Assembly (NCBI RefSeq): GCF_001280515.1
Contig: NZ_LBIQ01000030.1
Coordinates: forward strand, 310,001 to 374,000
Direction of reading: 5' to 3'
DNA from: Mangrovimonas sp. ST2L15
GTDB lineage: Bacteria; Bacteroidota; Bacteroidia; Flavobacteriales; Flavobacteriaceae
DNA: 64,000 nucleotides
The position numbers were made by a program, and so were the translations under genes. The notes under the pieces are model-generated. The model had not been told where the DNA came from, did no database searches, and saw only the letters and a program-made list of their open reading frames with translations. Of this stretch, positions 1 to 64,000 are shown piece after piece (within the stretch, counting starts at the first letter, position 1; every line of letters starts with the position of its first letter).

Positions 1-298
1 ATACATTAAACCGACTTAACAATGCATCTTGCTCACCTGTTTTAGCGATCTCACCTAGCAAACGATGTAATTCCTGGGCACCACGACCACCCAAAAGCGC
101 GATGTTAATATCGCCTTCTTTTTCGGCTGCAGTTGCATATAATTCCTGCAACATGGCTTGTCCCACAGCTGCTTCGGAAGGCAGCACAGTTGGCGTTATT
201 CCATGATCTACCACTTGAAACTTTGAAGTATCTAAATGAGACAACCACAAATTATTATTTTCTTCTTGTCTTGTAAATGGAATTTTATTATCTGTCAT
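1..298 (-). CDS. Partial gene, sugar-phosphate isomerase/deaminase-like (6-phosphogluconolactonase superfamily)
   Basis: The first 99 codons of a minus-strand gene whose C-terminal part lies outside the window. The start is the ATG read from 298. The visible protein begins MTDNKIPFTRQEENN and contains a glycine-rich stretch, ALLGGRGAQELHRLL, that resembles the phosphate-binding loop region of the glucosamine-6-phosphate isomerase/6-phosphogluconolactonase fold. That assignment rests on one loop and overall feel, with the catalytic part missing, so it is tentative. The gene points away from the sigma-factor pair that follows and is separated from it by about 100 bases without a recognisable terminator. 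Confidence 0.5.
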   Translation of the reverse strand, partial: MTDNKIPFTRQEENNNLWLSHLDTSKFQVVDHGITPTVLPSEAAVGQAMLQELYATAAEKEGDINIALLGGRGAQELHRLLGEIAKTGEQDALLSRFNV

Positions 299-402
299 GT
301 CTGTTTTTTATCATTCTATTTAAACCTCAAAAATAAACCTAAATGCCATATTTACCATTTATCTCAAAAAAACCGAAATTTAAGGCCTCAATATTCTCAT
401 GT

Positions 403-2199
403 TTATTCCTCTAAGTATGTATTTAGCTTTTCTAATTCTTGTTTCAAACTAGCGCTATCTAATTCCTTAAAATCCAACTCCATCTCAGATATATCCCTAA
501 CCAATTCCTCTTTCAATCCTAAATAAAAAGTATCTCCCACTTTCCTAATGACCACCAACATAACTTCCTCCTCCTTTGGCAACTCACCAAAATCAAAATA
601 GTTATTGTTTGATTTGCCACGAAGAATGGATTTTATCGACTTAAAAACCAAACTAACCTTGCTTCCGTCGGCATTCTTTAATTTGAATTTATATTTTACT
701 TTTTCCTTTTGACTTTTTACAAAGCGATCACAATTAATCCAACCCAATTTTGAGGTTGCCATCACATATTGAAGAATCTCACTGCTTGAGACCGATGATT
801 TTCCTGATGCTTTGATACTATCTTGTTCCATCCATTTGCGATCAAAACTTTGAACATACAGCGAGTCATCTGCAACTCGAAAGGTACGTCTTGACCGCGT
901 TTTACCCGGAAATTTAAACTCCAAAGGAATAAAATAAGGAACCACAACCTCCTTGTCTCGCTGTTTTGCCGGACTCATTTGCGGTAAAAGGTGAGCCACT
1001 CTTAGCGCCTCTTTACCTAATTTTTTATCCGGTGCATGAGCATACACATTAAAAACATTTCCCTCTGCATCTATTTTAAAAAATACCTTTACAGAAAATT
1101 TCCCAGTAAATTTTAACTCTTCAGCAATACTTAAATTAAACTTCTCTAAAAAGAAGGCCTTCATTTTCTCATTGAAGCAAGATATTAAAGCCTCCCTTCC
1201 TTCTTCTTGACATCCAGGAAAAACAGGGGGCTGCTCAACCAGGTTAAACGGGACTTCAACATAAGCCTCTTCAAATATCTCTGAAACTGGCTCCATGACT
1301 TCCAGATTTTCCAATTCATCTTCCTCCTCTACCAATACCCAATTAACCTCAGAATCTGACCACTCTCCTGTAAACAACTGCATATCCTTTTCCTTCTTTT
1401 TACACGGAAAACTTATTTCTATGGATTGATCAAGTTCTAAATTTTCACCTTCTTTTAAAGCCTCAACAAACAACATGCCTCCAGTTTCCAGAATTTCGCC
1501 TTCTGAGGTTGTTGATAAATTTGCCAACAGCATATCAGATATTTTGTAATATTCCGTAACCCTAAAATCAACAACGCCTTGAACCTTTAATCCTTTAGAA
1601 TTCTTAAAGGAATTGGCTTTAATTTTAATTTGGGTCCCCTCGGGAAGCTTTAAAATTGTGTCCTTTTCAGACAGTAAAACAAAGTGAACCGCATTTTTAA
1701 CTGGCCAATCTACATGGCTACTTTCAACAGAATCTTTAGCATTTGAAATATGCTTATTGCCTTTAAGACTCTTTTTTTCCACAGGAATATCTTCTTTCCT
1801 ATCTATTATGGTATCATTTAAAATAGAATCTATACTTACTGGCGGAACTATAATCGCTTTACTGGGTAGTTCCTTTTTTGGCAGTTGTGAATCTTGGCTA
1901 TTGTTATCATTCGTTTTTAGAACCAACAAATAGACCAACAAAAACCCAACTAATACAGCCGTAATTAAAATTCCGATCTTAAAATACCTCTTTGTCGTAT
2001 ATAACTTCCTAGCTTGTTGAATATCTTTTTTTAACGATGTCCTTTTCACTCCACCTAAGAATGCTTTATGAAAAGCAAAATCATTTTGAAAATCAACATC
2101 TGATTCCAAGTCTTGTTCAAAACTTAATGCCTCCTCATAACTAAGCTGCTCTTTCAAATAAGCTTCAATGGCATCTATATTTTTTGTGAATTTTTCCAT
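403..2199 (-). CDS. Single-pass membrane protein with anti-sigma-like N-terminus and internal TonB-C-like domain
   Basis: A 598-residue protein encoded ten bases after an ECF sigma gene, so probably its anti-sigma or signalling partner. Residues 1-70 are soluble, acidic and resemble the short head of Bacteroidota anti-sigma factors. Residues 74-93 form one hydrophobic helix, putting the rest in the periplasm. Residues 325-430 carry a TonB C-terminal-like domain with the hallmark PPVFPGC and the ending VPYFIPLEFKF. Unusually, about 165 further residues follow this domain. A beta-rich segment at about 170-290 (PEGTQIKIKANSF) sits between helix and TonB-like domain. The head lacks an obvious zinc-binding His-Cys-Cys set, so anti-sigma activity is inferred from position and topology only. 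Start at the ATG read from 2199; stop TAA. Confidence 0.7.
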   Translation of the reverse strand: MEKFTKNIDAIEAYLKEQLSYEEALSFEQDLESDVDFQNDFAFHKAFLGGVKRTSLKKDIQQARKLYTTKRYFKIGILITAVLVGFLLVYLLVLKTNDNNSQDSQLPKKELPSKAIIVPPVSIDSILNDTIIDRKEDIPVEKKSLKGNKHISNAKDSVESSHVDWPVKNAVHFVLLSEKDTILKLPEGTQIKIKANSFKNSKGLKVQGVVDFRVTEYYKISDMLLANLSTTSEGEILETGGMLFVEALKEGENLELDQSIEISFPCKKKEKDMQLFTGEWSDSEVNWVLVEEEDELENLEVMEPVSEIFEEAYVEVPFNLVEQPPVFPGCQEEGREALISCFNEKMKAFFLEKFNLSIAEELKFTGKFSVKVFFKIDAEGNVFNVYAHAPDKKLGKEALRVAHLLPQMSPAKQRDKEVVVPYFIPLEFKFPGKTRSRRTFRVADDSLYVQSFDRKWMEQDSIKASGKSSVSSSEILQYVMATSKLGWINCDRFVKSQKEKVKYKFKLKNADGSKVSLVFKSIKSILRGKSNNNYFDFGELPKEEEVMLVVIRKVGDTFYLGLKEELVRDISEMELDFKELDSASLKQELEKLNTYLEE

Positions 2200-2209
2200 G
2201 GTTTCTGAA

Positions 2210-2776
2210 TTAAGAATGATTGGTAATTAAAGTTTCATAAATGCTCTTAACTTTCTTAAGGCATTTATACTTTTGATTCTTGGCAATTTTTTCAGATTTG
2301 AACTGCATATGTGTTGCAATAACTTTAAAAGACCAATCTTTCAAGTAAAACAGTTGCAGCAATTGCCGACATCGATTTCCTAATTCAGAGAATGCTTTCT
2401 CTGCTAATTTGTATTTCCTTTCCTCCAAAACATCTTGGAACATTTCGGTTTCTTCCTTTGAAAAATCCATAAGCTCCTGTTTTGAATATCCCTTTTGGAT
2501 ATCCTTCCAAACAAAACGTGATACAGAATATAAATAAGTGTAAAATGAAGAAATAAGTTTGAAATTTGTCTTTTCTAAATTGCGATGCAAGATGATTAGT
2601 GCTTCTTGAAACACATCTTGAGCATCATTTTTAGTGCCTCCTTTAGACAAAATAAGCTTCTCAATCCTAGGGTAAAGGGCGTAAAGTTTTAGAAAGGCTT
2701 TCTCCTCTTGACCATTTTTAAAAAGAGCCAATATCTTTTTATCATTCATAAGGTTGTTTTTCTTATTAATGGTCAA
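2210..2776 (-). CDS. ECF-type RNA polymerase sigma factor (sigma-70 family)
   Basis: 188 residues, usual for an ECF sigma factor. The region-2 core is visible around residues 45-95 (NDAQDVFQEALIILHRN, then SFYTYLYSVSRFVWKD) and a region-4 helix-turn-helix at about 130-180 (LGNRCRQLLQLFYLKDWSF, VIATHMQF). It would direct polymerase to a small regulon that probably includes the adjacent membrane protein. The ATG at 2776 gives nine residues before a second Met (codon at 2749, MNDKKIL) that looks equally good. It lies 34 bases after the DnaJ-like gene on the same strand and could be read through from it or from its own promoter. Confidence 0.85.
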   Translation of the reverse strand: MTINKKNNLMNDKKILALFKNGQEEKAFLKLYALYPRIEKLILSKGGTKNDAQDVFQEALIILHRNLEKTNFKLISSFYTYLYSVSRFVWKDIQKGYSKQELMDFSKEETEMFQDVLEERKYKLAEKAFSELGNRCRQLLQLFYLKDWSFKVIATHMQFKSEKIAKNQKYKCLKKVKSIYETLITNHS

Positions 2777-2810
2777 ATAGACAAAAGGTCTCCTTTAAAT
2801 ATCCATTTTT

Positions 2811-3599
2811 TTAAAATCCTTTTTCTTTTTGAAGTTGTTCGTAAGCCTGTTGTACCTGCCTAAATTTCTCTTCGGCTCCTTCTTGGTGCTCCTTCCCTAA
2901 ATGGGCCACCCGATCGGGATGGTATTTTTTGGCCATTTTTCTATATGCGGCTTTTATCTCTTCTACAGAAGCATTTTTATCAATTTCCAAGATTTTATAG
3001 GCATGGTTCACACTGTTATAAAACATCTCCTTAATGCTTTCAAAATCTCTAGAGCTCACCCCTAAATAACCAGAAATGGTATAGATTTGCTTGACTTCAG
3101 CCTCGGTGACATGTTCATCGGCTTTAGCAATACCAAATAAAAAGTGAATGAGTTGAAGTCTGGAGGGATGATCCATCATCCGTTGAATTTGCATACAGAC
3201 CTGTCTTGTAGAAATATCTTGTTGGTTAATATTTTTAAACAGCTTAAAGGCGTGGTTTGCCCGTTCCTTACCATACATGTTAGCAAAATATTGACGCACA
3301 AAATTCAGCTCTCTTTGATCTTGATGGTTATCAGCCTTAATCACTACAGATGCCAAAATCAATAAACTCACCTCAAAATCTCCGGAGGTAGTTTTAGGTT
3401 GGGCTTCCCTTTCATAATTAGGCATTTTGCGGTATCTAGGTCGTTCTCTTTTTCTGGGCTCCCCTTCTCCCAAATAGGGAAATCCATCACCATCTGCCAT
3501 CGAATCTACAACCGACCCCAAGGCCAATCCAATAATTGCTCCTATAGGTCCGCCAAAAGACCAACCCAAAGCAGCTCCAAGCCATTTTGAAATACTCAT
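2811..3599 (-). CDS. TerB-like and DnaJ-domain protein (DjlA-like co-chaperone)
   Basis: About 262 residues from the chosen start MSISKWLG; an upstream in-frame Met at 3611 adds four residues. A glycine-rich hydrophobic N-terminus ([18 protein letters not shown]) suggests membrane association. A helical TerB-like region follows at about 75-185 ([19 protein letters not shown], then [15 protein letters not shown]). The C-terminus is a J domain with the invariant HPD motif in [12 protein letters not shown], which stimulates the ATPase of DnaK-type chaperones. This order matches the DjlA family. It is divergently placed from the bacilliredoxin gene and lies upstream of the sigma-factor pair. Confidence 0.85.
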
Positions 3600-3675
3600 G
3601 GAAACTATCAATTTAATTTATAGGTAAATATACTATTTGTTAGTAGAATGCTTCTGCCATTTATTACACAATTGG

Positions 3676-3683
3676 TATCTTTG
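3676..3683 (+). promoter_or_regulatory. Candidate -7 box for the bacilliredoxin gene
   Basis: TATCTTTG matches the Bacteroidota -7 consensus TAnnTTTG and lies 33 bases before the ATG. I do not see a TTTG -33 box at the usual distance, so this is half a promoter by sequence. Confidence 0.5.
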
Positions 3684-3716
3684 CCCCACAATTATTAATC
3701 ATAAAAAATTAAATAT

Positions 3717-4127
3717 ATGTATCCAGCAGAATTAGTAAAACCAATGCGCGAAGATTTAACCAATGTTGGGTTTGAGGAATTGCATACTGTAGAAGCTGTT
3801 GATGCTGCTATAGCCAAAGAGGGAACTACATTGGTAGTAGTCAACTCTGTTTGTGGTTGTGCGGCAGCAAACGCACGTCCTGGGGCAAGAATGAGTTTGC
3901 AAAATGCTAAAACGCCTGATCATTTGGTGACCGTTTTTGCAGGTGTAGATAAAGATGCAACAACTAAAGCTAGAGAATATATGATTCCTTTCCCTCCAAG
4001 CTCTCCTAGTATGGCCTTGTTTAAGGATGGTGAATTGGTTCATATGCTAGAGCGTCATCACATTGAAGGAAGACCAGCAGAAATGATTGCTGACAACTTA
4101 ATGGATGCCTACAACGAGCATTGCTAG
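3717..4127 (+). CDS. Bacilliredoxin, BrxA/BrxB (YphP/YqiW) family
   Basis: 136 residues, the usual length of this thioredoxin-fold family. The conserved CGC active site is present (Cys46, Gly47, Cys48 within NSVCGCAAANARPG), as is the C-terminal HMLERHHIEGRPAEMIA. In Bacillus these proteins remove bacillithiol from oxidised cysteines of target proteins; in Bacteroidota the family is widespread and its thiol partner is presumed rather than shown here. It stands alone, with a clear promoter box upstream and a strong terminator directly after the stop, so it is probably monocistronic and well expressed. Confidence 0.92.
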   Translation: MYPAELVKPMREDLTNVGFEELHTVEAVDAAIAKEGTTLVVVNSVCGCAAANARPGARMSLQNAKTPDHLVTVFAGVDKDATTKAREYMIPFPPSSPSMALFKDGELVHMLERHHIEGRPAEMIADNLMDAYNEHC

Positions 4128-4148
4128 ATTTAAAATCTAAAAAAAATT

Positions 4149-4177
4149 AAAGCCACATTGATATGTGGCTTTTTTTT
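4149..4177 (+). terminator. Rho-independent terminator after the bacilliredoxin gene
   Basis: Perfect 10-bp stem AAAGCCACAT / ATGTGGCTTT with the loop TGAT, running into a T tract, 21 bases after the stop codon. Confidence 0.9.
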
Positions 4178-4205
4178 GTTTCCAATTTTGGACTAACTTT
4201 GGCCC

Positions 4206-4943
4206 ATGCAAAAAATACTAGCTTATCCCTTAACTGTTTTATACTTTCTGTTTTTTGGGCTGACCTTAATTGTTTTTCATCCCATTCAATGGGTCTGCTT
4301 TAATGTTTTTGGTTATCAAGCGCATAAAATAAGCGTTGATTGGTTGCAGTTTTTTCTGATGCGCTCCATGAATGTTTTAGGAACTACTTATACGTTTCAT
4401 AACGACTATGACATTGATACCAACCAACCTCTAATCATTGTCGCCAACCACCAAAGCATGTATGATATTTCTCCCATTTTATGGCATATGAGAAAACATC
4501 ATCCAAAATTCATCAGTAAGATTGAATTGGGAAAAGGAATTCCCAGTGTGTCCTATAATTTAAGACATGGTGGCTCTGTTTTGATCGACCGAAAAAATCC
4601 AAGGCAATCTATTCCTGCCATTATGAAATTTGGGGAGTATATCGAGAGCAACAATCGGGCTGCGGTGATTTTCCCAGAAGGAACTAGAAGCAAAGATGGA
4701 ACTCCTAAAAAATTTCAAACCAAAGGCTTGGAGATGTTATTCAAAAAAATACCATCTGCAACCATTGTGCCCATCACCATTAATAACTCCTGGAAAACGT
4801 TAAAATATGGGAAATTCCCTATGGGATTGGGTGCAAAAATCTCTTTAACCGTTCATAAGCCCATTAAATTGGCTACCTTTGAAAATAGGGAGAATTTGGT
4901 TTCTACAATAGAAGAAACCATTACCTCTGGAATTCAATACTAA
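4206..4943 (+). CDS. plsC: 1-acyl-sn-glycerol-3-phosphate acyltransferase
   Basis: 245 residues. Adds the second acyl chain to lysophosphatidic acid, giving phosphatidic acid, at the inner membrane. The catalytic HX4D motif is NHQSMYD (His82, Asp87) and the substrate-binding FPEGTRS motif follows at about residue 155. Hydrophobic N-terminal segment at about 8-32 anchors it. It is followed after 12 bases by an acyl-ACP desaturase, so the pair probably acts on membrane lipid composition. A TAACTTTG box ends only five bases before the ATG. A second, unrelated-looking PlsC-family gene lies at 50.0 kb, so the exact substrate of each is not certain. Confidence 0.88.
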   Translation: MQKILAYPLTVLYFLFFGLTLIVFHPIQWVCFNVFGYQAHKISVDWLQFFLMRSMNVLGTTYTFHNDYDIDTNQPLIIVANHQSMYDISPILWHMRKHHPKFISKIELGKGIPSVSYNLRHGGSVLIDRKNPRQSIPAIMKFGEYIESNNRAAVIFPEGTRSKDGTPKKFQTKGLEMLFKKIPSATIVPITINNSWKTLKYGKFPMGLGAKISLTVHKPIKLATFENRENLVSTIEETITSGIQY

Positions 4944-4955
4944 AACCTCATAATT

Positions 4956-5948
4956 ATGTCTTTAAAAAATGTAAGACTGGAAGTGATGCAGTTCTTGGAA
5001 AAAGACGTGGATTCACTCATCGAAAAATATCTTATCCCCATAGATAGCATTTGGCAACCTACCGATTTTCTGCCAAACTCAGAAAAAGACTCCTTCTTGA
5101 ACGAAGTGGAAGAAATTAGAGAACTCTCAAAAGAATTACCCTATGACTTTTGGGTGGTACTTGTTGGAGATATGATCACCGAAGAGGCTTTGCCTACCTA
5201 TGAATCCTGGTTGATGGATGTAGAAGGTGTAGACCAAGTGGGCAGAAATTCGTGGTCTAAATGGGTACGCCATTGGACCGCTGAAGAAAACCGCCATGGT
5301 GATGTGTTGAACAAATATTTATATCTCTCAGGAAGAGTCAACATGAAGGAAGTTGAAAAAACAACACAATACCTAATTGCTGACGGATTTGACATTGGAA
5401 CCGATCGAGATCCTTATAAAAATTTCCTTTATACCAGTTTTCAAGAATTGGCCACCTATATTTCACATAATCGAGTCGCTCAAATTGCCAAGAAAAAAGG
5501 CAATATTAAGCTGTCCAGAATGTGTAAAATCATCTCAGGTGACGAAATGAGACACCACAATGCCTATTGTGAGTTTGTAGAACGTATTTTTAAGGTGGAT
5601 CCTAGCAACATGATGTTGGCTTTCCACCACATGATGAAGTTAAAAATTACTATGCCAGCTCATTTCTTAAGAGAAACTGGGCAAAGCATTGGTCAAGCTT
5701 TTGAAGAATTTTCTAATACAGCACAACGTTTGGGTGTTTACACCTCTAAAGATTACGTTGACATTTTGGAAAAACTTCTTGTACGCTGGGAAATTGATAA
5801 AATTGGAAACCTCAACGATGAAGCTGAAAAAGCTAGGGACTATCTTATGAACCTACCAGCTAGATTAACCCGATTGGCTGAACGCATGAAAATCCCAAAT
5901 GAACCTTATCAGTTTAAATGGGTTGAACCAGCTGCATTAAAAAGCTAA
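4956..5948 (+). CDS. Acyl-ACP desaturase (ferritin-like di-iron family)
   Basis: 330 residues, typical of the plant-type soluble stearoyl-ACP desaturase family. Di-iron ligand motifs are visible: EENRHGD (Glu110, Glu111, His114) and GDEMRHHN (Glu197, His200), plus ITEEALPTY and SFQELATY supplying the remaining carboxylates. It introduces a double bond into acyl chains on ACP using oxygen and ferredoxin. Placement directly after plsC suggests a shared role in membrane fluidity. Its electron donor is not encoded beside it; a small ferredoxin lies far away at 37.6 kb but has a different context. Confidence 0.88.
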   Translation: MSLKNVRLEVMQFLEKDVDSLIEKYLIPIDSIWQPTDFLPNSEKDSFLNEVEEIRELSKELPYDFWVVLVGDMITEEALPTYESWLMDVEGVDQVGRNSWSKWVRHWTAEENRHGDVLNKYLYLSGRVNMKEVEKTTQYLIADGFDIGTDRDPYKNFLYTSFQELATYISHNRVAQIAKKKGNIKLSRMCKIISGDEMRHHNAYCEFVERIFKVDPSNMMLAFHHMMKLKITMPAHFLRETGQSIGQAFEEFSNTAQRLGVYTSKDYVDILEKLLVRWEIDKIGNLNDEAEKARDYLMNLPARLTRLAERMKIPNEPYQFKWVEPAALKS

Positions 5949-5962
5949 ACATCTCTTTCTTT

Positions 5963-6613
5963 TTGGAACAAGAGCTTATAAAAAAAACTGAAGCGTTTGT
6001 AAAGCAGGAATTACAACATGCCGAAGGAGGCCACGATTGGTTTCACATCGAGCGTGTATATAAAAACAGCCTCTTGATAGCCAAAACCGAAAATGTCAAT
6101 CATTTAATTGTTGCCTTGTCTGCATTACTTCATGACATTGCCGACAGTAAATTTCACGATGGCAATGAATCTATAGGTCCTGAAAAAGCTGAAAACTTTC
6201 TCAGGACCTTACATTTAGATCAAACCTATATTGATCATATTGTTCAAATTATCAAGAACATTTCGTTTAAAGGAGGAAATTTTCATCCCAATTTTCATTC
6301 AGCAGAGTTGGAAGTTGTTCAGGATGCTGACCGCCTGGATGCTATCGGGGCCATAGGAATTGCCAGAACCTTTAATTATGGTGGGTTTAAAAACAGGAAA
6401 ATTTATGATCCTGAAGTAAAACCTCAACTCAATATGACCAAGGAAGCTTATAAAAAATCTGAAGCTCCAACTATCAACCATTTCTATGAAAAGCTTTTAC
6501 TTCTCAAAGACCGTATGAATACGGAAACAGGAAAAAAACTGGCTCAAAAGCGACATGATTTTATGGTTGATTACCTCAACCAATTTTATTCCGAATGGAA
6601 TGGTACGGTTTAG
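5963..6613 (+). CDS. HD-domain phosphohydrolase (YedJ-like), TTG start
   Basis: 216 residues. Metal-binding HD signature LLHDIAD (His58, Asp59) with an upstream His in HDWFHIERV and a later Asp in VVQDADRLDAIGAIG, the pattern of the YedJ-like branch of HD hydrolases. Substrate unknown; members act on nucleotides or phosphoesters. The only start that keeps the whole N-terminal helix is TTG at 5963, 14 bases after the desaturase stop; there is no ATG upstream in frame before that stop. It ends overlapping the convergent AraC gene by four bases. Confidence 0.85.
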   Translation: MEQELIKKTEAFVKQELQHAEGGHDWFHIERVYKNSLLIAKTENVNHLIVALSALLHDIADSKFHDGNESIGPEKAENFLRTLHLDQTYIDHIVQIIKNISFKGGNFHPNFHSAELEVVQDADRLDAIGAIGIARTFNYGGFKNRKIYDPEVKPQLNMTKEAYKKSEAPTINHFYEKLLLLKDRMNTETGKKLAQKRHDFMVDYLNQFYSEWNGTV

Positions 6614-7494
6614 TACTGAATAATGTGTTTAATTTCTGCGCGATATTTGGAGGCGCTCTTTCCCGTAATTTCCTTAAACAGTTTATTGAAGTGTGAGAAG
6701 TTATTAAAACCACTTTCAAAACAAACATCAGTAATACTCAGCTGACTTTCGTTTAATAACTTGGTTGCGTGCACTACGCGATACTCATTGACCAGTCTCG
6801 TAAAGGTTTTCCCTGTTGCCTTTTTCAAATACCTACAAAATGCTGGTTCAGTCATACTCACCTTATCTGCAATTTCCTCTAAGGAGATGGCTCTTTTGAA
6901 GTTGTTGTTGATGAATTTGAAAATGATATTTAGCTTTTCATTGTCCTTAGGTTCTGTCTCAAAAGCAAACCCATCCACGTTCAAAAGAGTGTAATCTTTG
7001 GAAAGCCCCAGTTCATTGAGTATTTCCAATAGCTTGATGATTCTTTCAAAACCTTCAAAGGTAACTAGACTTTGTATCTTAGGCCCCACTTCCTTTTTTG
7101 TTTCAGGTTTAAATAAAATACCCTGCTTTGCTCGTTCCAATAACTGCTTGATATTGGTCATTTCAGGTTTATCAAAAAACAAGTCCCCCAAAAAATCAGG
7201 TTTGAATTGAATAATGGTTTCAGAACCATTACTGGTCAAACGATCTGTAAACCCATAGTGCGGTAAATTTGAACCTAAAAGCATTAACTGACTATTGTTA
7301 AAATAAGACAGGTGGTTTCCAATATGACGCTTCCCTTTCCCTTTATTGACATAAACCAGCTCAATCTCTGGGTGAAAATGCCATTTTCCATTACTCTTTT
7401 TAATCACATCATTAATGGCTTCGGTATGATGCCTTACCAAAATAGAGTTACCAAAACCTGTTGTAACCTTTTCGTATGTAGCCTTTATTTTCAT
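6610..7494 (-). CDS. AraC-family transcriptional regulator with cupin sensor domain
   Basis: 294 residues. The N-terminal half contains a cupin-like pattern (GKWHFHPEIELVYVNKGKG) for ligand sensing. The C-terminal 100 residues hold the two helix-turn-helix units of AraC proteins (ISLEEIADKVSMTEPAFCR and SITDVCFESGFNNFSHFN). Ligand unknown; the fold is typical of sugar or small-metabolite regulators. It diverges from the secreted protein gene at 7702, a possible target. Its leader has a near-perfect Shine-Dalgarno sequence, rare in this window. Three-prime end overlaps the HD gene. Confidence 0.88.
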   Translation of the reverse strand: MKIKATYEKVTTGFGNSILVRHHTEAINDVIKKSNGKWHFHPEIELVYVNKGKGKRHIGNHLSYFNNSQLMLLGSNLPHYGFTDRLTSNGSETIIQFKPDFLGDLFFDKPEMTNIKQLLERAKQGILFKPETKKEVGPKIQSLVTFEGFERIIKLLEILNELGLSKDYTLLNVDGFAFETEPKDNEKLNIIFKFINNNFKRAISLEEIADKVSMTEPAFCRYLKKATGKTFTRLVNEYRVVHATKLLNESQLSITDVCFESGFNNFSHFNKLFKEITGKSASKYRAEIKHIIQY

Positions 7495-7500
7495 TTCAGA

Positions 7501-7509
7501 TCTCCTTTC
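7501..7509 (-). promoter_or_regulatory. Unusually strong Shine-Dalgarno sequence
   Basis: On the minus strand the AraC leader reads GAAAGGAGATCTGAAATG, placing AAGGAG seven to eight bases before the start codon. Most genes of this window have no such motif, as is normal in Bacteroidota. Confidence 0.55.
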
Positions 7510-7537
7510 GCTGCAAAATTAAAATTTACTCGAACTG

Positions 7538-7545
7538 CAAAAATA
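7538..7545 (-). promoter_or_regulatory. Candidate -7 box for the AraC gene at 6610-7494
   Basis: Minus-strand TATTTTTG matches TAnnTTTG about 44 bases before the start codon. No well-spaced -33 box is visible. Confidence 0.4.
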
Positions 7546-7636
7546 TGGTTTTTTAACAACTATATATACTATTTTAACCCTACAACGTTTTCGTTTATTT
7601 ATTGATGTTAATTTAGCATATAAATTTGAAAAAACT

Positions 7637-7671
7637 GTTGTTTTTATCTGCTCATTTAGCCTCTAAATTTG
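7637..7671 (+). promoter_or_regulatory. Candidate promoter for the secreted protein gene at 7702
   Basis: GTTG at 7637-7640 and TAAATTTG at 7664-7671 are 23 bases apart, at the upper end of the accepted spacing for Bacteroidota promoters. Transcription would begin near 7676, downstream of an in-frame ATG at 7669, which supports translation from 7702. Confidence 0.5.
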
Positions 7672-7701
7672 CCCCATGTGAAACCCATAAATCTCACTGT
7701 T

Positions 7702-8301
7702 ATGAAAAAAGTACTTAAAAACAGCTTAATATTGGTAGCCGTATTTACTACCTTCTTAAGCTTCGGAAATGATTTTCCGCCATTGGCTAAAAAAAGAGCC
7801 GTAAAAGAAACCTATGTGACCTTTAAAGATGTTAAAAAAGGTGCAACATTAACCTTAAAGGATAACGATAATGAAGTTATCTATCTTGAGAAAATTCTTT
7901 TGTCGGGTACTTACGAGAAAAAATTTGATCTTTCTTTACTTCCTTCAGGAGAGTACTATTTTGAATTGGAAAAAGACATTGAAATAAAGACCAAACCATT
8001 TACAGTCACTTTTCAAGAGGTAACATTCCACGACAAAGAAGAAAGCCAATTCCATAAACCAATAGTTAGAATTGAAGAAGAGAAAGTGTTTATTTCTCAG
8101 TTGTCCCTTAAAAAGGAACCTCTTAAAATAGAGCTTTATTATGACGGGAATGGCAAGAACAATGAATTGGTTTATTCTGAAAAACTATCAAACGACATTA
8201 TCTTGGAGAGAATTTTGAAACTTTCTAAAAATGAAAAAGGAAACTACAAATTAGTTATGTATTCAGAAGGACACGAATACATCGAAAAATTTAGTTTATA
8301 A
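7702..8301 (+). CDS. Secreted protein of unknown function
   Basis: 199 residues from MKKVLKNSLILVAVF, which gives a clean signal peptide of about 22 residues; an upstream in-frame Met at 7669 would spoil it and lies before the predicted transcript start. The mature part is rich in Lys, Glu and beta-prone sequence. It contains GEYYFELEKDIEIKTKPF and, near the end, a region like an immunoglobulin-type strand pattern (GNYKLVMYSEGHEYIEKF). I do not recognise the family. Similar short proteins in flavobacteria are periplasmic or surface linked. It diverges from an AraC regulator and ends before a bidirectional terminator. Confidence 0.7.
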   Translation: MKKVLKNSLILVAVFTTFLSFGNDFPPLAKKRAVKETYVTFKDVKKGATLTLKDNDNEVIYLEKILLSGTYEKKFDLSLLPSGEYYFELEKDIEIKTKPFTVTFQEVTFHDKEESQFHKPIVRIEEEKVFISQLSLKKEPLKIELYYDGNGKNNELVYSEKLSNDIILERILKLSKNEKGNYKLVMYSEGHEYIEKFSL

Positions 8302-8351
8302 GTCTGTTTTTGAATTTAAATTAGTGTGTGAAACGCTTATTGATTTTGAGT

Positions 8352-8379
8352 AAAAACCCCGAAGGATCGGGGTTTTTTT
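8352..8379. terminator. Bidirectional terminator
   Basis: Perfect 11-bp stem AAAAACCCCGA / TCGGGGTTTTT with a four-base loop, with A on one side and T on the other, between convergent genes. It can end transcripts from both directions. Confidence 0.9.
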
Positions 8380-8382
8380 ATT

Positions 8383-9456
8383 TTAAAACAGCCTTAACTG
8401 ACCATTTTTATGTACCTCATGCATAGACGTGTTTAAAGGCGTCAAAGCTCTATCCTTGAAATATTTTCTTTTGGCCAAACCCATGGCTATTCCTATTTGC
8501 TCTGCAATTTTTCCTTCGCCCTTCATTCTGACACCATATCTACTTTCATTCAAAGTCCCTCCATGACAGCTTTCAATTTGATGCAAAACCTTTTCGGCGC
8601 GATCTGGCAGAGTCTTTTTGATCCAATCTGTGAAAATTTCACCAATAGCACCATTCAACCTAACCACTGTATGTCCAATTGATTGTGCTCCATACTCTGA
8701 AATCTTTTTTGCCAATGGTAAAATTTCATGACTATTTATAGATGGGATGACAGGAGCTATCATCACATTCACGGGAATACCTGCATCGCTAAGTATTCGA
8801 ACCGTATCCAATCGCTTTTGAATAGTTGTCGTTCGAGGTTCTAAAATGCGTCTGGTTTCCTCAGACAACGAGGTAATGGACATATTGACTTGAATCAGCT
8901 GGTACTTGTTTAGCTCTTTTAATAAATCCAAATCCCTTAAAATCAAACTGTTTTTAGTTATAATTCCCACAGGATGCTTAAATTTTAAAAAAACTTCCAA
9001 ACACTGTCGGGTCAATTCAAATTGTTTTTCGGCTGGTTGATAACAATCTGTATTACCAGACATGACAATGGGATAAGCCTTCCAAGATTTTTTTGATAAA
9101 AAAGATTCCAAAAGTTTAGGCGCGTTCTTTTTAACCATAATTCGCCTTTCAAAATCAAGGGCCGCATCATAACCCCAGTATTCATGAGAATTTCTTGCAT
9201 AGCAATAAACACAGCCGTGTTCACAACCTTGATAGATATTCATGGAATAAGACATCCCTACATCGGGACTATCCACTTTATTGACTATGGTTTTTGGAAA
9301 AACTTCTAAAAAAAGGGTCTTGTTTTTATCAGCCTCTTCCCCTTCCTTAGCACAATACTCCAAAAAATCTGCCCGAACTTCATGATTCAGTTCAAAAAAC
9401 CGATTGGCGACATTCATTTGGGCACCACGCCCTTTGATTGCAGTTTTGGAATCCAT
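8383..9456 (-). CDS. Radical SAM protein, PA0069 / spore photoproduct lyase-like family
   Basis: 357 residues. The radical SAM cluster motif is CEHGCVYCYAR with Cys78, Cys82 and Cys85, preceded by the family hallmark SPDVGMSYSMNIYQG. Members of this group are annotated as PA0069-family or SplB-like proteins; the reaction is unknown. Later conserved motifs include SGNTDCYQPAEKQ and ITKNSLILRDLDLL. The gene stands alone between a bidirectional terminator and the crotonase gene, with 110 bases of non-coding DNA upstream. Confidence 0.85.
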   Translation of the reverse strand: MDSKTAIKGRGAQMNVANRFFELNHEVRADFLEYCAKEGEEADKNKTLFLEVFPKTIVNKVDSPDVGMSYSMNIYQGCEHGCVYCYARNSHEYWGYDAALDFERRIMVKKNAPKLLESFLSKKSWKAYPIVMSGNTDCYQPAEKQFELTRQCLEVFLKFKHPVGIITKNSLILRDLDLLKELNKYQLIQVNMSITSLSEETRRILEPRTTTIQKRLDTVRILSDAGIPVNVMIAPVIPSINSHEILPLAKKISEYGAQSIGHTVVRLNGAIGEIFTDWIKKTLPDRAEKVLHQIESCHGGTLNESRYGVRMKGEGKIAEQIGIAMGLAKRKYFKDRALTPLNTSMHEVHKNGQLRLF

Positions 9457-9566
9457 AATACTGGTTAAAAAAGAAATTTACACAGGAAATCTTTTTAAAG
9501 CTATCAATTATTAGACTCCAATAATGTTAAAGGATTTTGAAGTTATCCACAATGGACTCTGCCTTC

Positions 9567-10349
9567 CTATTTTCCAGGAAAATCAGCAGGTCGTTTTTCT
9601 AAAAATGCTGTGGTTCCTTCACCGAAATCTTCTGTTCCAAAACAGTTTCCAAATTCATTGATTTCGAGTTCAAAACCATTAACACCATCTTCATAATTGC
9701 CATTGATAGCCTTAATTGCTGAAGCAATAGCAACTGAAGAATTTTTCATGATTTTTCCTGCTATTTTTTGAGCTAAAGGCAATAACTCCTCTTGGCTAGA
9801 CACGTGGTTTACCAAACCATATCCCAGTGCCGTATTGGCGTCTATCATACCAGCGGTCATAATAAGCTCCATCGCCCTACCTTTTCCAATCAATTGCGGT
9901 AGTCTTTGGGTTCCACCGTAACCAGGAATCACACCCAAAGAAGTTTCAGGCAATCCCATTCGGGCGTTGTCACTAGCAACTCTAATATGGCATGACATAG
10001 CTAATTCCAATCCACCACCTAAGGCAAAACCATTAACAGCAGCTATCACAGGTGTTGACAAATGAGCTACGAAGTCAAACAATAACTCTTGCCCTTTAGC
10101 CGCTAAAAGCTTTCCCTCGTTGACATCAAAATGGGCAAACTCACTAATATCGGCTCCCGCTACAAAAGCCTTTTCACCACTACCTGTAATGATAATGACT
10201 TTAACATCAATATCTTGATCTGCCTCCTTGAAAGCTTCGTGAAGTTCGGCAATGGTTTCTTTATTTAATGCGTTTAGTTTTTTCGGACGATTAATGGTAA
10301 TGGTAGTAATTCCGTTATCAAAATCGGCAATAATATTGTTGTAAGACAT
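9567..10349 (-). CDS. Enoyl-CoA hydratase/isomerase (crotonase family)
   Basis: 260 residues, typical crotonase length. The oxyanion-hole regions AFVAGADISEF and NGFALGGGLELAMSC are intact, and the catalytic Glu pair fits ALGGGLELAMS and GLPETSLGVIPGYGGTQRL, as in bacterial enoyl-CoA hydratases. It hydrates trans-2-enoyl-CoA in fatty acid or butyryl-CoA metabolism. It follows three bases after a sensor kinase gene on the same strand, an unrelated neighbour by function, so they are probably only co-transcribed. Confidence 0.88.
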   Translation of the reverse strand: MSYNNIIADFDNGITTITINRPKKLNALNKETIAELHEAFKEADQDIDVKVIIITGSGEKAFVAGADISEFAHFDVNEGKLLAAKGQELLFDFVAHLSTPVIAAVNGFALGGGLELAMSCHIRVASDNARMGLPETSLGVIPGYGGTQRLPQLIGKGRAMELIMTAGMIDANTALGYGLVNHVSSQEELLPLAQKIAGKIMKNSSVAIASAIKAINGNYEDGVNGFELEINEFGNCFGTEDFGEGTTAFLEKRPADFPGK

Positions 10350-10352
10350 AAT

Positions 10353-11813
10353 TTATTCTTTTGGAAAGGATACCCTAAAAGTGGTCCCTTTATCTTTAAT
10401 AGATGTAAAGGTAATACTTCCATGGTAAGTTTCCACGATGTTTTTAACCATAGCCAGGCCAAGTCCCATCCCACTCGTTTTGGTAGTAAATTTAGGTTCA
10501 AAGATTTTTTCTTTGTTTTCTTCTGAAATTCCTTGCCCATTATCAGCCACAGAAATAACCACGTTTGATGCTTCTTCAAAAACATGAACCACAATATTTT
10601 TGGGCTCTTGATCTTCAGGAATCGCTTGGATACCGTTTTTAACCAAATTGGTAATGACCCTTATAAGCTGTGTTCTATCAAACTTGGCAGTGATTTGTTC
10701 TTTATCCGAGCTGAAATGGATAAAGTCCTCACTAAAAATATCTAAAGCCAATTTGGTAATTTCTACAACATTAAGGGTTTCACTTTTTTGCGCAGGCATC
10801 TTAGCAAAATTTGAAAATGCCTCGGCAATAGAGCTCATAGTATCAATTTGCTGAATCAAGGTTTTTGAATATTCATTGACCTTATTGAAGATTTCTGGAT
10901 CTTGAGGATCAAATTTCCTTTGGAAACTCTGCACGCTCAGCCGCATGGGTGTCAAGGGGTTTTTTATCTCATGAGCTACTTGTTTTGCCATTTCCCTCCA
11001 CGCTTGTTCCCGCTCACTTGTGGCCAACTTAACCGCACTATCCTCCAGTTCGTCAATCATGCTGTTATATGAAGACACCAATAATTCTATTTCCTCACTT
11101 GGTGACTCAATGTTGATCTTTTTGTTTCGCTTTTCTAGTCTTGTTTCCTTGATTTTATCACTAATGGTTTTCAAGGATTTTGTGATGTATTTGGACAATA
11201 AGTAGGCCAATCCTACTGCAATGAAAAGCATAAACAAATAGGCAATTCCCAACTTAATCAAGAAATCTTCCAACTCTTTGTTTAGAAAGTTATCATCTCC
11301 CAGGTAGGGGATATGCAAAATGGCCAGAGGTTTAAACTTACGATCTGTGATATAGGAAAAAGAAGCCTGCTTTATCTGACCGTCTTCCATACTTTTAATG
11401 ACATATCGATGTTCAGCTGTATTGGCCAATTGGTTTAAAATCTCAGCATCGAGACATTTTGGAATAGAATCGTTGGGCATGCTGGCTTTTGAAGAAATCA
11501 AAAAGCCTCCTTCCAGATCATATAAATTAATCGTTAGCCTATGAATGGCAGCAATTTCATAAATCTTATCATTATACCTGAAAATATTAGGTATTTTCTC
11601 AGTTTTGACTTCGTAGGTTGTCTCATTGATCACATAATCAATGTGTTCTTTAATATTGGCTTCCTTACTTTCTAGTCGGTCCTTATGATAGTCCTGAGCT
11701 TCTTCGTTATATTGATAAACTGTTACCACCGCAATGACAATGGAGGCTAAAAGCACCAAAAAAATCATGGCTATAAAGATGCGGTAACGAAACGAAAATC
11801 TTCTAAGCTGCAT
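10353..11813 (-). CDS. Sensor histidine kinase, NtrY-like architecture
   Basis: 486 residues. Two membrane helices (about 12-34 and 190-212) bracket a periplasmic sensor of about 150 residues. A HAMP linker follows, then the HisKA phosphoacceptor motif [17 protein letters not shown] and the HATPase boxes ([43 protein letters not shown]). HEIKNPLTP is the H-box style of NtrY-type kinases. No response regulator gene is adjacent, so it is an orphan kinase whose partner and signal cannot be told here. It is followed by the crotonase gene after three bases. Confidence 0.9.
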
Positions 11814-11863
11814 TTAAAGAAATCTATTGGATTGACCTAAAGGTAACAATTATCACACCAAAT

Positions 11864-12412
11864 TTAAGCGTTTGGATTTTTACTTCTTATATTCTTGTAA
11901 ACCCTAAATCCAAGCATGATTAATATTCCAAGAACTATTAAACCAACGAGACCAAACACCCAATTGATCGCACTTTTCAGAATAACCAAAAAGACTACAG
12001 CAAATAGAATAAAGGTGGCCCCTTCGTTCCAAAGTCGCATAAAATTCGAAGTTTTTTTTACCTCTCCTCTCTGTAGCTGCTTGAAAAACTGGTGGGTTTT
12101 TAGATGATAAATTATCAGGAGCACCACAAACAGCAACTTCACATGCATCCAAGGTTGCTGTAACCAAAAAGGTTGTAAAATTAATAGCCAAACCGCAAAA
12201 ATAGTAGCTAGAATAGCAGATGGCCAAGTAATAATATTCCATAGCCTTTTGGCCATCAATCTTAATTGATCCCCCAAAATTTCCTTTTCGGGAGATGGTT
12301 TGTGAGAAGCCTCAATTTGGTAGACAAACAGTCTAGGAATATAAAAAAGACCAGCAAACCAAGTAATCACAAAAATGAGGTGTAATGATTTTATGTAGTT
12401 ATAATATTCCAC
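11864..12412 (-). CDS. hemJ: Protoporphyrinogen IX oxidase HemJ (CopD-fold)
   Basis: 182 residues with four to five hydrophobic helices. The HemJ signature is clear: a His followed by FVITWFAGLFYIPRLFV near the N-terminus, plus YHLKTHQFFKQL in the middle. HemJ oxidises protoporphyrinogen IX to protoporphyrin IX in the inner membrane, the step before ferrochelatase. It lies two genes from hemH and across the promoter region from the hemACDEFB operon, which has no hemG or hemY; this context supports HemJ rather than a copper-resistance CopD function. Confidence 0.85.
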   Translation of the reverse strand: MEYYNYIKSLHLIFVITWFAGLFYIPRLFVYQIEASHKPSPEKEILGDQLRLMAKRLWNIITWPSAILATIFAVWLLILQPFWLQQPWMHVKLLFVVLLIIYHLKTHQFFKQLQRGEVKKTSNFMRLWNEGATFILFAVVFLVILKSAINWVFGLVGLIVLGILIMLGFRVYKNIRSKNPNA

Positions 12413-12414
12413 AG

Positions 12415-13776
12415 TTAATTTGATTGAATAGGTTGACCAATTAAATGTTTTCTCACCTCCTTATTCAAAAAATAGGCCGTAACAATGGTTGATAAAACAT
12501 CAGAAATAGGAAAGGATATCCATACACCTCTTTCCCCTAAGAAAATAGGTAAAATAAGAATAAGTGGAATAAAGAAAAATCCTTGCCTAGTCAAGGTTAA
12601 TAAAAGTGCCGGAATGGCTTTACCTATGGCCTGAAAGTAGGCAGCACCTATTAGCTGGATGGCAATAATAGGAGTTGCCGCAAACACCCAACGCATAGCA
12701 GAAGGCGTTTCTTTTAGAACTTCCTCATCATCAGTAAACAATCTGGTAATGTAATCTGGAAAAACCATCAGCAACACAAAAATGATACTGGCCAAGATAA
12801 TGGCATATTTAATTGCTGTATTAATCGATTCGCGAACTCGAGCATATTCAGACGCGCCATAATTATATCCCGCAATTGGCAAGAATCCCTGCGTAATACC
12901 AAAAACAGGAAACAAGGCAAACATGAGCATTCTTCCAACAATAGCATAAGCCGTTACGGATAACTCCCCGCCCAAATTGAAAAGAATATTATTCATAAAT
13001 AGATAGGTAATACTCACAACCGCTTGTCGAGCAAGGGTGACAAAACCCAATGACCCTATTTCTTTAACAATATCTTTTTTAAGAAACAAATGATGGAAAC
13101 TCAATTTCAATTCAGAATGATTGGACTTGAAATACCAAACTATAAATAGGAAACACAACAAATATGATCCTGTAGTTGCCCAAGCAGCACCTGCCATTCC
13201 CCAATCCATCAAATTGATGAAAACGTAATCCAAGATTAAATTTCCAATTGATGGTATCAACATGGCGTACATGGCAAATTTAGGCTTGCCCTCTGCTCTA
13301 ATAACCGTATTCCCCATCATACAAAGTGCCAAAAAGGGCACCCCATACAACACGATGATATAATAAATCTTTGCTGGACCAAAAATATCGCCTTTCCCTC
13401 CAAAAGCTGGTATCATGGTGTCTACAAAATAAAGTCCCAAAACAGCCAAAACGACTGTAAAAGTTATGGTTAACGACAATTGATTCCCGAAGGTTTGGAG
13501 GGCCTTCTCTTTATTTTTTGCACCCAAAGCCCGAGAGATTATGGAAGATCCCCCTACACCAATACTCATCCCTAGTGCGGCAATAAAAAAGGAAACTGGT
13601 AACACAACGTTGATAGCCGCAATGGCAATAGATCCAATCCAATTTCCAACAAAAATGGTATCCACCAAGATATTCAGGGACATCACCAAGATACCTATGG
13701 AAGCTGGAACCGCTTGCTTCACCAATAATTTACTTATTGGCTGTGTGCCTAAATCATCTGATGTTACTTTGGACAT
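12415..13776 (-). CDS. MATE-family efflux transporter
   Basis: 453 residues with about twelve hydrophobic helices. Typical MATE features are the paired hydrophobic halves and the motif GGSSIISRALGAKNKEKAL near residue 75 and GFLPIAGYNYGASEYARVR in the second half. It exports a cationic or organic substrate using a sodium or proton gradient. It sits between hemH (four bases) and hemJ (two bases) in one tightly packed transcript, so the substrate may be a haem precursor; this is inference from position, and MATE specificity cannot be read from sequence. Confidence 0.88.
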   Translation of the reverse strand: MSKVTSDDLGTQPISKLLVKQAVPASIGILVMSLNILVDTIFVGNWIGSIAIAAINVVLPVSFFIAALGMSIGVGGSSIISRALGAKNKEKALQTFGNQLSLTITFTVVLAVLGLYFVDTMIPAFGGKGDIFGPAKIYYIIVLYGVPFLALCMMGNTVIRAEGKPKFAMYAMLIPSIGNLILDYVFINLMDWGMAGAAWATTGSYLLCFLFIVWYFKSNHSELKLSFHHLFLKKDIVKEIGSLGFVTLARQAVVSITYLFMNNILFNLGGELSVTAYAIVGRMLMFALFPVFGITQGFLPIAGYNYGASEYARVRESINTAIKYAIILASIIFVLLMVFPDYITRLFTDDEEVLKETPSAMRWVFAATPIIAIQLIGAAYFQAIGKAIPALLLTLTRQGFFFIPLILILPIFLGERGVWISFPISDVLSTIVTAYFLNKEVRKHLIGQPIQSN

Positions 13777-13780
13777 AAAT

Positions 13781-14809
13781 TTAAGATGTTACAGATTGGC
13801 CCCAATGGTTTATCCATTTGGTCAACAAATTTACCCATTCTTGGTCATCATTCAAACAAGGCACTGTGGTGTAATTCTTACCTCCTACTTCATGGAAAAT
13901 TTCCTGACCTTCCATGGCTATTTCTTCTAAGGTTTCTAAACAATCACTAACAAACGCAGGCGTTACGATAGCTAAGTTTTTTACACCATTTTTCCCTAAC
14001 CTTTCAATCGTTCTATCGGTATAGGGTTGTAACCATGGATCAAATCCTAATCGAGATTGGAATGATGTGGAAAAGGCGCCTTCCTTCAAATTGAGTTTTT
14101 CAGCCACAAGTCTTGTTACTTCAAAACATTGATGTCTGTAGCAGAATTGGTGCGCTTTTGAAGCAGTCGCACAACAGCTACCATCAATTTTACAATGTGA
14201 TTTGGTAATATCACTCTTTTTAATGTGTCGCTCAGGGATGCCATGGTAAGAAAACAAAACGTGATCATAAGATTGACCTTGCAGATGTCTAGCAATACTG
14301 TTTGAAAGCACATCAATATAATCAGAATCATTATAAAAGGCTGGTAAATCCGTTATGCTTAAATTCGGAAAAAATGCCTTTCTAACCTCTTCAGCTTTAA
14401 CAAGAATGGTTTCTGTAGTTGCCATGGCAAACTGAGGATATAACGGAATCATCAATACTTCGTCTACACCTTGATCAACCAACTCCTGAAGACCTTTTTT
14501 GATTGTCATGCTTCCATATCTCATAGCCAATGCCACGGGAAAATCGATTTGCTTTTGAATCTTTTCCTGTAATCTTTCGGAAATTACAATAAGCGGAGAA
14601 CCTTCTTCCCACCATATTTTTTGGTAAGCCGCTGCTGAAGCTTTGGGTCGTGTGTTTAAAATAATCCCACGAACAATAAAGCTACGCAATAGGTATGGCA
14701 CATCTATAACACGTTCATCCATTAAAAATTCATCCAAATAGGTCTTTACATCCTTTGGATTCGGGCTATCTGGAGAGCCTAAATTGACCAACAATACGCC
14801 TTTTTTCAT
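13781..14809 (-). CDS. hemH: Ferrochelatase
   Basis: 342 residues, usual for the enzyme. It inserts Fe2+ into protoporphyrin IX, the last step of protohaem synthesis. Visible hallmarks are the start GVLLVNLGSPDSPNPKDV, the metal-site His in FSYHGIPERHIKKSD, and SRLGFDPWLQPYTD. A Cys-containing insert (SCCATASKAHQFCYRHQC) precedes TRLVAEKL, as seen in other Bacteroidota sequences. It heads, or follows the ThuA gene in, the same minus-strand unit as the MATE and hemJ genes. Confidence 0.95.
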   Translation of the reverse strand: MKKGVLLVNLGSPDSPNPKDVKTYLDEFLMDERVIDVPYLLRSFIVRGIILNTRPKASAAAYQKIWWEEGSPLIVISERLQEKIQKQIDFPVALAMRYGSMTIKKGLQELVDQGVDEVLMIPLYPQFAMATTETILVKAEEVRKAFFPNLSITDLPAFYNDSDYIDVLSNSIARHLQGQSYDHVLFSYHGIPERHIKKSDITKSHCKIDGSCCATASKAHQFCYRHQCFEVTRLVAEKLNLKEGAFSTSFQSRLGFDPWLQPYTDRTIERLGKNGVKNLAIVTPAFVSDCLETLEEIAMEGQEIFHEVGGKNYTTVPCLNDDQEWVNLLTKWINHWGQSVTS

Positions 14810-14821
14810 CTATATTCTATT

Positions 14822-15520
14822 CTATTTTTTTAAACAATATTGAATACCACCAAGTAAATGGCCTAAAAACTCTTTTTCTAGATAAGATTCCTTGGTATGG
14901 CCACATCCCGTGTAAAATGACCTGCCACCATCAAATTTTTGATACCAAGCAATGGGATGGTGGGTTCCATTTTCTCCACCAATATAGGATGATTCATCCA
15001 ATTCCATGATAACCTGTATATCGTTTTTTATACGCTTATAATTATACCATTCATCAAATCTAACCCACTCTTTTGAAAGATGTTGGCAAGCCTGATGACT
15101 AGGCTCAACAACTCTAATTTTGGCTTCTGATTGTTCTGGGTGATTTAAAAAATAAGCCCCGACCAAATCACCGTACCAAGGCCAATCATATTCAGTATCT
15201 GCTGCAGAATGTATTCCCATAAAAGCGCCACCCTTGTTTATGTAATTCTTAAAACTAATTTCTTGTTCGGAATTGAGTACATCCCCAGTTGTATTTAAAA
15301 AAATGACCAAATCGAAATCCTTTAGTGTGTCTGGGGAGAATATTTTTGAATCTTTGGTATGTACCACCTCAAATTCATTTTCTTTTCCTAACTGCTTAAT
15401 GGCCTGTACACCGGTTTCTATGGACTCATGCCTGAAACCAACCGTCTTAGAAAAGACTAAAACACGATCATTTTTACTACACGATAAAAGCAATCCAAAT
15501 ATCAGAAACAGGAAACCCAT
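14822..15520 (-). CDS. ThuA-domain lipoprotein
   Basis: About 232 residues from MGFLFLIFGLLLSCS, a signal peptide with lipobox LLSC. A longer frame reaches 15574 but would overlap the AraC gene by 41 bases and spoil the signal peptide, so 15520 is preferred. The rest matches the ThuA (trehalose utilisation) fold: FSKTVGFRHESIETGV, GGAFMGIHSAADTEYDW, HPIAWYQKFDGGRSFYTGCGH. Function of ThuA domains is poorly established and probably carbohydrate related. The gene lies between the AraC regulator and hemH, an odd place for a sugar gene. Confidence 0.82.
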   Translation of the reverse strand: MGFLFLIFGLLLSCSKNDRVLVFSKTVGFRHESIETGVQAIKQLGKENEFEVVHTKDSKIFSPDTLKDFDLVIFLNTTGDVLNSEQEISFKNYINKGGAFMGIHSAADTEYDWPWYGDLVGAYFLNHPEQSEAKIRVVEPSHQACQHLSKEWVRFDEWYNYKRIKNDIQVIMELDESSYIGGENGTHHPIAWYQKFDGGRSFYTGCGHTKESYLEKEFLGHLLGGIQYCLKK

Positions 15521-15533
15521 TCTGAAAATTACA

Positions 15534-16433
15534 CTAAACAATGGATTGAATATATTTTTTAGGTGTTGTACCATATTTCTTCTTAAATGCCGAAATAAAG
15601 TGGCTGGCTGTACTATATCCCACTTTTAAACCCACTTCATTGACATTATGCTCTCCAGATTCTAATAGTTTTCTAGCATATTCCATCTTGTAATCAAACA
15701 AAAAGCTAAAAACGGAATCGCCATAGATTTCTTTAAAGCCTTCTTTCAATTTTTTCAAACTCAACCCAATTTCTTCAGATAACTCTTGTAAAGTTGGTGG
15801 CTCAGCCATCCTTGTAATCATAATATCTTTGGCCATTCTCAGCTTTTGCACATTGGTTTCATCTACTAGAAATGGGCATTGTTCAATATTAGCATCTTCG
15901 CTGCGGTGAAAATACAAACTTAAAAGTTCATAGGCCTTACCTTTAAAATAGAGATGCTTTATATTACTATTTAGATTGTAATTGATAAGTTGATTTAAAA
16001 CAATGGCCATGGACGGAGTAATAATACCATCTTTGTAGTACTTTTTATCACGATTATCCGCACTTAAAAAAGTAATGTAATCTGCTTCTTGAGAGAACAA
16101 TCCGTGAAACTTCTTAATAGAAATAATTAAGGATATAAGCCACGAACTTGGATTCAATTCTAAATGTATTGGTAAATCCCTTTCTGGATTGTAAAGCAAC
16201 AAGGACTTTTCATCAGGAATATTTAAGGCATATCTTCCTTGATTAAACATAAATTGACATTCACCTTTAACACAAAAATGAAACTGGATAAAACTACTAT
16301 CAATCTCACGTTCAACGATTTGTTTTTCTGCAGTGTCATTTTGATAAGTGAGCACTAAAAAATCAGAATCTACTTCCACCTCAGTGAACGACCCTTTAGC
16401 GGTATTTTTTTCTGTATTTAAATTAGCTTCCAT
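15534..16433 (-). CDS. AraC-family transcriptional regulator divergent from the haem operon
   Basis: 299 residues. The N-terminal half is a sensor domain of the kind found in PchR-like regulators (FHFCVKGECQFMFNQGRYAL). The C-terminal two helix-turn-helix units are EPPTLQELSEEIGLSLKKLK and HNVNEVGLKVGYSTASHFI. PchR-like regulators respond to iron siderophores, which would fit a haem pathway gene cluster, but this is inference. It diverges from hemA across 189 bases that contain a good promoter for this gene and a 17-bp dyad close to its start codon. Confidence 0.85.
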   Translation of the reverse strand: MEANLNTEKNTAKGSFTEVEVDSDFLVLTYQNDTAEKQIVEREIDSSFIQFHFCVKGECQFMFNQGRYALNIPDEKSLLLYNPERDLPIHLELNPSSWLISLIISIKKFHGLFSQEADYITFLSADNRDKKYYKDGIITPSMAIVLNQLINYNLNSNIKHLYFKGKAYELLSLYFHRSEDANIEQCPFLVDETNVQKLRMAKDIMITRMAEPPTLQELSEEIGLSLKKLKEGFKEIYGDSVFSFLFDYKMEYARKLLESGEHNVNEVGLKVGYSTASHFISAFKKKYGTTPKKYIQSIV

Positions 16434-16442
16434 TTTCTTTTA

Positions 16443-16459
16443 TTTAGAATTATTCTAAA
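16443..16459. promoter_or_regulatory. Perfect dyad resembling a 7-1-7 Fur/PerR-type box
   Basis: TTTAGAAT-T-ATTCTAAA, eight-base arms around one base. The core TTAGAAT-n-ATTCTAA has the 7-1-7 layout and nearly the sequence of PerR boxes (consensus TTATAATnATTATAA). It lies between the AraC promoter and its start codon, ten bases upstream of the ATG. Confidence 0.5.
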
Positions 16460-16489
16460 CAGATATTCTGTAATACCCTATACAGTCCA

Positions 16490-16523
16490 CAAAAGTATAA
16501 CTTTTCACTGCTTTATGTCCAAA
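16490..16523 (-). promoter_or_regulatory. Promoter of the AraC gene at 15534-16433
   Basis: Minus strand: TTTG (16523-16520), 22-base spacer, TACTTTTG (16497-16490). Both boxes match the Bacteroidota consensus and the spacing is right. Transcription would start near 16485. Confidence 0.65.
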
Positions 16524-16591
16524 TTGACTCTAAAAAACCAATAGCGACAATAAAAGTTCCTTAAGCGTTATTTTTTTTTTGACCAGCCTTC

Positions 16592-16599
16592 TATTTTTG
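16592..16599 (+). promoter_or_regulatory. Candidate -7 box of the hemA operon
   Basis: TATTTTTG fits TAnnTTTG and lies 23 bases before the hemA ATG. The sequence upstream has a T-rich run but no well placed TTG -33 box, so expression may depend on an activator such as the divergent AraC protein. Confidence 0.5.
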
Positions 16600-16622
16600 T
16601 CCATTGAATTTCCAAGTCAGGT

Positions 16623-17882
16623 ATGGAATACAACAACATTTCGAAAACCACATCATTTTATGCCATTGGTTTAAGTTACAAAAAAGCCGATGCCGAAACT
16701 AGAGGTCTTTTCAGTTTGGACGAAACTGGGAAGCAATTAGTTTTAGAACAAGCCAAAGAGAATGGCCTTGACAGCCTCATAGCTGTTTCCACTTGTAACA
16801 GAACCGAATTGTTTGGATTTGCCGAACATCCTTACCAGCTCATAAAATTACTTTGTGATAATACTAAAGGCTCTATTGAAACCTTTCAAGAAGTTGCCTA
16901 TATCTATAAAAACAATGATGCCGTTTCCCATATGTTCAGAATGGGTTCGGGACTAGACAGTCAAATCCTTGGTGATTTTGAGATTATCAGTCAGTTAAAA
17001 ATAAGCGCTAAACGATCTAAAAAATTGGGCATGCTGAATGCCTTTTTAGAACGTTTGGTCAACGCCATTATTCAGGCTAGTAAGCGCATTAAAACCGAAA
17101 CAGACTTATCTTCAGGAGCTACATCGGTATCTTTTGCCTCCGTTCAATACATCATGAACAATGTTCCTGAAGTGAGCGCCAAAAACATTTTACTCTACGG
17201 AACAGGGAAAATAGGTAGAAACACATGTGAAAATTTGGTAAAGCATACCAAAAATGAACACATTACCTTAATCAATAGAACAAAAACAAAGGCTGAAGAA
17301 ATTGCCGGCAAGTTTAATCTATTGGTAAAAGACATCAACCAACTGCAAGAAGAAATTCAAAGTGCAGATATTTTGGTAGTTGCTACTGGTGCTCAAAATC
17401 CGACAGTTGATAAAAGCATCCTTCAAATCAAAAAGCCTCTATTAATTTTAGATTTATCCATTCCAAAAAACGTCAACGTAGATGTCACTGAATTGGATCA
17501 CGTGACGTTGGTACATTTAGATGATTTAGCAAAAATTACAGATGAGACACTTGAGAAGCGTAAAAGTCATATCCCCGTTGCCGAGACCATCATTGAGGAG
17601 ATTAAAGCTGATTTCAATCTATGGCTCAACACTAGGAAATTTGCTCCTACTATTAAAGCTTTAAAATTGAAACTCAATGATTTTAAAGCTGCCGAATTGG
17701 AAAACCAAAGGAAAAAATTTGTAAATTTCAACGAAGAGCAGGCTGAAATTATCGGCAATAATATTATACAAAAAATAACCAATCACTTTGCTCATTATCT
17801 AAAGGAAGACGCCATGTCTACCGACGAAAGCCTCGACTGGATTAAAAAAGTATTTCAATTAGAAGATACAGGGCATGTCTAA
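16623..17882 (+). CDS. hemA: Glutamyl-tRNA reductase
   Basis: 419 residues. Reduces glutamyl-tRNA to glutamate-1-semialdehyde, the committed step of the C5 haem pathway. The catalytic Cys is in the invariant STCNRTELFGF, the NADPH-binding segment is KNILLYGTGKIGRNTCENL, and GLDSQILGDFEI is the usual family motif. First gene of an eight-gene operon; its last eight bases overlap hemC. hemL, needed for the next step, is not in this window. HemA protein is often haem controlled, and the N-terminal region is where that would act, but nothing specific shows here. Confidence 0.97.
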   Translation: MEYNNISKTTSFYAIGLSYKKADAETRGLFSLDETGKQLVLEQAKENGLDSLIAVSTCNRTELFGFAEHPYQLIKLLCDNTKGSIETFQEVAYIYKNNDAVSHMFRMGSGLDSQILGDFEIISQLKISAKRSKKLGMLNAFLERLVNAIIQASKRIKTETDLSSGATSVSFASVQYIMNNVPEVSAKNILLYGTGKIGRNTCENLVKHTKNEHITLINRTKTKAEEIAGKFNLLVKDINQLQEEIQSADILVVATGAQNPTVDKSILQIKKPLLILDLSIPKNVNVDVTELDHVTLVHLDDLAKITDETLEKRKSHIPVAETIIEEIKADFNLWLNTRKFAPTIKALKLKLNDFKAAELENQRKKFVNFNEEQAEIIGNNIIQKITNHFAHYLKEDAMSTDESLDWIKKVFQLEDTGHV

Positions 17883-18786
17883 AATAATTAGAATCGGCAC
17901 TCGCGATAGCAAATTAGCGCTTTGGCAAGCTGAAACCGTTCAAAATAACCTTCAACAATTAGGATACCGCACCGAATTGGTCCCTGTGAAATCCCAGGGT
18001 GACCTCATATTGGATAAACCTCTTTATGAATTGGGGATTACCGGAGTTTTTACAAAAACATTGGATATTGCCATGATTCAAGGTGATGTCGATATTGCAG
18101 TGCACTCCATGAAAGATGTTCCAACCAGACTTCCAAATGGCATTATTGAAGGGGCCGTATTAAAACGCGCTAACATAGAAGACATCTTAGTTTATAAGAA
18201 GTTGGATTTTCTGGAATCTAAAGGCACAATAGCTACGGGAAGCTTAAGGAGAAAAGCTCAATGGCTTCATAAATACCCTAACCACGAAGTAACTGGCTTG
18301 AGAGGTAACGTGATCACTCGACTTCAAAAACTTGAAGAATCCGATTGGGATGGAGCAATTTTTGCAAAGGCGGGCCTTGAGCGTATTGAAATCTTACCTG
18401 AAAACCATATTTCCCTGGATTGGATGATTCCAGCACCAGCACAAGGAGCCATGTTGGTTGTTTGTATGGATTCAGATGAGTTTTCCATTGAGGCCGTTTC
18501 CAAACTCAATCATCAAGAAACCCAAATTTGTGTAGGTATTGAAAGAGAGTTCCTTAAAGTCTTGGAAGGCGGGTGTACGGCACCCATTGGCGCTATTGCC
18601 AAAATAAACCATGACCAAATTGATTTTAAAGGCGTGCTATTATCTCTTGATGGGAAGGACAAAATAAGCATAGAAAGAACCATAGCTTTGGATAATTACA
18701 CGGGCTTTGGAAAAGCCTGTGCTCTGGAAGTTTTAGAAAATGGAGGTTATAATTTGATGCAAAGCATCAAGAAGGAGCTATCATGA
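17875..18786 (+). CDS. hemC: Hydroxymethylbilane synthase (porphobilinogen deaminase)
   Basis: 303 residues. Condenses four porphobilinogens into hydroxymethylbilane on a dipyrromethane primer attached to the conserved Cys of EGGCTAPIGAIAK. Other hallmarks are the start IRIGTRDSKLALWQAE, the catalytic Asp in VHSMKDVPTRLP, and GSLRRKAQWLHKYPNHEV with the substrate-binding arginines. Starts within the last eight bases of hemA and overlaps hemD by four bases (ATGA), indicating translational coupling. Confidence 0.97.
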   Translation: MSKIIRIGTRDSKLALWQAETVQNNLQQLGYRTELVPVKSQGDLILDKPLYELGITGVFTKTLDIAMIQGDVDIAVHSMKDVPTRLPNGIIEGAVLKRANIEDILVYKKLDFLESKGTIATGSLRRKAQWLHKYPNHEVTGLRGNVITRLQKLEESDWDGAIFAKAGLERIEILPENHISLDWMIPAPAQGAMLVVCMDSDEFSIEAVSKLNHQETQICVGIEREFLKVLEGGCTAPIGAIAKINHDQIDFKGVLLSLDGKDKISIERTIALDNYTGFGKACALEVLENGGYNLMQSIKKELS

Positions 18787-19430
18787 AAGTACTTTCAACC
18801 AAAATATTGACTCAGGATCAAAAACAGATTCTGAAAGATGCCTCTATCGAATTAATTGAATACTCTTCCATTCAAATTGATTTTTTACCTTTTGATGAAG
18901 ATATTATTGCAGATAATGCCATTATAACCAGTCAAAATGCCGCCAAAGCGGTTATTGATAAAAAAATTCTAATTAGAAACTGTTATTGTGTTGGTGAAAA
19001 AACCAAATCCTTTTTAGAAGAAAATGGCCAAAATGTGAACAAAATGAAGCAAAACGCTTCAGATTTAGCTCATTTTATATCTAAAAACCTAAATAATGAG
19101 CAGTTTTGGTACTTTTGCAACAACTTAAGGCGAGATGATTTACCAAGTATCTTAATGGCTCAAAACATCAAGATTAATGAAGTTGAAGTCTATAAAACGT
19201 CTTTAAATTTTCAAAAAGTAAATGAGGCATTTGATGCTATCTTGTTCTTTAGTCCGAGTGGTATCGAAAGCTTTACAAATCAAAATAAATTAAAGGATCA
19301 GGCTGTTTTTTGTATTGGAAACACTACCGCTCAAGCTGCCAAAACTTTTACAAACAACATTCATACTGCCAGTAAACCAACCATTGAACATGTATTGCAA
19401 CAGGTAGTTAAATACTCAAAACAAAAATGA
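18783..19430 (+). CDS. hemD: Uroporphyrinogen-III synthase
   Basis: 215 residues. Closes hydroxymethylbilane into uroporphyrinogen III with inversion of ring D. This family diverges strongly; support here is the length, two-domain pattern (TSQNAAKAV in the first half, [11 protein letters not shown] in the second) and position between hemC and hemE with four-base ATGA overlaps at both ends. Little else could fit. Confidence 0.9.
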
Positions 19431-20452
19431 TTAAAAACGATTTATTCTTAAGAGCACTTAAAGGAGAAACTGTAGAAAGGCCACCGGTTTGGATGATGAG
19501 ACAAGCAGGCAGATATTTACCAGAATTCATGGCGATTAGGGAAAAATATGATTTTTTCACTAGATGTCAAACTCCTGAATTAGCCAGCGAAATAACCGTT
19601 CAACCCATCAGAAGATATGGAATGGATGCTGCTATTCTTTTCAGTGACATTCTTGTTATACCGCAAGCCATGAATATTGAGGTCCAAATGAAACCTAATT
19701 TTGGTCCTTACTTGCCCAATCCAATCAGAAGTCAAAAGGATGTAGATCAGGTCATAATTCCAGACGTAAATGAAACGCTAGACTATGTTTTTCAAGCTAT
19801 TAAGGCTACTAAAGAATTATTGAATGAGGAGATTCCTTTAATAGGTTTTGCAGGTTCCCCTTGGACCATTCTATGTTATTGTGTGCAAGGTCAAGGCAGC
19901 AAAACTTTTGATAAGGCTAAAGAATTTTGTTTTACAAATCCAATAGCAGCACATCAGTTACTTCAAAAAATTACTGATACTACAATTATCTATTTAAAGG
20001 AGAAAGTAAAAGCAGGAGTCAACGCTGTACAAGTATTTGATTCTTGGGGAGGCATGTTATCTCCCGTAGACTATCAGGAATTTTCATGGCCTTATATTAA
20101 CCAAATCATTGAGGCTTTAAAGGATGATGCACCAGTTATTGCTTTTGGTAAAGGTTGTTGGTTTGCATTGCATGAAATGTCAAAAAGTAATGCCTCTGCT
20201 TTGGGGATTGACTGGACTTGCTCTGCACAAAACGCACGTTATCTAACAGGGGGTAAAATCACACTTCAAGGAAACTTTGATCCCGCTAGATTACTTTCAC
20301 CACCTGCAGAAATAAAAAGGATGGTCCACCAAATGATTAATGAGTTTGGTAAAGACAGATATATCGTAAATTTAGGACACGGTATTTTACCTAACATTCC
20401 ATTGGATCATGCTAAAGCCTTTGTTGATGCGGTAAAAGAATATACCGTATAG
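19427..20452 (+). CDS. hemE: Uroporphyrinogen decarboxylase
   Basis: 341 residues. Removes four carboxyl groups from uroporphyrinogen III, giving coproporphyrinogen III. Signature [17 protein letters not shown] near the N-terminus carries the substrate-binding Arg residues, and [22 protein letters not shown] and [19 protein letters not shown] follow in order. Translationally coupled to hemD by ATGA. Confidence 0.97.
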
Positions 20453-20455
20453 CAT

Positions 20456-20992
20456 ATGATATCAGTTTTTGAGACATTTTATATTGACACGCTTAAACCT
20501 GAAGACGCATTGAGCTTAAGTAGCTTAATGATTCGTAATGGAAAAAGGTTTCAGGAATACCTTCCCAAGACCTTAGCAGCCAACTTATCAGAAAGTGCCT
20601 CAAAAGACTACATACAAAAAAAGCTTTCTGAATTTGAGAATAAAGTGGAATTCACTTTTGCAATTAAAGACAAGGACACCCATAATGTAGCTGGATTGGT
20701 CATTTTGAAAAATATTGATTGGGTCAAAAAGCAAGGAGAATTTGCATATTGCTTAGGCAGAAAATTTTCCGGTAAAGGTTGGATGAGTCAAAGCATGGAA
20801 TCTCTCAAGGAATATGCCTTTTTAAATTTAGGTTTAAATAGGCTTCAAATTTTAATTCACAAAACAAATATAAGCAGTATCAATGTTGCTAAACGGGCTG
20901 GTTTTTCTTGGTCTGAAACCTTGGAAAACGAGTATGTTTCAGGGAAATCAACATTAGATATGGAATTATATGAATTAGCTCATGAAAGATAG
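20456..20992 (+). CDS. GNAT-family N-acetyltransferase (RimJ/RimL-like) inside the haem operon
   Basis: 178 residues with the GNAT acetyl-CoA fold: VAGLVILKNIDW, then the cofactor loop EFAYCLGRKFSGKGWMSQSM, then YAFLNLGLNRLQILIHK and SINVAKRAGFSW, the pattern of the RimJ/RimL group that acetylates protein N-termini or small amines. Substrate unknown. It lies three bases after hemE and overlaps hemF by eleven bases, so it is firmly inside the transcript although no haem step is known to need an acetyltransferase. Confidence 0.88.
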   Translation: MISVFETFYIDTLKPEDALSLSSLMIRNGKRFQEYLPKTLAANLSESASKDYIQKKLSEFENKVEFTFAIKDKDTHNVAGLVILKNIDWVKKQGEFAYCLGRKFSGKGWMSQSMESLKEYAFLNLGLNRLQILIHKTNISSINVAKRAGFSWSETLENEYVSGKSTLDMELYELAHER

Positions 20993-21884
20993 ATTTTACC
21001 AATACATTCAGGACTTACAAGACATTATTACTTCAAAATTAGAGGAGCTTGATGGTAAAGCTCGTTTTCAAGAGGATTTATGGGAACGACCCGAAGGTGG
21101 TGGTGGACGCACTCGTGTCATCCAAAACGGGAACGTATTTGAAAAAGGAGGCGTCAACATTTCTGCAGTTCATGGAGCATTACCCGAATCTATGCAAGCC
21201 TATTTTGGTGTTAAGGATGCTGACTTTTTCGCCTGTGGATTAAGTTTGGTACTACATCCAAAAAACCCAATGGTGCCAACTGTACATGCCAATTGGCGCT
21301 ATTTTGAGATGTACAATAAGAAAGGTGAGATTGTAGACCAGTGGTTCGGAGGGGGGCAAGATCTAACTCCTTATTATCTATTTGAAGAAGACGCTATTCA
21401 TTTTCATAAAACCTGCAAATGGGCCTGCGATAGACACCATCCGGAATTCTATCAAAAATATAAAGAAAAATGTGATGATTACTTCTGGAATACCCACAGA
21501 AATGAGGCTAGAGGTATTGGTGGGTTATTCTTTGATTATTGCAAAGCCCAGGAGGATTTTGGAATGGATGCATGGTTTGATTTTATAACCGAGGTAGGTG
21601 ATAGTTTTTTAGAAGCCTATGTACCTATTGTATTAAAAAGAAAAGACTTAACTTACACGGAGCAACAACGTAAGTGGCAAGAAATAAGAAGAGGACGTTA
21701 TGTTGAGTTTAATTTGGTACATGATAAAGGCACTTTATTTGGTTTAAAAACCAATGGAAGGATTGAAAGTATTTTAATGAGTTTGCCCCCACATGTACAA
21801 TGGGTTTATGATTATCACCCAGAACCGGAGTCTGAAGAAGACAAACTGATTGAAGTATTAAAACATCCAAAACCATGGGTCTAA
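20982..21884 (+). CDS. hemF: Oxygen-dependent coproporphyrinogen III oxidase
   Basis: 300 residues. Converts coproporphyrinogen III to protoporphyrinogen IX with molecular oxygen. Conserved stretches are WERPEGGGGRTRVIQNG, VPTVHANWRYFEMY, WFGGGQDLTPYY and RRGRYVEFNLVHDKGT. Use of the oxygen-dependent enzyme with HemJ points to an aerobic lifestyle; no anaerobic HemN is visible in this window. Start ATG lies in the last eleven bases of the acetyltransferase gene; the end overlaps the following outer-membrane gene by ten bases. Confidence 0.97.
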   Translation: MKDRFYQYIQDLQDIITSKLEELDGKARFQEDLWERPEGGGGRTRVIQNGNVFEKGGVNISAVHGALPESMQAYFGVKDADFFACGLSLVLHPKNPMVPTVHANWRYFEMYNKKGEIVDQWFGGGQDLTPYYLFEEDAIHFHKTCKWACDRHHPEFYQKYKEKCDDYFWNTHRNEARGIGGLFFDYCKAQEDFGMDAWFDFITEVGDSFLEAYVPIVLKRKDLTYTEQQRKWQEIRRGRYVEFNLVHDKGTLFGLKTNGRIESILMSLPPHVQWVYDYHPEPESEEDKLIEVLKHPKPWV

Positions 21885-22897
21885 AAAACATAATTCTATT
21901 TGCCTCACTATGTTTACCTGCTATTATTTTCTCGCAGGAAACTGAAGAAGAAATCGTTTATATTGAAGAAACCGACCATAAGGTTTCCTACCCCAATCGC
22001 ATTACGGCTCGAGCTTATTATGTTAATACCTCAAATTCTATAATTTTAAAAGACCGGTTTTCTGATCTGTTTTTCAATCTCGAACCCAATAAGCAAAACC
22101 GAATAGGAGCTTCGGTTTCTTTTAGAGGCCTCTCAGCTTCCTATTCTTTCGCTCCAGACTTTCTTGCCGAAAATGAAGACAATGAACATTCCAGACTTTT
22201 TAATTTTAGCCTAAGGAATTTTTTTGGAAAGCACTTTATGCAAACCTTCGATATTTTTAATGAAAAGGGCTTTTATTTAAAATTAAACAATGATGACGCC
22301 ATATCTGTGTATCTTCCAAATACCAACAACTTTAAAATTGGAGGTGCAACATCCTATATTTGGAATGAGAACTTTTCATTTAGGGCCATTACCTCACAAG
22401 ATGAAAAGCAATTAAAAAGTACAGGGAGTTTTATCCCCAGAATTGTATATTATTACACCAAGTTTAATTTAGAAGGAGAATCGGGAACAGATGGTTCCTA
22501 CATTGACTCCAGTTACTATTCTTTTGATATCGCCTTTGCGCCATCTTACTATTACAACTTTGTACCTACCAAAAATTTATTACTGTCGGCTGGGGCTTCA
22601 GCAGGTATTGGCTTAAACAGATCCAAATCGGAAGGAGAAGACCCTTTGGTAACGCTATTGACCGAATTAAACTTTAGAGGGTCTGCAACTTATGACATAG
22701 ACAACCTCTATTTAGGAGCCCATTACAGCTACTTAATTTTGAATCATGCCGCAGATAGAACAAGCCGAATAAAGGACAACATTCCTTATTTCCAAATATT
22801 TGTAGGATATCGATTTAAAGCTCCTAAATCCCTTGTTCAATTTGCTGATAAAATGGAAGGGAAATTGAATGAAGAAATTGATAAAATAAAATCATAA
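21875..22897 (+). CDS. Outer-membrane protein, DUF4421-like
   Basis: 340 residues with a signal peptide (LKNIILFASLCLPAIIFSQ) and a beta-rich body of alternating aromatic and polar residues, which fits an outer-membrane barrel. The features (RITARAYYVNTSNSI, RIGASVSFRGLSASYSF, YSYLILNHAADRTS) match what I know of the DUF4421 group of Bacteroidota. Function unknown. It lies inside the haem operon, overlapping hemF by ten bases and one base from hemB; a role in export or sensing of tetrapyrroles would be a guess. Confidence 0.75.
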   Translation: MGLKNIILFASLCLPAIIFSQETEEEIVYIEETDHKVSYPNRITARAYYVNTSNSIILKDRFSDLFFNLEPNKQNRIGASVSFRGLSASYSFAPDFLAENEDNEHSRLFNFSLRNFFGKHFMQTFDIFNEKGFYLKLNNDDAISVYLPNTNNFKIGGATSYIWNENFSFRAITSQDEKQLKSTGSFIPRIVYYYTKFNLEGESGTDGSYIDSSYYSFDIAFAPSYYYNFVPTKNLLLSAGASAGIGLNRSKSEGEDPLVTLLTELNFRGSATYDIDNLYLGAHYSYLILNHAADRTSRIKDNIPYFQIFVGYRFKAPKSLVQFADKMEGKLNEEIDKIKS

Positions 22898-22898
22898 C

Positions 22899-23888
22899 AT
22901 GTATCCTATAAAACGCAACAGAAGATTAAGAACAAATGCAAGTATTCGTTCTTTAGTGCGAGAAACCATAATAACTCCTAACGATTTTTTAGTACCCCTT
23001 TTTGTGGTAGAAGGGAAAAATGTCAAGGAAGAAATTGCTTCCATGCCTAACTATTTCAGATTAAGTCTAGACCTTTTAGAACAAGAGGTTAAGGAATTAT
23101 GGAGCATGGGATTGAAATCTGTCTTATTATTTGTAAAAGTACCTGACCAACTAAAAGACAACAAAGGAACCGAAGCCATCAACCCCAATGGACTCATGCA
23201 AAAAGCCATTAAAACCGTCAAGGATGCTTGTCCAGAAATGATTGTTATGACCGATGTTGCCATGGATCCATATTCCATCTATGGCCATGATGGCATAGTG
23301 GAAAATGGCCTGATCCTAAATGATGAAACTGTTGATCTTTTAACTGAAATGAGTCTTTCTCATGCGGAAGCGGGCGCTGATTTTGTAGCTCCCAGTGATA
23401 TGATGGATGGTCGTATTTTATCCATTCGTGAAGCCTTTGAAGACGAAGGTTTTTTCAATACGGGTATCATGGCTTACTCCGCTAAATATGCATCTGCATT
23501 TTACGGTCCATTTAGAGACGCTTTGGATTCTGCACCAGTAGATTTAAAAAACATTCCTAAGGACAAAAAAACATATCAAATGGATTATGCTAATCGCTTT
23601 GAGGCGCTTAGGGAAACCGAACTGGACATTGAAGAGGGAGCCGATATTGTTATGGTTAAACCAGGATTATGCTATCTGGACATAGTACGCGATATTAAAA
23701 ATGAAGTAGATGTCCCACTGGCTGTTTATCAAGTTTCTGGGGAATATGCCATGATTAAAGCAGCAGCAGAAAAAGGTTGGCTAGACCATGATGCCGTTAT
23801 CCTTGAACAAACTTATGCGATCAAAAGAGCAGGGGCAGATATTATTGCTAGCTATTTTGCTAAGGATGTTGTGAAATTGATTTCGTAA
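22899..23888 (+). CDS. hemB: Porphobilinogen synthase (delta-aminolevulinate dehydratase), zinc-independent type
   Basis: 329 residues. Condenses two 5-aminolevulinates to porphobilinogen. Active-site lysines are within FVAPSDMMDGRI neighbourhood and GADIVMVKPGLCYLD. In zinc enzymes the metal loop carries three Cys; here it reads DVAMDPYSIYGHDG, with Asp and His positions instead, the arrangement of magnesium-activated enzymes in Pseudomonas and plants. Last haem gene of the operon, one base after the outer-membrane gene, 26 bases before the CNNM gene. Confidence 0.96.
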   Translation: MYPIKRNRRLRTNASIRSLVRETIITPNDFLVPLFVVEGKNVKEEIASMPNYFRLSLDLLEQEVKELWSMGLKSVLLFVKVPDQLKDNKGTEAINPNGLMQKAIKTVKDACPEMIVMTDVAMDPYSIYGHDGIVENGLILNDETVDLLTEMSLSHAEAGADFVAPSDMMDGRILSIREAFEDEGFFNTGIMAYSAKYASAFYGPFRDALDSAPVDLKNIPKDKKTYQMDYANRFEALRETELDIEEGADIVMVKPGLCYLDIVRDIKNEVDVPLAVYQVSGEYAMIKAAAEKGWLDHDAVILEQTYAIKRAGADIIASYFAKDVVKLIS

Positions 23889-23914
23889 CTTCGTACAAAC
23901 CCATAACCCAAAAC

Positions 23915-25003
23915 ATGAGCGCACTATTTTTCTGGGCCTTTATCTCCATCTTCTTTTCCTTTATGTGTTCCATTCTGGAAGCCGTACTATTAAGTGTTAC
24001 ACCCACCTTCATTACAGTCAAAAAACAAGAGGGTAAACATTATGCCACCGTATTGGAAAACTTAAAAAAAGACGTAGATAAACCTCTTATTTCTATTCTA
24101 ACTCTAAATACTATTGCTCATACACTAGGTGCAATGATGGTAGGAATCCAAGCAGAGAAACTACCTTATAAAATAGAATTGTTTGGAATTAATACTGTAG
24201 GAGTTGTATCGGCGGCCATGACCCTATTAATTTTAATTGCCTCAGAAATTATTCCGAAAACGATTGGTGCCACCTATTGGAAATCTTTGGCGAATTTTAC
24301 TTCAAAAGCTTTAACCGTCTTAATTTTTCCATTAAAATGGACAGGGATTTTATGGGTATTACAATTAACCACTAAACTTATTGGAGGAAAGGGACATCAT
24401 GGAAGTGTTTTCAGCAGAGAAGATTTTCACGCCATGACCAATTTAGCAGAAGAAAAAGGCGTTTTTCTGGAATCTGAAAGTAAGGTGATTAAAAACATGT
24501 TGACTTTTAAGGATGTTTTGGCCAAGGATATCATGACCCCAAGAACGGTCATGAAAATTGAAAATGAAACAACAACTATCAAAGATTTTTTTGAAAAGAA
24601 TTCCAATATTCGATTTTCAAGAATTCCTGTGTATACAGAGGAAACAGACAACATTACCGGCTTAGTCCTCAAAGATGAAATCTTCAGGGAAATGGCTTTT
24701 GGAAATGGAAATAAATTGCTCTCAGACATCAAAAGAACCATCATTATCATCAATCGCAGTATGCCTATCCCAAAATTATTTGAGCAACTCGTTGAGAGCA
24801 AAAATCATATGGCTTTGGTAGTGGACGAGTACGGATCCGTAAGCGGTTTGGTAACCATGGAAGATGTGATTGAAACGCTTTTGGGTATGGAAATTATGGA
24901 CGAAAGTGATAGCATTGCAGACCTTCAGCTATTGGCCAGAAGAAGTTGGGAAACTCGTGCCAAACGTTTAGGCCTTATAGAAGATCAAAAACCAAAAGAA
25001 TAA
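23915..25003 (+). CDS. CNNM/CorC-type membrane protein (DUF21 plus CBS pair)
   Basis: 362 residues. N-terminal DUF21 with about four hydrophobic helices (SALFFWAFISIFFSFMCSIL to about residue 160) and a cytosolic CBS-domain pair at about 195-320 (VLAKDIMTPRTVMKIENE, LFEQLVESKNHMALVVDEYG, VTMEDVIETLLG). Family members are Mg2+ or Co2+ exporters or regulators. No C-terminal CorC-HlyC domain follows the CBS pair. It ends with TAATG, sharing one base with the Ogt start. Confidence 0.87.
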   Translation: MSALFFWAFISIFFSFMCSILEAVLLSVTPTFITVKKQEGKHYATVLENLKKDVDKPLISILTLNTIAHTLGAMMVGIQAEKLPYKIELFGINTVGVVSAAMTLLILIASEIIPKTIGATYWKSLANFTSKALTVLIFPLKWTGILWVLQLTTKLIGGKGHHGSVFSREDFHAMTNLAEEKGVFLESESKVIKNMLTFKDVLAKDIMTPRTVMKIENETTTIKDFFEKNSNIRFSRIPVYTEETDNITGLVLKDEIFREMAFGNGNKLLSDIKRTIIIINRSMPIPKLFEQLVESKNHMALVVDEYGSVSGLVTMEDVIETLLGMEIMDESDSIADLQLLARRSWETRAKRLGLIEDQKPKE

Positions 25004-25476
25004 TGGATTTCTGTATCATCCATACCCCTTTGGGCTACACCCAGATTGAGGGCGACTATTTGGGTGTGTCAAAGATTTCTATTTTGAATAGTGAAGTGAA
25101 CGTGTCCAAAACCATCCCGAAATCTCTTGAAGAATGCTCGCGTCAACTACAAGAATATTTTGAGGGTAGCAGAACGGAATTCCAGCTAAACTTGAATCCA
25201 GCAGGAACAACTTTTCAAAAGAAAGTTTGGAGCGAATTACAAAAAGTACCCTACGGAAAAACCAAAAGCTACCTTGAACTATCCCGCAACTTAGGAGATG
25301 AAAAAGCCATCCGAGCCGTTGCCAATGCCAATGGCAAAAACCCCCTATGGATTGTTATTCCTTGCCACAGAATTATAGGAAGTGACGGCAGTCTTACAGG
25401 TTATGCAGGCGGATTGCACAGAAAACAATGGCTTTTGGAACATGAAAGTCCGTATAAACAAGAAACACTATTTTAA
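25003..25476 (+). CDS. ogt: Methylated-DNA--protein-cysteine methyltransferase
   Basis: 157 residues from ATG at 25003, which overlaps the CNNM stop by one base; a longer frame from 24946 lies inside CNNM and is unlikely. The suicide cysteine is in IVIPCHRIIG (Cys121), the Asn hinge in AVANANGKNP, and the helix-turn-helix region in VPYGKTKSYLELSRNLG. It repairs O6-methylguanine by moving the methyl group to itself. The short N-terminal domain, without an Ada metal-binding part, favours Ogt. Confidence 0.9.
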   Translation: MDFCIIHTPLGYTQIEGDYLGVSKISILNSEVNVSKTIPKSLEECSRQLQEYFEGSRTEFQLNLNPAGTTFQKKVWSELQKVPYGKTKSYLELSRNLGDEKAIRAVANANGKNPLWIVIPCHRIIGSDGSLTGYAGGLHRKQWLLEHESPYKQETLF

Positions 25477-25513
25477 TTTTTTGGTTATATTTAGTTACAT
25501 CTAAATTAACTAT

Positions 25514-26677
25514 ATGAAATTTTTAAAGCCCCTTGCCAAATGGTTAGTTATTGTCCTAGGACTCCTAATCATTCTTCTTTATATCACTAACACTGACTAC
25601 CTTATCAAGGCCGTAAGAACCATTTATTTAAAAGGCCATACCACTGCTTATCTTGAAGATTACAAAGAATTTGACAACAAATTCATTGAAGCAGGAAACC
25701 CAATACCCTGGCCCTATCACAAGGACTTCAACTTGGCTTCCATAACCGATAAATTGGCCCAGACTAACAAAGAGTTGGGTACCATAGCTTACGTGATTAT
25801 TAAAAATGACAGCATTTGGTTTGAAACATATAATGATGGCTTTGGCGAAGACTCCAAATCCAATTCCTTTTCCATGGCAAAAAGTTATGTTACCGCTTTA
25901 CTTGGAAAAGCCATTATGCAAGGATATATTAAAGGACTAGATCAACCTGTTTGTGATTTCCTCCCTGAATTTTGCGAGGGAATGGCAGCAAAAATGACGG
26001 TTGGAGACTTATCCAGTATGTCCTCTGGAACCAATTGGGATGAAGCCTATTATTCGCCATTTTCAATCACCACCAGAGCCTATTTTGACGACAATTTAAA
26101 AGAAGTCATTAACGGGTTAAAAGTGGTTCAAGAACCTGGCCAACGGTTTAAATATGCCAGTGGAGATACTCAATTGCTAGCTCTTGTTTTAGAGCGAGCC
26201 ACTGGTAAAAAACTATACAATTATCTTTCTGAAGAGTTATGGAAGCCCTTGGGATGTGAACTGGATGCTCCATGGCAAGTTGATAGTGAAGAACATGATT
26301 TTGTTAAAGCCTATTGTTGTATTGCTAGTGATGCCAAAGATTTTGCAAAATTAGGAAAGCTATATAAAGATTATGGCAATTGGAATGGACAACAGATTTT
26401 AGATTCAGCTTTTATAGCCAAATGTGTGACACCAAGATTTTCATCTAGTCCCCAATATGGTTATGGATGGTGGTTAAAAACTATAGGAGACAAATCCTTT
26501 TTCATGATGCGAGGACATTTGGGACAGTATGTTATTGTGGAGCCCGAGGACAACATTATTATTGTTCGTTTGGGTCATTCCAAAGGCGCAGGGAATACCG
26601 TTGCAGTATTTACGGATGACATCAGCATCTATATTGAAGAAGCTTACAAAATGTTAGGTTATGATCTCAAAAATTAA
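25514..26677 (+). CDS. Serine hydrolase, class C beta-lactamase-like, membrane-anchored
   Basis: 387 residues. One hydrophobic helix at about 8-28 anchors it, with the hydrolase domain in the periplasm. The catalytic SxxK is SMAK (Ser120, Lys123), the second motif YAS lies in RFKYASGDTQ, and GHLGQ takes the place of the HxG or KTG motif near residue 335. Such proteins act as esterases or D-amino-acid amidases rather than true antibiotic-hydrolysing enzymes; no specificity can be given. Its end overlaps the exonuclease gene by 17 bases. Confidence 0.85.
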   Translation: MKFLKPLAKWLVIVLGLLIILLYITNTDYLIKAVRTIYLKGHTTAYLEDYKEFDNKFIEAGNPIPWPYHKDFNLASITDKLAQTNKELGTIAYVIIKNDSIWFETYNDGFGEDSKSNSFSMAKSYVTALLGKAIMQGYIKGLDQPVCDFLPEFCEGMAAKMTVGDLSSMSSGTNWDEAYYSPFSITTRAYFDDNLKEVINGLKVVQEPGQRFKYASGDTQLLALVLERATGKKLYNYLSEELWKPLGCELDAPWQVDSEEHDFVKAYCCIASDAKDFAKLGKLYKDYGNWNGQQILDSAFIAKCVTPRFSSSPQYGYGWWLKTIGDKSFFMMRGHLGQYVIVEPEDNIIIVRLGHSKGAGNTVAVFTDDISIYIEEAYKMLGYDLKN

Positions 26678-27374
26678 TCTTGAAAACATCCTTTTTTTAG
26701 ACATTGAAACGGTTCCCGAAACAGAACATTTCAATGACTTGGATGAAACCAAACAGGAATTATGGGACGCCAAGTCCAGATACCAAAGAGGTGATGACTA
26801 TTCTCCCGATGAATTTTACGACCGAGCTGGTATTTGGGCAGAATTTGGTAAAATCATTTGTATCTCCGTTGGCTATTTCAATCTTAAAAATGACGTAAGA
26901 ACCTTTAGGGTTACCAGCTTTTATGGCGAAGAACCGAAACTATTAAAAGATTTTAAAAACCTACTCATTTCCCACTTTAGTCAAACCAAACATTTACTAT
27001 GTGCCCATAATGGGAAGGAATTTGATTTTCCATATATTGCCCGACGAATGATCATCCACAATATAGAACTTCCTTATAAATTGAATCTGTTTGGCAAAAA
27101 ACCTTGGGAAGTTCCTCATTTGGACACCTTAGAACTTTGGAAATTTGGTGATTATAAAAACTACACCTCTTTGAAGTTATTGACTAATGTTTTGGGCATT
27201 CCTTCTCCTAAGGAAGATATTGATGGCAGTGAGGTTTACAAAGTCTATTATGAAGATGGTGATATTGACAGAATAATCAAATACTGCGAAAGAGATACCA
27301 TTGCCGTGGCTCAAATTTTCCTGAGATTGCGTGGAGACGACTTGCTTCTGGATGACGAAATTATCCACATTTAA
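26661..27374 (+). CDS. 3'-5' exonuclease, DEDDy type (PolB-exo2/DnaQ-like)
   Basis: 237 residues. The catalytic carboxylates of a DEDDy nuclease are visible: Asp14 and Glu16 in LFLDIETVPET, an Asp in HNGKEFDFPYIARRM, and the final Tyr and Asp in KYCERDTIAVAQIF. The fold is that of proofreading exonucleases of polymerase B, as a stand-alone protein. Role is probably DNA repair or turnover. Its start lies in the end of the hydrolase gene and it is two bases from the ABC gene. Confidence 0.85.
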   Translation: MISKINLENILFLDIETVPETEHFNDLDETKQELWDAKSRYQRGDDYSPDEFYDRAGIWAEFGKIICISVGYFNLKNDVRTFRVTSFYGEEPKLLKDFKNLLISHFSQTKHLLCAHNGKEFDFPYIARRMIIHNIELPYKLNLFGKKPWEVPHLDTLELWKFGDYKNYTSLKLLTNVLGIPSPKEDIDGSEVYKVYYEDGDIDRIIKYCERDTIAVAQIFLRLRGDDLLLDDEIIHI

Positions 27375-27376
27375 GG

Positions 27377-29065
27377 ATGAACAACAAATTATTAGACATT
27401 ACAGACTTACATGTTTCTTTTGTTTCCAATCAAAAGGAAAAAGAAATCATTCATGGGATTTCCTATCAACTTTTTGAAAATGAAATTTTAGGGGTTGTAG
27501 GTGAATCTGGTTCTGGGAAATCAGTTTCATCATTGGCTCTTTTGGGTTTACTGCCCAAAGGAATTTCTAAAATCACCAAAGGCTCCATATACTTTAAGGG
27601 TCAAGACCTTACTCATTTATCAGATAAGGAATTTCAAGCCTTGAGAGGCAATGAAATTGCCATGATTTTTCAAGAACCCATGAGTTCCTTAAATCCATCC
27701 ATGCGATGCGGTGAACAGGTTATTGAAATTCTTTTACAACATACCTCATTAAGCCAAAAGGAAGGGAAACAGAAAACCTTAGAACTCTTTGAGAAAGTAA
27801 AATTACCAAACCCAGAAAGGGTATATAAAGCCTATCCACATGAGATTTCGGGCGGACAAAAACAACGGGTTATGATTGCGATGGCCATTGCCTGCAACCC
27901 TAAAATTTTAGTCGCTGATGAGCCAACCACCGCCTTGGATGTAACCGTTCAAAAAGAAATTATCCTTTTGTTGAAACATCTTCAAGCCACCGAAGGGATG
28001 AGTATTATTTTTATTTCGCATGATTTATCCTTGGTTTCCGAAATTTCAGACCGCATTCTAGTTATGTATCAAGGTCAAATAGTAGAACAAGGCCCTGTTA
28101 AAGACATTTTTCTAGCCCCAAAGGAAACTTATACCAAAGCACTTATAAACTCAAAACCCGCTTTGGATGTCAGACTCAAAAAACTACCTACCATCCAGGA
28201 TTTCATAAATGACACCACTAACAAGGATGTCATTACCCTGAAAGACCGCCATAAAAAACATCAAAAGCTCTATTCGCAAGCTCCTATTCTTGAAGTGAGC
28301 AATGTAGAGAAGGAGTATGTATCCCAAGCCGGATGGTTTGGAAAACCTACTTTTTTCAAGGCCGTAAACAATGTTAGCTTCAGGTTGTATGAAGGCGAAA
28401 CTTTAGGACTGGTTGGGGAATCCGGTTGTGGTAAATCTACTTTATCAAATGCCATTTTAATGTTAGATCCGCCCACCGCTGGTCAAATATTCTATAAAGG
28501 TACTGACATCACAAAATTAAACAGAAAGTCGTTAAGGCGATTAAGAAAAGACATTCAAGTAATCTTTCAGGACCCGTTTGCTTCCTTAAACCCTAGAATT
28601 CCCATTGGAAAAGCTATTATGGAGCCCATGAAAGTCCATCATATTGGCTCTTCTGATAAAAACAGAAAGGAAAAAGTCATGACATTGTTGGATAAAGTAG
28701 GCTTAAATTCTGAATCGTTTTATAAATATCCACATGAATTTTCTGGCGGACAAAGACAACGTGTGGGAATTGCCAGGGCCATCGCATTAGAACCTAAATT
28801 GGTTATTTGTGACGAATCTGTTTCTGCGCTTGATATATCGGTGCAGGCACAAGTTCTTAATCTATTAAATGACTTGAAAGATAATTTTGGATTTACCTAC
28901 ATTTTTATTTCCCATGACTTATCGGTGGTGAAATACATGTCTGACCAATTAATTGTCATGAATCAAGGAAAAATTGAAGAGATGGGTGATGCTGATAAGG
29001 TTTATGGACATCCAGAAAAAGAATACACCAAAAAATTAATTCATGCTATACCCAAAGGGTTATAG
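27377..29065 (+). CDS. Duplicated ABC ATPase, oligopeptide-type (DppD-DppF fusion, YejF-like)
   Basis: 562 residues with two complete ABC domains. Walker A motifs are GESGSGKS (about 42) and GESGCGKS (about 352); signature motifs are ISGGQKQR and FSGGQRQR; Walker B regions [10 protein letters not shown] and [10 protein letters not shown]. Short C-terminal oligopeptide-transporter extensions follow each domain. It would energise a dipeptide or oligopeptide importer, but no permease or binding protein gene is adjacent. The preceding genes are unrelated. Confidence 0.9.
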
Positions 29066-29191
29066 CATGAATATTTTCTTGGCCAGATACCAAAGACTTT
29101 TAACAAATCTTATCGTTCTGTTGTAGTTCATGAATAGTCTCATCTCATAACTAGAAGTAGGTCGTTCAGGTAGATTTGAGGCAACATTCAT
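29060..29191 (-). CDS. Possible small gene, 43 codons
   Basis: A minus-strand reading frame from ATG at 29191 to TAA, overlapping the end of the ABC gene by six bases. The product starts MNVASNLPERPTSSYEM and has a basic, aromatic C-terminus ([13 protein letters not shown]). No signal peptide and no clear promoter box upstream. It could be a real small protein, a remnant of a longer gene, or chance. Included as low-confidence. Confidence 0.3.
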   Translation of the reverse strand: MNVASNLPERPTSSYEMRLFMNYNRTIRFVKSLWYLAKKIFML

Positions 29192-29486
29192 AATAGGTTA
29201 GTTTAGTAAATTTGGGGCTCTTTAACTACGGTTTTAGATTTGGGGCATCTTAAAATCTTAGTTGTTAATTTTTTATTTTTAGTTGGTTAATTCTTGGTTT
29301 TGATTGGGACTGCTAATATGGAATAATTTTTTTTTAAAATCAGCTTAAAAGCTATATTATTCGATAAAATACATATTTTTTTAACATATTTAGTTAATTA
29401 ATATGTTTTTTCTTACAGTAAATTTGATTTTAATTTGAGTTTCCTATCTCGTTTATTTCCTTAACTTTAATTCAAAAATTGCTTAC
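29192..29486. other. AT-rich intergenic region with repeated promoter-like boxes
   Basis: No gene seen. TAAATTTG (29206-29213) and TAGATTTG (29235-29242) each continue into GGGGC, and TAGATTTG occurs at 29171-29178. A further TAAATTTG is at 29419-29426, about 60 bases before the lipoprotein ATG. Any of them could be a -7 box for the 29487 gene; -33 boxes are not clear. Confidence 0.4.
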
Positions 29487-30131
29487 ATGAAAAAATTACT
29501 TTTACTTTTCATAATGGGTTTTCTATGTAGTTGTGAGATCCAATATGATATTTCCACCCGATATGTGTTTGAAGGACATATCACAGACAGAAATAACCAA
29601 CCCATCAAGAATCAAACCATTGAATTATGGATCTATAATTCCCATGATACCGATCTTATTAGCTACACAACTTCTTCAGAGAATGGTAGTTTTGAAATGG
29701 TCATTCCGAAACCTACCAACGAAAGAGAGTTTGAAGTTAGAGTTTTAGGAAACTCTCAATACCGTCAAAAAGCTTATGTCAACATTTGGGAGTCTGATAT
29801 AAAAAATTACTACTTCCCATTGGATAATGTCACCCTTATTGAGAATGATGACATCACTCAGTTGCAAATCGCTTTAAATCAGATAAACCCTGAAAATACC
29901 ATAACAAAAATGGAACTTGATGGCCTATTAGCAGATTTAACCGTTTGGGTAAACCCGTTGGAAACCGAATACCCAGAATATTATTATGACATGTACTCTA
30001 AAACTGTTGCTAAAAACCAAATTCTAGACCTACACTATGAAGTGACAAATAGTTCAGGCCAAACCAATGGTTTTGATGAACAAATAATCGTTGGAAATGA
30101 AGTAGAAACCCCATATACTATTACCTACTAA
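29487..30131 (+). CDS. Lipoprotein with carboxypeptidase-regulatory-like domain
   Basis: 214 residues. Signal peptide with lipobox LCSC (KKLLLLFIMGFLCSC). The next 90 residues resemble a CarboxypepD-regulatory or CNA-B-like fold (FEGHITDRNNQPIKNQTIEL, ENGSFEMVIPK), which is common at the N-terminus of Bacteroidota surface proteins. The C-terminal half has no motif I recognise. The barrel gene follows after one base, so the two are likely partners at the outer membrane. Confidence 0.8.
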   Translation: MKKLLLLFIMGFLCSCEIQYDISTRYVFEGHITDRNNQPIKNQTIELWIYNSHDTDLISYTTSSENGSFEMVIPKPTNEREFEVRVLGNSQYRQKAYVNIWESDIKNYYFPLDNVTLIENDDITQLQIALNQINPENTITKMELDGLLADLTVWVNPLETEYPEYYYDMYSKTVAKNQILDLHYEVTNSSGQTNGFDEQIIVGNEVETPYTITY

Positions 30132-30132
30132 G

Positions 30133-30789
30133 ATGAAAAAGATTCTATTTATCCTAATTTTAATAGGTTATTCAACCTTCATTAAAGCTCAAGAAACCGC
30201 GGACCAAAACGAAAGTCAATCAAACGAATCCAAAGGTTTATCTGTGAAACCCCAAATGTATTTTTACACATTACACCATTTTAATTATGGGAATAACTTC
30301 CTTTCAGATGGTCATGAGCCCAAATTGGCGGGAGTAGGATTTCAACTAAATACTATCGAATATTACAATTTCAAATTGGGGTTTGGATTTGACTATATGA
30401 GATATGACGTCACCAACGTTGCTACCATAGGAAATATTAATAGAACTCATTACCATTCAGCATATGGTAAAATTCTATACCAATGGGATATCACAAAACC
30501 CATCTCTCTTGAACCCTATGTAGGTTTGGGAGCAGTTCAAGTGCGTCAAAATTTTAATTTAAATCTAAATGCATTGAATGAGGACTCTAACAGCTTCTAC
30601 GGAATGATTTTTTATGCGGGTCTAAATGTGACTTTTAATTTAATTGACCATTTTTCGGTGTATGTTGGAGGTAATTACAATAATGTTAGTTTTAACATCG
30701 ACACCCACAAAACCTGGGAAGATTACTTTAATAAAATCAATCAGGCCCAAATACATTTAGGCCTGATCGTAACTTTTGGTGATAATTAG
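30133..30789 (+). CDS. Outer-membrane beta-barrel protein
   Basis: 218 residues with a clear signal peptide (KKILFILILIGYSTFIKAQ) and alternating beta strands: FKLGFGFDYMRYDV, LEPYVGLGAVQVRQNFN, YGMIFYAGLNVTFNL, FSVYVGGNYNNVSFNI, QIHLGLIVTFGDN, the last resembling the C-terminal strand of a small OmpW- or PorT-like barrel. Function unknown; paired with the lipoprotein upstream. Convergent with the ScoB gene three bases away. Confidence 0.8.
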   Translation: MKKILFILILIGYSTFIKAQETADQNESQSNESKGLSVKPQMYFYTLHHFNYGNNFLSDGHEPKLAGVGFQLNTIEYYNFKLGFGFDYMRYDVTNVATIGNINRTHYHSAYGKILYQWDITKPISLEPYVGLGAVQVRQNFNLNLNALNEDSNSFYGMIFYAGLNVTFNLIDHFSVYVGGNYNNVSFNIDTHKTWEDYFNKINQAQIHLGLIVTFGDN

Positions 30790-30792
30790 AAC

Positions 30793-31446
30793 TTAAATAT
30801 TCATTTCAGGAACTTCGCCATCAACGATTAAAGTCCCTTCAGTGGCATTTTGAATATCTTCCACTGACACTCCAGGAGCGCGTTCCAAGAGATGGAATGC
30901 GCCATCCTTTATTTCAATAACGGCTAAATTGGTTACAATTTTGGTAACGCAACCAACTCCTGTCAAAGGCAATGTACAACTCTTTAATAACTTAGATTCT
31001 CCCGCCTTATTCGTATGCATCATGGCTACAATGATATTTTCGGCACTAGCTACCAAGTCCATGGCTCCGCCCATACCTTTTACCATTTTACCAGGTATTT
31101 TCCAATTGGCTATATCTCCATTTTCGGCAACCTCCATGGCTCCCAAAATAGTTAGGTCTACATGCTTTCCTCTAATCATCGAAAAGCTCATGGCTGAATC
31201 AAAGAAACTAGCACCAGGAAGCGTTGTTATGGTTTGCTTTCCAGCGTTAATGATATCGGCATCTTCATCGCCTTCAAAAGGGAAAGGTCCCATACCTAAC
31301 ACCCCATTTTCACTTTGAAATTCGACTTCAATATCATCACGAACAAAATTGGCTACCAAGGTTGGAATTCCAATTCCTAAATTCACATAGTATCCATCCT
31401 TAACTTCTTGAGCAATTCGTTTTGCTATTCCGTTTTTATCTAACAT
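30793..31446 (-). CDS. scoB: 3-oxoacid CoA-transferase subunit B
   Basis: 217 residues. Beta subunit of succinyl-CoA:3-ketoacid CoA-transferase, which moves CoA between succinate and acetoacetate. The catalytic Glu is in FQSENGVLGMGPFPF. YYVNLGIGIPTLVANFV and KGMGGAMDLVASAE are typical. It lies two bases after the alpha subunit gene. Confidence 0.93.
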   Translation of the reverse strand: MLDKNGIAKRIAQEVKDGYYVNLGIGIPTLVANFVRDDIEVEFQSENGVLGMGPFPFEGDEDADIINAGKQTITTLPGASFFDSAMSFSMIRGKHVDLTILGAMEVAENGDIANWKIPGKMVKGMGGAMDLVASAENIIVAMMHTNKAGESKLLKSCTLPLTGVGCVTKIVTNLAVIEIKDGAFHLLERAPGVSVEDIQNATEGTLIVDGEVPEMNI

Positions 31447-31448
31447 AC

Positions 31449-32150
31449 CTAATTTCTTTGTCTTACTGTTCTTTGTTCAATTCGTTTTTCATAGGTCTCA
31501 CCTTGGAATATGCGTTGTACAAATATTCCCGGAATATGAATTTGATTGGGATCTAAACTACCAACCGGCAATAACTCTTCCACCTCAGCTACCGTAATTT
31601 TGGCGGCTCCACACATGGCTGGATTAAAGTTTCTCGCCGTACCCTTGAATATAAGGTTTCCTGCTTCGTCACCCTTCCAAGCTTTTACAAAGGCAAAATC
31701 TGCCTTAAAGGCTTCCTCTAAAACATACATTTTACCATTAAATTCTCTCGTTTCTTTACCTATGGCTACTTCGGTTCCATATCCCGCAGGCGTATAAAAC
31801 GCAGGAAATCCAGATTGAGCCGCTCTGCATCGTTCTGCCAAAGTACCTTGTGGGATCAACTCTACTTCAAGCTCGCCACTTAGCATTTGTCTTTCAAATT
31901 CATCATTTTCTCCTACATAAGAAGAAACCATTTTCTTTATTTGACGCTTTTGCAACAGCAATCCCAAACCAAAATCATCTACCCCTGCATTATTGGAAAT
32001 ACAAGTCAGACCATTAACATTTAATTTTACTAGTTCAGCAATGGCATTTTCAGGTATACCACACAGACCAAATCCACCTAACATCAAGGTCATATTATCG
32101 GTTATACCTTCTAATGCTTCCTGTACATTAGATACCTTTTTTAAAATCAT
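31449..32150 (-). CDS. scoA: 3-oxoacid CoA-transferase subunit A
   Basis: 233 residues. Alpha subunit partner, with [16 protein letters not shown] near the N-terminus, [20 protein letters not shown] and [20 protein letters not shown]. First gene of the two-gene unit; the sequence upstream carries two dyads that could bind a regulator. Confidence 0.93.
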
Positions 32151-32238
32151 TTTTGTTGATTGTTTGTATTTGTAATTTATGTTTTGAAAAATACGAAAAT
32201 AACCGCGAGGAAAACAGAGAAATATTAAAATTCACCCC

Positions 32239-32272
32239 TTGACTATTGGCGAATTCGCAAAACAATTGTCAA
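32239..32272. promoter_or_regulatory. Dyad upstream of scoA, possible operator
   Basis: Arms TTGACTATTG and CAATTGTCAA (nine of ten paired) enclose GCGAATTCGC, itself a perfect palindrome. The symmetry centres differ by two bases. It lies about 90 bases before the scoA start. Confidence 0.35.
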
Positions 32273-32373
32273 TGAATTTAAATCCTTTTTGAACAAAAAA
32301 AATCTGAAAGCCTATTCTTTTCAAAAGGCACCATAAATAGAAACTATTTTTATAGGGCAAAAAATAACACATC

Positions 32374-32409
32374 TAGTCGATAATCTATCCAAGGATAAAC
32401 AATCGACTA
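32374..32409. repeat. Stem-loop between PBP1A and scoA
   Basis: TAGTCGAT / ATCGACTA eight-base arms with an inner TATCC-aa-GGATA stem. It lies 32 bases after the PBP1A stop (minus strand) but has no clear U tract next to it, so it may be a weak terminator or another RNA structure. Confidence 0.4.
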
Positions 32410-32440
32410 AAAAATTTATCTGACCTACTTTTAAAAATAG

Positions 32441-34777
32441 TTAAAAGATATCTAGAGCATCGGGCTTCTCCTCGTCTGGAATTCCTTCTTCAGGGGAAGA
32501 GCTATCAGTACAATCAACTGAAATAGTTAATTCTTCTGGACGTTCAAAATCCGCCTTAGAGACCTCCAGTTCTTCGTCATTATAACAGCTTTTCATAAAC
32601 TGTCCCCAAATAGGAAGTGCCATTGAGGCTCCCTGACCGTAAGTAATCGTTCTAAAGTGTGCAGCACGGTCTTCAGCACCAACCCAGACCCCTGTGACCA
32701 AGTTTGGAACCATTCCCATAAACCAGCCATCACTTTGATTTTGGGTTGTTCCCGTTTTACCAGCTATAGGGTTATCAAATTCATAAGGATAACCTGTTAT
32801 GATTTCTTTATAAACGGCTACATTAGTTGCCCAATTGCTGCGTAACCTTTGCCCCGAACCATATTGGGTAACACCTTCCATTAAATTAACGGTTACATAT
32901 GCTGCCTCCTCACTTAGTACATCTCTTGTTTCTGGTTTGAATTGATATAAGATGGTCCCATTTTTATCTTCGATATGGGTTACCATGACTGGTTTGTTAT
33001 AAACCCCTTTATTAGCGAAAGTAGCATAGGCAGCCACCATTTCATATACACTTAAGTCAGCTGTTCCTAAAGCGATAGAAGGTACTGGTGGGATCTCTGC
33101 TTCCACACCTAATTTTTTGGCCAAATCCACCACAGGTTGTGGCCCTACCTTATCTATCAATCTAGCAGTAATGGTATTAACAGAATTTGCTAAAGCACTC
33201 TTTAATGTTAAGTCTCCACCATAGCTTCCATCTGAGTTTTTTGGCGTCCATGGTTCTATCAAACCATATTTTCCAGCTTCAATAGTAATTTGGGTATTAG
33301 GCAACTCATCGCATGGAGACAAATGCAATTGATCGATAGCCGTAGCATATACAAAAGGCTTGAACGTAGAACCAACCTGTCTTCTACCTTGTTTAACGTG
33401 ATCGTACTGAAAATGTTTATAGTTCATACCTCCAACCCAAACTTTTATGTGACCTGTTTGGGGATCCATAGACATCATACCTGGCTGAAGGAATGATTTG
33501 TAATATCTCATGGAATCCAAAGGTTTCATGATTGTATCTATTTCACCTTTCCATGAAAAAACGGTCATTTGGGTAGGTGTGTTAAAAGATTCCAATATTT
33601 CCTTATCCTCCTTTTTAAGGTCATACTTCATGTGCCTCCACCTTTCCGATTGTCTAATTCCACGCTTCATCAAACCATCAATCTCATCTTTAGTTAACTC
33701 TAAAAATGGAGCGGTAGGATTCCTGTCTGGAGTGTTTTGATGATCAAATTCGGCCTGAAGTCTAGCCATGTGTTTTTGAACCGCTTCCTCGGCATAGGCT
33801 TGCATTCTAGAATCAATAGTGGTGTAAACTTTTAAGCCATCGTTATAAAGGTTGTACTTAGATCCATCTGGCTTAGGGTTATCTTTTATCCAATCCTTTA
33901 AGAAATCTCTTAAGTACATTCTAAAATATGTAGCAATTCCCTCTCGGTGTGACTCAGGAGAATAATTCAAATCAAGATCCAAATCTTTTAAAGAGTCCTT
34001 AACTGTTACTTGGATGAAATCATATTTATACATCTGATTCAGAACCACATTTCTTCGATTTGTCGTTCCAACGGGGTTTCTCCTTGGATTATATAGAGAA
34101 GAATTCTTAAACATTCCAACCAACATAGCAGATTCCTTGACATCTAAGTCTCTAGGCTCCTTATTGAAATAAATTCTAGATGCCGAACGAATACCATCAG
34201 CATTATTCCCAAAATCATAAATATTGAAATACATAGCAATGATTTCTTCTTTGGTATACTGGCGCTCCAAACGAATGGCAATAATCCATTCTTTAAATTT
34301 TTGAAGAATTCGTTCTACGATATTTTGGGATCCTTCGCCATGGAACAATTGTTTGGCCAATTGCTGAGAAATCGTACTTGCTCCACCTCCTTTTCCTAAG
34401 GTTAAAAAGGCTCTTAAAGTTCCACGTGCATCTATTCCAGAGTGGCTATAAAATCGAGCATCTTCAGTAGCTACCAAAGCATCTACCAAGTGTTTTGGAA
34501 GATCATCAAAACCTACTGGAGTTCGGTTATCGTTAAAGTAATATTTACCCAGTGTTTTCCCATCAGAAGAAATAACTTCGGTTGCCAAATTGGTTTTAGG
34601 ATTTTCTAATACGGTATGGTCTGGCATTTCTCCAAAAACGCCCCAAGATGCCAATAAAAAAAGAAGGACGACAAATAGAATTCCTCCGAGAAATAATCCC
34701 CAGAACCAGCGGATAAATTTGCCGAAATCACTATTGGTACTGGATTTCTTGGTTTGTTTTTTCTTTGCCATAGCCAA
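32441..34777 (-). CDS. Penicillin-binding protein 1A (bifunctional glycosyltransferase/transpeptidase)
   Basis: 778 residues. A basic cytosolic head and one helix (about 25-47) precede the GT51 domain (ATEDARFYSHSGIDARGTL; the catalytic Glu is the E of ATEDARF) and a transpeptidase domain with active-site SxxK in GSTFKPFVY, SVN in ALANSVNTIT and KTGTTQ. It polymerises and crosslinks peptidoglycan. A second Met two codons in could be the start. It ends with an acidic tail. It starts immediately at the gldH stop, in one transcript with gldH and ricT. Confidence 0.94.
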   Translation of the reverse strand: MAMAKKKQTKKSSTNSDFGKFIRWFWGLFLGGILFVVLLFLLASWGVFGEMPDHTVLENPKTNLATEVISSDGKTLGKYYFNDNRTPVGFDDLPKHLVDALVATEDARFYSHSGIDARGTLRAFLTLGKGGGASTISQQLAKQLFHGEGSQNIVERILQKFKEWIIAIRLERQYTKEEIIAMYFNIYDFGNNADGIRSASRIYFNKEPRDLDVKESAMLVGMFKNSSLYNPRRNPVGTTNRRNVVLNQMYKYDFIQVTVKDSLKDLDLDLNYSPESHREGIATYFRMYLRDFLKDWIKDNPKPDGSKYNLYNDGLKVYTTIDSRMQAYAEEAVQKHMARLQAEFDHQNTPDRNPTAPFLELTKDEIDGLMKRGIRQSERWRHMKYDLKKEDKEILESFNTPTQMTVFSWKGEIDTIMKPLDSMRYYKSFLQPGMMSMDPQTGHIKVWVGGMNYKHFQYDHVKQGRRQVGSTFKPFVYATAIDQLHLSPCDELPNTQITIEAGKYGLIEPWTPKNSDGSYGGDLTLKSALANSVNTITARLIDKVGPQPVVDLAKKLGVEAEIPPVPSIALGTADLSVYEMVAAYATFANKGVYNKPVMVTHIEDKNGTILYQFKPETRDVLSEEAAYVTVNLMEGVTQYGSGQRLRSNWATNVAVYKEIITGYPYEFDNPIAGKTGTTQNQSDGWFMGMVPNLVTGVWVGAEDRAAHFRTITYGQGASMALPIWGQFMKSCYNDEELEVSKADFERPEELTISVDCTDSSSPEEGIPDEEKPDALDIF

Positions 34778-35266
34778 TTAGTTTTGTTCTATTTTTTCGA
34801 TTCGGAAACCTACATCTGTAACTCCTTTTAAGTTTTCAACACCATCTACTTCTCCATTCTCCCTCATAGCCTGTTGTACCTTCAGGGTATACTCCCCAGA
34901 CTCCTTAAAAACAACACCTTCCTTATACCACAACTTATTCTCTTTAATGTCTGAAAATCCAGTTCCTAGCAAGGATCCATCTGCTTTAGCCATTTCATAT
35001 TCCAAAGTATCCGTTACCTTTTTCCCATGAGGAAAATCCATCTCCACAATTAAAAACAAGTTTTTGAAGGGGTAATCATTCGTATTTCTAAGATTTACGA
35101 ATAAATTATAGGGTTGGATCGTATCTGGAGGATTAATTTTAAAACTAATGATCGAGTCCTTATGCCATTTATTTGGTAAGGAATGATAAGTATCATAAAC
35201 CCTTTTGGAATCGCAAGAAGCCAAACTAATAGTTAAAATAAGTAGGAGGAACAGCCTATTTTGCAT
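34778..35266 (-). CDS. gldH: Gliding motility lipoprotein GldH
   Basis: 162 residues from MQNRLFLLLILTISLASCD, with lipobox LASC; the longer frame upstream lies in the RicT tail and is discarded. The body matches GldH (KRVYDTYHSLPNKWHKDSI, FVNLRNTNDYPF, DFPHGKKVTDTLEY). GldH is one of the lipoproteins needed for flavobacterial gliding and the linked type IX secretion system. It overlaps the RicT gene by eleven bases and adjoins PBP1A, the usual flavobacterial order. Confidence 0.9.
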   Translation of the reverse strand: MQNRLFLLLILTISLASCDSKRVYDTYHSLPNKWHKDSIISFKINPPDTIQPYNLFVNLRNTNDYPFKNLFLIVEMDFPHGKKVTDTLEYEMAKADGSLLGTGFSDIKENKLWYKEGVVFKESGEYTLKVQQAMRENGEVDGVENLKGVTDVGFRIEKIEQN

Positions 35267-36485
35267 TCGATTTTTTGTTTTGGGGTTTTCTTCCTCTTTT
35301 GTTATTGTTATTCCCTTTGTTGTTATTATTCTTCGTGTTGCTGCCTTTGCTATTGTTGTTGCTCTTTCTCTTGTTATTGCGCTTTCTACTTCGCTTAGGC
35401 GTATCAAAACGAGTTAAACTATCTTGACCTACAACGTTCTCAAACTCATTTTTAGTATCTTCAACCAAGTCTGCAGCATATTCTTCAAGACTCGCTACTT
35501 TCTTTTTTTGTTTGTTCAATTCCAATATTTCATTGGCTTGATCTTGGGTAAGTTTGTGCCAATTAGCATACTCCCCTTCGTAGGCATACCATAGAAAGCC
35601 TTTAAAAATATCTGTCTTTTGACAAACTGCGGTTCCCTTTTCAGTAACTAATTTGGCATCTGTTTTAGGAAAATCTTTAAGAGCATCCAGATAGGTATCC
35701 AATTCATAATTAAGACAACATTTCAGCTTTCCACATTGGCCTGCCAACTTTTGAGGATTTAAAGAAAGTTGTTGGTATCTCGCCGCCGAAGTACTTACCG
35801 ATCTGAAGTCGGTTAACCATGTAGAACAACATAATTCCCTACCGCAAGAACCAATACCACCAAGTCTGGCGGCTTCCTGACGAAACCCAACTTGTTTCAT
35901 TTCAATTCTAGTCCTGAATTCTTTGGCGAATAGTTTGATTAATTCGCGAAAATCGACGCGATCTTCTGCGGTATAATAAAAGGTAGCCTTACTAGCATCC
36001 CCTTGATATTCTATATCTGAAATTTTCATTTCCAAGCCCAAGTCTATTGCAAACTGACGGGCTTTCACCTTCATTTTTTCTTCCTTTTCTCGACACTCTG
36101 TCCATATATCTATATCCTTTTGAGAGGCTTTTCTATAGATCTTTAGAACATCGGTCTTAGTGTCAAATTTCTTCCTTTTGATTTGTACTCTTACTAATTC
36201 ACCAGTAAGCGTAACCATTCCTACATCATGACCCGATTGGGCTTGTGTCGAAACGACATCACCAATTGAAAGCGATAAATTTTCGTTATTTATATAATAG
36301 TGTTTTCTTCCATTTTTAAAACGCACCTCAACCCAATCATAAGGTTTTTCCCCATTGGGCAAAGACATGTTAGAAAGCCAATCAAAAACAGTTAATTTGT
36401 TACAACTGTCCGTTCCGCACGTACCATTATTCCTACATCCCTTTGGCTGACCGTTTTTTCCAGTCGCGCAACTTCCACATCCCAT
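35256..36485 (-). CDS. ricT: RicT-like PSP1-domain protein with Cys-rich head and Asn/Lys tail
   Basis: 409 residues. Central PSP1 core is recognisable (YYTAEDRVDFRELIKLFA, GGIGSCGRELCCSTWLTDF, GQCGKLKCCLNYELD), as in RicT/YaaT, part of a complex binding Fe-S clusters and controlling RNA processing in Bacillus. The N-terminus has an extra Cys cluster (Cys3, 6, 16, 22, 27 in GCGSCATGKNGQ and GCRNNGTCGTDSC). The C-terminal 45 residues are almost only Asn, Lys, Arg, Ser and Gly, likely disordered and possibly RNA binding. Placed before gldH, a conserved neighbour. Confidence 0.85.
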   Translation of the reverse strand: MGCGSCATGKNGQPKGCRNNGTCGTDSCNKLTVFDWLSNMSLPNGEKPYDWVEVRFKNGRKHYYINNENLSLSIGDVVSTQAQSGHDVGMVTLTGELVRVQIKRKKFDTKTDVLKIYRKASQKDIDIWTECREKEEKMKVKARQFAIDLGLEMKISDIEYQGDASKATFYYTAEDRVDFRELIKLFAKEFRTRIEMKQVGFRQEAARLGGIGSCGRELCCSTWLTDFRSVSTSAARYQQLSLNPQKLAGQCGKLKCCLNYELDTYLDALKDFPKTDAKLVTEKGTAVCQKTDIFKGFLWYAYEGEYANWHKLTQDQANEILELNKQKKKVASLEEYAADLVEDTKNEFENVVGQDSLTRFDTPKRSRKRNNKRKSNNNSKGSNTKNNNNKGNNNNKRGRKPQNKKSNAK

Positions 36486-36602
36486 AAATACTGTATATAT
36501 ATTGATTCTGAACGAGATAAACCCTATTTCAGAAGACGATTAATAAAAATTGTTCAAGATGTAAAGATAAGATTATTCTAATGAGATAAAAAACCTATTT
36601 TT

Positions 36603-37607
36603 CTAATTGAAATCCACCTCGTAATTTAGTCTGTTAGAAAGCGATTTTAAGGTCTTTTTAGACTTGAAGATATTGGAAAACAATTGCTTTTCCCAGCCTA
36701 TTTTTTTTGAATACTCGTTAAAACTTTCCTCACGCCATTGAAACCCATTTTTCCAAAACTTTTGAGGGGATACATAGCAAAAAGTATAATCAAAAATAAG
36801 ACTGGAATCATTGATTGATTCCTTACTTGGAATTTGGTCTGGCGCCAACAAAACAATATTATTTGCTTTGCAATTGGTTCTTATTTGGCCAATGATATTG
36901 GGATAGTCCTTCCGTAAAACATCTAGGTCAAATTCTTGATATTCTGTATTTCCAATTTTTTGAATAGGTCTAATTTGAAGTACATCAAAACTCTGCCCAT
37001 CAAAATGCTTAAATAGGTGCGTTAACTCATGAAAATTATCCTTATTGAATGTATAATTGATTCTCACCTTAAAATCATAGCGCTTCTTTAACTTGGCAAA
37101 TGCTTTAAACGCCTCATGAAATTTCTCATAGTTTGCCTTTTTCATAAACCCTTCATAGCTTTCTTTAGTAACCCCATGAAGAGAAATGGTAAATTCATTT
37201 AAACCGGCATCCAAAAGTTCCTTGATACTATCTTCGGTCAATAAATTGGCATTGGTAGTTATGGAAATATAAGGTACCTGATATTGCTTTCCCAATGCGA
37301 CAATCTTTGGCAGATTTTTATACAAAGTTGGCTCTGTACCACAACCTATCTGAAGCTTTAGAGCTCTCTTAAAAATGGCTTTAGCCACTTGCTCCAACTC
37401 TTCTTCTTTAAACTGACCTTTGAGAGTTTTCACATAATCGGCATCTGTAAAATAGCACATTTTACATCTGAGGTTACATGCTAAAACAGGGTCAAGATTA
37501 ACCGCTAAATATCGCTTGTTCAACTTATGCAATAAATAGAGTCCCAAGAATTTAACCTGGTGGCTCTTTATTTTTCTATTAAGTTGTAAAAGCTTGTAAA
37601 TATCCAT
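36603..37607 (-). CDS. Radical SAM protein of unknown reaction
   Basis: 334 residues. Cluster motif CNLRCKMCYF (Cys44, Cys48, Cys51), followed by GCGTEPTLYK and SITTNANLLTE, a SPASM-free core. No extra Cys ligands at the C-terminus. The gene follows the ferredoxin gene by 22 bases, so the small ferredoxin may feed its cluster or the two other Fe-S proteins upstream. Substrate unknown; similar proteins act on tRNA, peptides or lipids. Confidence 0.82.
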   Translation of the reverse strand: MDIYKLLQLNRKIKSHQVKFLGLYLLHKLNKRYLAVNLDPVLACNLRCKMCYFTDADYVKTLKGQFKEEELEQVAKAIFKRALKLQIGCGTEPTLYKNLPKIVALGKQYQVPYISITTNANLLTEDSIKELLDAGLNEFTISLHGVTKESYEGFMKKANYEKFHEAFKAFAKLKKRYDFKVRINYTFNKDNFHELTHLFKHFDGQSFDVLQIRPIQKIGNTEYQEFDLDVLRKDYPNIIGQIRTNCKANNIVLLAPDQIPSKESINDSSLIFDYTFCYVSPQKFWKNGFQWREESFNEYSKKIGWEKQLFSNIFKSKKTLKSLSNRLNYEVDFN

Positions 37608-37629
37608 TCGACGTAGTAGGGTTTACCTA

Positions 37630-37860
37630 TTAAACGTTTTTGACCGAAATTATTTTAACGGGACACGCCTTTGCGGCTTGATCACAGGGTTCAAAAATAG
37701 TATGGTCTGGCGACTTCAAAGTAAAGAATCCTTTTTTTTCTTGACTTCTTAGAAGTACTGACTTCCCATCCTTTTTTGACATTTGAAATTGCTCTGGTGC
37801 TAGTTCCACACAGTAATTACATCCTATGCATTTATTTCTTTGTAGGGTAACTACAACCAT
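37630..37860 (-). CDS. Small ferredoxin with one [4Fe-4S] cluster
   Basis: 76 residues. Cys11, Cys14 and Cys17 in CIGCNYCVELAP and Cys66 in AACPVKI (KACPVKII) form a single [4Fe-4S] site; Cys59 is an additional residue. It shares one base with the U32 peptidase gene and sits between it and a radical SAM gene, so electron supply to a neighbour is probable. Confidence 0.9.
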   Translation of the reverse strand: MVVVTLQRNKCIGCNYCVELAPEQFQMSKKDGKSVLLRSQEKKGFFTLKSPDHTIFEPCDQAAKACPVKIISVKNV

Positions 37861-39104
37861 TAAGCTTCCACTTTATTTTCTACAATTTTGTAGAGTTTGT
37901 CAGAAGGACGCACTCTAAAAGGAATCGGAATGGTTACTGAATCGCCTTTCCCACCTTTTTCAAGCTTTTCATCATTAACCAACATGGTATCTACGGTAAT
38001 TTCTTTGGAACCCGTGGTAGGACCTGTTATTAAAATGGTATCTCCAAGTGACAAATCATAGGCCTCGATTTTAAATTCGGCAATACTTGTTTTGGGATAA
38101 TAATGAACTCCTTTCCCTATATATACTTTCTTTTGGGTAGCATGAGACCCAGAACCTTTACTCCATTCTCCAAGTTTTTGACCTAAGTAATAACCACTCC
38201 AGAAACCTCGATTGTATACTTTTTCCAATTCTTGCATCCAACCGATCACTTTTTCTTTACTATAGGTTCCTTCTTCTATACTATCAATAGCTTCACGATA
38301 ACATTTTATAACCTGAGCCACATATTCTGGAGCTCTTCCCCTACCTTCAATTTTTAAAACCTTGATTCCAGCATCCACGACTTCTTCTAGAAAATCAATA
38401 GTACACAGATCTTTTGGAGACATGATGTACTCATTATCTATCTCCATTTCAAATCCAGACTCTTGGTCAATGACTGTATATTTTTTTCTACAATTCTGTT
38501 TACAAGCCCCTCTATTTGCTGAAGAATTATGAGAATGTAAACTCAAGTAGCATTTACCAGACACCGCCATACACAAAGCACCATGACCAAAAATTTCAAT
38601 TTCCACCAAACGTCCAGAAGGCCCTTTGATTTGTTCCTTTTCAATCTGTTCGGTAATCTTTTTGACCTGCCTTAAACTTAGCTCTCTACTTAATACCATA
38701 GTATCAGCAAACATGGCATAAAACTTTACCGTTTCAATATTGGTAATATTGATTTGCGTAGAAATATGCACCTCCATTTGATGTTCGCGAGCCATAGCTA
38801 TCACCGCCTGATCCATAGCAATGACCGCCGTAATATTTGCCTCTTTGGCCTTTTTGACAAGAGTTTTCACTATGGACAAATCATGGTCATAGATAATGGT
38901 ATTCAAAGTAAGGTAGGTTCTAACTCCTTTTTCTTGACATCTTCTGGATATTTCAGGAAGGTCGTCTAAAGTAAAGTTAATAGAAGCTCTTGCCCTCATA
39001 TTGAGTTGCTCCACTCCAAAGTATACCGAATTGGCCCCATTGTCCAAGGCTGCCTGTAAAGATTCAAAATTACCCGCCGGCGCCATTAATTCTATCTGCT
39101 GCAT
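37860..39104 (-). CDS. U32 peptidase family protein, TrhP-like
   Basis: 414 residues. Hallmarks of the U32 family: APAGNFESLQAALDNGAN at the start, GHGALCMAVSGKCYLS and RGACKQNCRKKY with the four Cys that bind an Fe-S cluster, and IEGRGRAPEYVAQVIKCYR. E. coli TrhP (YegQ) has this architecture and hydroxylates U34 of tRNAs with prephenate. The neighbouring TrhO gene belongs to the alternative oxygen-dependent route to the same modification, which strengthens a tRNA role. RlhA, a longer relative acting on 23S rRNA, is not excluded. Confidence 0.85.
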   Translation of the reverse strand: MQQIELMAPAGNFESLQAALDNGANSVYFGVEQLNMRARASINFTLDDLPEISRRCQEKGVRTYLTLNTIIYDHDLSIVKTLVKKAKEANITAVIAMDQAVIAMAREHQMEVHISTQINITNIETVKFYAMFADTMVLSRELSLRQVKKITEQIEKEQIKGPSGRLVEIEIFGHGALCMAVSGKCYLSLHSHNSSANRGACKQNCRKKYTVIDQESGFEMEIDNEYIMSPKDLCTIDFLEEVVDAGIKVLKIEGRGRAPEYVAQVIKCYREAIDSIEEGTYSKEKVIGWMQELEKVYNRGFWSGYYLGQKLGEWSKGSGSHATQKKVYIGKGVHYYPKTSIAEFKIEAYDLSLGDTILITGPTTGSKEITVDTMLVNDEKLEKGGKGDSVTIPIPFRVRPSDKLYKIVENKVEA

Positions 39105-39107
39105 AAC

Positions 39108-40187
39108 TTAGTCTTTTAACACATTGGGTTGTAATACTTCGAATATGTTTCGCAAGTCTTGCTTAAAAGGTAGGTGATCTGCTCTTCCTTTTTTGAATAT
39201 ATCATTGCTATTTCCCTGCCCTTTTCTCAAAGCCTTTTGCTCCTCATAAGGTAAATGGATGATTTCCTGGCAATTGGTTGAACAGCAATTCTCCATCTTT
39301 TCTTTACATTCATCACACTGAATAAAAAGCAGGTGGCAGGCTTCATTGGCACAATTAGTATGGGTATCTGCTGGTTTCCCACACTGATGACACTGAGCGA
39401 TAATATCTTCTGAAATGCGCTCGGAGCGTCTTTCATCAAAAACAAAATTCTTTCCTATGAATTTGTTCTCCAGTCCCTCGGCGTTAACCTGTCTAACATA
39501 GTTAATGATCCCTCCTTCCAACTGAAACACGTTTTGAAATCCACGATGTTTGTAATAGGCACTGGCCTTTTCACAACGGATTCCTCCAGTGCAATACATG
39601 ACCAAGTTTTTATCTTCTTTGTGATCTTTTAAATCGTCCTCTATGATAGGTAAAGACTCCCTGAAAGTATCTACATCAGGAGTTACCGCATTTTTGAAAT
39701 GTCCTATTTCGCTTTCATAATGGTTACGCATATCTACCAACACCGTGTTTGGGTCTTCAATAAGCTCATTGAATCTTTCGGCATTGACATGCACTCCAAT
39801 ATCAGTCACATCAAAGGTTGCGTCATTTAAACCATCGGCTACAATTTTATCACGCACTTTGACTTTCAATTTTAAAAAGGCAAAGTTGTCATGTTCTATG
39901 GCGATGTTAAGGCGTACATCCTTTAAAAAGGTGATGGTATCCAAATGGGATTTGAAGGCATCAAAATTTACGGCTGGCACTGATAATTGGGCATTTATAC
40001 CTTCGTGGGCCACATAGATTCTTCCTAGGACATCTAGTTGGTCCCATGCTAGAAACATATGGTTCCTAAATAATTCTGGATTGCCAATTTTGGCGTATGT
40101 GTAGAAAGAGATGGTAAGCCGGTCTTGACCCGCTTCCTCAATTAGTTTCGCTCTTTCTTTAGCACTTAAGTTATTGTACAGTTGCAT
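39108..40187 (-). CDS. trhO: tRNA uridine(34) hydroxylase TrhO (rhodanese-fold)
   Basis: 359 residues. N-terminal acylphosphatase-like domain (RIYVAHEGINAQLSVP), then a rhodanese domain whose active-site Cys is in VMYCTGGIRCEKASA, and a Cys-rich C-terminal tail of about 75 residues (CHQCGKPADTHTNC, CNEACHLL-type). TrhO makes 5-hydroxyuridine at position 34 using oxygen. First gene of the four-gene unit, with a TACCTTTG promoter box upstream. Confidence 0.9.
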   Translation of the reverse strand: MQLYNNLSAKERAKLIEEAGQDRLTISFYTYAKIGNPELFRNHMFLAWDQLDVLGRIYVAHEGINAQLSVPAVNFDAFKSHLDTITFLKDVRLNIAIEHDNFAFLKLKVKVRDKIVADGLNDATFDVTDIGVHVNAERFNELIEDPNTVLVDMRNHYESEIGHFKNAVTPDVDTFRESLPIIEDDLKDHKEDKNLVMYCTGGIRCEKASAYYKHRGFQNVFQLEGGIINYVRQVNAEGLENKFIGKNFVFDERRSERISEDIIAQCHQCGKPADTHTNCANEACHLLFIQCDECKEKMENCCSTNCQEIIHLPYEEQKALRKGQGNSNDIFKKGRADHLPFKQDLRNIFEVLQPNVLKD

Positions 40188-40230
40188 GCTATACCAATGG
40201 TTTAAGGTTAAAGATTAAATTTTTGAGCTG

Positions 40231-40238
40231 CAAAGGTA
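40231..40238 (-). promoter_or_regulatory. Promoter -7 box for trhO
   Basis: Minus-strand TACCTTTG, a preferred flavobacterial -7 sequence, 44 bases before the start codon. No -33 TTG at the right distance. Confidence 0.55.
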
Positions 40239-40495
40239 ATGTTTTTTAACTATTTGCATTAAAACATACCATCAAGCCTCAAAAGCGTAAGTTTTACCCA
40301 AGTTATTGTTGGTGATTTGGCAATCAAGTATGTATCTTTTTCTAAGCCTTAATGAGATTTAAAAAAAATTAATTCCGCTGCGCCCTATTGGTCCGAACCA
40401 AACTTGAACGGGGTTTAAGTAATCTCTGGTTCTTTTCATTTAAGGTACTAGCTTTTGTAGGATTTTTAATTATTTTTAGCCTGCAAAAACCAAAA

Positions 40496-40900
40496 ATGGA
40501 ACACGTCAAATTGTTTAAGCGGAGAAAACAACTATCAATTGCAATTGGAGTAGTTGGTTTACTTTTCATTTTGTTAGTCATTCTTGATCGTACGACTGAC
40601 TTAGGAATAGGTGAACATTTTCCTTTAGTGGGTTTTATTTTTGTGATCCAAATGTTCTTAAATTTTGGAAATTTCAAGAAATACTTTTTTCAATTTGACA
40701 AACAACACATCAAATGGAGATTTCCTGGTATGGCTGAACCTAAGGTTATCGTTATTTCGGAAGATTCCATGGATATTACAACCAACTGGAAAGGTGTACA
40801 AATAAACCACGAAGACCAATATTATGAGATTTTGACCGACGGTTTATGGAAAGGAGAGAAAAAGCTCATCTACAAAACATTGAAACAATATTATAGTTGA
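40496..40900 (+). CDS. Small membrane protein of unknown function
   Basis: 134 residues from MEHVKLFKRRKQ. Two hydrophobic helices at about 12-30 and 41-58 and a basic-to-acidic soluble C-terminus (WKGVQINHEDQYYEILTDG). A longer frame from a TTG at 40388 exists; its extra 36 codons add a hydrophobic segment but lack a convincing start. I do not recognise the family. It stands alone between trhO and the next small gene. Confidence 0.6.
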   Translation: MEHVKLFKRRKQLSIAIGVVGLLFILLVILDRTTDLGIGEHFPLVGFIFVIQMFLNFGNFKKYFFQFDKQHIKWRFPGMAEPKVIVISEDSMDITTNWKGVQINHEDQYYEILTDGLWKGEKKLIYKTLKQYYS

Positions 40901-41024
40901 GCCGAATACGGTCTTTTCTCACATAAATCGTTTCAAAATAGCTTAAAATGAGGTTCTTTAGCTATCTTTAATCCCATGCGGGCTTGTAAAGATCTCGTTA
41001 AAAACGCCATTGTTAAAAGACCTT

Positions 41025-41468
41025 ATGAGACTTCTTTTATTTTTAATCGCTACTTTTTTGACAATTCCTTGGACCAGTGCCCAAAAGAACATGGAAAACA
41101 GGGAGCTTGTATTTGACTCCATGGATTTGAAAATAATTCAGCGAGCCGATTCCATACTTTCGGATGCGGCCATTTGGAACAAGCATGATGACCGCCAATG
41201 TGATGATGACATAACCAATGGCAAGTACAGTTTGTTTTGTGCTCTTTTCAAAGCATCCATTGATGTTTCTGGAGAATACATCCACAGAAGGCCCAGTCTT
41301 CAAATTGTGAGGTTCACCTTGGAGAAATATGAAAACGGTCGCGTTATTAACCATAGACTTATGGATTGGAACAACCACGCTGACACTACCTTCGAAGAGG
41401 TAAAGCAAGTTTTACGGGAATCTGAAGAAGTGGTGAAACAACAACTAAACAAATCAACCAAAAACTAA
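41025..41468 (+). CDS. Secreted protein of unknown function
   Basis: 147 residues from MRLLLFLIATFLTIPWTSAQ, a clear signal peptide. The mature part is mixed alpha/beta with three cysteines' worth of possible bridges (DDRQCDDDITNGKYSLFCAL) and ends with RESEEVVKQQLNKS. Product of a conserved flavobacterial type, but I cannot name it. The next gene, a lipoprotein, begins 21 bases later, so the two may form a unit. Confidence 0.65.
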   Translation: MRLLLFLIATFLTIPWTSAQKNMENRELVFDSMDLKIIQRADSILSDAAIWNKHDDRQCDDDITNGKYSLFCALFKASIDVSGEYIHRRPSLQIVRFTLEKYENGRVINHRLMDWNNHADTTFEEVKQVLRESEEVVKQQLNKSTKN

Positions 41469-41489
41469 TTGGACATTTAAAATAGCATT

Positions 41490-42275
41490 ATGAAGTACAT
41501 TTTTCCTTTTTTGATCTTTAATCTTTTATTTCTAGGTTGCTCTAATAATCATGTTGAAAAAAAAGGCTTTCAAGTAAGTGATATCACCGAAGATGAAAGT
41601 GGTCAAAAAGTAGTTGGACTTCTCATAGACTCCCTAAAACTGGAAACTAGACCCAGAAATGTTCTTTTGACCTATAACAATGAGCACCGATTGACTCCAA
41701 TCTATAAAGTGAACTATAATAAAAAAACAAACAAACCTTTTGTGGGCTCCAATTTGTATCATTCTACTTGGAATGATGATGATAGGAAAGGAAACAATTG
41801 GAACAATAACTTCATGCCAGGTTTTGAAGCGATTTACGGTTATAACTTTGTGAACGTTTCCCATTACAACAACTTGACAAATACTGAAAACAAACTTTTT
41901 GACAAACCTGTTTTGATCAAAACCCTTTACTATCCCGCCTTTTCCAAAGACACTCTGAATTATGAGCCTGTAAAAAGAGGTTATTACATGGTATCAGTTT
42001 ATGATGAGGACTCTAACAAAGATGGTTTTATAAATATGAAGGACTTGAGAAGACTCTATCATTTTGACATAGACGGAAAGAATAAAACGACACTAATCCC
42101 GAAAACACATTCGGTCATGAGTTCGGAATATGATCCTGCCAATGACCTCATGTACGTTTTTGCAAAAAAAGACAGCAACCAAAATGGGCAAATGGAAACT
42201 GAGGAGCCCACAGACATTTTTTGGATTGATCTTAAAAACCCTGAAAAGGTGGGAAAACAATATCAAGCTGAATAA
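41490..42275 (+). CDS. Lipoprotein with two EF-hand-like calcium loops
   Basis: 261 residues. Lipobox LFLGC near residue 17. Two loops fit the EF-hand or dockerin-type pattern: residues 174-185 (D-x-N-x-D-G-x-I, Asp at 12) and 228-239 (D-x-N-x-N-G-x-M, Glu at 12). A Trp/Asn-rich segment (HSTWNDDDRKGNNWNNN) precedes them. It is probably a surface or periplasmic protein; calcium binding is inferred from the loops. No homolog comes to mind. Confidence 0.75.
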   Translation: MKYIFPFLIFNLLFLGCSNNHVEKKGFQVSDITEDESGQKVVGLLIDSLKLETRPRNVLLTYNNEHRLTPIYKVNYNKKTNKPFVGSNLYHSTWNDDDRKGNNWNNNFMPGFEAIYGYNFVNVSHYNNLTNTENKLFDKPVLIKTLYYPAFSKDTLNYEPVKRGYYMVSVYDEDSNKDGFINMKDLRRLYHFDIDGKNKTTLIPKTHSVMSSEYDPANDLMYVFAKKDSNQNGQMETEEPTDIFWIDLKNPEKVGKQYQAE

Positions 42276-42305
42276 AATAACTTCCAAAAGTCCCCATTTA
42301 TAGAG

Positions 42306-42337
42306 TTGCCGATAATTTGGGATATTGCCTATTTTTG
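42306..42337 (+). promoter_or_regulatory. Candidate promoter of the asparagine-synthase-like gene
   Basis: TTG at 42306-42308, 21-base spacer, TATTTTTG at 42330-42337. Start codon follows after 17 bases. Confidence 0.55.
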
Positions 42338-42354
42338 CTCATGTTTGAACATCT

Positions 42355-43764
42355 ATGACCCACAAACAATTTACTTTTAGGACCACCAAGCCAGAACAGA
42401 AGCAACACTGTTCTATTGTTACCATCGATAATTACTATTTACAGTTTAGCAATGACCTGAATTATACCTTTTCAGAATATAAAGGCACTTCCATCCATCT
42501 GTTAGGGAATCTTTTTGACTACATACGTACAGAGGCATCCAATCAAGAACTATTGGACACTTTAGCAAATCAACAGTCAAAGGAGGACTTTTTTAAAATG
42601 CTCAACACTTTTTATGGTGAATATGTCCTTATTCATGCCACCCAAGAATCCTTGATTGTATTGAATGATTGTTGCGCCCAAAGAGAAGTATATTATACCG
42701 AGGACTATAAGGATTTAGCTTCAGAATTACACTTCATTTCATCAACATGGGAACATCCAAAGAATCATGCTTATTATAATTCCAAGCTTTATGATCAAAA
42801 GAAATTATTTATAGGGACCACAACTCCAGACCCATCTATAAATCACTTGTCCCCTAATCATTATCTGGATTTACTGAACAAAAAAACGGTTCGTTTTTTC
42901 CCCTTTTCAAAAATAACTCCTCAATCTATCAATGATGTTGCCAATAAAGCCGCACTCATGTTGAAAGGTTATATTAAAGCTATTGCAAACAGACATCCTA
43001 TCATTCTGCCTGTTACTGGAGGATTTGATAGTCGATTACTATTCCTTGCCAGTTTATCAACGGAATGTGATTATTTTGTTTTCCAACATGATAATATGAA
43101 TGAGTCCCATTATGACATTCAAATAGCCAAAAAGTTAACTCATTTGTTCAATAAAAAACTACATGTTATTGAAGATGGAGCAACTGATATCACTTCAAAC
43201 AAAAACAATTCTTTCAAAACTGACTATCAAAAATTCATTCCTGGCAAAGTAATAATCAATGGAAACATAAGCGAGGTAGCTAGAAATTTTTTCAATTACA
43301 TTAAGCCAGTTTCTGGAATAAAACTTGCTGTTCTTAATGGTTTTTCCACCAACAACTTTGTAACAAATCATTATGATCAATGGTTGACCAAAAACCAACG
43401 CCCATTTGAAACTTTTGGTTATAACATGCTAGATATGTTTTATTGGGAAGAGAAAATGAGCAATTGGGCCGCTAGATCAAAAACAGAAAATTCCAAAGAA
43501 GGTTTAGAGGTCATGTCTCCCTTTAATTCTCGAGCACTTTTAGAACTGCTTCTTTCTACTAAAAGAAAAGACCGAGATAAGTACACAAGCAAGCTTTACC
43601 AAAAGATTATAGAAAACTTGGCGACCAACCATAAAACCATAAATGGAATCCCTACAAATCCTGATTTTGAGAGAAAAAAGGCGATGTTTCTCAAAAAAAT
43701 AGGGTTATTTCAATTTTATGATGAGATACTGTTAAAAGTAAGGATTCTGAAACGAAAGATTTGA
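42355..43764 (+). CDS. Asparagine-synthase-like protein without a catalytic N-terminal Cys
   Basis: 469 residues. The N-terminal 130 residues look like a remnant of the glutamine-amidotransferase (Ntn) fold, but Cys2 is absent (the start is MTHKQ), so glutamine would not be used. The C-terminal half is the ATP-pyrophosphatase (N-type) domain with PVTGGFDSRLLFL as PP-loop, in which SGG is TGG. Enzymes of this group make amide or peptide-like bonds, including beta-lactam and lasso-peptide cyclases, and also occur in surface polysaccharide clusters. Substrate unknown. It is followed after 71 bases by a CPBP protease gene. Confidence 0.82.
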   Translation: MTHKQFTFRTTKPEQKQHCSIVTIDNYYLQFSNDLNYTFSEYKGTSIHLLGNLFDYIRTEASNQELLDTLANQQSKEDFFKMLNTFYGEYVLIHATQESLIVLNDCCAQREVYYTEDYKDLASELHFISSTWEHPKNHAYYNSKLYDQKKLFIGTTTPDPSINHLSPNHYLDLLNKKTVRFFPFSKITPQSINDVANKAALMLKGYIKAIANRHPIILPVTGGFDSRLLFLASLSTECDYFVFQHDNMNESHYDIQIAKKLTHLFNKKLHVIEDGATDITSNKNNSFKTDYQKFIPGKVIINGNISEVARNFFNYIKPVSGIKLAVLNGFSTNNFVTNHYDQWLTKNQRPFETFGYNMLDMFYWEEKMSNWAARSKTENSKEGLEVMSPFNSRALLELLLSTKRKDRDKYTSKLYQKIIENLATNHKTINGIPTNPDFERKKAMFLKKIGLFQFYDEILLKVRILKRKI

Positions 43765-43835
43765 GAACTTCAAATCATGATTATTAAATAGTATCCTGTA
43801 AACCCCATTTTATAGGAGCACAAACTTGCTTTACT

Positions 43836-44780
43836 TTGTTAAATCCATTCAATTATAAAATTATACGTTTGACTTTAAAAAATAAAAAACACAGTTGGTT
43901 GCTAATTTCTGGAATAGGCATGTTCTGTTTAGGAATAGTAACCTCTTTTTTTGTAGACTTAAATTTAGCAGAAAACTATAAAACTTTTGAAAGTTACACT
44001 AGGGTTGGATTCCCTCTTTTTCTCGTTTTCGCAATTTTTATAGCTCCTATTTTTGAAGAATTGAGTTTTAGAGGAGGCTTTGTTCAATCCAAAATTATAA
44101 GAGCTATCTCCCTTATTGGTTTGATTATCTTTTTCTTTCTGACCCAAAGTTATTTAACCAAAGTAATTACCATTATCTATTTAGTTTTATTGATTGTTTC
44201 TTTTTTTAAGAAAGAGGTCTCTTTACTAGTCCCTTTAGCCCTACTCAACGCTTTTCTATTTGCATTATTCCATCTGGACACCGATCATTTGATAAGCTGG
44301 AATGCATTAGCTGGATTTAGCTTTAGAAGTGCTTTTGCATTTTTTGCCATTTGGATTTGTATCAATTTTAATCTATTAAAATCCATACTTTCCCATTCCG
44401 TGTGGAATTTAAGCCTAGTGTTAGTTTTTTCCTATTCCCTATTTTTCCCAGATGAAACCATTCAACATTATGAAAACGAAAACATACATGTCACTTGGAG
44501 CAGGACTTCAAAAAAGTTTCATGGAAAAGTGAACTTTCCAACTATGAACCACATAAAGGCAACAAGTTGTGAAGCTTCATTTTTATTAAAATCTGTGCTA
44601 TGGAGCGATATGACTGCAAGCCAAACAGATCAGTTCATACCTACCGAACTTTTTATGGATTATCATTTCGAAATTAAGTTAAAAGATTCTACAGCTAAAC
44701 AACCTAACTTATACCAACCCATCAAACAATTTTTACTTGATGAAGAATTATTGATGATTACAAAACCTGAAGAGAATTAA
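43836..44780 (+). CDS. CPBP-family intramembrane metalloprotease
   Basis: 314 residues with about eight hydrophobic helices. The CPBP motifs are seen: FEELSFRGGFV (EExxxR), LFALFHLD and SHSVWNLSL. Family roles include CAAX-like processing and bacteriocin maturation or immunity. Start is uncertain: TTG at 43836 is used because no ATG lies before the first helix. It ends overlapping the convergent D-amino-acid-oxidase gene by four bases. Confidence 0.8.
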   Translation: MLNPFNYKIIRLTLKNKKHSWLLISGIGMFCLGIVTSFFVDLNLAENYKTFESYTRVGFPLFLVFAIFIAPIFEELSFRGGFVQSKIIRAISLIGLIIFFFLTQSYLTKVITIIYLVLLIVSFFKKEVSLLVPLALLNAFLFALFHLDTDHLISWNALAGFSFRSAFAFFAIWICINFNLLKSILSHSVWNLSLVLVFSYSLFFPDETIQHYENENIHVTWSRTSKKFHGKVNFPTMNHIKATSCEASFLLKSVLWSDMTASQTDQFIPTELFMDYHFEIKLKDSTAKQPNLYQPIKQFLLDEELLMITKPEEN

Positions 44781-45721
44781 AGTTGCTTTTTAAAACGCTC
44801 TGCCAATTCCATGGCACACCCCCAAGCTACCGTAAAACCGGCACCACCATGACCGTAATTATGAAAAATGTTGGAGTATTCGGCATCATATTCAAACCGC
44901 ACTTCGCTCCTTAAAGGTCTCAAACCCACTAAAATTTCTAAAACTTCCGGTTGTTTCTCACTTAAGCCCGAGGTTTTCAATCGGTCCAAAATTTTTTGAG
45001 TATCGACATCATCTACTTGTTCATTATAATCATTAATATAGTCCGTCCCACCCACAATGCTATCTGTACTTCTATTGAAGATATAAGTCAGCTTGCCAGG
45101 TTCTGTTGAGTTGACACAAGATGCTCCTGTTAGCTTTTCACACCTCAGGATCTGTCCGCGCATGGGTTTTAAGTGAATATCCCGACACAAATCCTTAGCC
45201 CCCATTCCCGTGCAATTAACAACCCTGCACCCTAATGAGGCCATTTCTTGAAGCGATTTTACTTCCTTCAGGATAAATTGTCCATCAGCATCCAAAAATT
45301 TCTGAAATAAATAAGGCAAATATAAAGGCGGTTCTGCTAAAGGTACTTGAGCCAAAAAAGCATTTTCAACACCCTTTGGTAGTTCATGGTCATGGGCTTT
45401 TCTAACTTGGTCATCTGGTAAATGAGAAGTCCAAGACGTATCACTTTCAGAATTATAAACTACCATGAACGGTATGATAGACACGCCATTTTTCAGACTT
45501 ACTTCTTCTAAGTATTTCTGATAGGAATACGCAGCCCATTTATTTGCCTTTTCAATGGGATGCACTTCAAAAGGAAACCAAATAGCACCCACTTTATGGG
45601 ATAAGGTCTTTTGAAACGGTTCTTTTGAAACGATTTCGACTTGAAATCCCTTTTCCTGTAGTTGCAGAGCTGTTGTAAGCCCAACAATGCCGCTACCAAC
45701 CACCACAACTTTCTTTTGCAT
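44777..45721 (-). CDS. FAD-dependent D-amino-acid-oxidase-like enzyme
   Basis: 314 residues. FAD-binding Rossmann motif VVVGSGIVGLTTALQLQEKG at the N-terminus and the ending NIFHNYGHGGAGFTVAWGCA as in eukaryote-type D-amino-acid oxidases, with VRFEYD nearby. It would oxidise D-amino acids to keto acids, ammonia and hydrogen peroxide. Alone on its strand; promoter box TATCTTTG lies 23 bases upstream. Confidence 0.85.
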   Translation of the reverse strand: MQKKVVVVGSGIVGLTTALQLQEKGFQVEIVSKEPFQKTLSHKVGAIWFPFEVHPIEKANKWAAYSYQKYLEEVSLKNGVSIIPFMVVYNSESDTSWTSHLPDDQVRKAHDHELPKGVENAFLAQVPLAEPPLYLPYLFQKFLDADGQFILKEVKSLQEMASLGCRVVNCTGMGAKDLCRDIHLKPMRGQILRCEKLTGASCVNSTEPGKLTYIFNRSTDSIVGGTDYINDYNEQVDDVDTQKILDRLKTSGLSEKQPEVLEILVGLRPLRSEVRFEYDAEYSNIFHNYGHGGAGFTVAWGCAMELAERFKKQL

Positions 45722-45743
45722 AAGCTCTTTATCACTAAGTTTT

Positions 45744-45751
45744 CAAAGATA
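45744..45751 (-). promoter_or_regulatory. Candidate -7 box of the D-amino-acid-oxidase-like gene
   Basis: Minus-strand TATCTTTG about 23 bases before the start codon; no good -33 box seen. Confidence 0.5.
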
Positions 45752-45799
45752 TTTAAAAGCGTCTTTAAAACATTCTTTTTATTCTTGTAAAACCCCTAA

Positions 45800-45836
45800 A
45801 AACAAAAAGCACTTTATAGAAACTATAAAGTGCTTT
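45800..45836 (-). terminator. Strong terminator of the small-peptide transcript
   Basis: 14-bp perfect stem AAAGCACTTTATAG / CTATAAAGTGCTTT with loop AAA. On the minus strand it continues into GTGCTTTTTGTTTTT, a U tract. It follows the peptide stop codon by 63 bases; a nine-base pair TAACTCGTT / AACGAGTTA brackets the spacer. Confidence 0.85.
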
Positions 45837-45899
45837 AAGTAGACTAACTCGTTATTATTAATTCAATTTTTTTCTCAAAAAACAAAATCAAAAAACGAG

Positions 45900-45986
45900 T
45901 TAACCACCATCGGCTTTACAGTTGCTGTTTATAAAAACAGGAACTGAAACACCCCATGCGTTAATAAATTTCTTAAAAAATTTCAT
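45900..45986 (-). CDS. 28-residue peptide gene under ECF-like promoter
   Basis: ATG at 45986 to TAA at 45900. The peptide begins MKFFKKFINAW, continues through the hydrophobic GVSVPVF and ends SNCKADGG: a basic amphipathic head, one Trp, one Cys, and a Gly-Gly end. There is no cleavable signal-peptide length, and no homolog I recognise. It has its own promoter-like sequence (46076-46105), an 80- to 90-base leader with a GCTGCA-GAG-TGCAGC hairpin, and a strong terminator, so the roughly 270-base transcript looks like a dedicated gene. It could be a peptide signal, a small membrane protein, or a regulatory RNA in which the frame is by chance; the first reading is favoured because the frame fits the middle of the transcript. 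Confidence 0.6.
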   Translation of the reverse strand: MKFFKKFINAWGVSVPVFINSNCKADGG

Positions 45987-46026
45987 CTGGTAATCATTTT
46001 AAATTAAACATTCCGGATGAAAATTT

Positions 46027-46041
46027 GCTGCACTCTGCAGC
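46027..46041 (-). promoter_or_regulatory. Short hairpin in the peptide leader
   Basis: GCTGCA / TGCAGC six-base arms with a three-base loop, 41 bases upstream of the peptide start codon on the minus strand. It has no U tract, so a structural or translational role is more likely than termination. Confidence 0.4.
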
Positions 46042-46075
46042 TCTTTTCATAGCAAAAGTTCCCCACTTTATTCTA

Positions 46076-46105
46076 TAGATGCAAAAAGAATAAAAAGGTT
46101 GCGTC
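46076..46105 (-). promoter_or_regulatory. ECF-sigma-type promoter, copy A, reading left towards the peptide gene
   Basis: Minus strand: GACGCAACCTTTTTATTC, five T-rich bases, GCATCTA. CAACC fits an ECF -35 element (AAC core) and CATCTA a -10 element, with a 15-base spacer. 28 of 30 bases match copy B at 47219. It starts only 66 bases before the recA start codon, in the opposite direction. Confidence 0.6.
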
Positions 46106-46170
46106 ATAAAATTGTAAACTGATAAAAGTTGTAGTATTTTAGCATTTATCACAATGAAAAAAAACAGAGT

Positions 46171-47178
46171 ATGAGCAGCGAGAAAGAAGCCAAATTAAAA
46201 GCATTAAAATTAACCTTAGATAAATTAGATAAAGCTTACGGAAAAGGAACTGTCATGAAGATGAGTGACCAAGCGGTTGCTGATATTGAGGCTATCTCAT
46301 CTGGTTCTTTAGGCTTGGATTTAGCACTGGGTGTTGGAGGATATCCACGTGGCCGAGTGATTGAAATTTACGGACCAGAATCCTCTGGTAAAACCACCTT
46401 AACATTACATGCTATTGCCGAGGCTCAAAAAAAAGGAGGCATCGCCGCTTTTATTGATGCAGAACATGCTTTTGATCGATTTTATGCCGAAAAGTTAGGA
46501 GTTGATTTAGAGAATTTAATCATCTCCCAACCAGATCATGGAGAACAAGCATTAGAAATAGCAGACAACTTAGTGCGCTCAGGGGCCATTGACATTATTA
46601 TTGTGGATTCGGTTGCTGCATTAACACCCAAAAGTGAAATTGAGGGAGAAATGGGAGACTCCAAAATGGGGTTACACGCCCGATTAATGTCTCAAGCTTT
46701 GAGAAAGTTAACGGCTTCCATCAGCAAAACCAATTGTACCATGATTTTCATCAACCAATTACGTGAAAAAATAGGGGTCATGTTTGGAAACCCTGAGACC
46801 ACCACAGGTGGAAATGCTTTGAAATTCTATGCTTCCGTAAGGTTAGACATTAGACGTTCTACCCAAATAAAAGATAATAACGGGGATGTTTCTGGTAACA
46901 AAACTCGTGTTAAAGTGGTTAAGAACAAAGTCGCACCACCGTTTAAAACGGCTGAATTTGACATCATGTATGGAGAAGGAATTTCTAAAGTGGGAGAAGT
47001 TCTAGACCTAGCTGTTGATTTTGGCATTGTTAAAAAGAGTGGGTCATGGTTTAGTTATGAAGATAGCAAACTAGGGCAAGGAAGAGATGCTGTTAAAGCC
47101 TTATTGAAAGATAACCCAGATTTGATGGATGAACTTGAACAGAAAATCAAGGAAGCTATCAAAGAAAATCAACAATAA
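46171..47178 (+). CDS. recA: Recombinase RecA
   Basis: 335 residues. RecA filaments pair homologous DNA and drive recombination repair. Visible: Walker [15 protein letters not shown], the loop-1 and loop-2 regions [19 protein letters not shown] and [13 protein letters not shown], and the usual ending with acidic residues. The ATG at 46171 is preferred over any upstream start because an ATG at 46154 is followed in frame by a stop. Its promoter is not clear: a weak TTG-N17-TAGTATTT occurs at 46112-46139, beside the divergent ECF-like copy A. A terminator follows the stop. Confidence 0.98.
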
Positions 47179-47184
47179 AAAAAC

Positions 47185-47212
47185 AAATCCCGAAAAATTC
47201 GGGATTTTTTTA
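47185..47212 (+). terminator. recA terminator
   Basis: Ten-bp stem AAATCCCGAA / TTCGGGATTT, loop AAA, then a T run, seven bases after the recA stop. Confidence 0.9.
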
Positions 47213-47218
47213 TATCCA

Positions 47219-47248
47219 GACGCAACCTTTTTATTCATTCTGCATCTA
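47219..47248 (+). promoter_or_regulatory. ECF-sigma-type promoter, copy B, reading into the sigma operon
   Basis: GACGCAACCTTTTTATTC, then five bases, then GCATCTA, on the plus strand. It begins seven bases after the recA terminator and lies about 40 bases before the lipoprotein start. Together with copy A it defines an inverted pair flanking recA. Confidence 0.6.
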
Positions 47249-47285
47249 CTAAATGAATTGTTAAACCAAAGATATACTTGATTCA

Positions 47286-47711
47286 ATGATGAGGAGTTTT
47301 AAAATATTTGTAACCTTGGTTTTGACTGTAGTCATGTTTCAATCTTGTAGCCTCAGTGATGATGACACAATCAATGTTCAATATGAATTGTTACCCGTTG
47401 AGGAAGCCTTTTTGCCCACAGAAATGACCGTTAATGAAATTTATGAAATATCGGTCTCTTATATTCTGCCTACCGATTGTCATGCTTACAATGACATTTA
47501 TTATTCCAAGGTCGATTTTGAAAGAACGGTAGCCATTGTTTCAGCCTATTTTGCAAATAATGAGCCCTGTGAAACGCAAACTGCCATTTTTGAAACCAAC
47601 TTTAATTTTAAACCCCTAAATTCAGGGACCTATACTTTTAAGTTTTGGAAAGGAACAGATGATTCGGGAACAGATCTCTATGAAGAAGTTCTGGTAGAAG
47701 TTTCAGAGTGA
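47286..47711 (+). CDS. Small lipoprotein, first gene of sigma operon
   Basis: 141 residues. Signal peptide with lipobox FQSC near residue 21 (VTLVLTVVMFQSCSLSDDD). The mature part is mostly beta with two Cys that could bridge (PTDCHAYND and NEPCETQ) and GTYTFKFWKGTDDSGTD near the end. I do not recognise the family. Placed between a sigma-type promoter and the sigma factor gene, it is probably the first product of the autoregulated operon and may sit at the outer membrane. ATGATG at 47286 offers two starts three bases apart. Confidence 0.8.
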   Translation: MMRSFKIFVTLVLTVVMFQSCSLSDDDTINVQYELLPVEEAFLPTEMTVNEIYEISVSYILPTDCHAYNDIYYSKVDFERTVAIVSAYFANNEPCETQTAIFETNFNFKPLNSGTYTFKFWKGTDDSGTDLYEEVLVEVSE

Positions 47712-47740
47712 GTTATTAGATTTAATTAATTCAAAACAAT

Positions 47741-48283
47741 GTGAGTTTAAAGCAACTCATACAAAAATGTAGTAATCATGATACCCAAGCACAAAGCGAA
47801 TTATACCAGATATATTCGGGTAAATTGTTTTCGGTTTGCTTGAAGTATTCAAGAAATTACGCGGAGGCGGAAGATAATCTGCAGGATGCGTTTGTGACTA
47901 TTTTTAACAAAATAGCACAATTTAATCATAAAGGTTCTTTGGAAGGATGGATGAAACGAATCACCGTCAATACAGCGCTTCAAAAATATAGAAAACAAGG
48001 TGTTTTTGAAATTATTGATGAAGCTCATATTGAAGATGTGGAGGTGGAAATTGAAGATGATGATATTACTATTGATTATCTGTTGAAAATTATTCAGGAT
48101 TTACCTGACAGGTACCGACTCGTTTTCAATTTATATGTTATGGATGGTTATTCCCATCAGGATATTGCTGAATTGCTATCTATTTCATCCGGAACATCCA
48201 AATCCAATTTAGCCAGAGCCCGAAAGATTTTAAAAGAAAATATTGAAGATTACAAAAGGCGAATGAATTCGCAGACGCTATAA
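47741..48283 (+). CDS. ECF RNA polymerase sigma factor, GTG start
   Basis: 180 residues. Region 2 includes YAEAEDNLQDAFVTIFNKIA and GWMKRITVNTALQ; region 4 is DRYRLVFNLYVMDGYSHQDIA with the helix-turn-helix LLSISSGTSKSNLARA, a good ECF-type match. Start is GTG at 47741, 29 bases after the lipoprotein stop. Its stop shares one base (TAATG) with the next gene, the usual sigma/anti-sigma arrangement. The twin sequences at 46076 and 47219 are its probable targets. Confidence 0.92.
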   Translation: MSLKQLIQKCSNHDTQAQSELYQIYSGKLFSVCLKYSRNYAEAEDNLQDAFVTIFNKIAQFNHKGSLEGWMKRITVNTALQKYRKQGVFEIIDEAHIEDVEVEIEDDDITIDYLLKIIQDLPDRYRLVFNLYVMDGYSHQDIAELLSISSGTSKSNLARARKILKENIEDYKRRMNSQTL

Positions 48284-49917
48284 TGAGTGATAAAAAGCAC
48301 ATAGACCGAATTTTTCAAGAAAAATTCAAGGATTTTGAAGTTGCGCCTAAAGATCATGTTTGGAAAAACATCCAAAAGGAACTTCAAGTCGAAGAAAAGG
48401 ATACTAAAGTAATCCCTGCCTGGTATAAATGGGCCGGTGTTGCAGCCTTGTTATTAATTCTATTGACCGTTGGTGGTCTTGTTTTTACCAATCTTGATGT
48501 GGTGCCAAATGACAAGATCTTAAACCCTGAAAATTCTGTTGTGGATACAGAGCTTCCTGATTCATCCAGTTCAAATGAAGGAGATAATTTAAACATCATT
48601 AATGATCGAGAATTCAATGATTCTCCAAGTGTGAGTGATAATGGGCAAGAAAATCAAGAACAAATCAACCTCCAAAACACAAATACCAATAGAGCAAATC
48701 CATTAACCCAAACTTCAAAAGATAACAACTTCAAGCCCCAAGACAATTCCAGAACGGGAAACAACTTAGTTGATTCGGTTCATACGGATGCTACCGCATC
48801 AACTGGTCTAGCCAACAATGTAAAATCGAACGTTGGAGATTTTAAAGAAAACGCAAAAGAGGACCTAGAAGACAACAATCAAGCGTATTCAAAGGCTTTG
48901 GCAGACAACGAGAACAACTCCAAATCCCAAAATAACAAGCTTAACAATCCTTCTGGAATATCCAATCAATCTAAAGACGTAAGATTAACTACAGAGGAAA
49001 ATCCACTTGTTCAAAAGAATGCATTGGAACAAAATAAATATGAAAACGCCCTAGCTACCCACCAGATAAATAAAGACTCAACAGCCATTAAGGCTGAAGA
49101 AAGCATTGAAAATTTCCCTGAAAAAGAAAAAGAGATGTCAATTGAAGAGGCCATCGCCGAGGCCGAAGAATCAAAGGAAAAAGATGAAAAAGAAAAATTA
49201 AAAAACAGGTGGCAAGTGTATGCAAACATTGCCCCTGTTTATTACAATTCCTTAGGCGATGGCTCTCATATTGATGAACAGTTTGTGGGAAATTCAAAAA
49301 CTGGTGAAGTAAATACCAGTTATGGTGTCAATGTAGGTTATGTGATTAATGAGAAATTAACTATCAGAACAGGAGTTAATTCATTAAAACTTAGTTATGA
49401 CACTAATGATGTCATTCTTTATGAAACCCCAGGTGGGGGAACTGGAGGAAATCCACAATATTTAAAGAATTTAACCATGGCCCCAGGAAATGAATCCATT
49501 AATGCCATTAGCGCTGATAATTTGGGTGTTCAAACTGTAAGCTCCATGTTTGACGCCAATGCTGCCATAAGTCAAAGAATAGGTTATTATGAAGTGCCCT
49601 TAGAACTGGAATACACCCTAGTTAATAAGAAATTTGGCGTAGGTGTCGTAGGAGGTTTTAGCACATTCTTTTTAAATCAAAATGAAGTTTATTCAGAGTT
49701 TGAGAGCTACAACACTTACATAGGTGAAGCCAACAATATCAATAATGTGAGTTTTTCTGGAAATTTGGGAATTGGATTGAATTACAAATTCTCTCCCAAG
49801 TTCAAGTTCAATTTTGAGCCTGTTTTCAAATACCAGTTTGGAGCTTATGAAAATACATCTGGAAATTTCAACCCTTATATCTTAGGGGTTTATACCGGAT
49901 TCAGTTTTAAGTTTTAG
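48283..49917 (+). CDS. Trans-envelope protein: anti-sigma head, membrane helix, Asn-rich linker and outer-membrane barrel
   Basis: 544 residues. Residues 1-46 are a soluble, charged head (HIDRIFQEKFKDFEVAPKD) facing the sigma factor; 48-70 one helix (WYKWAGVAALLLILLTVGG). About 71-300 is a low-complexity linker rich in Asn, Ser, Asp, Glu and Lys, long enough to cross the periplasm. From about 308 to the end are beta strands typical of an outer-membrane barrel, ending GFSFKF with a terminal aromatic residue. I infer a sensor that holds the sigma factor inside and reports outer-membrane state. Translation overlaps the sigma stop by one base; a terminator follows. Confidence 0.82.
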   Translation: MSDKKHIDRIFQEKFKDFEVAPKDHVWKNIQKELQVEEKDTKVIPAWYKWAGVAALLLILLTVGGLVFTNLDVVPNDKILNPENSVVDTELPDSSSSNEGDNLNIINDREFNDSPSVSDNGQENQEQINLQNTNTNRANPLTQTSKDNNFKPQDNSRTGNNLVDSVHTDATASTGLANNVKSNVGDFKENAKEDLEDNNQAYSKALADNENNSKSQNNKLNNPSGISNQSKDVRLTTEENPLVQKNALEQNKYENALATHQINKDSTAIKAEESIENFPEKEKEMSIEEAIAEAEESKEKDEKEKLKNRWQVYANIAPVYYNSLGDGSHIDEQFVGNSKTGEVNTSYGVNVGYVINEKLTIRTGVNSLKLSYDTNDVILYETPGGGTGGNPQYLKNLTMAPGNESINAISADNLGVQTVSSMFDANAAISQRIGYYEVPLELEYTLVNKKFGVGVVGGFSTFFLNQNEVYSEFESYNTYIGEANNINNVSFSGNLGIGLNYKFSPKFKFNFEPVFKYQFGAYENTSGNFNPYILGVYTGFSFKF

Positions 49918-49972
49918 TTTTTAGTTGGTTAGATTGTTCATTGGTATAAAAATTCCAATAGAACAACTAGGG

Positions 49973-50004
49973 AAAAGCTGCTTGGTGTCATAGGCAGCTT
50001 TTTT
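49973..50004. terminator. Bidirectional terminator
   Basis: Nine-base arms AAAAGCTGC / GCAGCTTTT separated by 12 bases, with T on both relevant sides, between the anti-sigma operon and the convergent acyltransferase gene. Confidence 0.8.
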
Positions 50005-50750
50005 CAGTTTTGATAACTATGAAGGCTCTTTAAAATAACGTTTCTAGATTTTTCATTTAACTCCTTGGTAGTCGCTATAGTATAATCCTTTGTTTCTATA
50101 AATGGTAAAATCTTGGCTCTCATTTTACCTGGACTTCCACTAAAAAAGGTATAAGAGAACCGTTTTATATTATCAGGAAACACCATGGGCACGATGGGAA
50201 TTTGGTGATTGATTGCCAATCGAAATGCACCATCCTTAAAACTATCGAGCAAAATAGACTCATCAGGAACTCCTCCCTCAGGAAAAATACAAATACTTAA
50301 ACCTTGCTTCAATCTCTTTTGGGCTCTCAAAAAAACTGCCTTCCTGCTTTTTTCTGAACTGCGATCAACTAATATACAGGTACGTTTATAAAAGAATCCA
50401 AACAATGGGATTTTGGCTAGCTCCTTCTTACCCACAAAAACAAAGGGATTTTTAACAGCTACTAACATCAACATGATATCGGCCATAGAGGTATGATTGG
50501 CAATAAACATATAGCTTTCCTTTCTCTGAGGTGTTTGATCTCTGTCAATTTTTACTCGGAAGCCCATTCCAACTAAAATGAATTTGGCCCATAATCTAGC
50601 AATCCTGAAGAAAAACGGATACCAAGATTCATTGGCGATAGATATTAATAAAATAGGAAATAATATAATGATGGGTAAGGCCACCAAAATGTAAAACCAA
50701 ATTCTATATAAAAGCCAAAAAGGATATTTAATAAATTTCATTGGCAACAA
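50004..50750 (-). CDS. Lysophospholipid acyltransferase (PlsC-family)
   Basis: 248 residues. HX4D motif NHTSMADI and FPEGGVPDES, with a hydrophobic N-terminus (LLYRIWFYILVALPIIILF). Transfers an acyl group to a lysophospholipid or to a related alcohol; the less canonical EGG motif suggests a substrate different from that of the plsC at 4206. It stands alone on its strand. Confidence 0.85.
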   Translation of the reverse strand: MLPMKFIKYPFWLLYRIWFYILVALPIIILFPILLISIANESWYPFFFRIARLWAKFILVGMGFRVKIDRDQTPQRKESYMFIANHTSMADIMLMLVAVKNPFVFVGKKELAKIPLFGFFYKRTCILVDRSSEKSRKAVFLRAQKRLKQGLSICIFPEGGVPDESILLDSFKDGAFRLAINHQIPIVPMVFPDNIKRFSYTFFSGSPGKMRAKILPFIETKDYTIATTKELNEKSRNVILKSLHSYQN

Positions 50751-50836
50751 AAATAGTATTTATCTCCATATTCCTACAGAATGATAAAAGTTTAAATTCT
50801 AACACCTTCTACTTTTCATAATTCTTTAGGATTGGT

Positions 50837-50844
50837 TACTTTTG
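50837..50844 (+). promoter_or_regulatory. Candidate -7 box of trpS
   Basis: TACTTTTG ends 20 bases before the trpS ATG at 50865 and lies within an upstream extension of the frame, so it also argues for that ATG. Confidence 0.5.
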
Positions 50845-50864
50845 CTGTCCAATATTTGAAATCC

Positions 50865-51833
50865 ATGGCGAGAATTTTAACAGGAATCCAGAGTACAGGG
50901 ACACCACATTTAGGTAATATTTTAGGTGCCATTTTACCAGCGATAGACATGTCTAAAAAAGAGGAAAATGACTCTTTTTTGTTTATTGCCAATTTACACA
51001 CCTTAACCCAAATCAAAGATGCTGCAGAACTAAGAGAAAACACCTATTCTGTTGCGGCAACCTGGCTAGCCTTCGGTTTAGATATTGACAAAACCGTTTT
51101 CTATAGACAAAGTGATATTCCACAAGTTACTGAATTGTCTTGGTATTTAAGTTGTTTCTTTCCTTACCAAAGATTGACTTTAGCGCACAGTTTTAAAGAC
51201 AAAGCCGATAGGTTGGCAGACGTCAATTCTGGGTTGTTCACCTACCCTATGTTGATGGCAGCTGATATTTTGTTATACGACGCGAACATCGTCCCGGTTG
51301 GGAAAGATCAATTACAGCATATAGAAATGACACGAGATGTGGCTTCTAGATTCCATGCTAAAATGGGAGACACCTTTGTATTGCCAGATGCCAAAATTGA
51401 AGAACATGTGATGATTGTTCCTGGTACTGATGGCGAGAAAATGAGCAAAAGTAGAAACAACTTTATCAATATCTTTTTGGATGACAAGAAACTGAGAAAG
51501 CAAATCATGTCCATCCAAACTGATAGCACCCCACTTGAGGAACCTAAAGACTGGAAAACCTGTAACTGTTTTGCTATCTATTCTTTATTAGCTTCTGATG
51601 AAGAAGTAGAAACCATGAAATCCAATTACGAAAAAGGAGGCTATGGCTATGGACATGCCAAACAAGCTCTTTTTGAATTGATTGTTGAAAAATTTGCAGA
51701 AGCGAGAGAAAAGTATCATTATTATATGAATAACCTTGAAGAAGTTGATAAAGCCCTATCAGTAGGTGCTGAAAAAGCTAAAAAGGTTGCAAATGATGTA
51801 CTTTCTAGAGTTAGGGAAAAAGTAGGGTATTAA
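50865..51833 (+). CDS. trpS: Tryptophanyl-tRNA synthetase
   Basis: 322 residues from MARILTGIQSTGTPHLGN. Class I signature motif TPHLGN and KMSKS motif GEKMSKSRNNF; GKDQLQHIEMTRDVASRFH binds tryptophan and tRNA. Charges tRNA-Trp. An upstream frame to 50832 is discarded. Its end overlaps the convergent dprA gene by four bases. Confidence 0.97.
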   Translation: MARILTGIQSTGTPHLGNILGAILPAIDMSKKEENDSFLFIANLHTLTQIKDAAELRENTYSVAATWLAFGLDIDKTVFYRQSDIPQVTELSWYLSCFFPYQRLTLAHSFKDKADRLADVNSGLFTYPMLMAADILLYDANIVPVGKDQLQHIEMTRDVASRFHAKMGDTFVLPDAKIEEHVMIVPGTDGEKMSKSRNNFINIFLDDKKLRKQIMSIQTDSTPLEEPKDWKTCNCFAIYSLLASDEEVETMKSNYEKGGYGYGHAKQALFELIVEKFAEAREKYHYYMNNLEEVDKALSVGAEKAKKVANDVLSRVREKVGY

Positions 51834-52930
51834 ATAAGTTCAAACAATTTGCCTGGTAAAGGCCTAACGACGCCTTTCAATTCCATATTCAAAAGAATAC
51901 CAGCTAATTTATAAGTTGGCAACTGGGTGTCTAGAGCAATCACATCCAGCAACTGCTTTTTTTGATCCTTTAAATAGTTGTAAATAAGCTGTTCATGCTC
52001 ATTTAAATCCACAAACAGTTGTCGCTGTATGGTTGGCTTTTCCTGTTCCAATTTCCAGTCCAACATAAAGGGCACATCCATGGAATTGGACAACATCTGT
52101 GCCTTTTGTTGCTTAATCAGATTATTGCACCCTACACTTTGGCTATCGGTCACCCGACCAGGAACAGCAAATACCTCCCGGTCATAAGAGTGGGCAATAT
52201 CAGCCGTTACCAAGCTGCCTCCCTTTTCGGCAGATTCAATAACAATGGTCGCTTCACTCAGGCCAGCAATAATACGATTCCGTTTTAAAAAGTTCTTTCG
52301 GTCAAAGTTCGAGGTACTGCAAAAGTCGGTAAAAAAACCACCGTGAGCTTCTACTGATTTCACATATTTCGAATGAACCTTAGGATACATATCGTTAAAT
52401 CCATGAGCTAAACAACCAATCGTTTGAAGGTTATGATCTATGGCAGCCTTATGCGCTGTAATATCTGTCCCATAAGCAAAACCAGAAACAATAATGGGAT
52501 TAAATGGAGCCAAGTTCTCAACTAATTTCTTGCAAAATTCCATGCCGTGGTTTGTGATTTTACGTACCCCAACAATACTAATAATCCTTTGATTATTCAG
52601 GTTGACATTTCCCCTTTGAAAAAGTAAAATAGGGGCATCGATACAGTGTTTCAATCGTTCGGGATAATCCGATTCCATAAAATAAAGGCAGGATATTTGA
52701 TGAGTCTGAATAAAACGAAATTCATGTTCTGCCTCACGTAAGTGGTTCGCATCAAACAGACCTTCCAAACTTGCTGCTCCAATCCCGTCGATTTTTAATA
52801 GATTGCCTCTTTTTTCTTTTAAAACAGCTTCTGCAGACCCGCATACACCAATTAGCTTTTTAGCTGTTATATCCCCTATTTTAGGAACATGTTGCAATGC
52901 CAGGGTATAAATTAATTGCTGTTCGGTCAT
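51830..52930 (-). CDS. dprA: DNA-processing protein DprA
   Basis: 366 residues from MTEQQLIYTLALQHVPKIGD; a Met seven codons upstream is possible. Helix-hairpin-helix-like N-terminus, then the Rossmann-type DprA core with IISIVGVRKITNHG, SGFAYGTDITAHKAAIDH and SEATIVIESAEKGGSLVTA, and a C-terminal winged-helix (DVIALDTQLPTYKLAGIL). DprA loads RecA on incoming single-stranded DNA in transformation. recA is 5 kb away, not in the same transcript. Divergent from the HU/SPOR gene. Confidence 0.93.
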   Translation of the reverse strand: MTEQQLIYTLALQHVPKIGDITAKKLIGVCGSAEAVLKEKRGNLLKIDGIGAASLEGLFDANHLREAEHEFRFIQTHQISCLYFMESDYPERLKHCIDAPILLFQRGNVNLNNQRIISIVGVRKITNHGMEFCKKLVENLAPFNPIIVSGFAYGTDITAHKAAIDHNLQTIGCLAHGFNDMYPKVHSKYVKSVEAHGGFFTDFCSTSNFDRKNFLKRNRIIAGLSEATIVIESAEKGGSLVTADIAHSYDREVFAVPGRVTDSQSVGCNNLIKQQKAQMLSNSMDVPFMLDWKLEQEKPTIQRQLFVDLNEHEQLIYNYLKDQKKQLLDVIALDTQLPTYKLAGILLNMELKGVVRPLPGKLFELI

Positions 52931-53022
52931 GGGTATCTGTTTGAAATACAACCTACAAGAAACTAAATTTTATGATGTTAATAAATAGTTAAGGGTAAAA
53001 TTTATTGATATACAAAAATTTC

Positions 53023-53030
53023 TAACTTTG
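53023..53030 (+). promoter_or_regulatory. Candidate -7 box at the HU/SPOR gene
   Basis: TAACTTTG ends five bases before the ATG at 53036, so transcription would start at or next to the start codon. No -33 box at a usual distance. Confidence 0.4.
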
Positions 53031-53035
53031 TTTTT

Positions 53036-53974
53036 ATGCACTTAGAGACGTACATAAGCGATTTATTATACCGATACGAATGCGTGACCGTACCTGAATT
53101 TGGTTCCTTTTTAACCCAAAGGGTATCGGCGAGCATTCATTCATCTACAAATGCCTTTTATCCGCCTAAAAAGATTTTGTCTTTTAATGAGCAAATCCAA
53201 AAAAATGACGGTATTTTAATAAGATACGTAGCTGATGTAGAAAAAATCCCTTATGAAGTAGCATCCAAAAAGGTAGCTAAACACGTGAAGTCCATAAAAT
53301 CGTATATGACCGAGGGTGAAACCATCTCCTTTCATAATATTGGTGATTTGACCCTTAATTCGGAAGGTCGTATGCTTTTTGAGCCTTCCTATCATCTTAA
53401 CTATTTAACAGATGCCTTTGGTCTGGCTCAATTTAATTCGGACACCATAACCAGAGAGGTCTTAAAAGAAGAGGTTGAAGCTATTGAAAAAGTAGTGCCA
53501 TTGACGGTCACTCCTGAAAAACGCCAATCCAGAAACTATTTGAAATATGCAGCCGTTGCTGTTATTGCATTAAGCCTAGGTGGCTTTTTAGCATCTAAGT
53601 TTTATGTGAATCAAATAGAAACACACAACCAAATGGCTCAGGAAGAAGCGAGCCAGCAATTAGAAACCAAAATCCAAGAAGCAACCTTTGTAATTTCAAA
53701 CCCATTACCTGCAGCGACTTTACCAGTTAAAAAGCTTTCTGGAAATTACCACATTGTTGCCGGTGCCTTCAGAATAGAAGAAAACAGTGATAAAAAAGTA
53801 GAGGAACTTCAAGCTGAAGGGTACAATGCTCGTAAAATTGGTGTCAATAGATTCGGACTGCATCAAGTGGTTTATGCCAGTTATGAAAGTCGCTCAGAAG
53901 CTCTAAAAGCGCTTCAAGACATCAAGAAAAATGATAACAAAGCGGCTTGGTTGTTGGTTAAAGAACTAGATTAA
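53036..53974 (+). CDS. HU-CCDC81-like and SPOR-domain membrane protein
   Basis: 312 residues. The N-terminal 130 residues have two HU/IHF-like units of the CCDC81 type (CVTVPEFGSFLTQRVSA; FHNIGDLTLNSEGRMLFEPS), cytosolic. One helix at about 168-190 (YAAVAVIALSLGGFLASKF) leads to a periplasmic SPOR domain at about 240-310 (NYHIVAGAFRIEENSDKKV, VVYASYESRSEALKAL), which binds peptidoglycan at division sites. The family is typical of Bacteroidota; the head may bind DNA or protein. Divergent from dprA. Confidence 0.85.
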   Translation: MHLETYISDLLYRYECVTVPEFGSFLTQRVSASIHSSTNAFYPPKKILSFNEQIQKNDGILIRYVADVEKIPYEVASKKVAKHVKSIKSYMTEGETISFHNIGDLTLNSEGRMLFEPSYHLNYLTDAFGLAQFNSDTITREVLKEEVEAIEKVVPLTVTPEKRQSRNYLKYAAVAVIALSLGGFLASKFYVNQIETHNQMAQEEASQQLETKIQEATFVISNPLPAATLPVKKLSGNYHIVAGAFRIEENSDKKVEELQAEGYNARKIGVNRFGLHQVVYASYESRSEALKALQDIKKNDNKAAWLLVKELD

Positions 53975-54042
53975 AACACTCCATTTTCATACAGCTATTT
54001 TCAGTTTTTAGGCATTTATCCTATCTTCTTTGAAATAACCCG

Positions 54043-54050
54043 TACCTTTG
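54043..54050 (+). promoter_or_regulatory. Candidate -7 box of the thioesterase gene
   Basis: TACCTTTG followed by GCACC, 14 bases before the first plausible ATG at 54064. Confidence 0.5.
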
Positions 54051-54063
54051 CACCTCATTTTTG

Positions 54064-54585
54064 ATGTTAGGTATGCAAATGAAAACTCCAGAACAATCCA
54101 AAACAACCATGACGGACTTGGTACTTCCAAGTGAAACCAACCCATTAAACAATTTATTTGGTGGCGAACTTTTAGCCCGTATGGATCGTGCAGCCAGTAT
54201 TGCTGCCAGAAGACACAGCAGACGTATTGTTGTAACCGCTTCTGTAAACCATGTAGCTTTTAATAGAGCTGTTCCCCTAGGCAGTGTTGTAACGGTTGAA
54301 GCAAAGGTATCCAGAGCCTTTAAAACTTCTATGGAAGTGTTTATTGATGTTTGGATTGAAGACCGCGAATCTGGAAATCGTACCAAGGCCAATGAAGCTA
54401 TCTACACTTTTGTGGCTGTAGATGAAATAGGCAAACCTGTACCTATTCCAGAAATCACTCCTGAAACTGACTTGGAAAAGGAACGTTATGCTGCTGCTTT
54501 AAGACGTAAACAACTTAGTTTGGTATTGGCTGGAAAAATGAAACCTCAAGAAGCTACAGAACTTAAGGCCCTATTTGAAGAATAG
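54064..54585 (+). CDS. Acyl-CoA thioesterase (hotdog fold)
   Basis: About 173 residues if the ATG at 54064 is used; in-frame ATGs at 54073 and 54079 are alternatives. Hotdog features NNLFGGELLARMDRAASIAA, SVNHVAFNRAVPLGSVVTVEA and DVWIEDRESGNRTKANEAI fit the acyl-CoA hydrolase group related to YciA. Cleaves acyl-CoA to fatty acid. Convergent with the EnvC-like gene four bases away. Confidence 0.9.
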   Translation: MLGMQMKTPEQSKTTMTDLVLPSETNPLNNLFGGELLARMDRAASIAARRHSRRIVVTASVNHVAFNRAVPLGSVVTVEAKVSRAFKTSMEVFIDVWIEDRESGNRTKANEAIYTFVAVDEIGKPVPIPEITPETDLEKERYAAALRRKQLSLVLAGKMKPQEATELKALFEE

Positions 54586-54589
54586 ATTT

Positions 54590-55813
54590 TTACATCTGAA
54601 AAATCCAATCGGCTGGATTTTGGGTGTTGATTTCCTTCCAAATACTAAATTTCAATGTGGTTTCACCATTGCTAGGGTTGGTAAACACTTTTCCTATAAC
54701 CTGTTTGGTATCTACCATGTCTCCAGGGTTGACAAATACTTTGGATAAATTGGTGTAATTGGTAATGTAATTACCGTGTTGTATCATGACCAACACATTC
54801 CCGTGTCTAATGGCCTGTACTCTTAAAACCTTTCCTTTATAAACGGCGCGAACATCGGCATCCTTTTCAGTAGCAATTCTTACCCCATTACTTTGAATGG
54901 TAATGGTTCTGTCAATTGGGGAAGGTTGCTTTCCATAGCGTACTTTTACAACCCCTTTTTCTACGGGCCAGGGCAATTTCCCTTTATTAGCTACAAAACT
55001 ACTTGCTAAGGCCTTATCCTCAGGCGTTAAAGCAAAACTGCTAGTATTGGTACTTTTACCTGCTTTCTTATTTGAGTTGGCAATAGCCTCACGGATCATT
55101 TTTTCAATTTCTTTGTCAATACGGTCGGCCTCCTTTTGCTTTTCTTTGATTTGATTGCGGTACTTACTCAGGTTTTGATTGATGGAGGCCATCAAAGATT
55201 GTTGCTGCTTCAACTCACCTTCTAATTCCCTTTGAGCCACTCTATTTTCAGCAATCAACTTTTGCTTGTCATCCTTTTGCCTTAATAATTCTTTATTGCT
55301 TTTTTGAAGTTCGGCAGTCTTCACTTTAATCGCTTCTCCTTGCTCCTTTTGAAACTTGGAGTATTGGGTCATATACTGAATGCGCTTATATGCTTGTTTA
55401 AAGTTGCTAGAAGACAATAAAAACATGATTCTGCTTTGCTCACTTTTACTCTTGTAAGAGCGTAAGATCATTTTAGCATAATTCTCCTTTAAGGTTGTCA
55501 GTTCGTCACGTAGCTCTGATATTTTCTTTTGATTAGCGTTGATTTCACGCGTCAATAAATTGGCCTGTTGGTTGGTGACCTTAATTAAATTCTTTCTCAC
55601 GTTCACCTTATAGCTCAAATCTTCTATTAAGCTGGTTTGTGACTTTTTTTGTGATTGATTTTTAAATAACAAATCATTGATTTGTCGTATTTCTCTTTGA
55701 AGTTCTTGACGGCGCTCCTCAAGTTCCTTTTGCTTCTTACTTTGTGAAAAAACAGAAGAGGTGAAACACATCAAAAAAATGACGAAATATGTAGCTAGTT
55801 GGTTATGGCGCAT
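54590..55813 (-). CDS. EnvC-like amidase activator, degenerate LytM domain
   Basis: 407 residues. Signal peptide (YFVIFLMCFTSSVFSQ), long Lys/Glu/Gln-rich coiled coil at about 25-250, and a C-terminal M23-type domain from about 285. The zinc ligands are lost: the expected HxxxD is replaced by VRYGKQPSP, and the HxH part is TLKFSIWKE with Lys in the His place. This is what is seen in EnvC, which activates amidases during division instead of cutting itself. It is translated immediately after the DUF4292 gene. Confidence 0.87.
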   Translation of the reverse strand: MRHNQLATYFVIFLMCFTSSVFSQSKKQKELEERRQELQREIRQINDLLFKNQSQKKSQTSLIEDLSYKVNVRKNLIKVTNQQANLLTREINANQKKISELRDELTTLKENYAKMILRSYKSKSEQSRIMFLLSSSNFKQAYKRIQYMTQYSKFQKEQGEAIKVKTAELQKSNKELLRQKDDKQKLIAENRVAQRELEGELKQQQSLMASINQNLSKYRNQIKEKQKEADRIDKEIEKMIREAIANSNKKAGKSTNTSSFALTPEDKALASSFVANKGKLPWPVEKGVVKVRYGKQPSPIDRTITIQSNGVRIATEKDADVRAVYKGKVLRVQAIRHGNVLVMIQHGNYITNYTNLSKVFVNPGDMVDTKQVIGKVFTNPSNGETTLKFSIWKEINTQNPADWIFQM

Positions 55814-56592
55814 TATTCAAGTTCTATTTCTTCAAAGCCCGAAGGAATCTTAAACGGGAACCTTAAATCTTCATTCAAAGATATTGATTTGTACTCCAAT
55901 TCTATGGTAGTTTGTTGATCCTTTTCCAAAGAAATAACTCTTAAATTTTCAGGAAAAACTTCCTTTTCTACTTGTTGATAGCTCAAATAATCAATCTCCA
56001 AAAATCGATTGGTTGCAGACTGTGCCAATTGTTGTGACTTCATCTTGAAATTTCTCCCGCTTATGATATAAAACAGCTCAAACAATGCTGTTTGGTCTTT
56101 GGGTTGAAACAAATAGGAATTATCATTGATAGACATATCAAAATCTGTTCTATTCAGTTCAAAAAGGGACTCTCCCATTAGGATGTTCTGCACCATTTTA
56201 AAGTCCACTTGTGTTCCTAAAATTTTACTGATATAAGCAAAATCACCATCAAAATAGGTGTTATCCAATTTGTTGTAGAAACTTACCTTTTCAGGTGTTA
56301 CCTGAGCCCTTATCACATTAAAAGCGGCAGTAATCCAGATGATTTCATCCTTTTTCATACGTAATGTAATGGTATGGGTTTGGGAACTTTGTCCTTCCTT
56401 ATAAACCAAACGTACCTTGGATTGAAGGGTCTTGAAATCGGCTAATCGCTTTTTGTTTTCCTTAAGCACTTCTTTGGCAGAAAGGGATAAGTTATTTTCA
56501 CCTTCAACTAAAGATTTTGTTGACTTACAGCCAACAAAAACCATAAAACACATGCTTACTACTATGGAAAAATAGACAGATGATTTGCTCAT
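55813..56592 (-). CDS. DUF4292 lipoprotein
   Basis: 259 residues with lipobox VFVGC (Cys22). The beta-rich body (KVRLVYKEGQSSQTHTI, MKKDEIIWITAAFNVIRA, KLDNTYFDGDFAYISKIL) matches the DUF4292 family, a LolA-like fold found in Bacteroidota. Shares one base with both neighbours, so the three proteins are co-translated. Confidence 0.85.
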   Translation of the reverse strand: MSKSSVYFSIVVSMCFMVFVGCKSTKSLVEGENNLSLSAKEVLKENKKRLADFKTLQSKVRLVYKEGQSSQTHTITLRMKKDEIIWITAAFNVIRAQVTPEKVSFYNKLDNTYFDGDFAYISKILGTQVDFKMVQNILMGESLFELNRTDFDMSINDNSYLFQPKDQTALFELFYIISGRNFKMKSQQLAQSATNRFLEIDYLSYQQVEKEVFPENLRVISLEKDQQTTIELEYKSISLNEDLRFPFKIPSGFEEIELE

Positions 56593-57959
56593 TAATTGGT
56601 AGATTCTAACTGTTTGGCTTTATCACTAAACGTTTTAGCCTTCTTTGTATTGTTTAATTGGGTATAGGACAGGCTAAGTTGGTTATAAAAATCTGATTCC
56701 ATTTTGGTATCTTCAATGATATAATCCAAACCTGTTTCTAAAACCTCTGCTGCTCTATTGAACTTCCCAAGTTGATTTAATGCTACGCCATTGATTAAAT
56801 AGAAAAGGGGCTGAGACGGATACTTCAATAAGGCATCACTACTTTTGGCTTCCACCTTTTCAAATTGTTTTAAGTCCAACTGAAGGAGCATTATATTCTT
56901 GAGCAGTCCAAAATTTCCCGAATCCACTTGATAAGCCTTTTCAAAATATTCCAACGCTTTGGTCTTATCGCCCTTGTTCAAAAAATAGTTGGCAACACCT
57001 TCATAGGATTTTCCATTTTCGGAATCCAAATTTAAAGTAGTAGCTTCTACTAAATCAGCTTCATACTCTGGATGCTCTTTTACAAAATTGACAAAATCTG
57101 AAAGTACCATAGTTTTGGCTTCTGGATTTACCTTTAGACTCCCCATCACAATTTTCATAGATTCAATAGCCTCTTGGGTTTGCCCGTCCTCTAAATAAAA
57201 CTTATAAAGAGCTAAATGCACCAACTCAGAATTGGGCTTGATCTCAAGTAACTTTTTTGCAGTCTCAAAGGCCTTCTCGTTATCGCCACTTTCACTGTAT
57301 CGATAAATCAACGCCAAATAGTTGGTTTCTTCATCGGGGTTGCTTTCCAGACGATCTTCCAGGTTTTCAATTTGATCCTTTTTACGACCAGTAGCGGCAT
57401 AAATTTGATTTCTTAAATGATCTCTAGAAGAGGATACACCACGCTTTTCATCCAACTCATCCAATATTTTTAAGGCATCTTTGTATTCTTTATTATCAAA
57501 ATACAAATGAGCCAAATCTTCTTTATATTTAGGATGATATTCAACTATATCCTCAACCGTTCTGATGGCTCTTTTGTAATCCTTCTGCTGCATGTAAACA
57601 TCAAAAAGCTCATTGGCATACCATTCATTGGTTGGTTCCATTTTAACGGCATCTTTCAACGCCTCCTCAGCGGCTCCAAAATTTTTGAGTTTGTTGTAGT
57701 TTTTACCCAATTCATAATAAAATACCGATTGGGATTTATCCATTTCAATACACTTCAATAAAGCAGTAACAGCTCGGTCGTAATTTTCAATGGCCTTTTG
57801 CTTTAACGCCTCAAAGAACAGTTCCTGTTTCTTATCCTCCACTTCACCCAAATCATCATTTGGGGTTTTATTGAAATCAACCTGCGCCTCCATTCCCAAA
57901 GGTAAAAAGGAAAGAAACCCAAAAAATAAAATGAATATGTAACGGTTATATTGCAACAT
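56592..57959 (-). CDS. Tetratricopeptide-repeat protein, exported
   Basis: 455 residues. Signal peptide (YIFILFFGFLSFLPLGME) followed by TPR repeats from about residue 50 (AVTALLKCIEMDKSQSVFYY, AEEALKDAVKMEPTNEWY, ALEYFEKAYQVDSG) through the end. Likely a periplasmic scaffold. Upstream gene in the transcript is the nucleotidyltransferase, 22 bases away. Confidence 0.85.
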   Translation of the reverse strand: MLQYNRYIFILFFGFLSFLPLGMEAQVDFNKTPNDDLGEVEDKKQELFFEALKQKAIENYDRAVTALLKCIEMDKSQSVFYYELGKNYNKLKNFGAAEEALKDAVKMEPTNEWYANELFDVYMQQKDYKRAIRTVEDIVEYHPKYKEDLAHLYFDNKEYKDALKILDELDEKRGVSSSRDHLRNQIYAATGRKKDQIENLEDRLESNPDEETNYLALIYRYSESGDNEKAFETAKKLLEIKPNSELVHLALYKFYLEDGQTQEAIESMKIVMGSLKVNPEAKTMVLSDFVNFVKEHPEYEADLVEATTLNLDSENGKSYEGVANYFLNKGDKTKALEYFEKAYQVDSGNFGLLKNIMLLQLDLKQFEKVEAKSSDALLKYPSQPLFYLINGVALNQLGKFNRAAEVLETGLDYIIEDTKMESDFYNQLSLSYTQLNNTKKAKTFSDKAKQLESTN

Positions 57960-57981
57960 AGTGGTTTAGTCGAAACAAAAG

Positions 57982-58998
57982 CTATTCCAAAACAGAGTAA
58001 TCACCTATACTTACTCTTGAGAAATTTCCATCATAATAAGCGTGATTACCTATCATGGCTTCCTCTAAATTAGCATTTTTAATAGTAGAAGCGCTCTGTA
58101 TTAAACTATTTTTAACGGTAGAGTTCTCTATGATCGTTTGATTCCCGATTGAAACGTTAGGACCAATGGTGCTATTTTTCAAAATGACCCCCTCCCCAAT
58201 ATAGCAAGGTTCGATGATTTTAGAATTTTCTAAAGTTACACTTTCTGAAATCAGGTTTTCCCCATCGCTTTGAAGGAAATTCAACATTTTACCATTGGTT
58301 TCTACGGTAATGGCCTTGTTTCCACAATCCATCCACTCATCAACCGTACCCGTCTTAAAAATGCGACCATCTGCCATCATACGCTTGATACCATCATTAA
58401 TTTGATATTCCCCTCCATTCATGATATTTTCATCCAAGACTTCTTGAAGCTTTTCTTTTAAAACTCCAATATCCTTAAAATAGTATATCCCGATAACCGC
58501 TTGGTCTGAAATAAATTCTTTTGGTTTTTCTACCAATTCAACAATTTCCTTTAGGTCGTTTAATTTGACAACCCCATAGGCTTCCGGATTTTCCACCTTT
58601 TTTGTCCAAATTACGGCGTCTGCTTCTGGATCCAAATCAAAATCAGCACGAATCAAGGTATCAGCATATGCTACAACCGCAGGACCTGACAAGGAGGGTT
58701 CTGCACTCATGATGGCATGACCTGTACCTAAAGGCTGATCTTGGCGGTATATGGATCCTTTAGCTCCTAAATTGGATGCCAGTTTTTGCAAACTTTCAAC
58801 AACATCTTCACCAAAAAAAGCCGGATCTCCGAGTACAAAGGCAATTTCTTCAATAGGTTGGTTCAAAACCTTTGCTATATCCTTAACCAACCTATGAACA
58901 ATAGGTTCTCCTGCTACAGGAATTAGGGGTTTTGGAACCGTTAACGTATGTGGTCTAAGTCTGGAGCCACGTCCAGCCATGGGTACGATTATTTTCAT
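57982..58998 (-). CDS. Sugar nucleotidyltransferase with left-handed beta-helix
   Basis: 338 residues. N-terminal nucleotidyltransferase GRGSRLRPHTLTVPKPLIPV and ADTLIRADFD, then a short hexapeptide-repeat beta helix (VSIGNQTIIENSTVKNS) in the last 90 residues. Forms an NDP-sugar, as for GlmU- or RmlA-like enzymes, but the exact sugar cannot be given. No acetyltransferase activity is evident. Confidence 0.85.
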   Translation of the reverse strand: MKIIVPMAGRGSRLRPHTLTVPKPLIPVAGEPIVHRLVKDIAKVLNQPIEEIAFVLGDPAFFGEDVVESLQKLASNLGAKGSIYRQDQPLGTGHAIMSAEPSLSGPAVVAYADTLIRADFDLDPEADAVIWTKKVENPEAYGVVKLNDLKEIVELVEKPKEFISDQAVIGIYYFKDIGVLKEKLQEVLDENIMNGGEYQINDGIKRMMADGRIFKTGTVDEWMDCGNKAITVETNGKMLNFLQSDGENLISESVTLENSKIIEPCYIGEGVILKNSTIGPNVSIGNQTIIENSTVKNSLIQSASTIKNANLEEAMIGNHAYYDGNFSRVSIGDYSVLE

Positions 58999-59074
58999 AT
59001 TAGTGCCCGCTAATGCGGAATCTTTTTTAATTCAACAAAATACTTTGACCTACTCCTAAAAGGTCATTCGAGGT

Positions 59075-59509
59075 TTACTTTACCCCAGTGCTACCAAATC
59101 CACCAGCACCTCTTGAAGTTTCAGATAAATCATCTACTTCTACCCATTCAGCTCTTTCATGTTTTGCTATGACTAATTGGGCGATTCTTTCACCATTCTC
59201 GATGGTGAAATCCTCATTGGATAAATTGACCAAAATCACACCTATTTCTCCTCTATAATCCGCATCAATGGTTCCGGGTGCATTTAAAACTGTAATGCCC
59301 TTTTTGGCTGCCAAACCACTTCTTGGTCTAACCTGTGCTTCAAAACCTACAGGCAATTCCATAAACAACCCTGTTTTTACAATGGTTCTTTCCAAAGGTT
59401 TTAGGGTAATTAATTCATTGGTAAAGGCTCGTAAATCCATTCCAGCCGAAGCCAAGGTTTCATAACTAGGTAAATCGTGATTGGATTTATTGATAATTTT
59501 TATCTTCAT
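59075..59509 (-). CDS. dut: dUTP diphosphatase
   Basis: 144 residues. Motifs in order: [57 protein letters not shown]. Hydrolyses dUTP to dUMP, which keeps uracil out of DNA. Lies two bases after the flippase gene. Confidence 0.96.
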
Positions 59510-59510
59510 C

Positions 59511-60980
59511 TTAATTTTTTAATAAGCGTTTTAAGTCTTTTCTTTCGACTATAATGACAACCCCCAAAAATACTAAAAGCAAAATGGTACTCATAAGATA
59601 ATTACTTTTAAATCGGAGATAAATGATACCGGATAAAATAACTGTTAGCCCCAAATAAAGTAAAATTTTACCCAAATCATATGGAACGGGATAATACCTT
59701 TTCCCAATGACATAGGATAAAACCATCATAATCCCATAAGCTGCCAAAGTGGCCCAAGCAGACCCCATAAATCCTATCCTAGGAATCAAATTATAATTTA
59801 ATGCTATAGTAATAAATGCGCCTACCAGTGACAGATACATTCCAAATCTGGTTTTATCGGTTAACTTATACCAAATGGCCAAGTTAAAATATATCCCCAA
59901 AAACAGATTGGCCAACAAAACGATGGGAACAATATCAATGGCTATCCAATAAGAAGAATCACGAACAACCAACTGCTTGAATAAATCAAAATAAGCCATA
60001 ATAAACACCATCATTAAGCTTCCACAGATCACAAAATATTTCATGATATCTGCATAGGTTTTTTTGGCATTTTGGTTTTCGGCATAATTAAAGAAAAATG
60101 GTTCGGCACCCAAACGAAAGCCCTGAATGAAAATAGTCATAAAAACAGCTATTTTGTAGCAACCACTATAAGCCCCGTTAATATCCTTTCCCAATAATTC
60201 TGGCAACAGCCATTTATCAAAATTCTCATTGATCACATATGCCATTCCTGCGACCATAACAGGCCAACCATAATTCAGCATTTGTTTAAGAATCTCCATG
60301 CTGAATTGGATTTTGGTTTTTATAAAGTAAGGCGTCAATAGAATAAAGGTTACAACACTAGCGGCCAAGTTTGCAACGAATATATATTTCACTAAATCTT
60401 TTGAATCATAGCCTGGATACCCTATTCCAAATTTTGGAATAGCCCACAGGAAGAAAAAATTCAAAACAACATAAATAGCAATATTTGTTAATTTAATAGC
60501 CGTAAACTTAATGGGCCTTCCTGTAGCCCTAAGAAAGGCGAAAGGCACAACAACCAATGTATCTAAAGCTAGTACTCCTAAAAGCAAATTAAAATAAGAC
60601 AACTTCAAATTGACCAAATTTGCCAAAGCGTCATTATTCAAGAAAACCACCAGAAAGAACAACACCGTAGTCACGGTAAGACTTATAAAAGCGGTTGAAA
60701 ACACTTTATCTTTATCCTGATGTTTACTGAAAAATCTGAAAAAGGCCGTTTCCATACCGTAGGTAAGCAGCACATTAAAAAAGGCAGCATATATATAAAA
60801 GGTGGTATTATCTGAATAACTGGTTGTTTCCAGTTTATCGATATGCAAAGGCACAAGCACAAAATTCATCAATCTAGGCAAAACAGTTGCCAAACCGTAG
60901 ATGATGGTATCCTTTAAAAACTTTTTAAGTGCGCCCAAATAATAGGTATTTAATTCTGCTAAAAATACGTTTTTATGCAA
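59511..60980 (-). CDS. Polysaccharide flippase (MOP/Wzx-like)
   Basis: 489 residues with about 14 hydrophobic helices. Flavobacterial oligosaccharide/O-antigen flippase type ([37 protein letters not shown]). Moves lipid-linked oligosaccharides across the inner membrane. The TTG at 60935, before [10 protein letters not shown], is an alternative start that would shorten the N-terminus by 15 residues. First gene of the six-gene envelope unit. Confidence 0.86.
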
Positions 60981-61020
60981 GTATATGCAACGTGTATGAC
61001 TATAATAGGGGAATTGGTCC

Positions 61021-61055
61021 TTATAAAAGAAAAAAGCCCCACAACGTGAGGCTTT
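61021..61055 (-). terminator. Terminator of the atp operon
   Basis: Minus strand: AAAGCCTCAC / GTGGGGCTTT, ten-base arms with one mismatch, followed by TTTTTTCTTTT; it ends the transcript of atpG 39 bases after its stop. Confidence 0.8.
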
Positions 61056-61094
61056 CTATATTTCTGAGCCAAAACATTTTGGCATCTTGTTTTA

Positions 61095-61955
61095 TTATCC
61101 GTTTAGGGCTTCTGCACCACCTACGATTTCCAAAATTTCGTTGGTAATAGCCGCTTGACGCGCCTTATTGTAGGTTAACGTTAATTGATCTTTTAACTCC
61201 TTGGCATTATCAGTTGCTTTGTGCATTGCAGTCATACGGGCACCATGCTCAGAAGCAAATGAATCACGCACAGACTTGTACAATTGTGTCTTTAATGATT
61301 TCGGAATTAAGGTTTGAACGATTTCCAATTTGGAAGGTTCAAAAATATAATCCAAGTTTTTATTGGCTTCATTCTCCACTGGAACGATTGGTAAAAATTG
61401 TTCCGTCATGATAATTTGAGTAGCAGCGTTTTTAAACTTGTTGTATATCACTTCGATTTTATCAAAATCTCCAGCAACAAACTTGTTCATCATCCACTCT
61501 GCAACTTCAGCGACATTATCAAATGTCAAATCATCATAAATATGGTTGTGATTACCAATTACATTGAAACGCTTAGAAAGTACATCGTTCCCCTTTTTTC
61601 CTATAGTTACAAAAGAAACTTCTTTACCTGGATACACTTCTGTAGCCAAACGGGTTGCTTCCTTTATAACATTAGAATTGAAGGCTCCACATAAACCTCT
61701 ATTGGAGGTAATTGCAACTACAAGTACTTTTTTTACTTCTCTTTGCTCAGAGTACTTACTTCCAGAATCGTCATCTAAAGTCGCACTCAAATCTCTAAGA
61801 AGTTCAGTCAGTTTATCTGCATAGGGTCTCATCGCCGTAATAGCATCTTGAGCCTTCTTCAACTTTGCAGCAGATACCATTTTCATAGCACTGGTAATCT
61901 GCATGGTTGAACCAACCGACGTAATTCTACTGCGTATTTCCTTTAAGTTTGCCAT
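61095..61955 (-). CDS. atpG: ATP synthase gamma subunit
   Basis: 286 residues. Central rotor shaft of F1. N-terminal helix ANLKEIRSRITSVGSTMQIT and SAMKMVSAAKLKKAQDAI, C-terminal helix TLTYNKARQAAITNEILEI, as in all gamma subunits. Last gene of the minus-strand ATP synthase genes seen here. Confidence 0.97.
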   Translation of the reverse strand: MANLKEIRSRITSVGSTMQITSAMKMVSAAKLKKAQDAITAMRPYADKLTELLRDLSATLDDDSGSKYSEQREVKKVLVVAITSNRGLCGAFNSNVIKEATRLATEVYPGKEVSFVTIGKKGNDVLSKRFNVIGNHNHIYDDLTFDNVAEVAEWMMNKFVAGDFDKIEVIYNKFKNAATQIIMTEQFLPIVPVENEANKNLDYIFEPSKLEIVQTLIPKSLKTQLYKSVRDSFASEHGARMTAMHKATDNAKELKDQLTLTYNKARQAAITNEILEIVGGAEALNG

Positions 61956-61966
61956 ATTTTAGTCAT

Positions 61967-62017
61967 TAGTATTGAGTATTCAGTAGTTAGAATCTTAGCT
62001 CTCACTACTCAATACTA
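61967..62017. repeat. Inverted repeat in the atpA-atpG spacer
   Basis: TAGTATTGAGTA at 61967-61978 and TACTCAATACTA at 62006-62017 are perfect inverted copies, 12 bases each, in a 70-base spacer of simple TA(G/C)T-like sequence. Confidence 0.6.
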
Positions 62018-62025
62018 AAATCTAG

Positions 62026-63606
62026 TTATGCTCTATATTTTTCTGATAATTCTTTAGCTACTAAAGTTAAGGTATCGATTACCTCATCAGTTAATTTTCC
62101 AGCTTTTAAAGAATCCAATACATCTCTATGCTTAGCATTTAAGAACTCTAAATAATCTCTTTCGAATTCCTTTACTTTCTCTACAGGAACATCTCTCAAC
62201 AAGTTTTTAGAACCTGCATAGATAATAGCTACCTGATCTTCTACTGTAAATGGATCGTTTTGAGCTTGTTTTAAGATCTCAACGTTACGCTTTCCTTTTT
62301 CAATCACATTTAAAGTAGCTGCATCCAAATCAGAACCAAACTTAGCGAAAGCTTCCAATTCACGGAATTGGGCTTGGTCTAATTTCAAGGTACCTGCCAC
62401 TTTTTTCATAGATTTAATCTGAGCAGATCCACCTACACGTGATACAGAGATACCAACGTTAATTGCAGGACGTACCCCAGAGTTAAATAAATCTGACTCC
62501 AAGAAAATCTGTCCGTCTGTAATCGAAATTACGTTAGTAGGAATATAAGCAGAAACGTCACCAGCTTGTGTTTCAATAATTGGTAAGGCCGTTAAAGAAC
62601 CTCCTCCTTTTACAATTGGCTTTAATGATTCTGGTAAATCATTCATTGTTTTTGCGATTTCATCATCAGCAATAACCTTTGCAGCACGCTCTAACAAACG
62701 AGAGTGTAAGTAGAAAACGTCTCCTGGATAAGCCTCACGTCCTGGTGGTCTTCTTAATAATAAAGACACCTCACGATAAGCAACCGCTTGCTTAGATAAA
62801 TCATCATAGATGATTAAAGCAGGACGACCAGTATCTCTAAAATATTCACCAATTGCAGCTCCTGCGAAAGGTGCATATACCTGCATTGGAGCAGGATCTG
62901 ATGCATTTGCAGCAACGATAGTAGTATAAGCTAACGCCCCCTTATCTTCAAGAGTTTTAGCGATGTTAGCAACGGTTGATGCTTTTTGACCAACTGCTAC
63001 ATAAATACAGTAAACAGGCTGTCCAGCATCATAAAATTCCTTTTGATTTAAGATAGTATCAATACAAACTGTTGTTTTACCAGTTTGACGGTCACCAATT
63101 ACCAACTCTCGTTGACCACGTCCTACAGGAATCATGGCATCGATAGACTTAATACCAGTTTGTAATGGCTCATTTACCGGTTGACGGAAAATAACCCCAG
63201 GAGCTTTACGCTCTAAAGGCATCTCATAAGTTTGCCCTTCAATAGCACCTTTACCATCGATTGGGTTACCTAATGTATCAACAACACGACCAACAATACC
63301 TTCACCAACATTGATAGAAGCGATACGATTGGTACGTTTTACAGTTGCTCCTTCTTTAATTTCTTTAGAAGGACCTAACAATACCACACCAACGTTGTCT
63401 TCTTCCAAGTTCAAAACCATTCCTTCAAGGCCTGATTCAAACTCTACTAATTCCCCGTATCCAGCATTTGATAAGCCGTATACACGAGCAATACCATCAC
63501 CAACGGTAAGTACTGTTCCTACTTCATCCAATGAAGCACCTGCTTCAAAACCTGATAGTTGTTGTTTTAAGATTGCTGATATTTCAGCCGGTTTTACTTC
63601 TGCCAT
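62026..63606 (-). CDS. atpA: ATP synthase alpha subunit
   Basis: 526 residues. Regulatory nucleotide-binding subunit of F1: Walker [11 protein letters not shown], and [35 protein letters not shown]. Follows the atpH gene on the same strand, in the usual order atpH-atpA-atpG. Confidence 0.98.
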
Positions 63607-63683
63607 CTTTTTAATTTATTTAAATCCCTCAACTTTGCTCGGGACATGTATTAGATGTTAGATACCTGTAAGGACCTAACTAT

Positions 63684-64000
63684 TTAATTTAATATAAATT
63701 CTCTTTTAAGTCTGTTTAATTTATTGGCGATACTCGCATTGTATTGAATATCCCCAACTCGTAAAATGAATCCACCAATGATGTCCTCATCCACTATATT
63801 TTTTATCTCTGCTTCCTTCCCGGTCAATTCTTTAACCTTAGCCAACACTTTTGTCTTTATATCATCTGTCATAGGAACAGCTGTAGTTACTTTAGCAACT
63901 TGCATATCATTCAAATGATCAAACAATAAATTGTATTGCACTGCAATTTCATCTAAAAGCGCTATACGTTTATTGGCAATTAAAGTGTCTATTAAATTGC
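63684..64000 (-). CDS. atpH: ATP synthase delta subunit, C-terminal part
   Basis: The frame runs open from the window edge to TAA at 63684, so only the last 105 codons are visible. Ends with IGGFILRVGDIQYNAS and SIANKLNRLKREFILN, the signature of the delta (OSCP) C-terminus, and is directly upstream of atpA on the same strand. The N-terminal part lies beyond 64000. Confidence 0.95.
   Translation of the reverse strand, partial: NLIDTLIANKRIALLDEIAVQYNLLFDHLNDMQVAKVTTAVPMTDDIKTKVLAKVKELTGKEAEIKNIVDEDIIGGFILRVGDIQYNASIANKLNRLKREFILN

Follow-up and report, generated by a model that had tools for sequence, protein, structure and literature searches.

Two near-identical promoter-like sequences, P1 and P2, flank recA in Mangrovimonas sp. 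ST2L15, and we consider it highly probable from sequence comparison that both serve as promoters for the ECF sigma factor whose gene lies just beyond P2. They are very probably twin switches that a cell-envelope stress regulator activates jointly: P2 leads into the operon of the sigma factor itself, and P1, facing the opposite way, leads into a short terminated transcript that carries a small peptide gene here and apparently a non-coding RNA in many relatives. The coordinates of all features are collected in Table 1; the window denotes the whole 64,000-nt stretch of DNA that was analysed.

Table 1. Features of the recA region, in window coordinates.
Feature	Position	Strand	Remarks
Intrinsic-terminator-like hairpin ending the P1 transcript	45804..45837	-	Read from sequence
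Stem-loop over the peptide end	45842..45905	-	5' arm (last Gly codon and stop) 45894-45905
Stem-loop 3' arm, AACGAGTTAGTC	45842-45853	-	Pairs with last Gly codon and stop
28-codon peptide gene, MKFFKKFINAWGVSVPVFINSNCKADGG-stop	45900..45986	-	72-member family, pN/pS 0.41-0.55
Conserved leader element TGGGGAACTTTTGCTATGAAAA, start of the P1 transcript	46044..46065	-	In peptide-bearing and peptide-less relatives
P1, ECF-type promoter pointing away from recA	46076..46105	-	Reads GACGCAACCTTTTTATTCTTTTTGCATCTA
P1 boxes	46097-46103; 46076-46082	-	-35 CGCAACC; -10 GCATCTA
Presumed recA promoter	46112..46143	+	TTG 46112-46114, TATTTTAGC 46135-46143; back to back with P1
recA, flanked by P1 and P2	46171..47178	+	TIGR02012, E 5.8e-170
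P2, ECF-type promoter of the sigma operon	47219..47248	+	Reads GACGCAACCTTTTTATTCATTCTGCATCTA
P2 boxes	47221-47227; 47242-47248	+	-35 CGCAACC; -10 GCATCTA
Operon lipoprotein, predicted beta-sandwich	47286..47711	+	AlphaFold pLDDT 90
ECF sigma factor, GTG start, 180 aa	47741..48283	+	Sigma70_r2 and Sigma70_r4_2
Dma-like anti-sigma, 544 residues	48283..49917	+	Predicted layout

Twin promoter-like sequences are rare in the genome and conserved around recA

Direct comparison confirmed what the first-pass annotation had described: the two 30-mers are identical at 28 of 30 bases, both point away from recA, and CAACC and CATCTA are separated by 15 bases. Beyond P1 and P2, no place in the window lies within 10 mismatches of the 30-mer. 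A search of the whole genome (3,556,543 bases), which had been suggested as a check, found the core GCAACC-N14..17-GCATCTA to be rare, with three occurrences, whereas its reverse, the control, does not occur. When a 28-base pattern was searched at two mismatches or fewer, there were 11 matches, compared with 7 in the control. The five matches with 0-1 mismatch are P1, P2, C24:1422914, C21:147756 and C29:236731. At least two sites other than the twins thus stand at lipoprotein genes, as C24:1422914 and C21:147756 are immediately upstream of lipoprotein-like genes, the latter of which resembles by eye the gene behind a same-type site in a relative (G018). Behind the promoter-type match at C29:236731 there is no ORF of at least 40 aa. 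A chance repeat is ruled out by this genome-wide rarity, by the controls, and by the family-restricted occurrence of the pattern documented below.

A first scan of 60 genomes (Mangrovimonas sp. ST2L15 included) found the pattern in 18, with the site pair flanking recA in five others (G001, G003, G009, G011 and G018); spacers had changed among these twins, and the reversed-pattern control was zero in every genome. We then compared recA regions in three sets, which share some species. Set a comprises 72 peptide-bearing regions, namely the window, 70 other matches at E≤2e-4 from a profile search with the P1-encoded peptide in 397 genomes of the family (82 genomes matched at E≤0.01), and G003, which lies outside that draw. 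Here recA is divergent from the peptide gene in 72/72 regions, and P1 and P2 could each be parsed in 70/72. The two missing P1 sites have altered -10 boxes (GCGTCTA in G163, ACAACTA in G286); the missing P2 sites are those of G386, which falls at a contig end, and of G373. The sigma gene is present in 69 of the 72 regions, two of the others being cut by contig ends (G104 and G386) and one, G286, being without it. With allowed spacings of 13-15 and 12-17 in the parsing, the gap between GCAACC and GCATCTA is 14 in 69/70 P1 and 70/70 P2 sites.

Set b consists of 60 sigma-bearing regions picked among the matches listed, from genomes without a peptide match at E≤2e-4 (G109 and G345 carry weak matches, E 0.005-0.009), and recA adjoins the sigma gene in 59 of them. 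The first-pass annotation had held that absence of the sites from relatives that keep the sigma operon would speak against a shared regulon. P2 is retained throughout (59/59); P1 is retained in 48/59 and occurs as a variant in two more (G337 and G143, with spacing one base shorter and ending CAGTCTA), and 9/59 regions have no recognisable P1, so that by this criterion the shared regulon stands for P2 without exception and for P1 in most regions.

Set c was selected from the GTDB collection by presence of the sigma gene: of 456 sigma relatives there, it keeps the best 80, all named genomes. Among these best 80 of 456, recA is adjacent and on the sigma gene's strand in 80/80, P1 is present in 76/80, P2 in 79/80 and both in 75/80; an ORF that spans 26-32 codons and closes with [DE]GG-stop, an ending preset in the search, occurs in 59/80. 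The alignment of recA regions across Flavobacteriaceae that had been recommended therefore finds both copies and their spacing conserved, and P2 precedes the sigma operon, as claimed, in the same 79 of these best 80 of 456 relatives. At one locus (L298, from G341), two tandem same-type sites follow recA at about 3640 and 3810; a terminator-like hairpin stands behind the first, suggestive of a different small RNA in that lineage.

P1 precedes a family of small peptide genes

Downstream of P1 lies the 28-codon ORF that the first-pass annotation had pointed out. Judged by its sequence evolution, it is coding, and defines a new family of peptides of 28-31 residues ending Gly-Gly-stop. With 55 non-redundant 30-codon members of set a sorted into three bins by divergence, pN/pS was 0.41, 0.47 and 0.55. 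Gly-Gly-stop is kept in 72/72 members of set a despite third-base variation in both Gly codons; the search profile covered Gly-Gly and not the stop, which is TAA in 47, TAG in 23 and TGA in 2. The window peptide has no match in Pfam, and three family members have none in NCBIfam. A profile search of 296 genomes of the order returned seven matches at E≤0.001, of which six are from Flavobacteriaceae (ST2L15 included) and one is a partial match elsewhere. More divergent members occur in G337, G143, G202, G121 and G067.

P1 and the ORF are separated by 45 to 281 nt in set a, and in short cases such as L007 the ATG of the transcript leader is the start of the ORF itself. Among L065-L135, the ATG of many peptide genes is set apart from the leader ATG by an insert of variable sequence, frequently an inverted repeat, and in L024 the insert pairs with leader ATGAAAAAG. 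Regarding the nature of the peptide, a secreted lipopeptide is dismissed at the level of the whole family because cysteine is not invariant (it is sixth from the end in only 67/72 members, and 2/72 have none), and a membrane or signal peptide is doubtful by eye because several members have no hydrophobic core.

The end of the peptide gene also has potential for RNA structure. Downstream of the gene, a TTAGNC sequence able to pair with the last Gly codon and stop is found in 72/72 regions of set a. For the nine pairs after the stop, covariation is weak, since the observed paired fraction of 0.630 (shuffle mean 0.598) only equals the best of 2000 shuffles.

Beyond the transcript, yceA (rhodanese-like) follows in 62 of the 72 peptide-bearing regions. 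The window has a FAD-dependent oxidoreductase (DAO) gene (44777-45721) in that place, an arrangement seen in 1/72 regions. The sequence at the start of yceA (TATAGCATGCAACTGTACAA) looks strikingly constant across L147-L206, genomes without P1 included.

In many relatives P1 apparently yields a short non-coding RNA

In 46 of the 60 set b regions, a P1 is present with GCT[AG]T no more than 45 nt downstream; 27 of these 46 have at most 150 nt up to a terminator. These RNAs have in common a leader (GGGAAA..TTTTGCTATGAAA), then GACTAACTC, then the terminator, and some have lost the leader ATG. The sharing of these segments among peptide-less RNAs, some of them without an ATG, indicates an RNA function beyond the peptide. 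From these sequences, P1 in many relatives apparently makes a short non-coding RNA instead of a peptide messenger.

Structural support for the P1 RNA is moderate. In 12 peptide-less relatives, five pairs of the corresponding terminator hairpin have changed on both sides; an RNAalifold consensus of 12 peptide-less RNAs recovered only this terminator. Single-sequence folds give a central hairpin in some peptide-less RNAs, and the mean z of the central part over 25 such RNAs is -0.95, with the ACTARC segment unpaired in an enclosed loop in 10/25. No known structured RNA family was recovered by Rfam search at gathering score: there were no such matches in 12 related loci, and the 17 weak matches at the window site all fall short of the gathering score. 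None of the titles and abstract openings listed by literature searches deals with the motif, the RNA or the peptide.

On balance, the most likely reading, to which we give roughly even credence, is that the P1 product is a fast response arm, a small RNA that may tune mRNAs of the envelope and that in some lineages is accompanied by the peptide as a second product. Somewhat short of even, we place the possibility that the P1 transcript is a peptide messenger only and that relatives without the peptide retain decaying remnants of it as their short RNAs. The coding constraint and the invariant Gly-Gly-stop fit such a messenger well, and peptide-like remnants can be made out by eye, for example in G345, G157 and G362; decay is harder to reconcile with the retention of P1 in 48/59 peptide-less regions and with the recurrence there of TTGCTAT and GACTAACTC even where the leader ATG is absent. 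A further, tentative reading, which we rate as rather unlikely, makes the P1 transcript a dual-function RNA of a Dma-type sigma factor that senses the outer membrane, combining a regulatory small RNA with a new family of peptides of about 30 residues, whose Gly-Gly C-terminus would be obligatory, in part of the Flavobacteriaceae. The conserved stem would be the switch between the two: a ribosome terminating at the last Gly codon and stop would open it and so change the role of the RNA.

The promoter pattern tracks the sigma gene

The protein encoded beyond P2 matches Sigma70_r2 and Sigma70_r4_2 above cut-off, and so has only regions 2 and 4, as an ECF-type sigma factor does; its own operon is preceded by the conserved two-box promoter P2. 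Across the 397 family genomes, of which 317 are sigma-positive (an ortholog match at E≤1e-40), the strict pattern occurs in 201/317 sigma-positive and 2/80 sigma-negative genomes (Fisher p 3.4e-26), and the reversed pattern in 0/397; 116 of the 317 sigma-positive genomes have no match to the strict pattern. This co-occurrence may carry lineage effects because the sigma-negative genomes are mostly small (18/20 among those listed are below 3 Mb). In a class-wide draw, the strict pattern was found in 3/247 genomes, all Flavobacteriaceae, and in 0/240 genomes outside that family.

An illustrative case of sigma loss, and a single event, is that of G286 (L080). Relative to a genome of the same genus (G065, L078), G286 has lost the lipoprotein-sigma-anti-sigma operon beside recA. 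The peptide gene is retained and P2 is intact as a stub, directly followed by the gene that lies beyond the operon in the window, presumably an acyltransferase-like gene. The P1 -10 box is altered, reading ACAACTA where G065 has ACATCTA, and the T concerned is kept in the remaining 71 of the 72 set a P1 sites. The proposal of the first-pass annotation, a two-arm regulon of this sigma factor enclosing recA, is accordingly well supported at the level of sequence by conservation, by spacing, by co-occurrence with the sigma gene and by the relative that has lost it.

It is improbable that another ECF sigma factor, or several with overlapping preference, reads these sites and that their proximity to the sigma operon is historical. 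Overlap of ECF regulons is possible and is raised for F. psychrophilum in the available part of PMC9723704, and similar sites precede lipoprotein genes elsewhere, including one in G152 with a different, 37%-identical sigma factor encoded downstream. However, 201/203 pattern-bearing family genomes also carry the ortholog of the sigma factor considered here, and P2 stands immediately ahead of the sigma operon in almost all relatives examined.

Spacers of the two copies are homogenised in a minority of genomes

The spacers between the boxes bear on the history of the two copies. Among 160 distinct twins, 10 have a 10-nt variable spacer core that does not differ between P1 and P2, compared with 0.2 expected from cross-genome pairs, and 17 have cores that are at least 9/10 identical, compared with 1.6 expected. 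Replacing a genome's own P2 by that of its nearest recA relative left no identical cores and five at 9/10 or better. After thinning at 90% recA identity, 15/148 twins reach 9/10, and in a permutation test on this thinned set 0 of 10,000 permutations reached 15 (maximum 7). Mean spacer likeness is 8.46 of 14 for a genome's own twin and 8.30 for the nearest relative, a small excess from which we conclude that homogenisation is confined to a minority of genomes. The identical spacers are most simply explained by conversion over short tracts between the inverted copies; since the likeness ends at the boxes, convergence under selection may also explain them.

That the twin is primarily an inverted repeat maintained for recombination around recA, with promoter likeness secondary, draws on these identical cores and is very unlikely, given that spacers differ in most genomes where the boxes stay, that likeness ends at the boxes, that additional single copies stand upstream of lipoprotein genes, and that recA keeps the sigma gene's strand in all of the best 80 of 456 relatives.

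recA lies between the arms of the proposed regulon

We regard recA as enclosed by the regulon and not as a member of it. A box resembling the flavobacterial promoter consensus TAnnTTTG (given in the available part of PMC9723704), on which our reading of the presumed recA promoter is based, was found in 117 of 160 genomes examined, and in 116 of these it lies 38-41 nt from the P1 -35. Conservation over CGCAACC and ATC in the alignment of this box was not counted as evidence because the search pattern had fixed these letters. Polymerase footprints at P1 and at the recA promoter would overlap, so that the two could compete.

A Dma-like anti-sigma factor suggests an outer-membrane trigger

The gene adjoining the sigma gene encodes a protein whose predicted structure has the Dma-type layout: N-terminal helices at residues 4-34 are followed by a membrane helix spanning 46-69, then by residues 70-284, modelled at low confidence (pLDDT below 50) and probably a disordered tether, and finally by a beta-barrel at 310-543. 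Among PDB structures it resembles OmpA barrels most closely (E 4e-9). From this modelled layout, the trigger of the sigma factor is probably the state of the outer membrane. The lipoprotein encoded first in the operon has no Pfam match and no PDB structural match at E≤0.001; a NigD-like identity was rejected (NF051862 scores 13.4 bits, cut-off 60, and covers residues 6-33, the signal region).

Dma anti-sigmas control vesicle shedding in Bacteroides. Das/Dma pairs (ECF21) are described for Bacteroides thetaiotaomicron in the available part of PMC13088901; Dma1 is the subject of a 2024 PNAS paper, as cited in the corresponding parts of PMC13088901 and PMC12596196. As far as the former goes, the present system shares with Das/Dma a sigma factor beside an anti-sigma with a cytosolic N-terminal part, membrane helix, disordered tether and C-terminal beta-barrel, and a small operon that includes a further envelope protein gene. 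Unlike those systems, it adjoins recA and has an opposite-facing RNA/peptide arm. The likeness lies in the predicted layout and in the position beside an ECF sigma gene. That part of PMC13088901 contains no promoter motif for Das1 or Das2.

Proposed mechanism and significance

We propose that the Dma-like anti-sigma would hold the sigma factor at the inner membrane while being embedded in the outer membrane by its C-terminal barrel, and that disturbance of the outer membrane would release the sigma factor. Free sigma would transcribe its own operon from P2, giving positive feedback together with fresh anti-sigma, and in the opposite direction would produce the short terminated RNA from P1, which would encode the 28-residue peptide in Mangrovimonas sp. 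ST2L15 and apparently be non-coding in many relatives. recA would merely lie between the arms, where its back-to-back promoter could compete with P1.

Sigma-E of E. coli is an outer-membrane-sensing ECF sigma factor with an autoregulated operon and small RNAs. By analogy, the system proposed here would combine the same three elements of outer-membrane sensing, autoregulation and a small RNA arm; unlike the small RNAs of Sigma-E, the P1 RNA can bear a conserved peptide gene. Within the same family, an ECF-type promoter class, SM6, has been mapped in Flavobacterium psychrophilum, and the SM6 list in the available part of PMC9723704 includes yceA, a likeness of gene name to the gene that most often follows the P1 transcript here.

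Beyond the two-arm regulon of the first-pass annotation, our analysis adds a gene family behind P1, an anti-sigma of Dma type and homogenised spacers. The repeated making identical of two promoters in one genome bears on how the members of a regulon stay matched to their sigma factor. For the Flavobacteriaceae, the findings provide a sharp promoter motif for a Dma-type sigma system, with likely regulon members named, and a small RNA/peptide gene family maintained beside recA that is without a match in Pfam, NCBIfam and Rfam.
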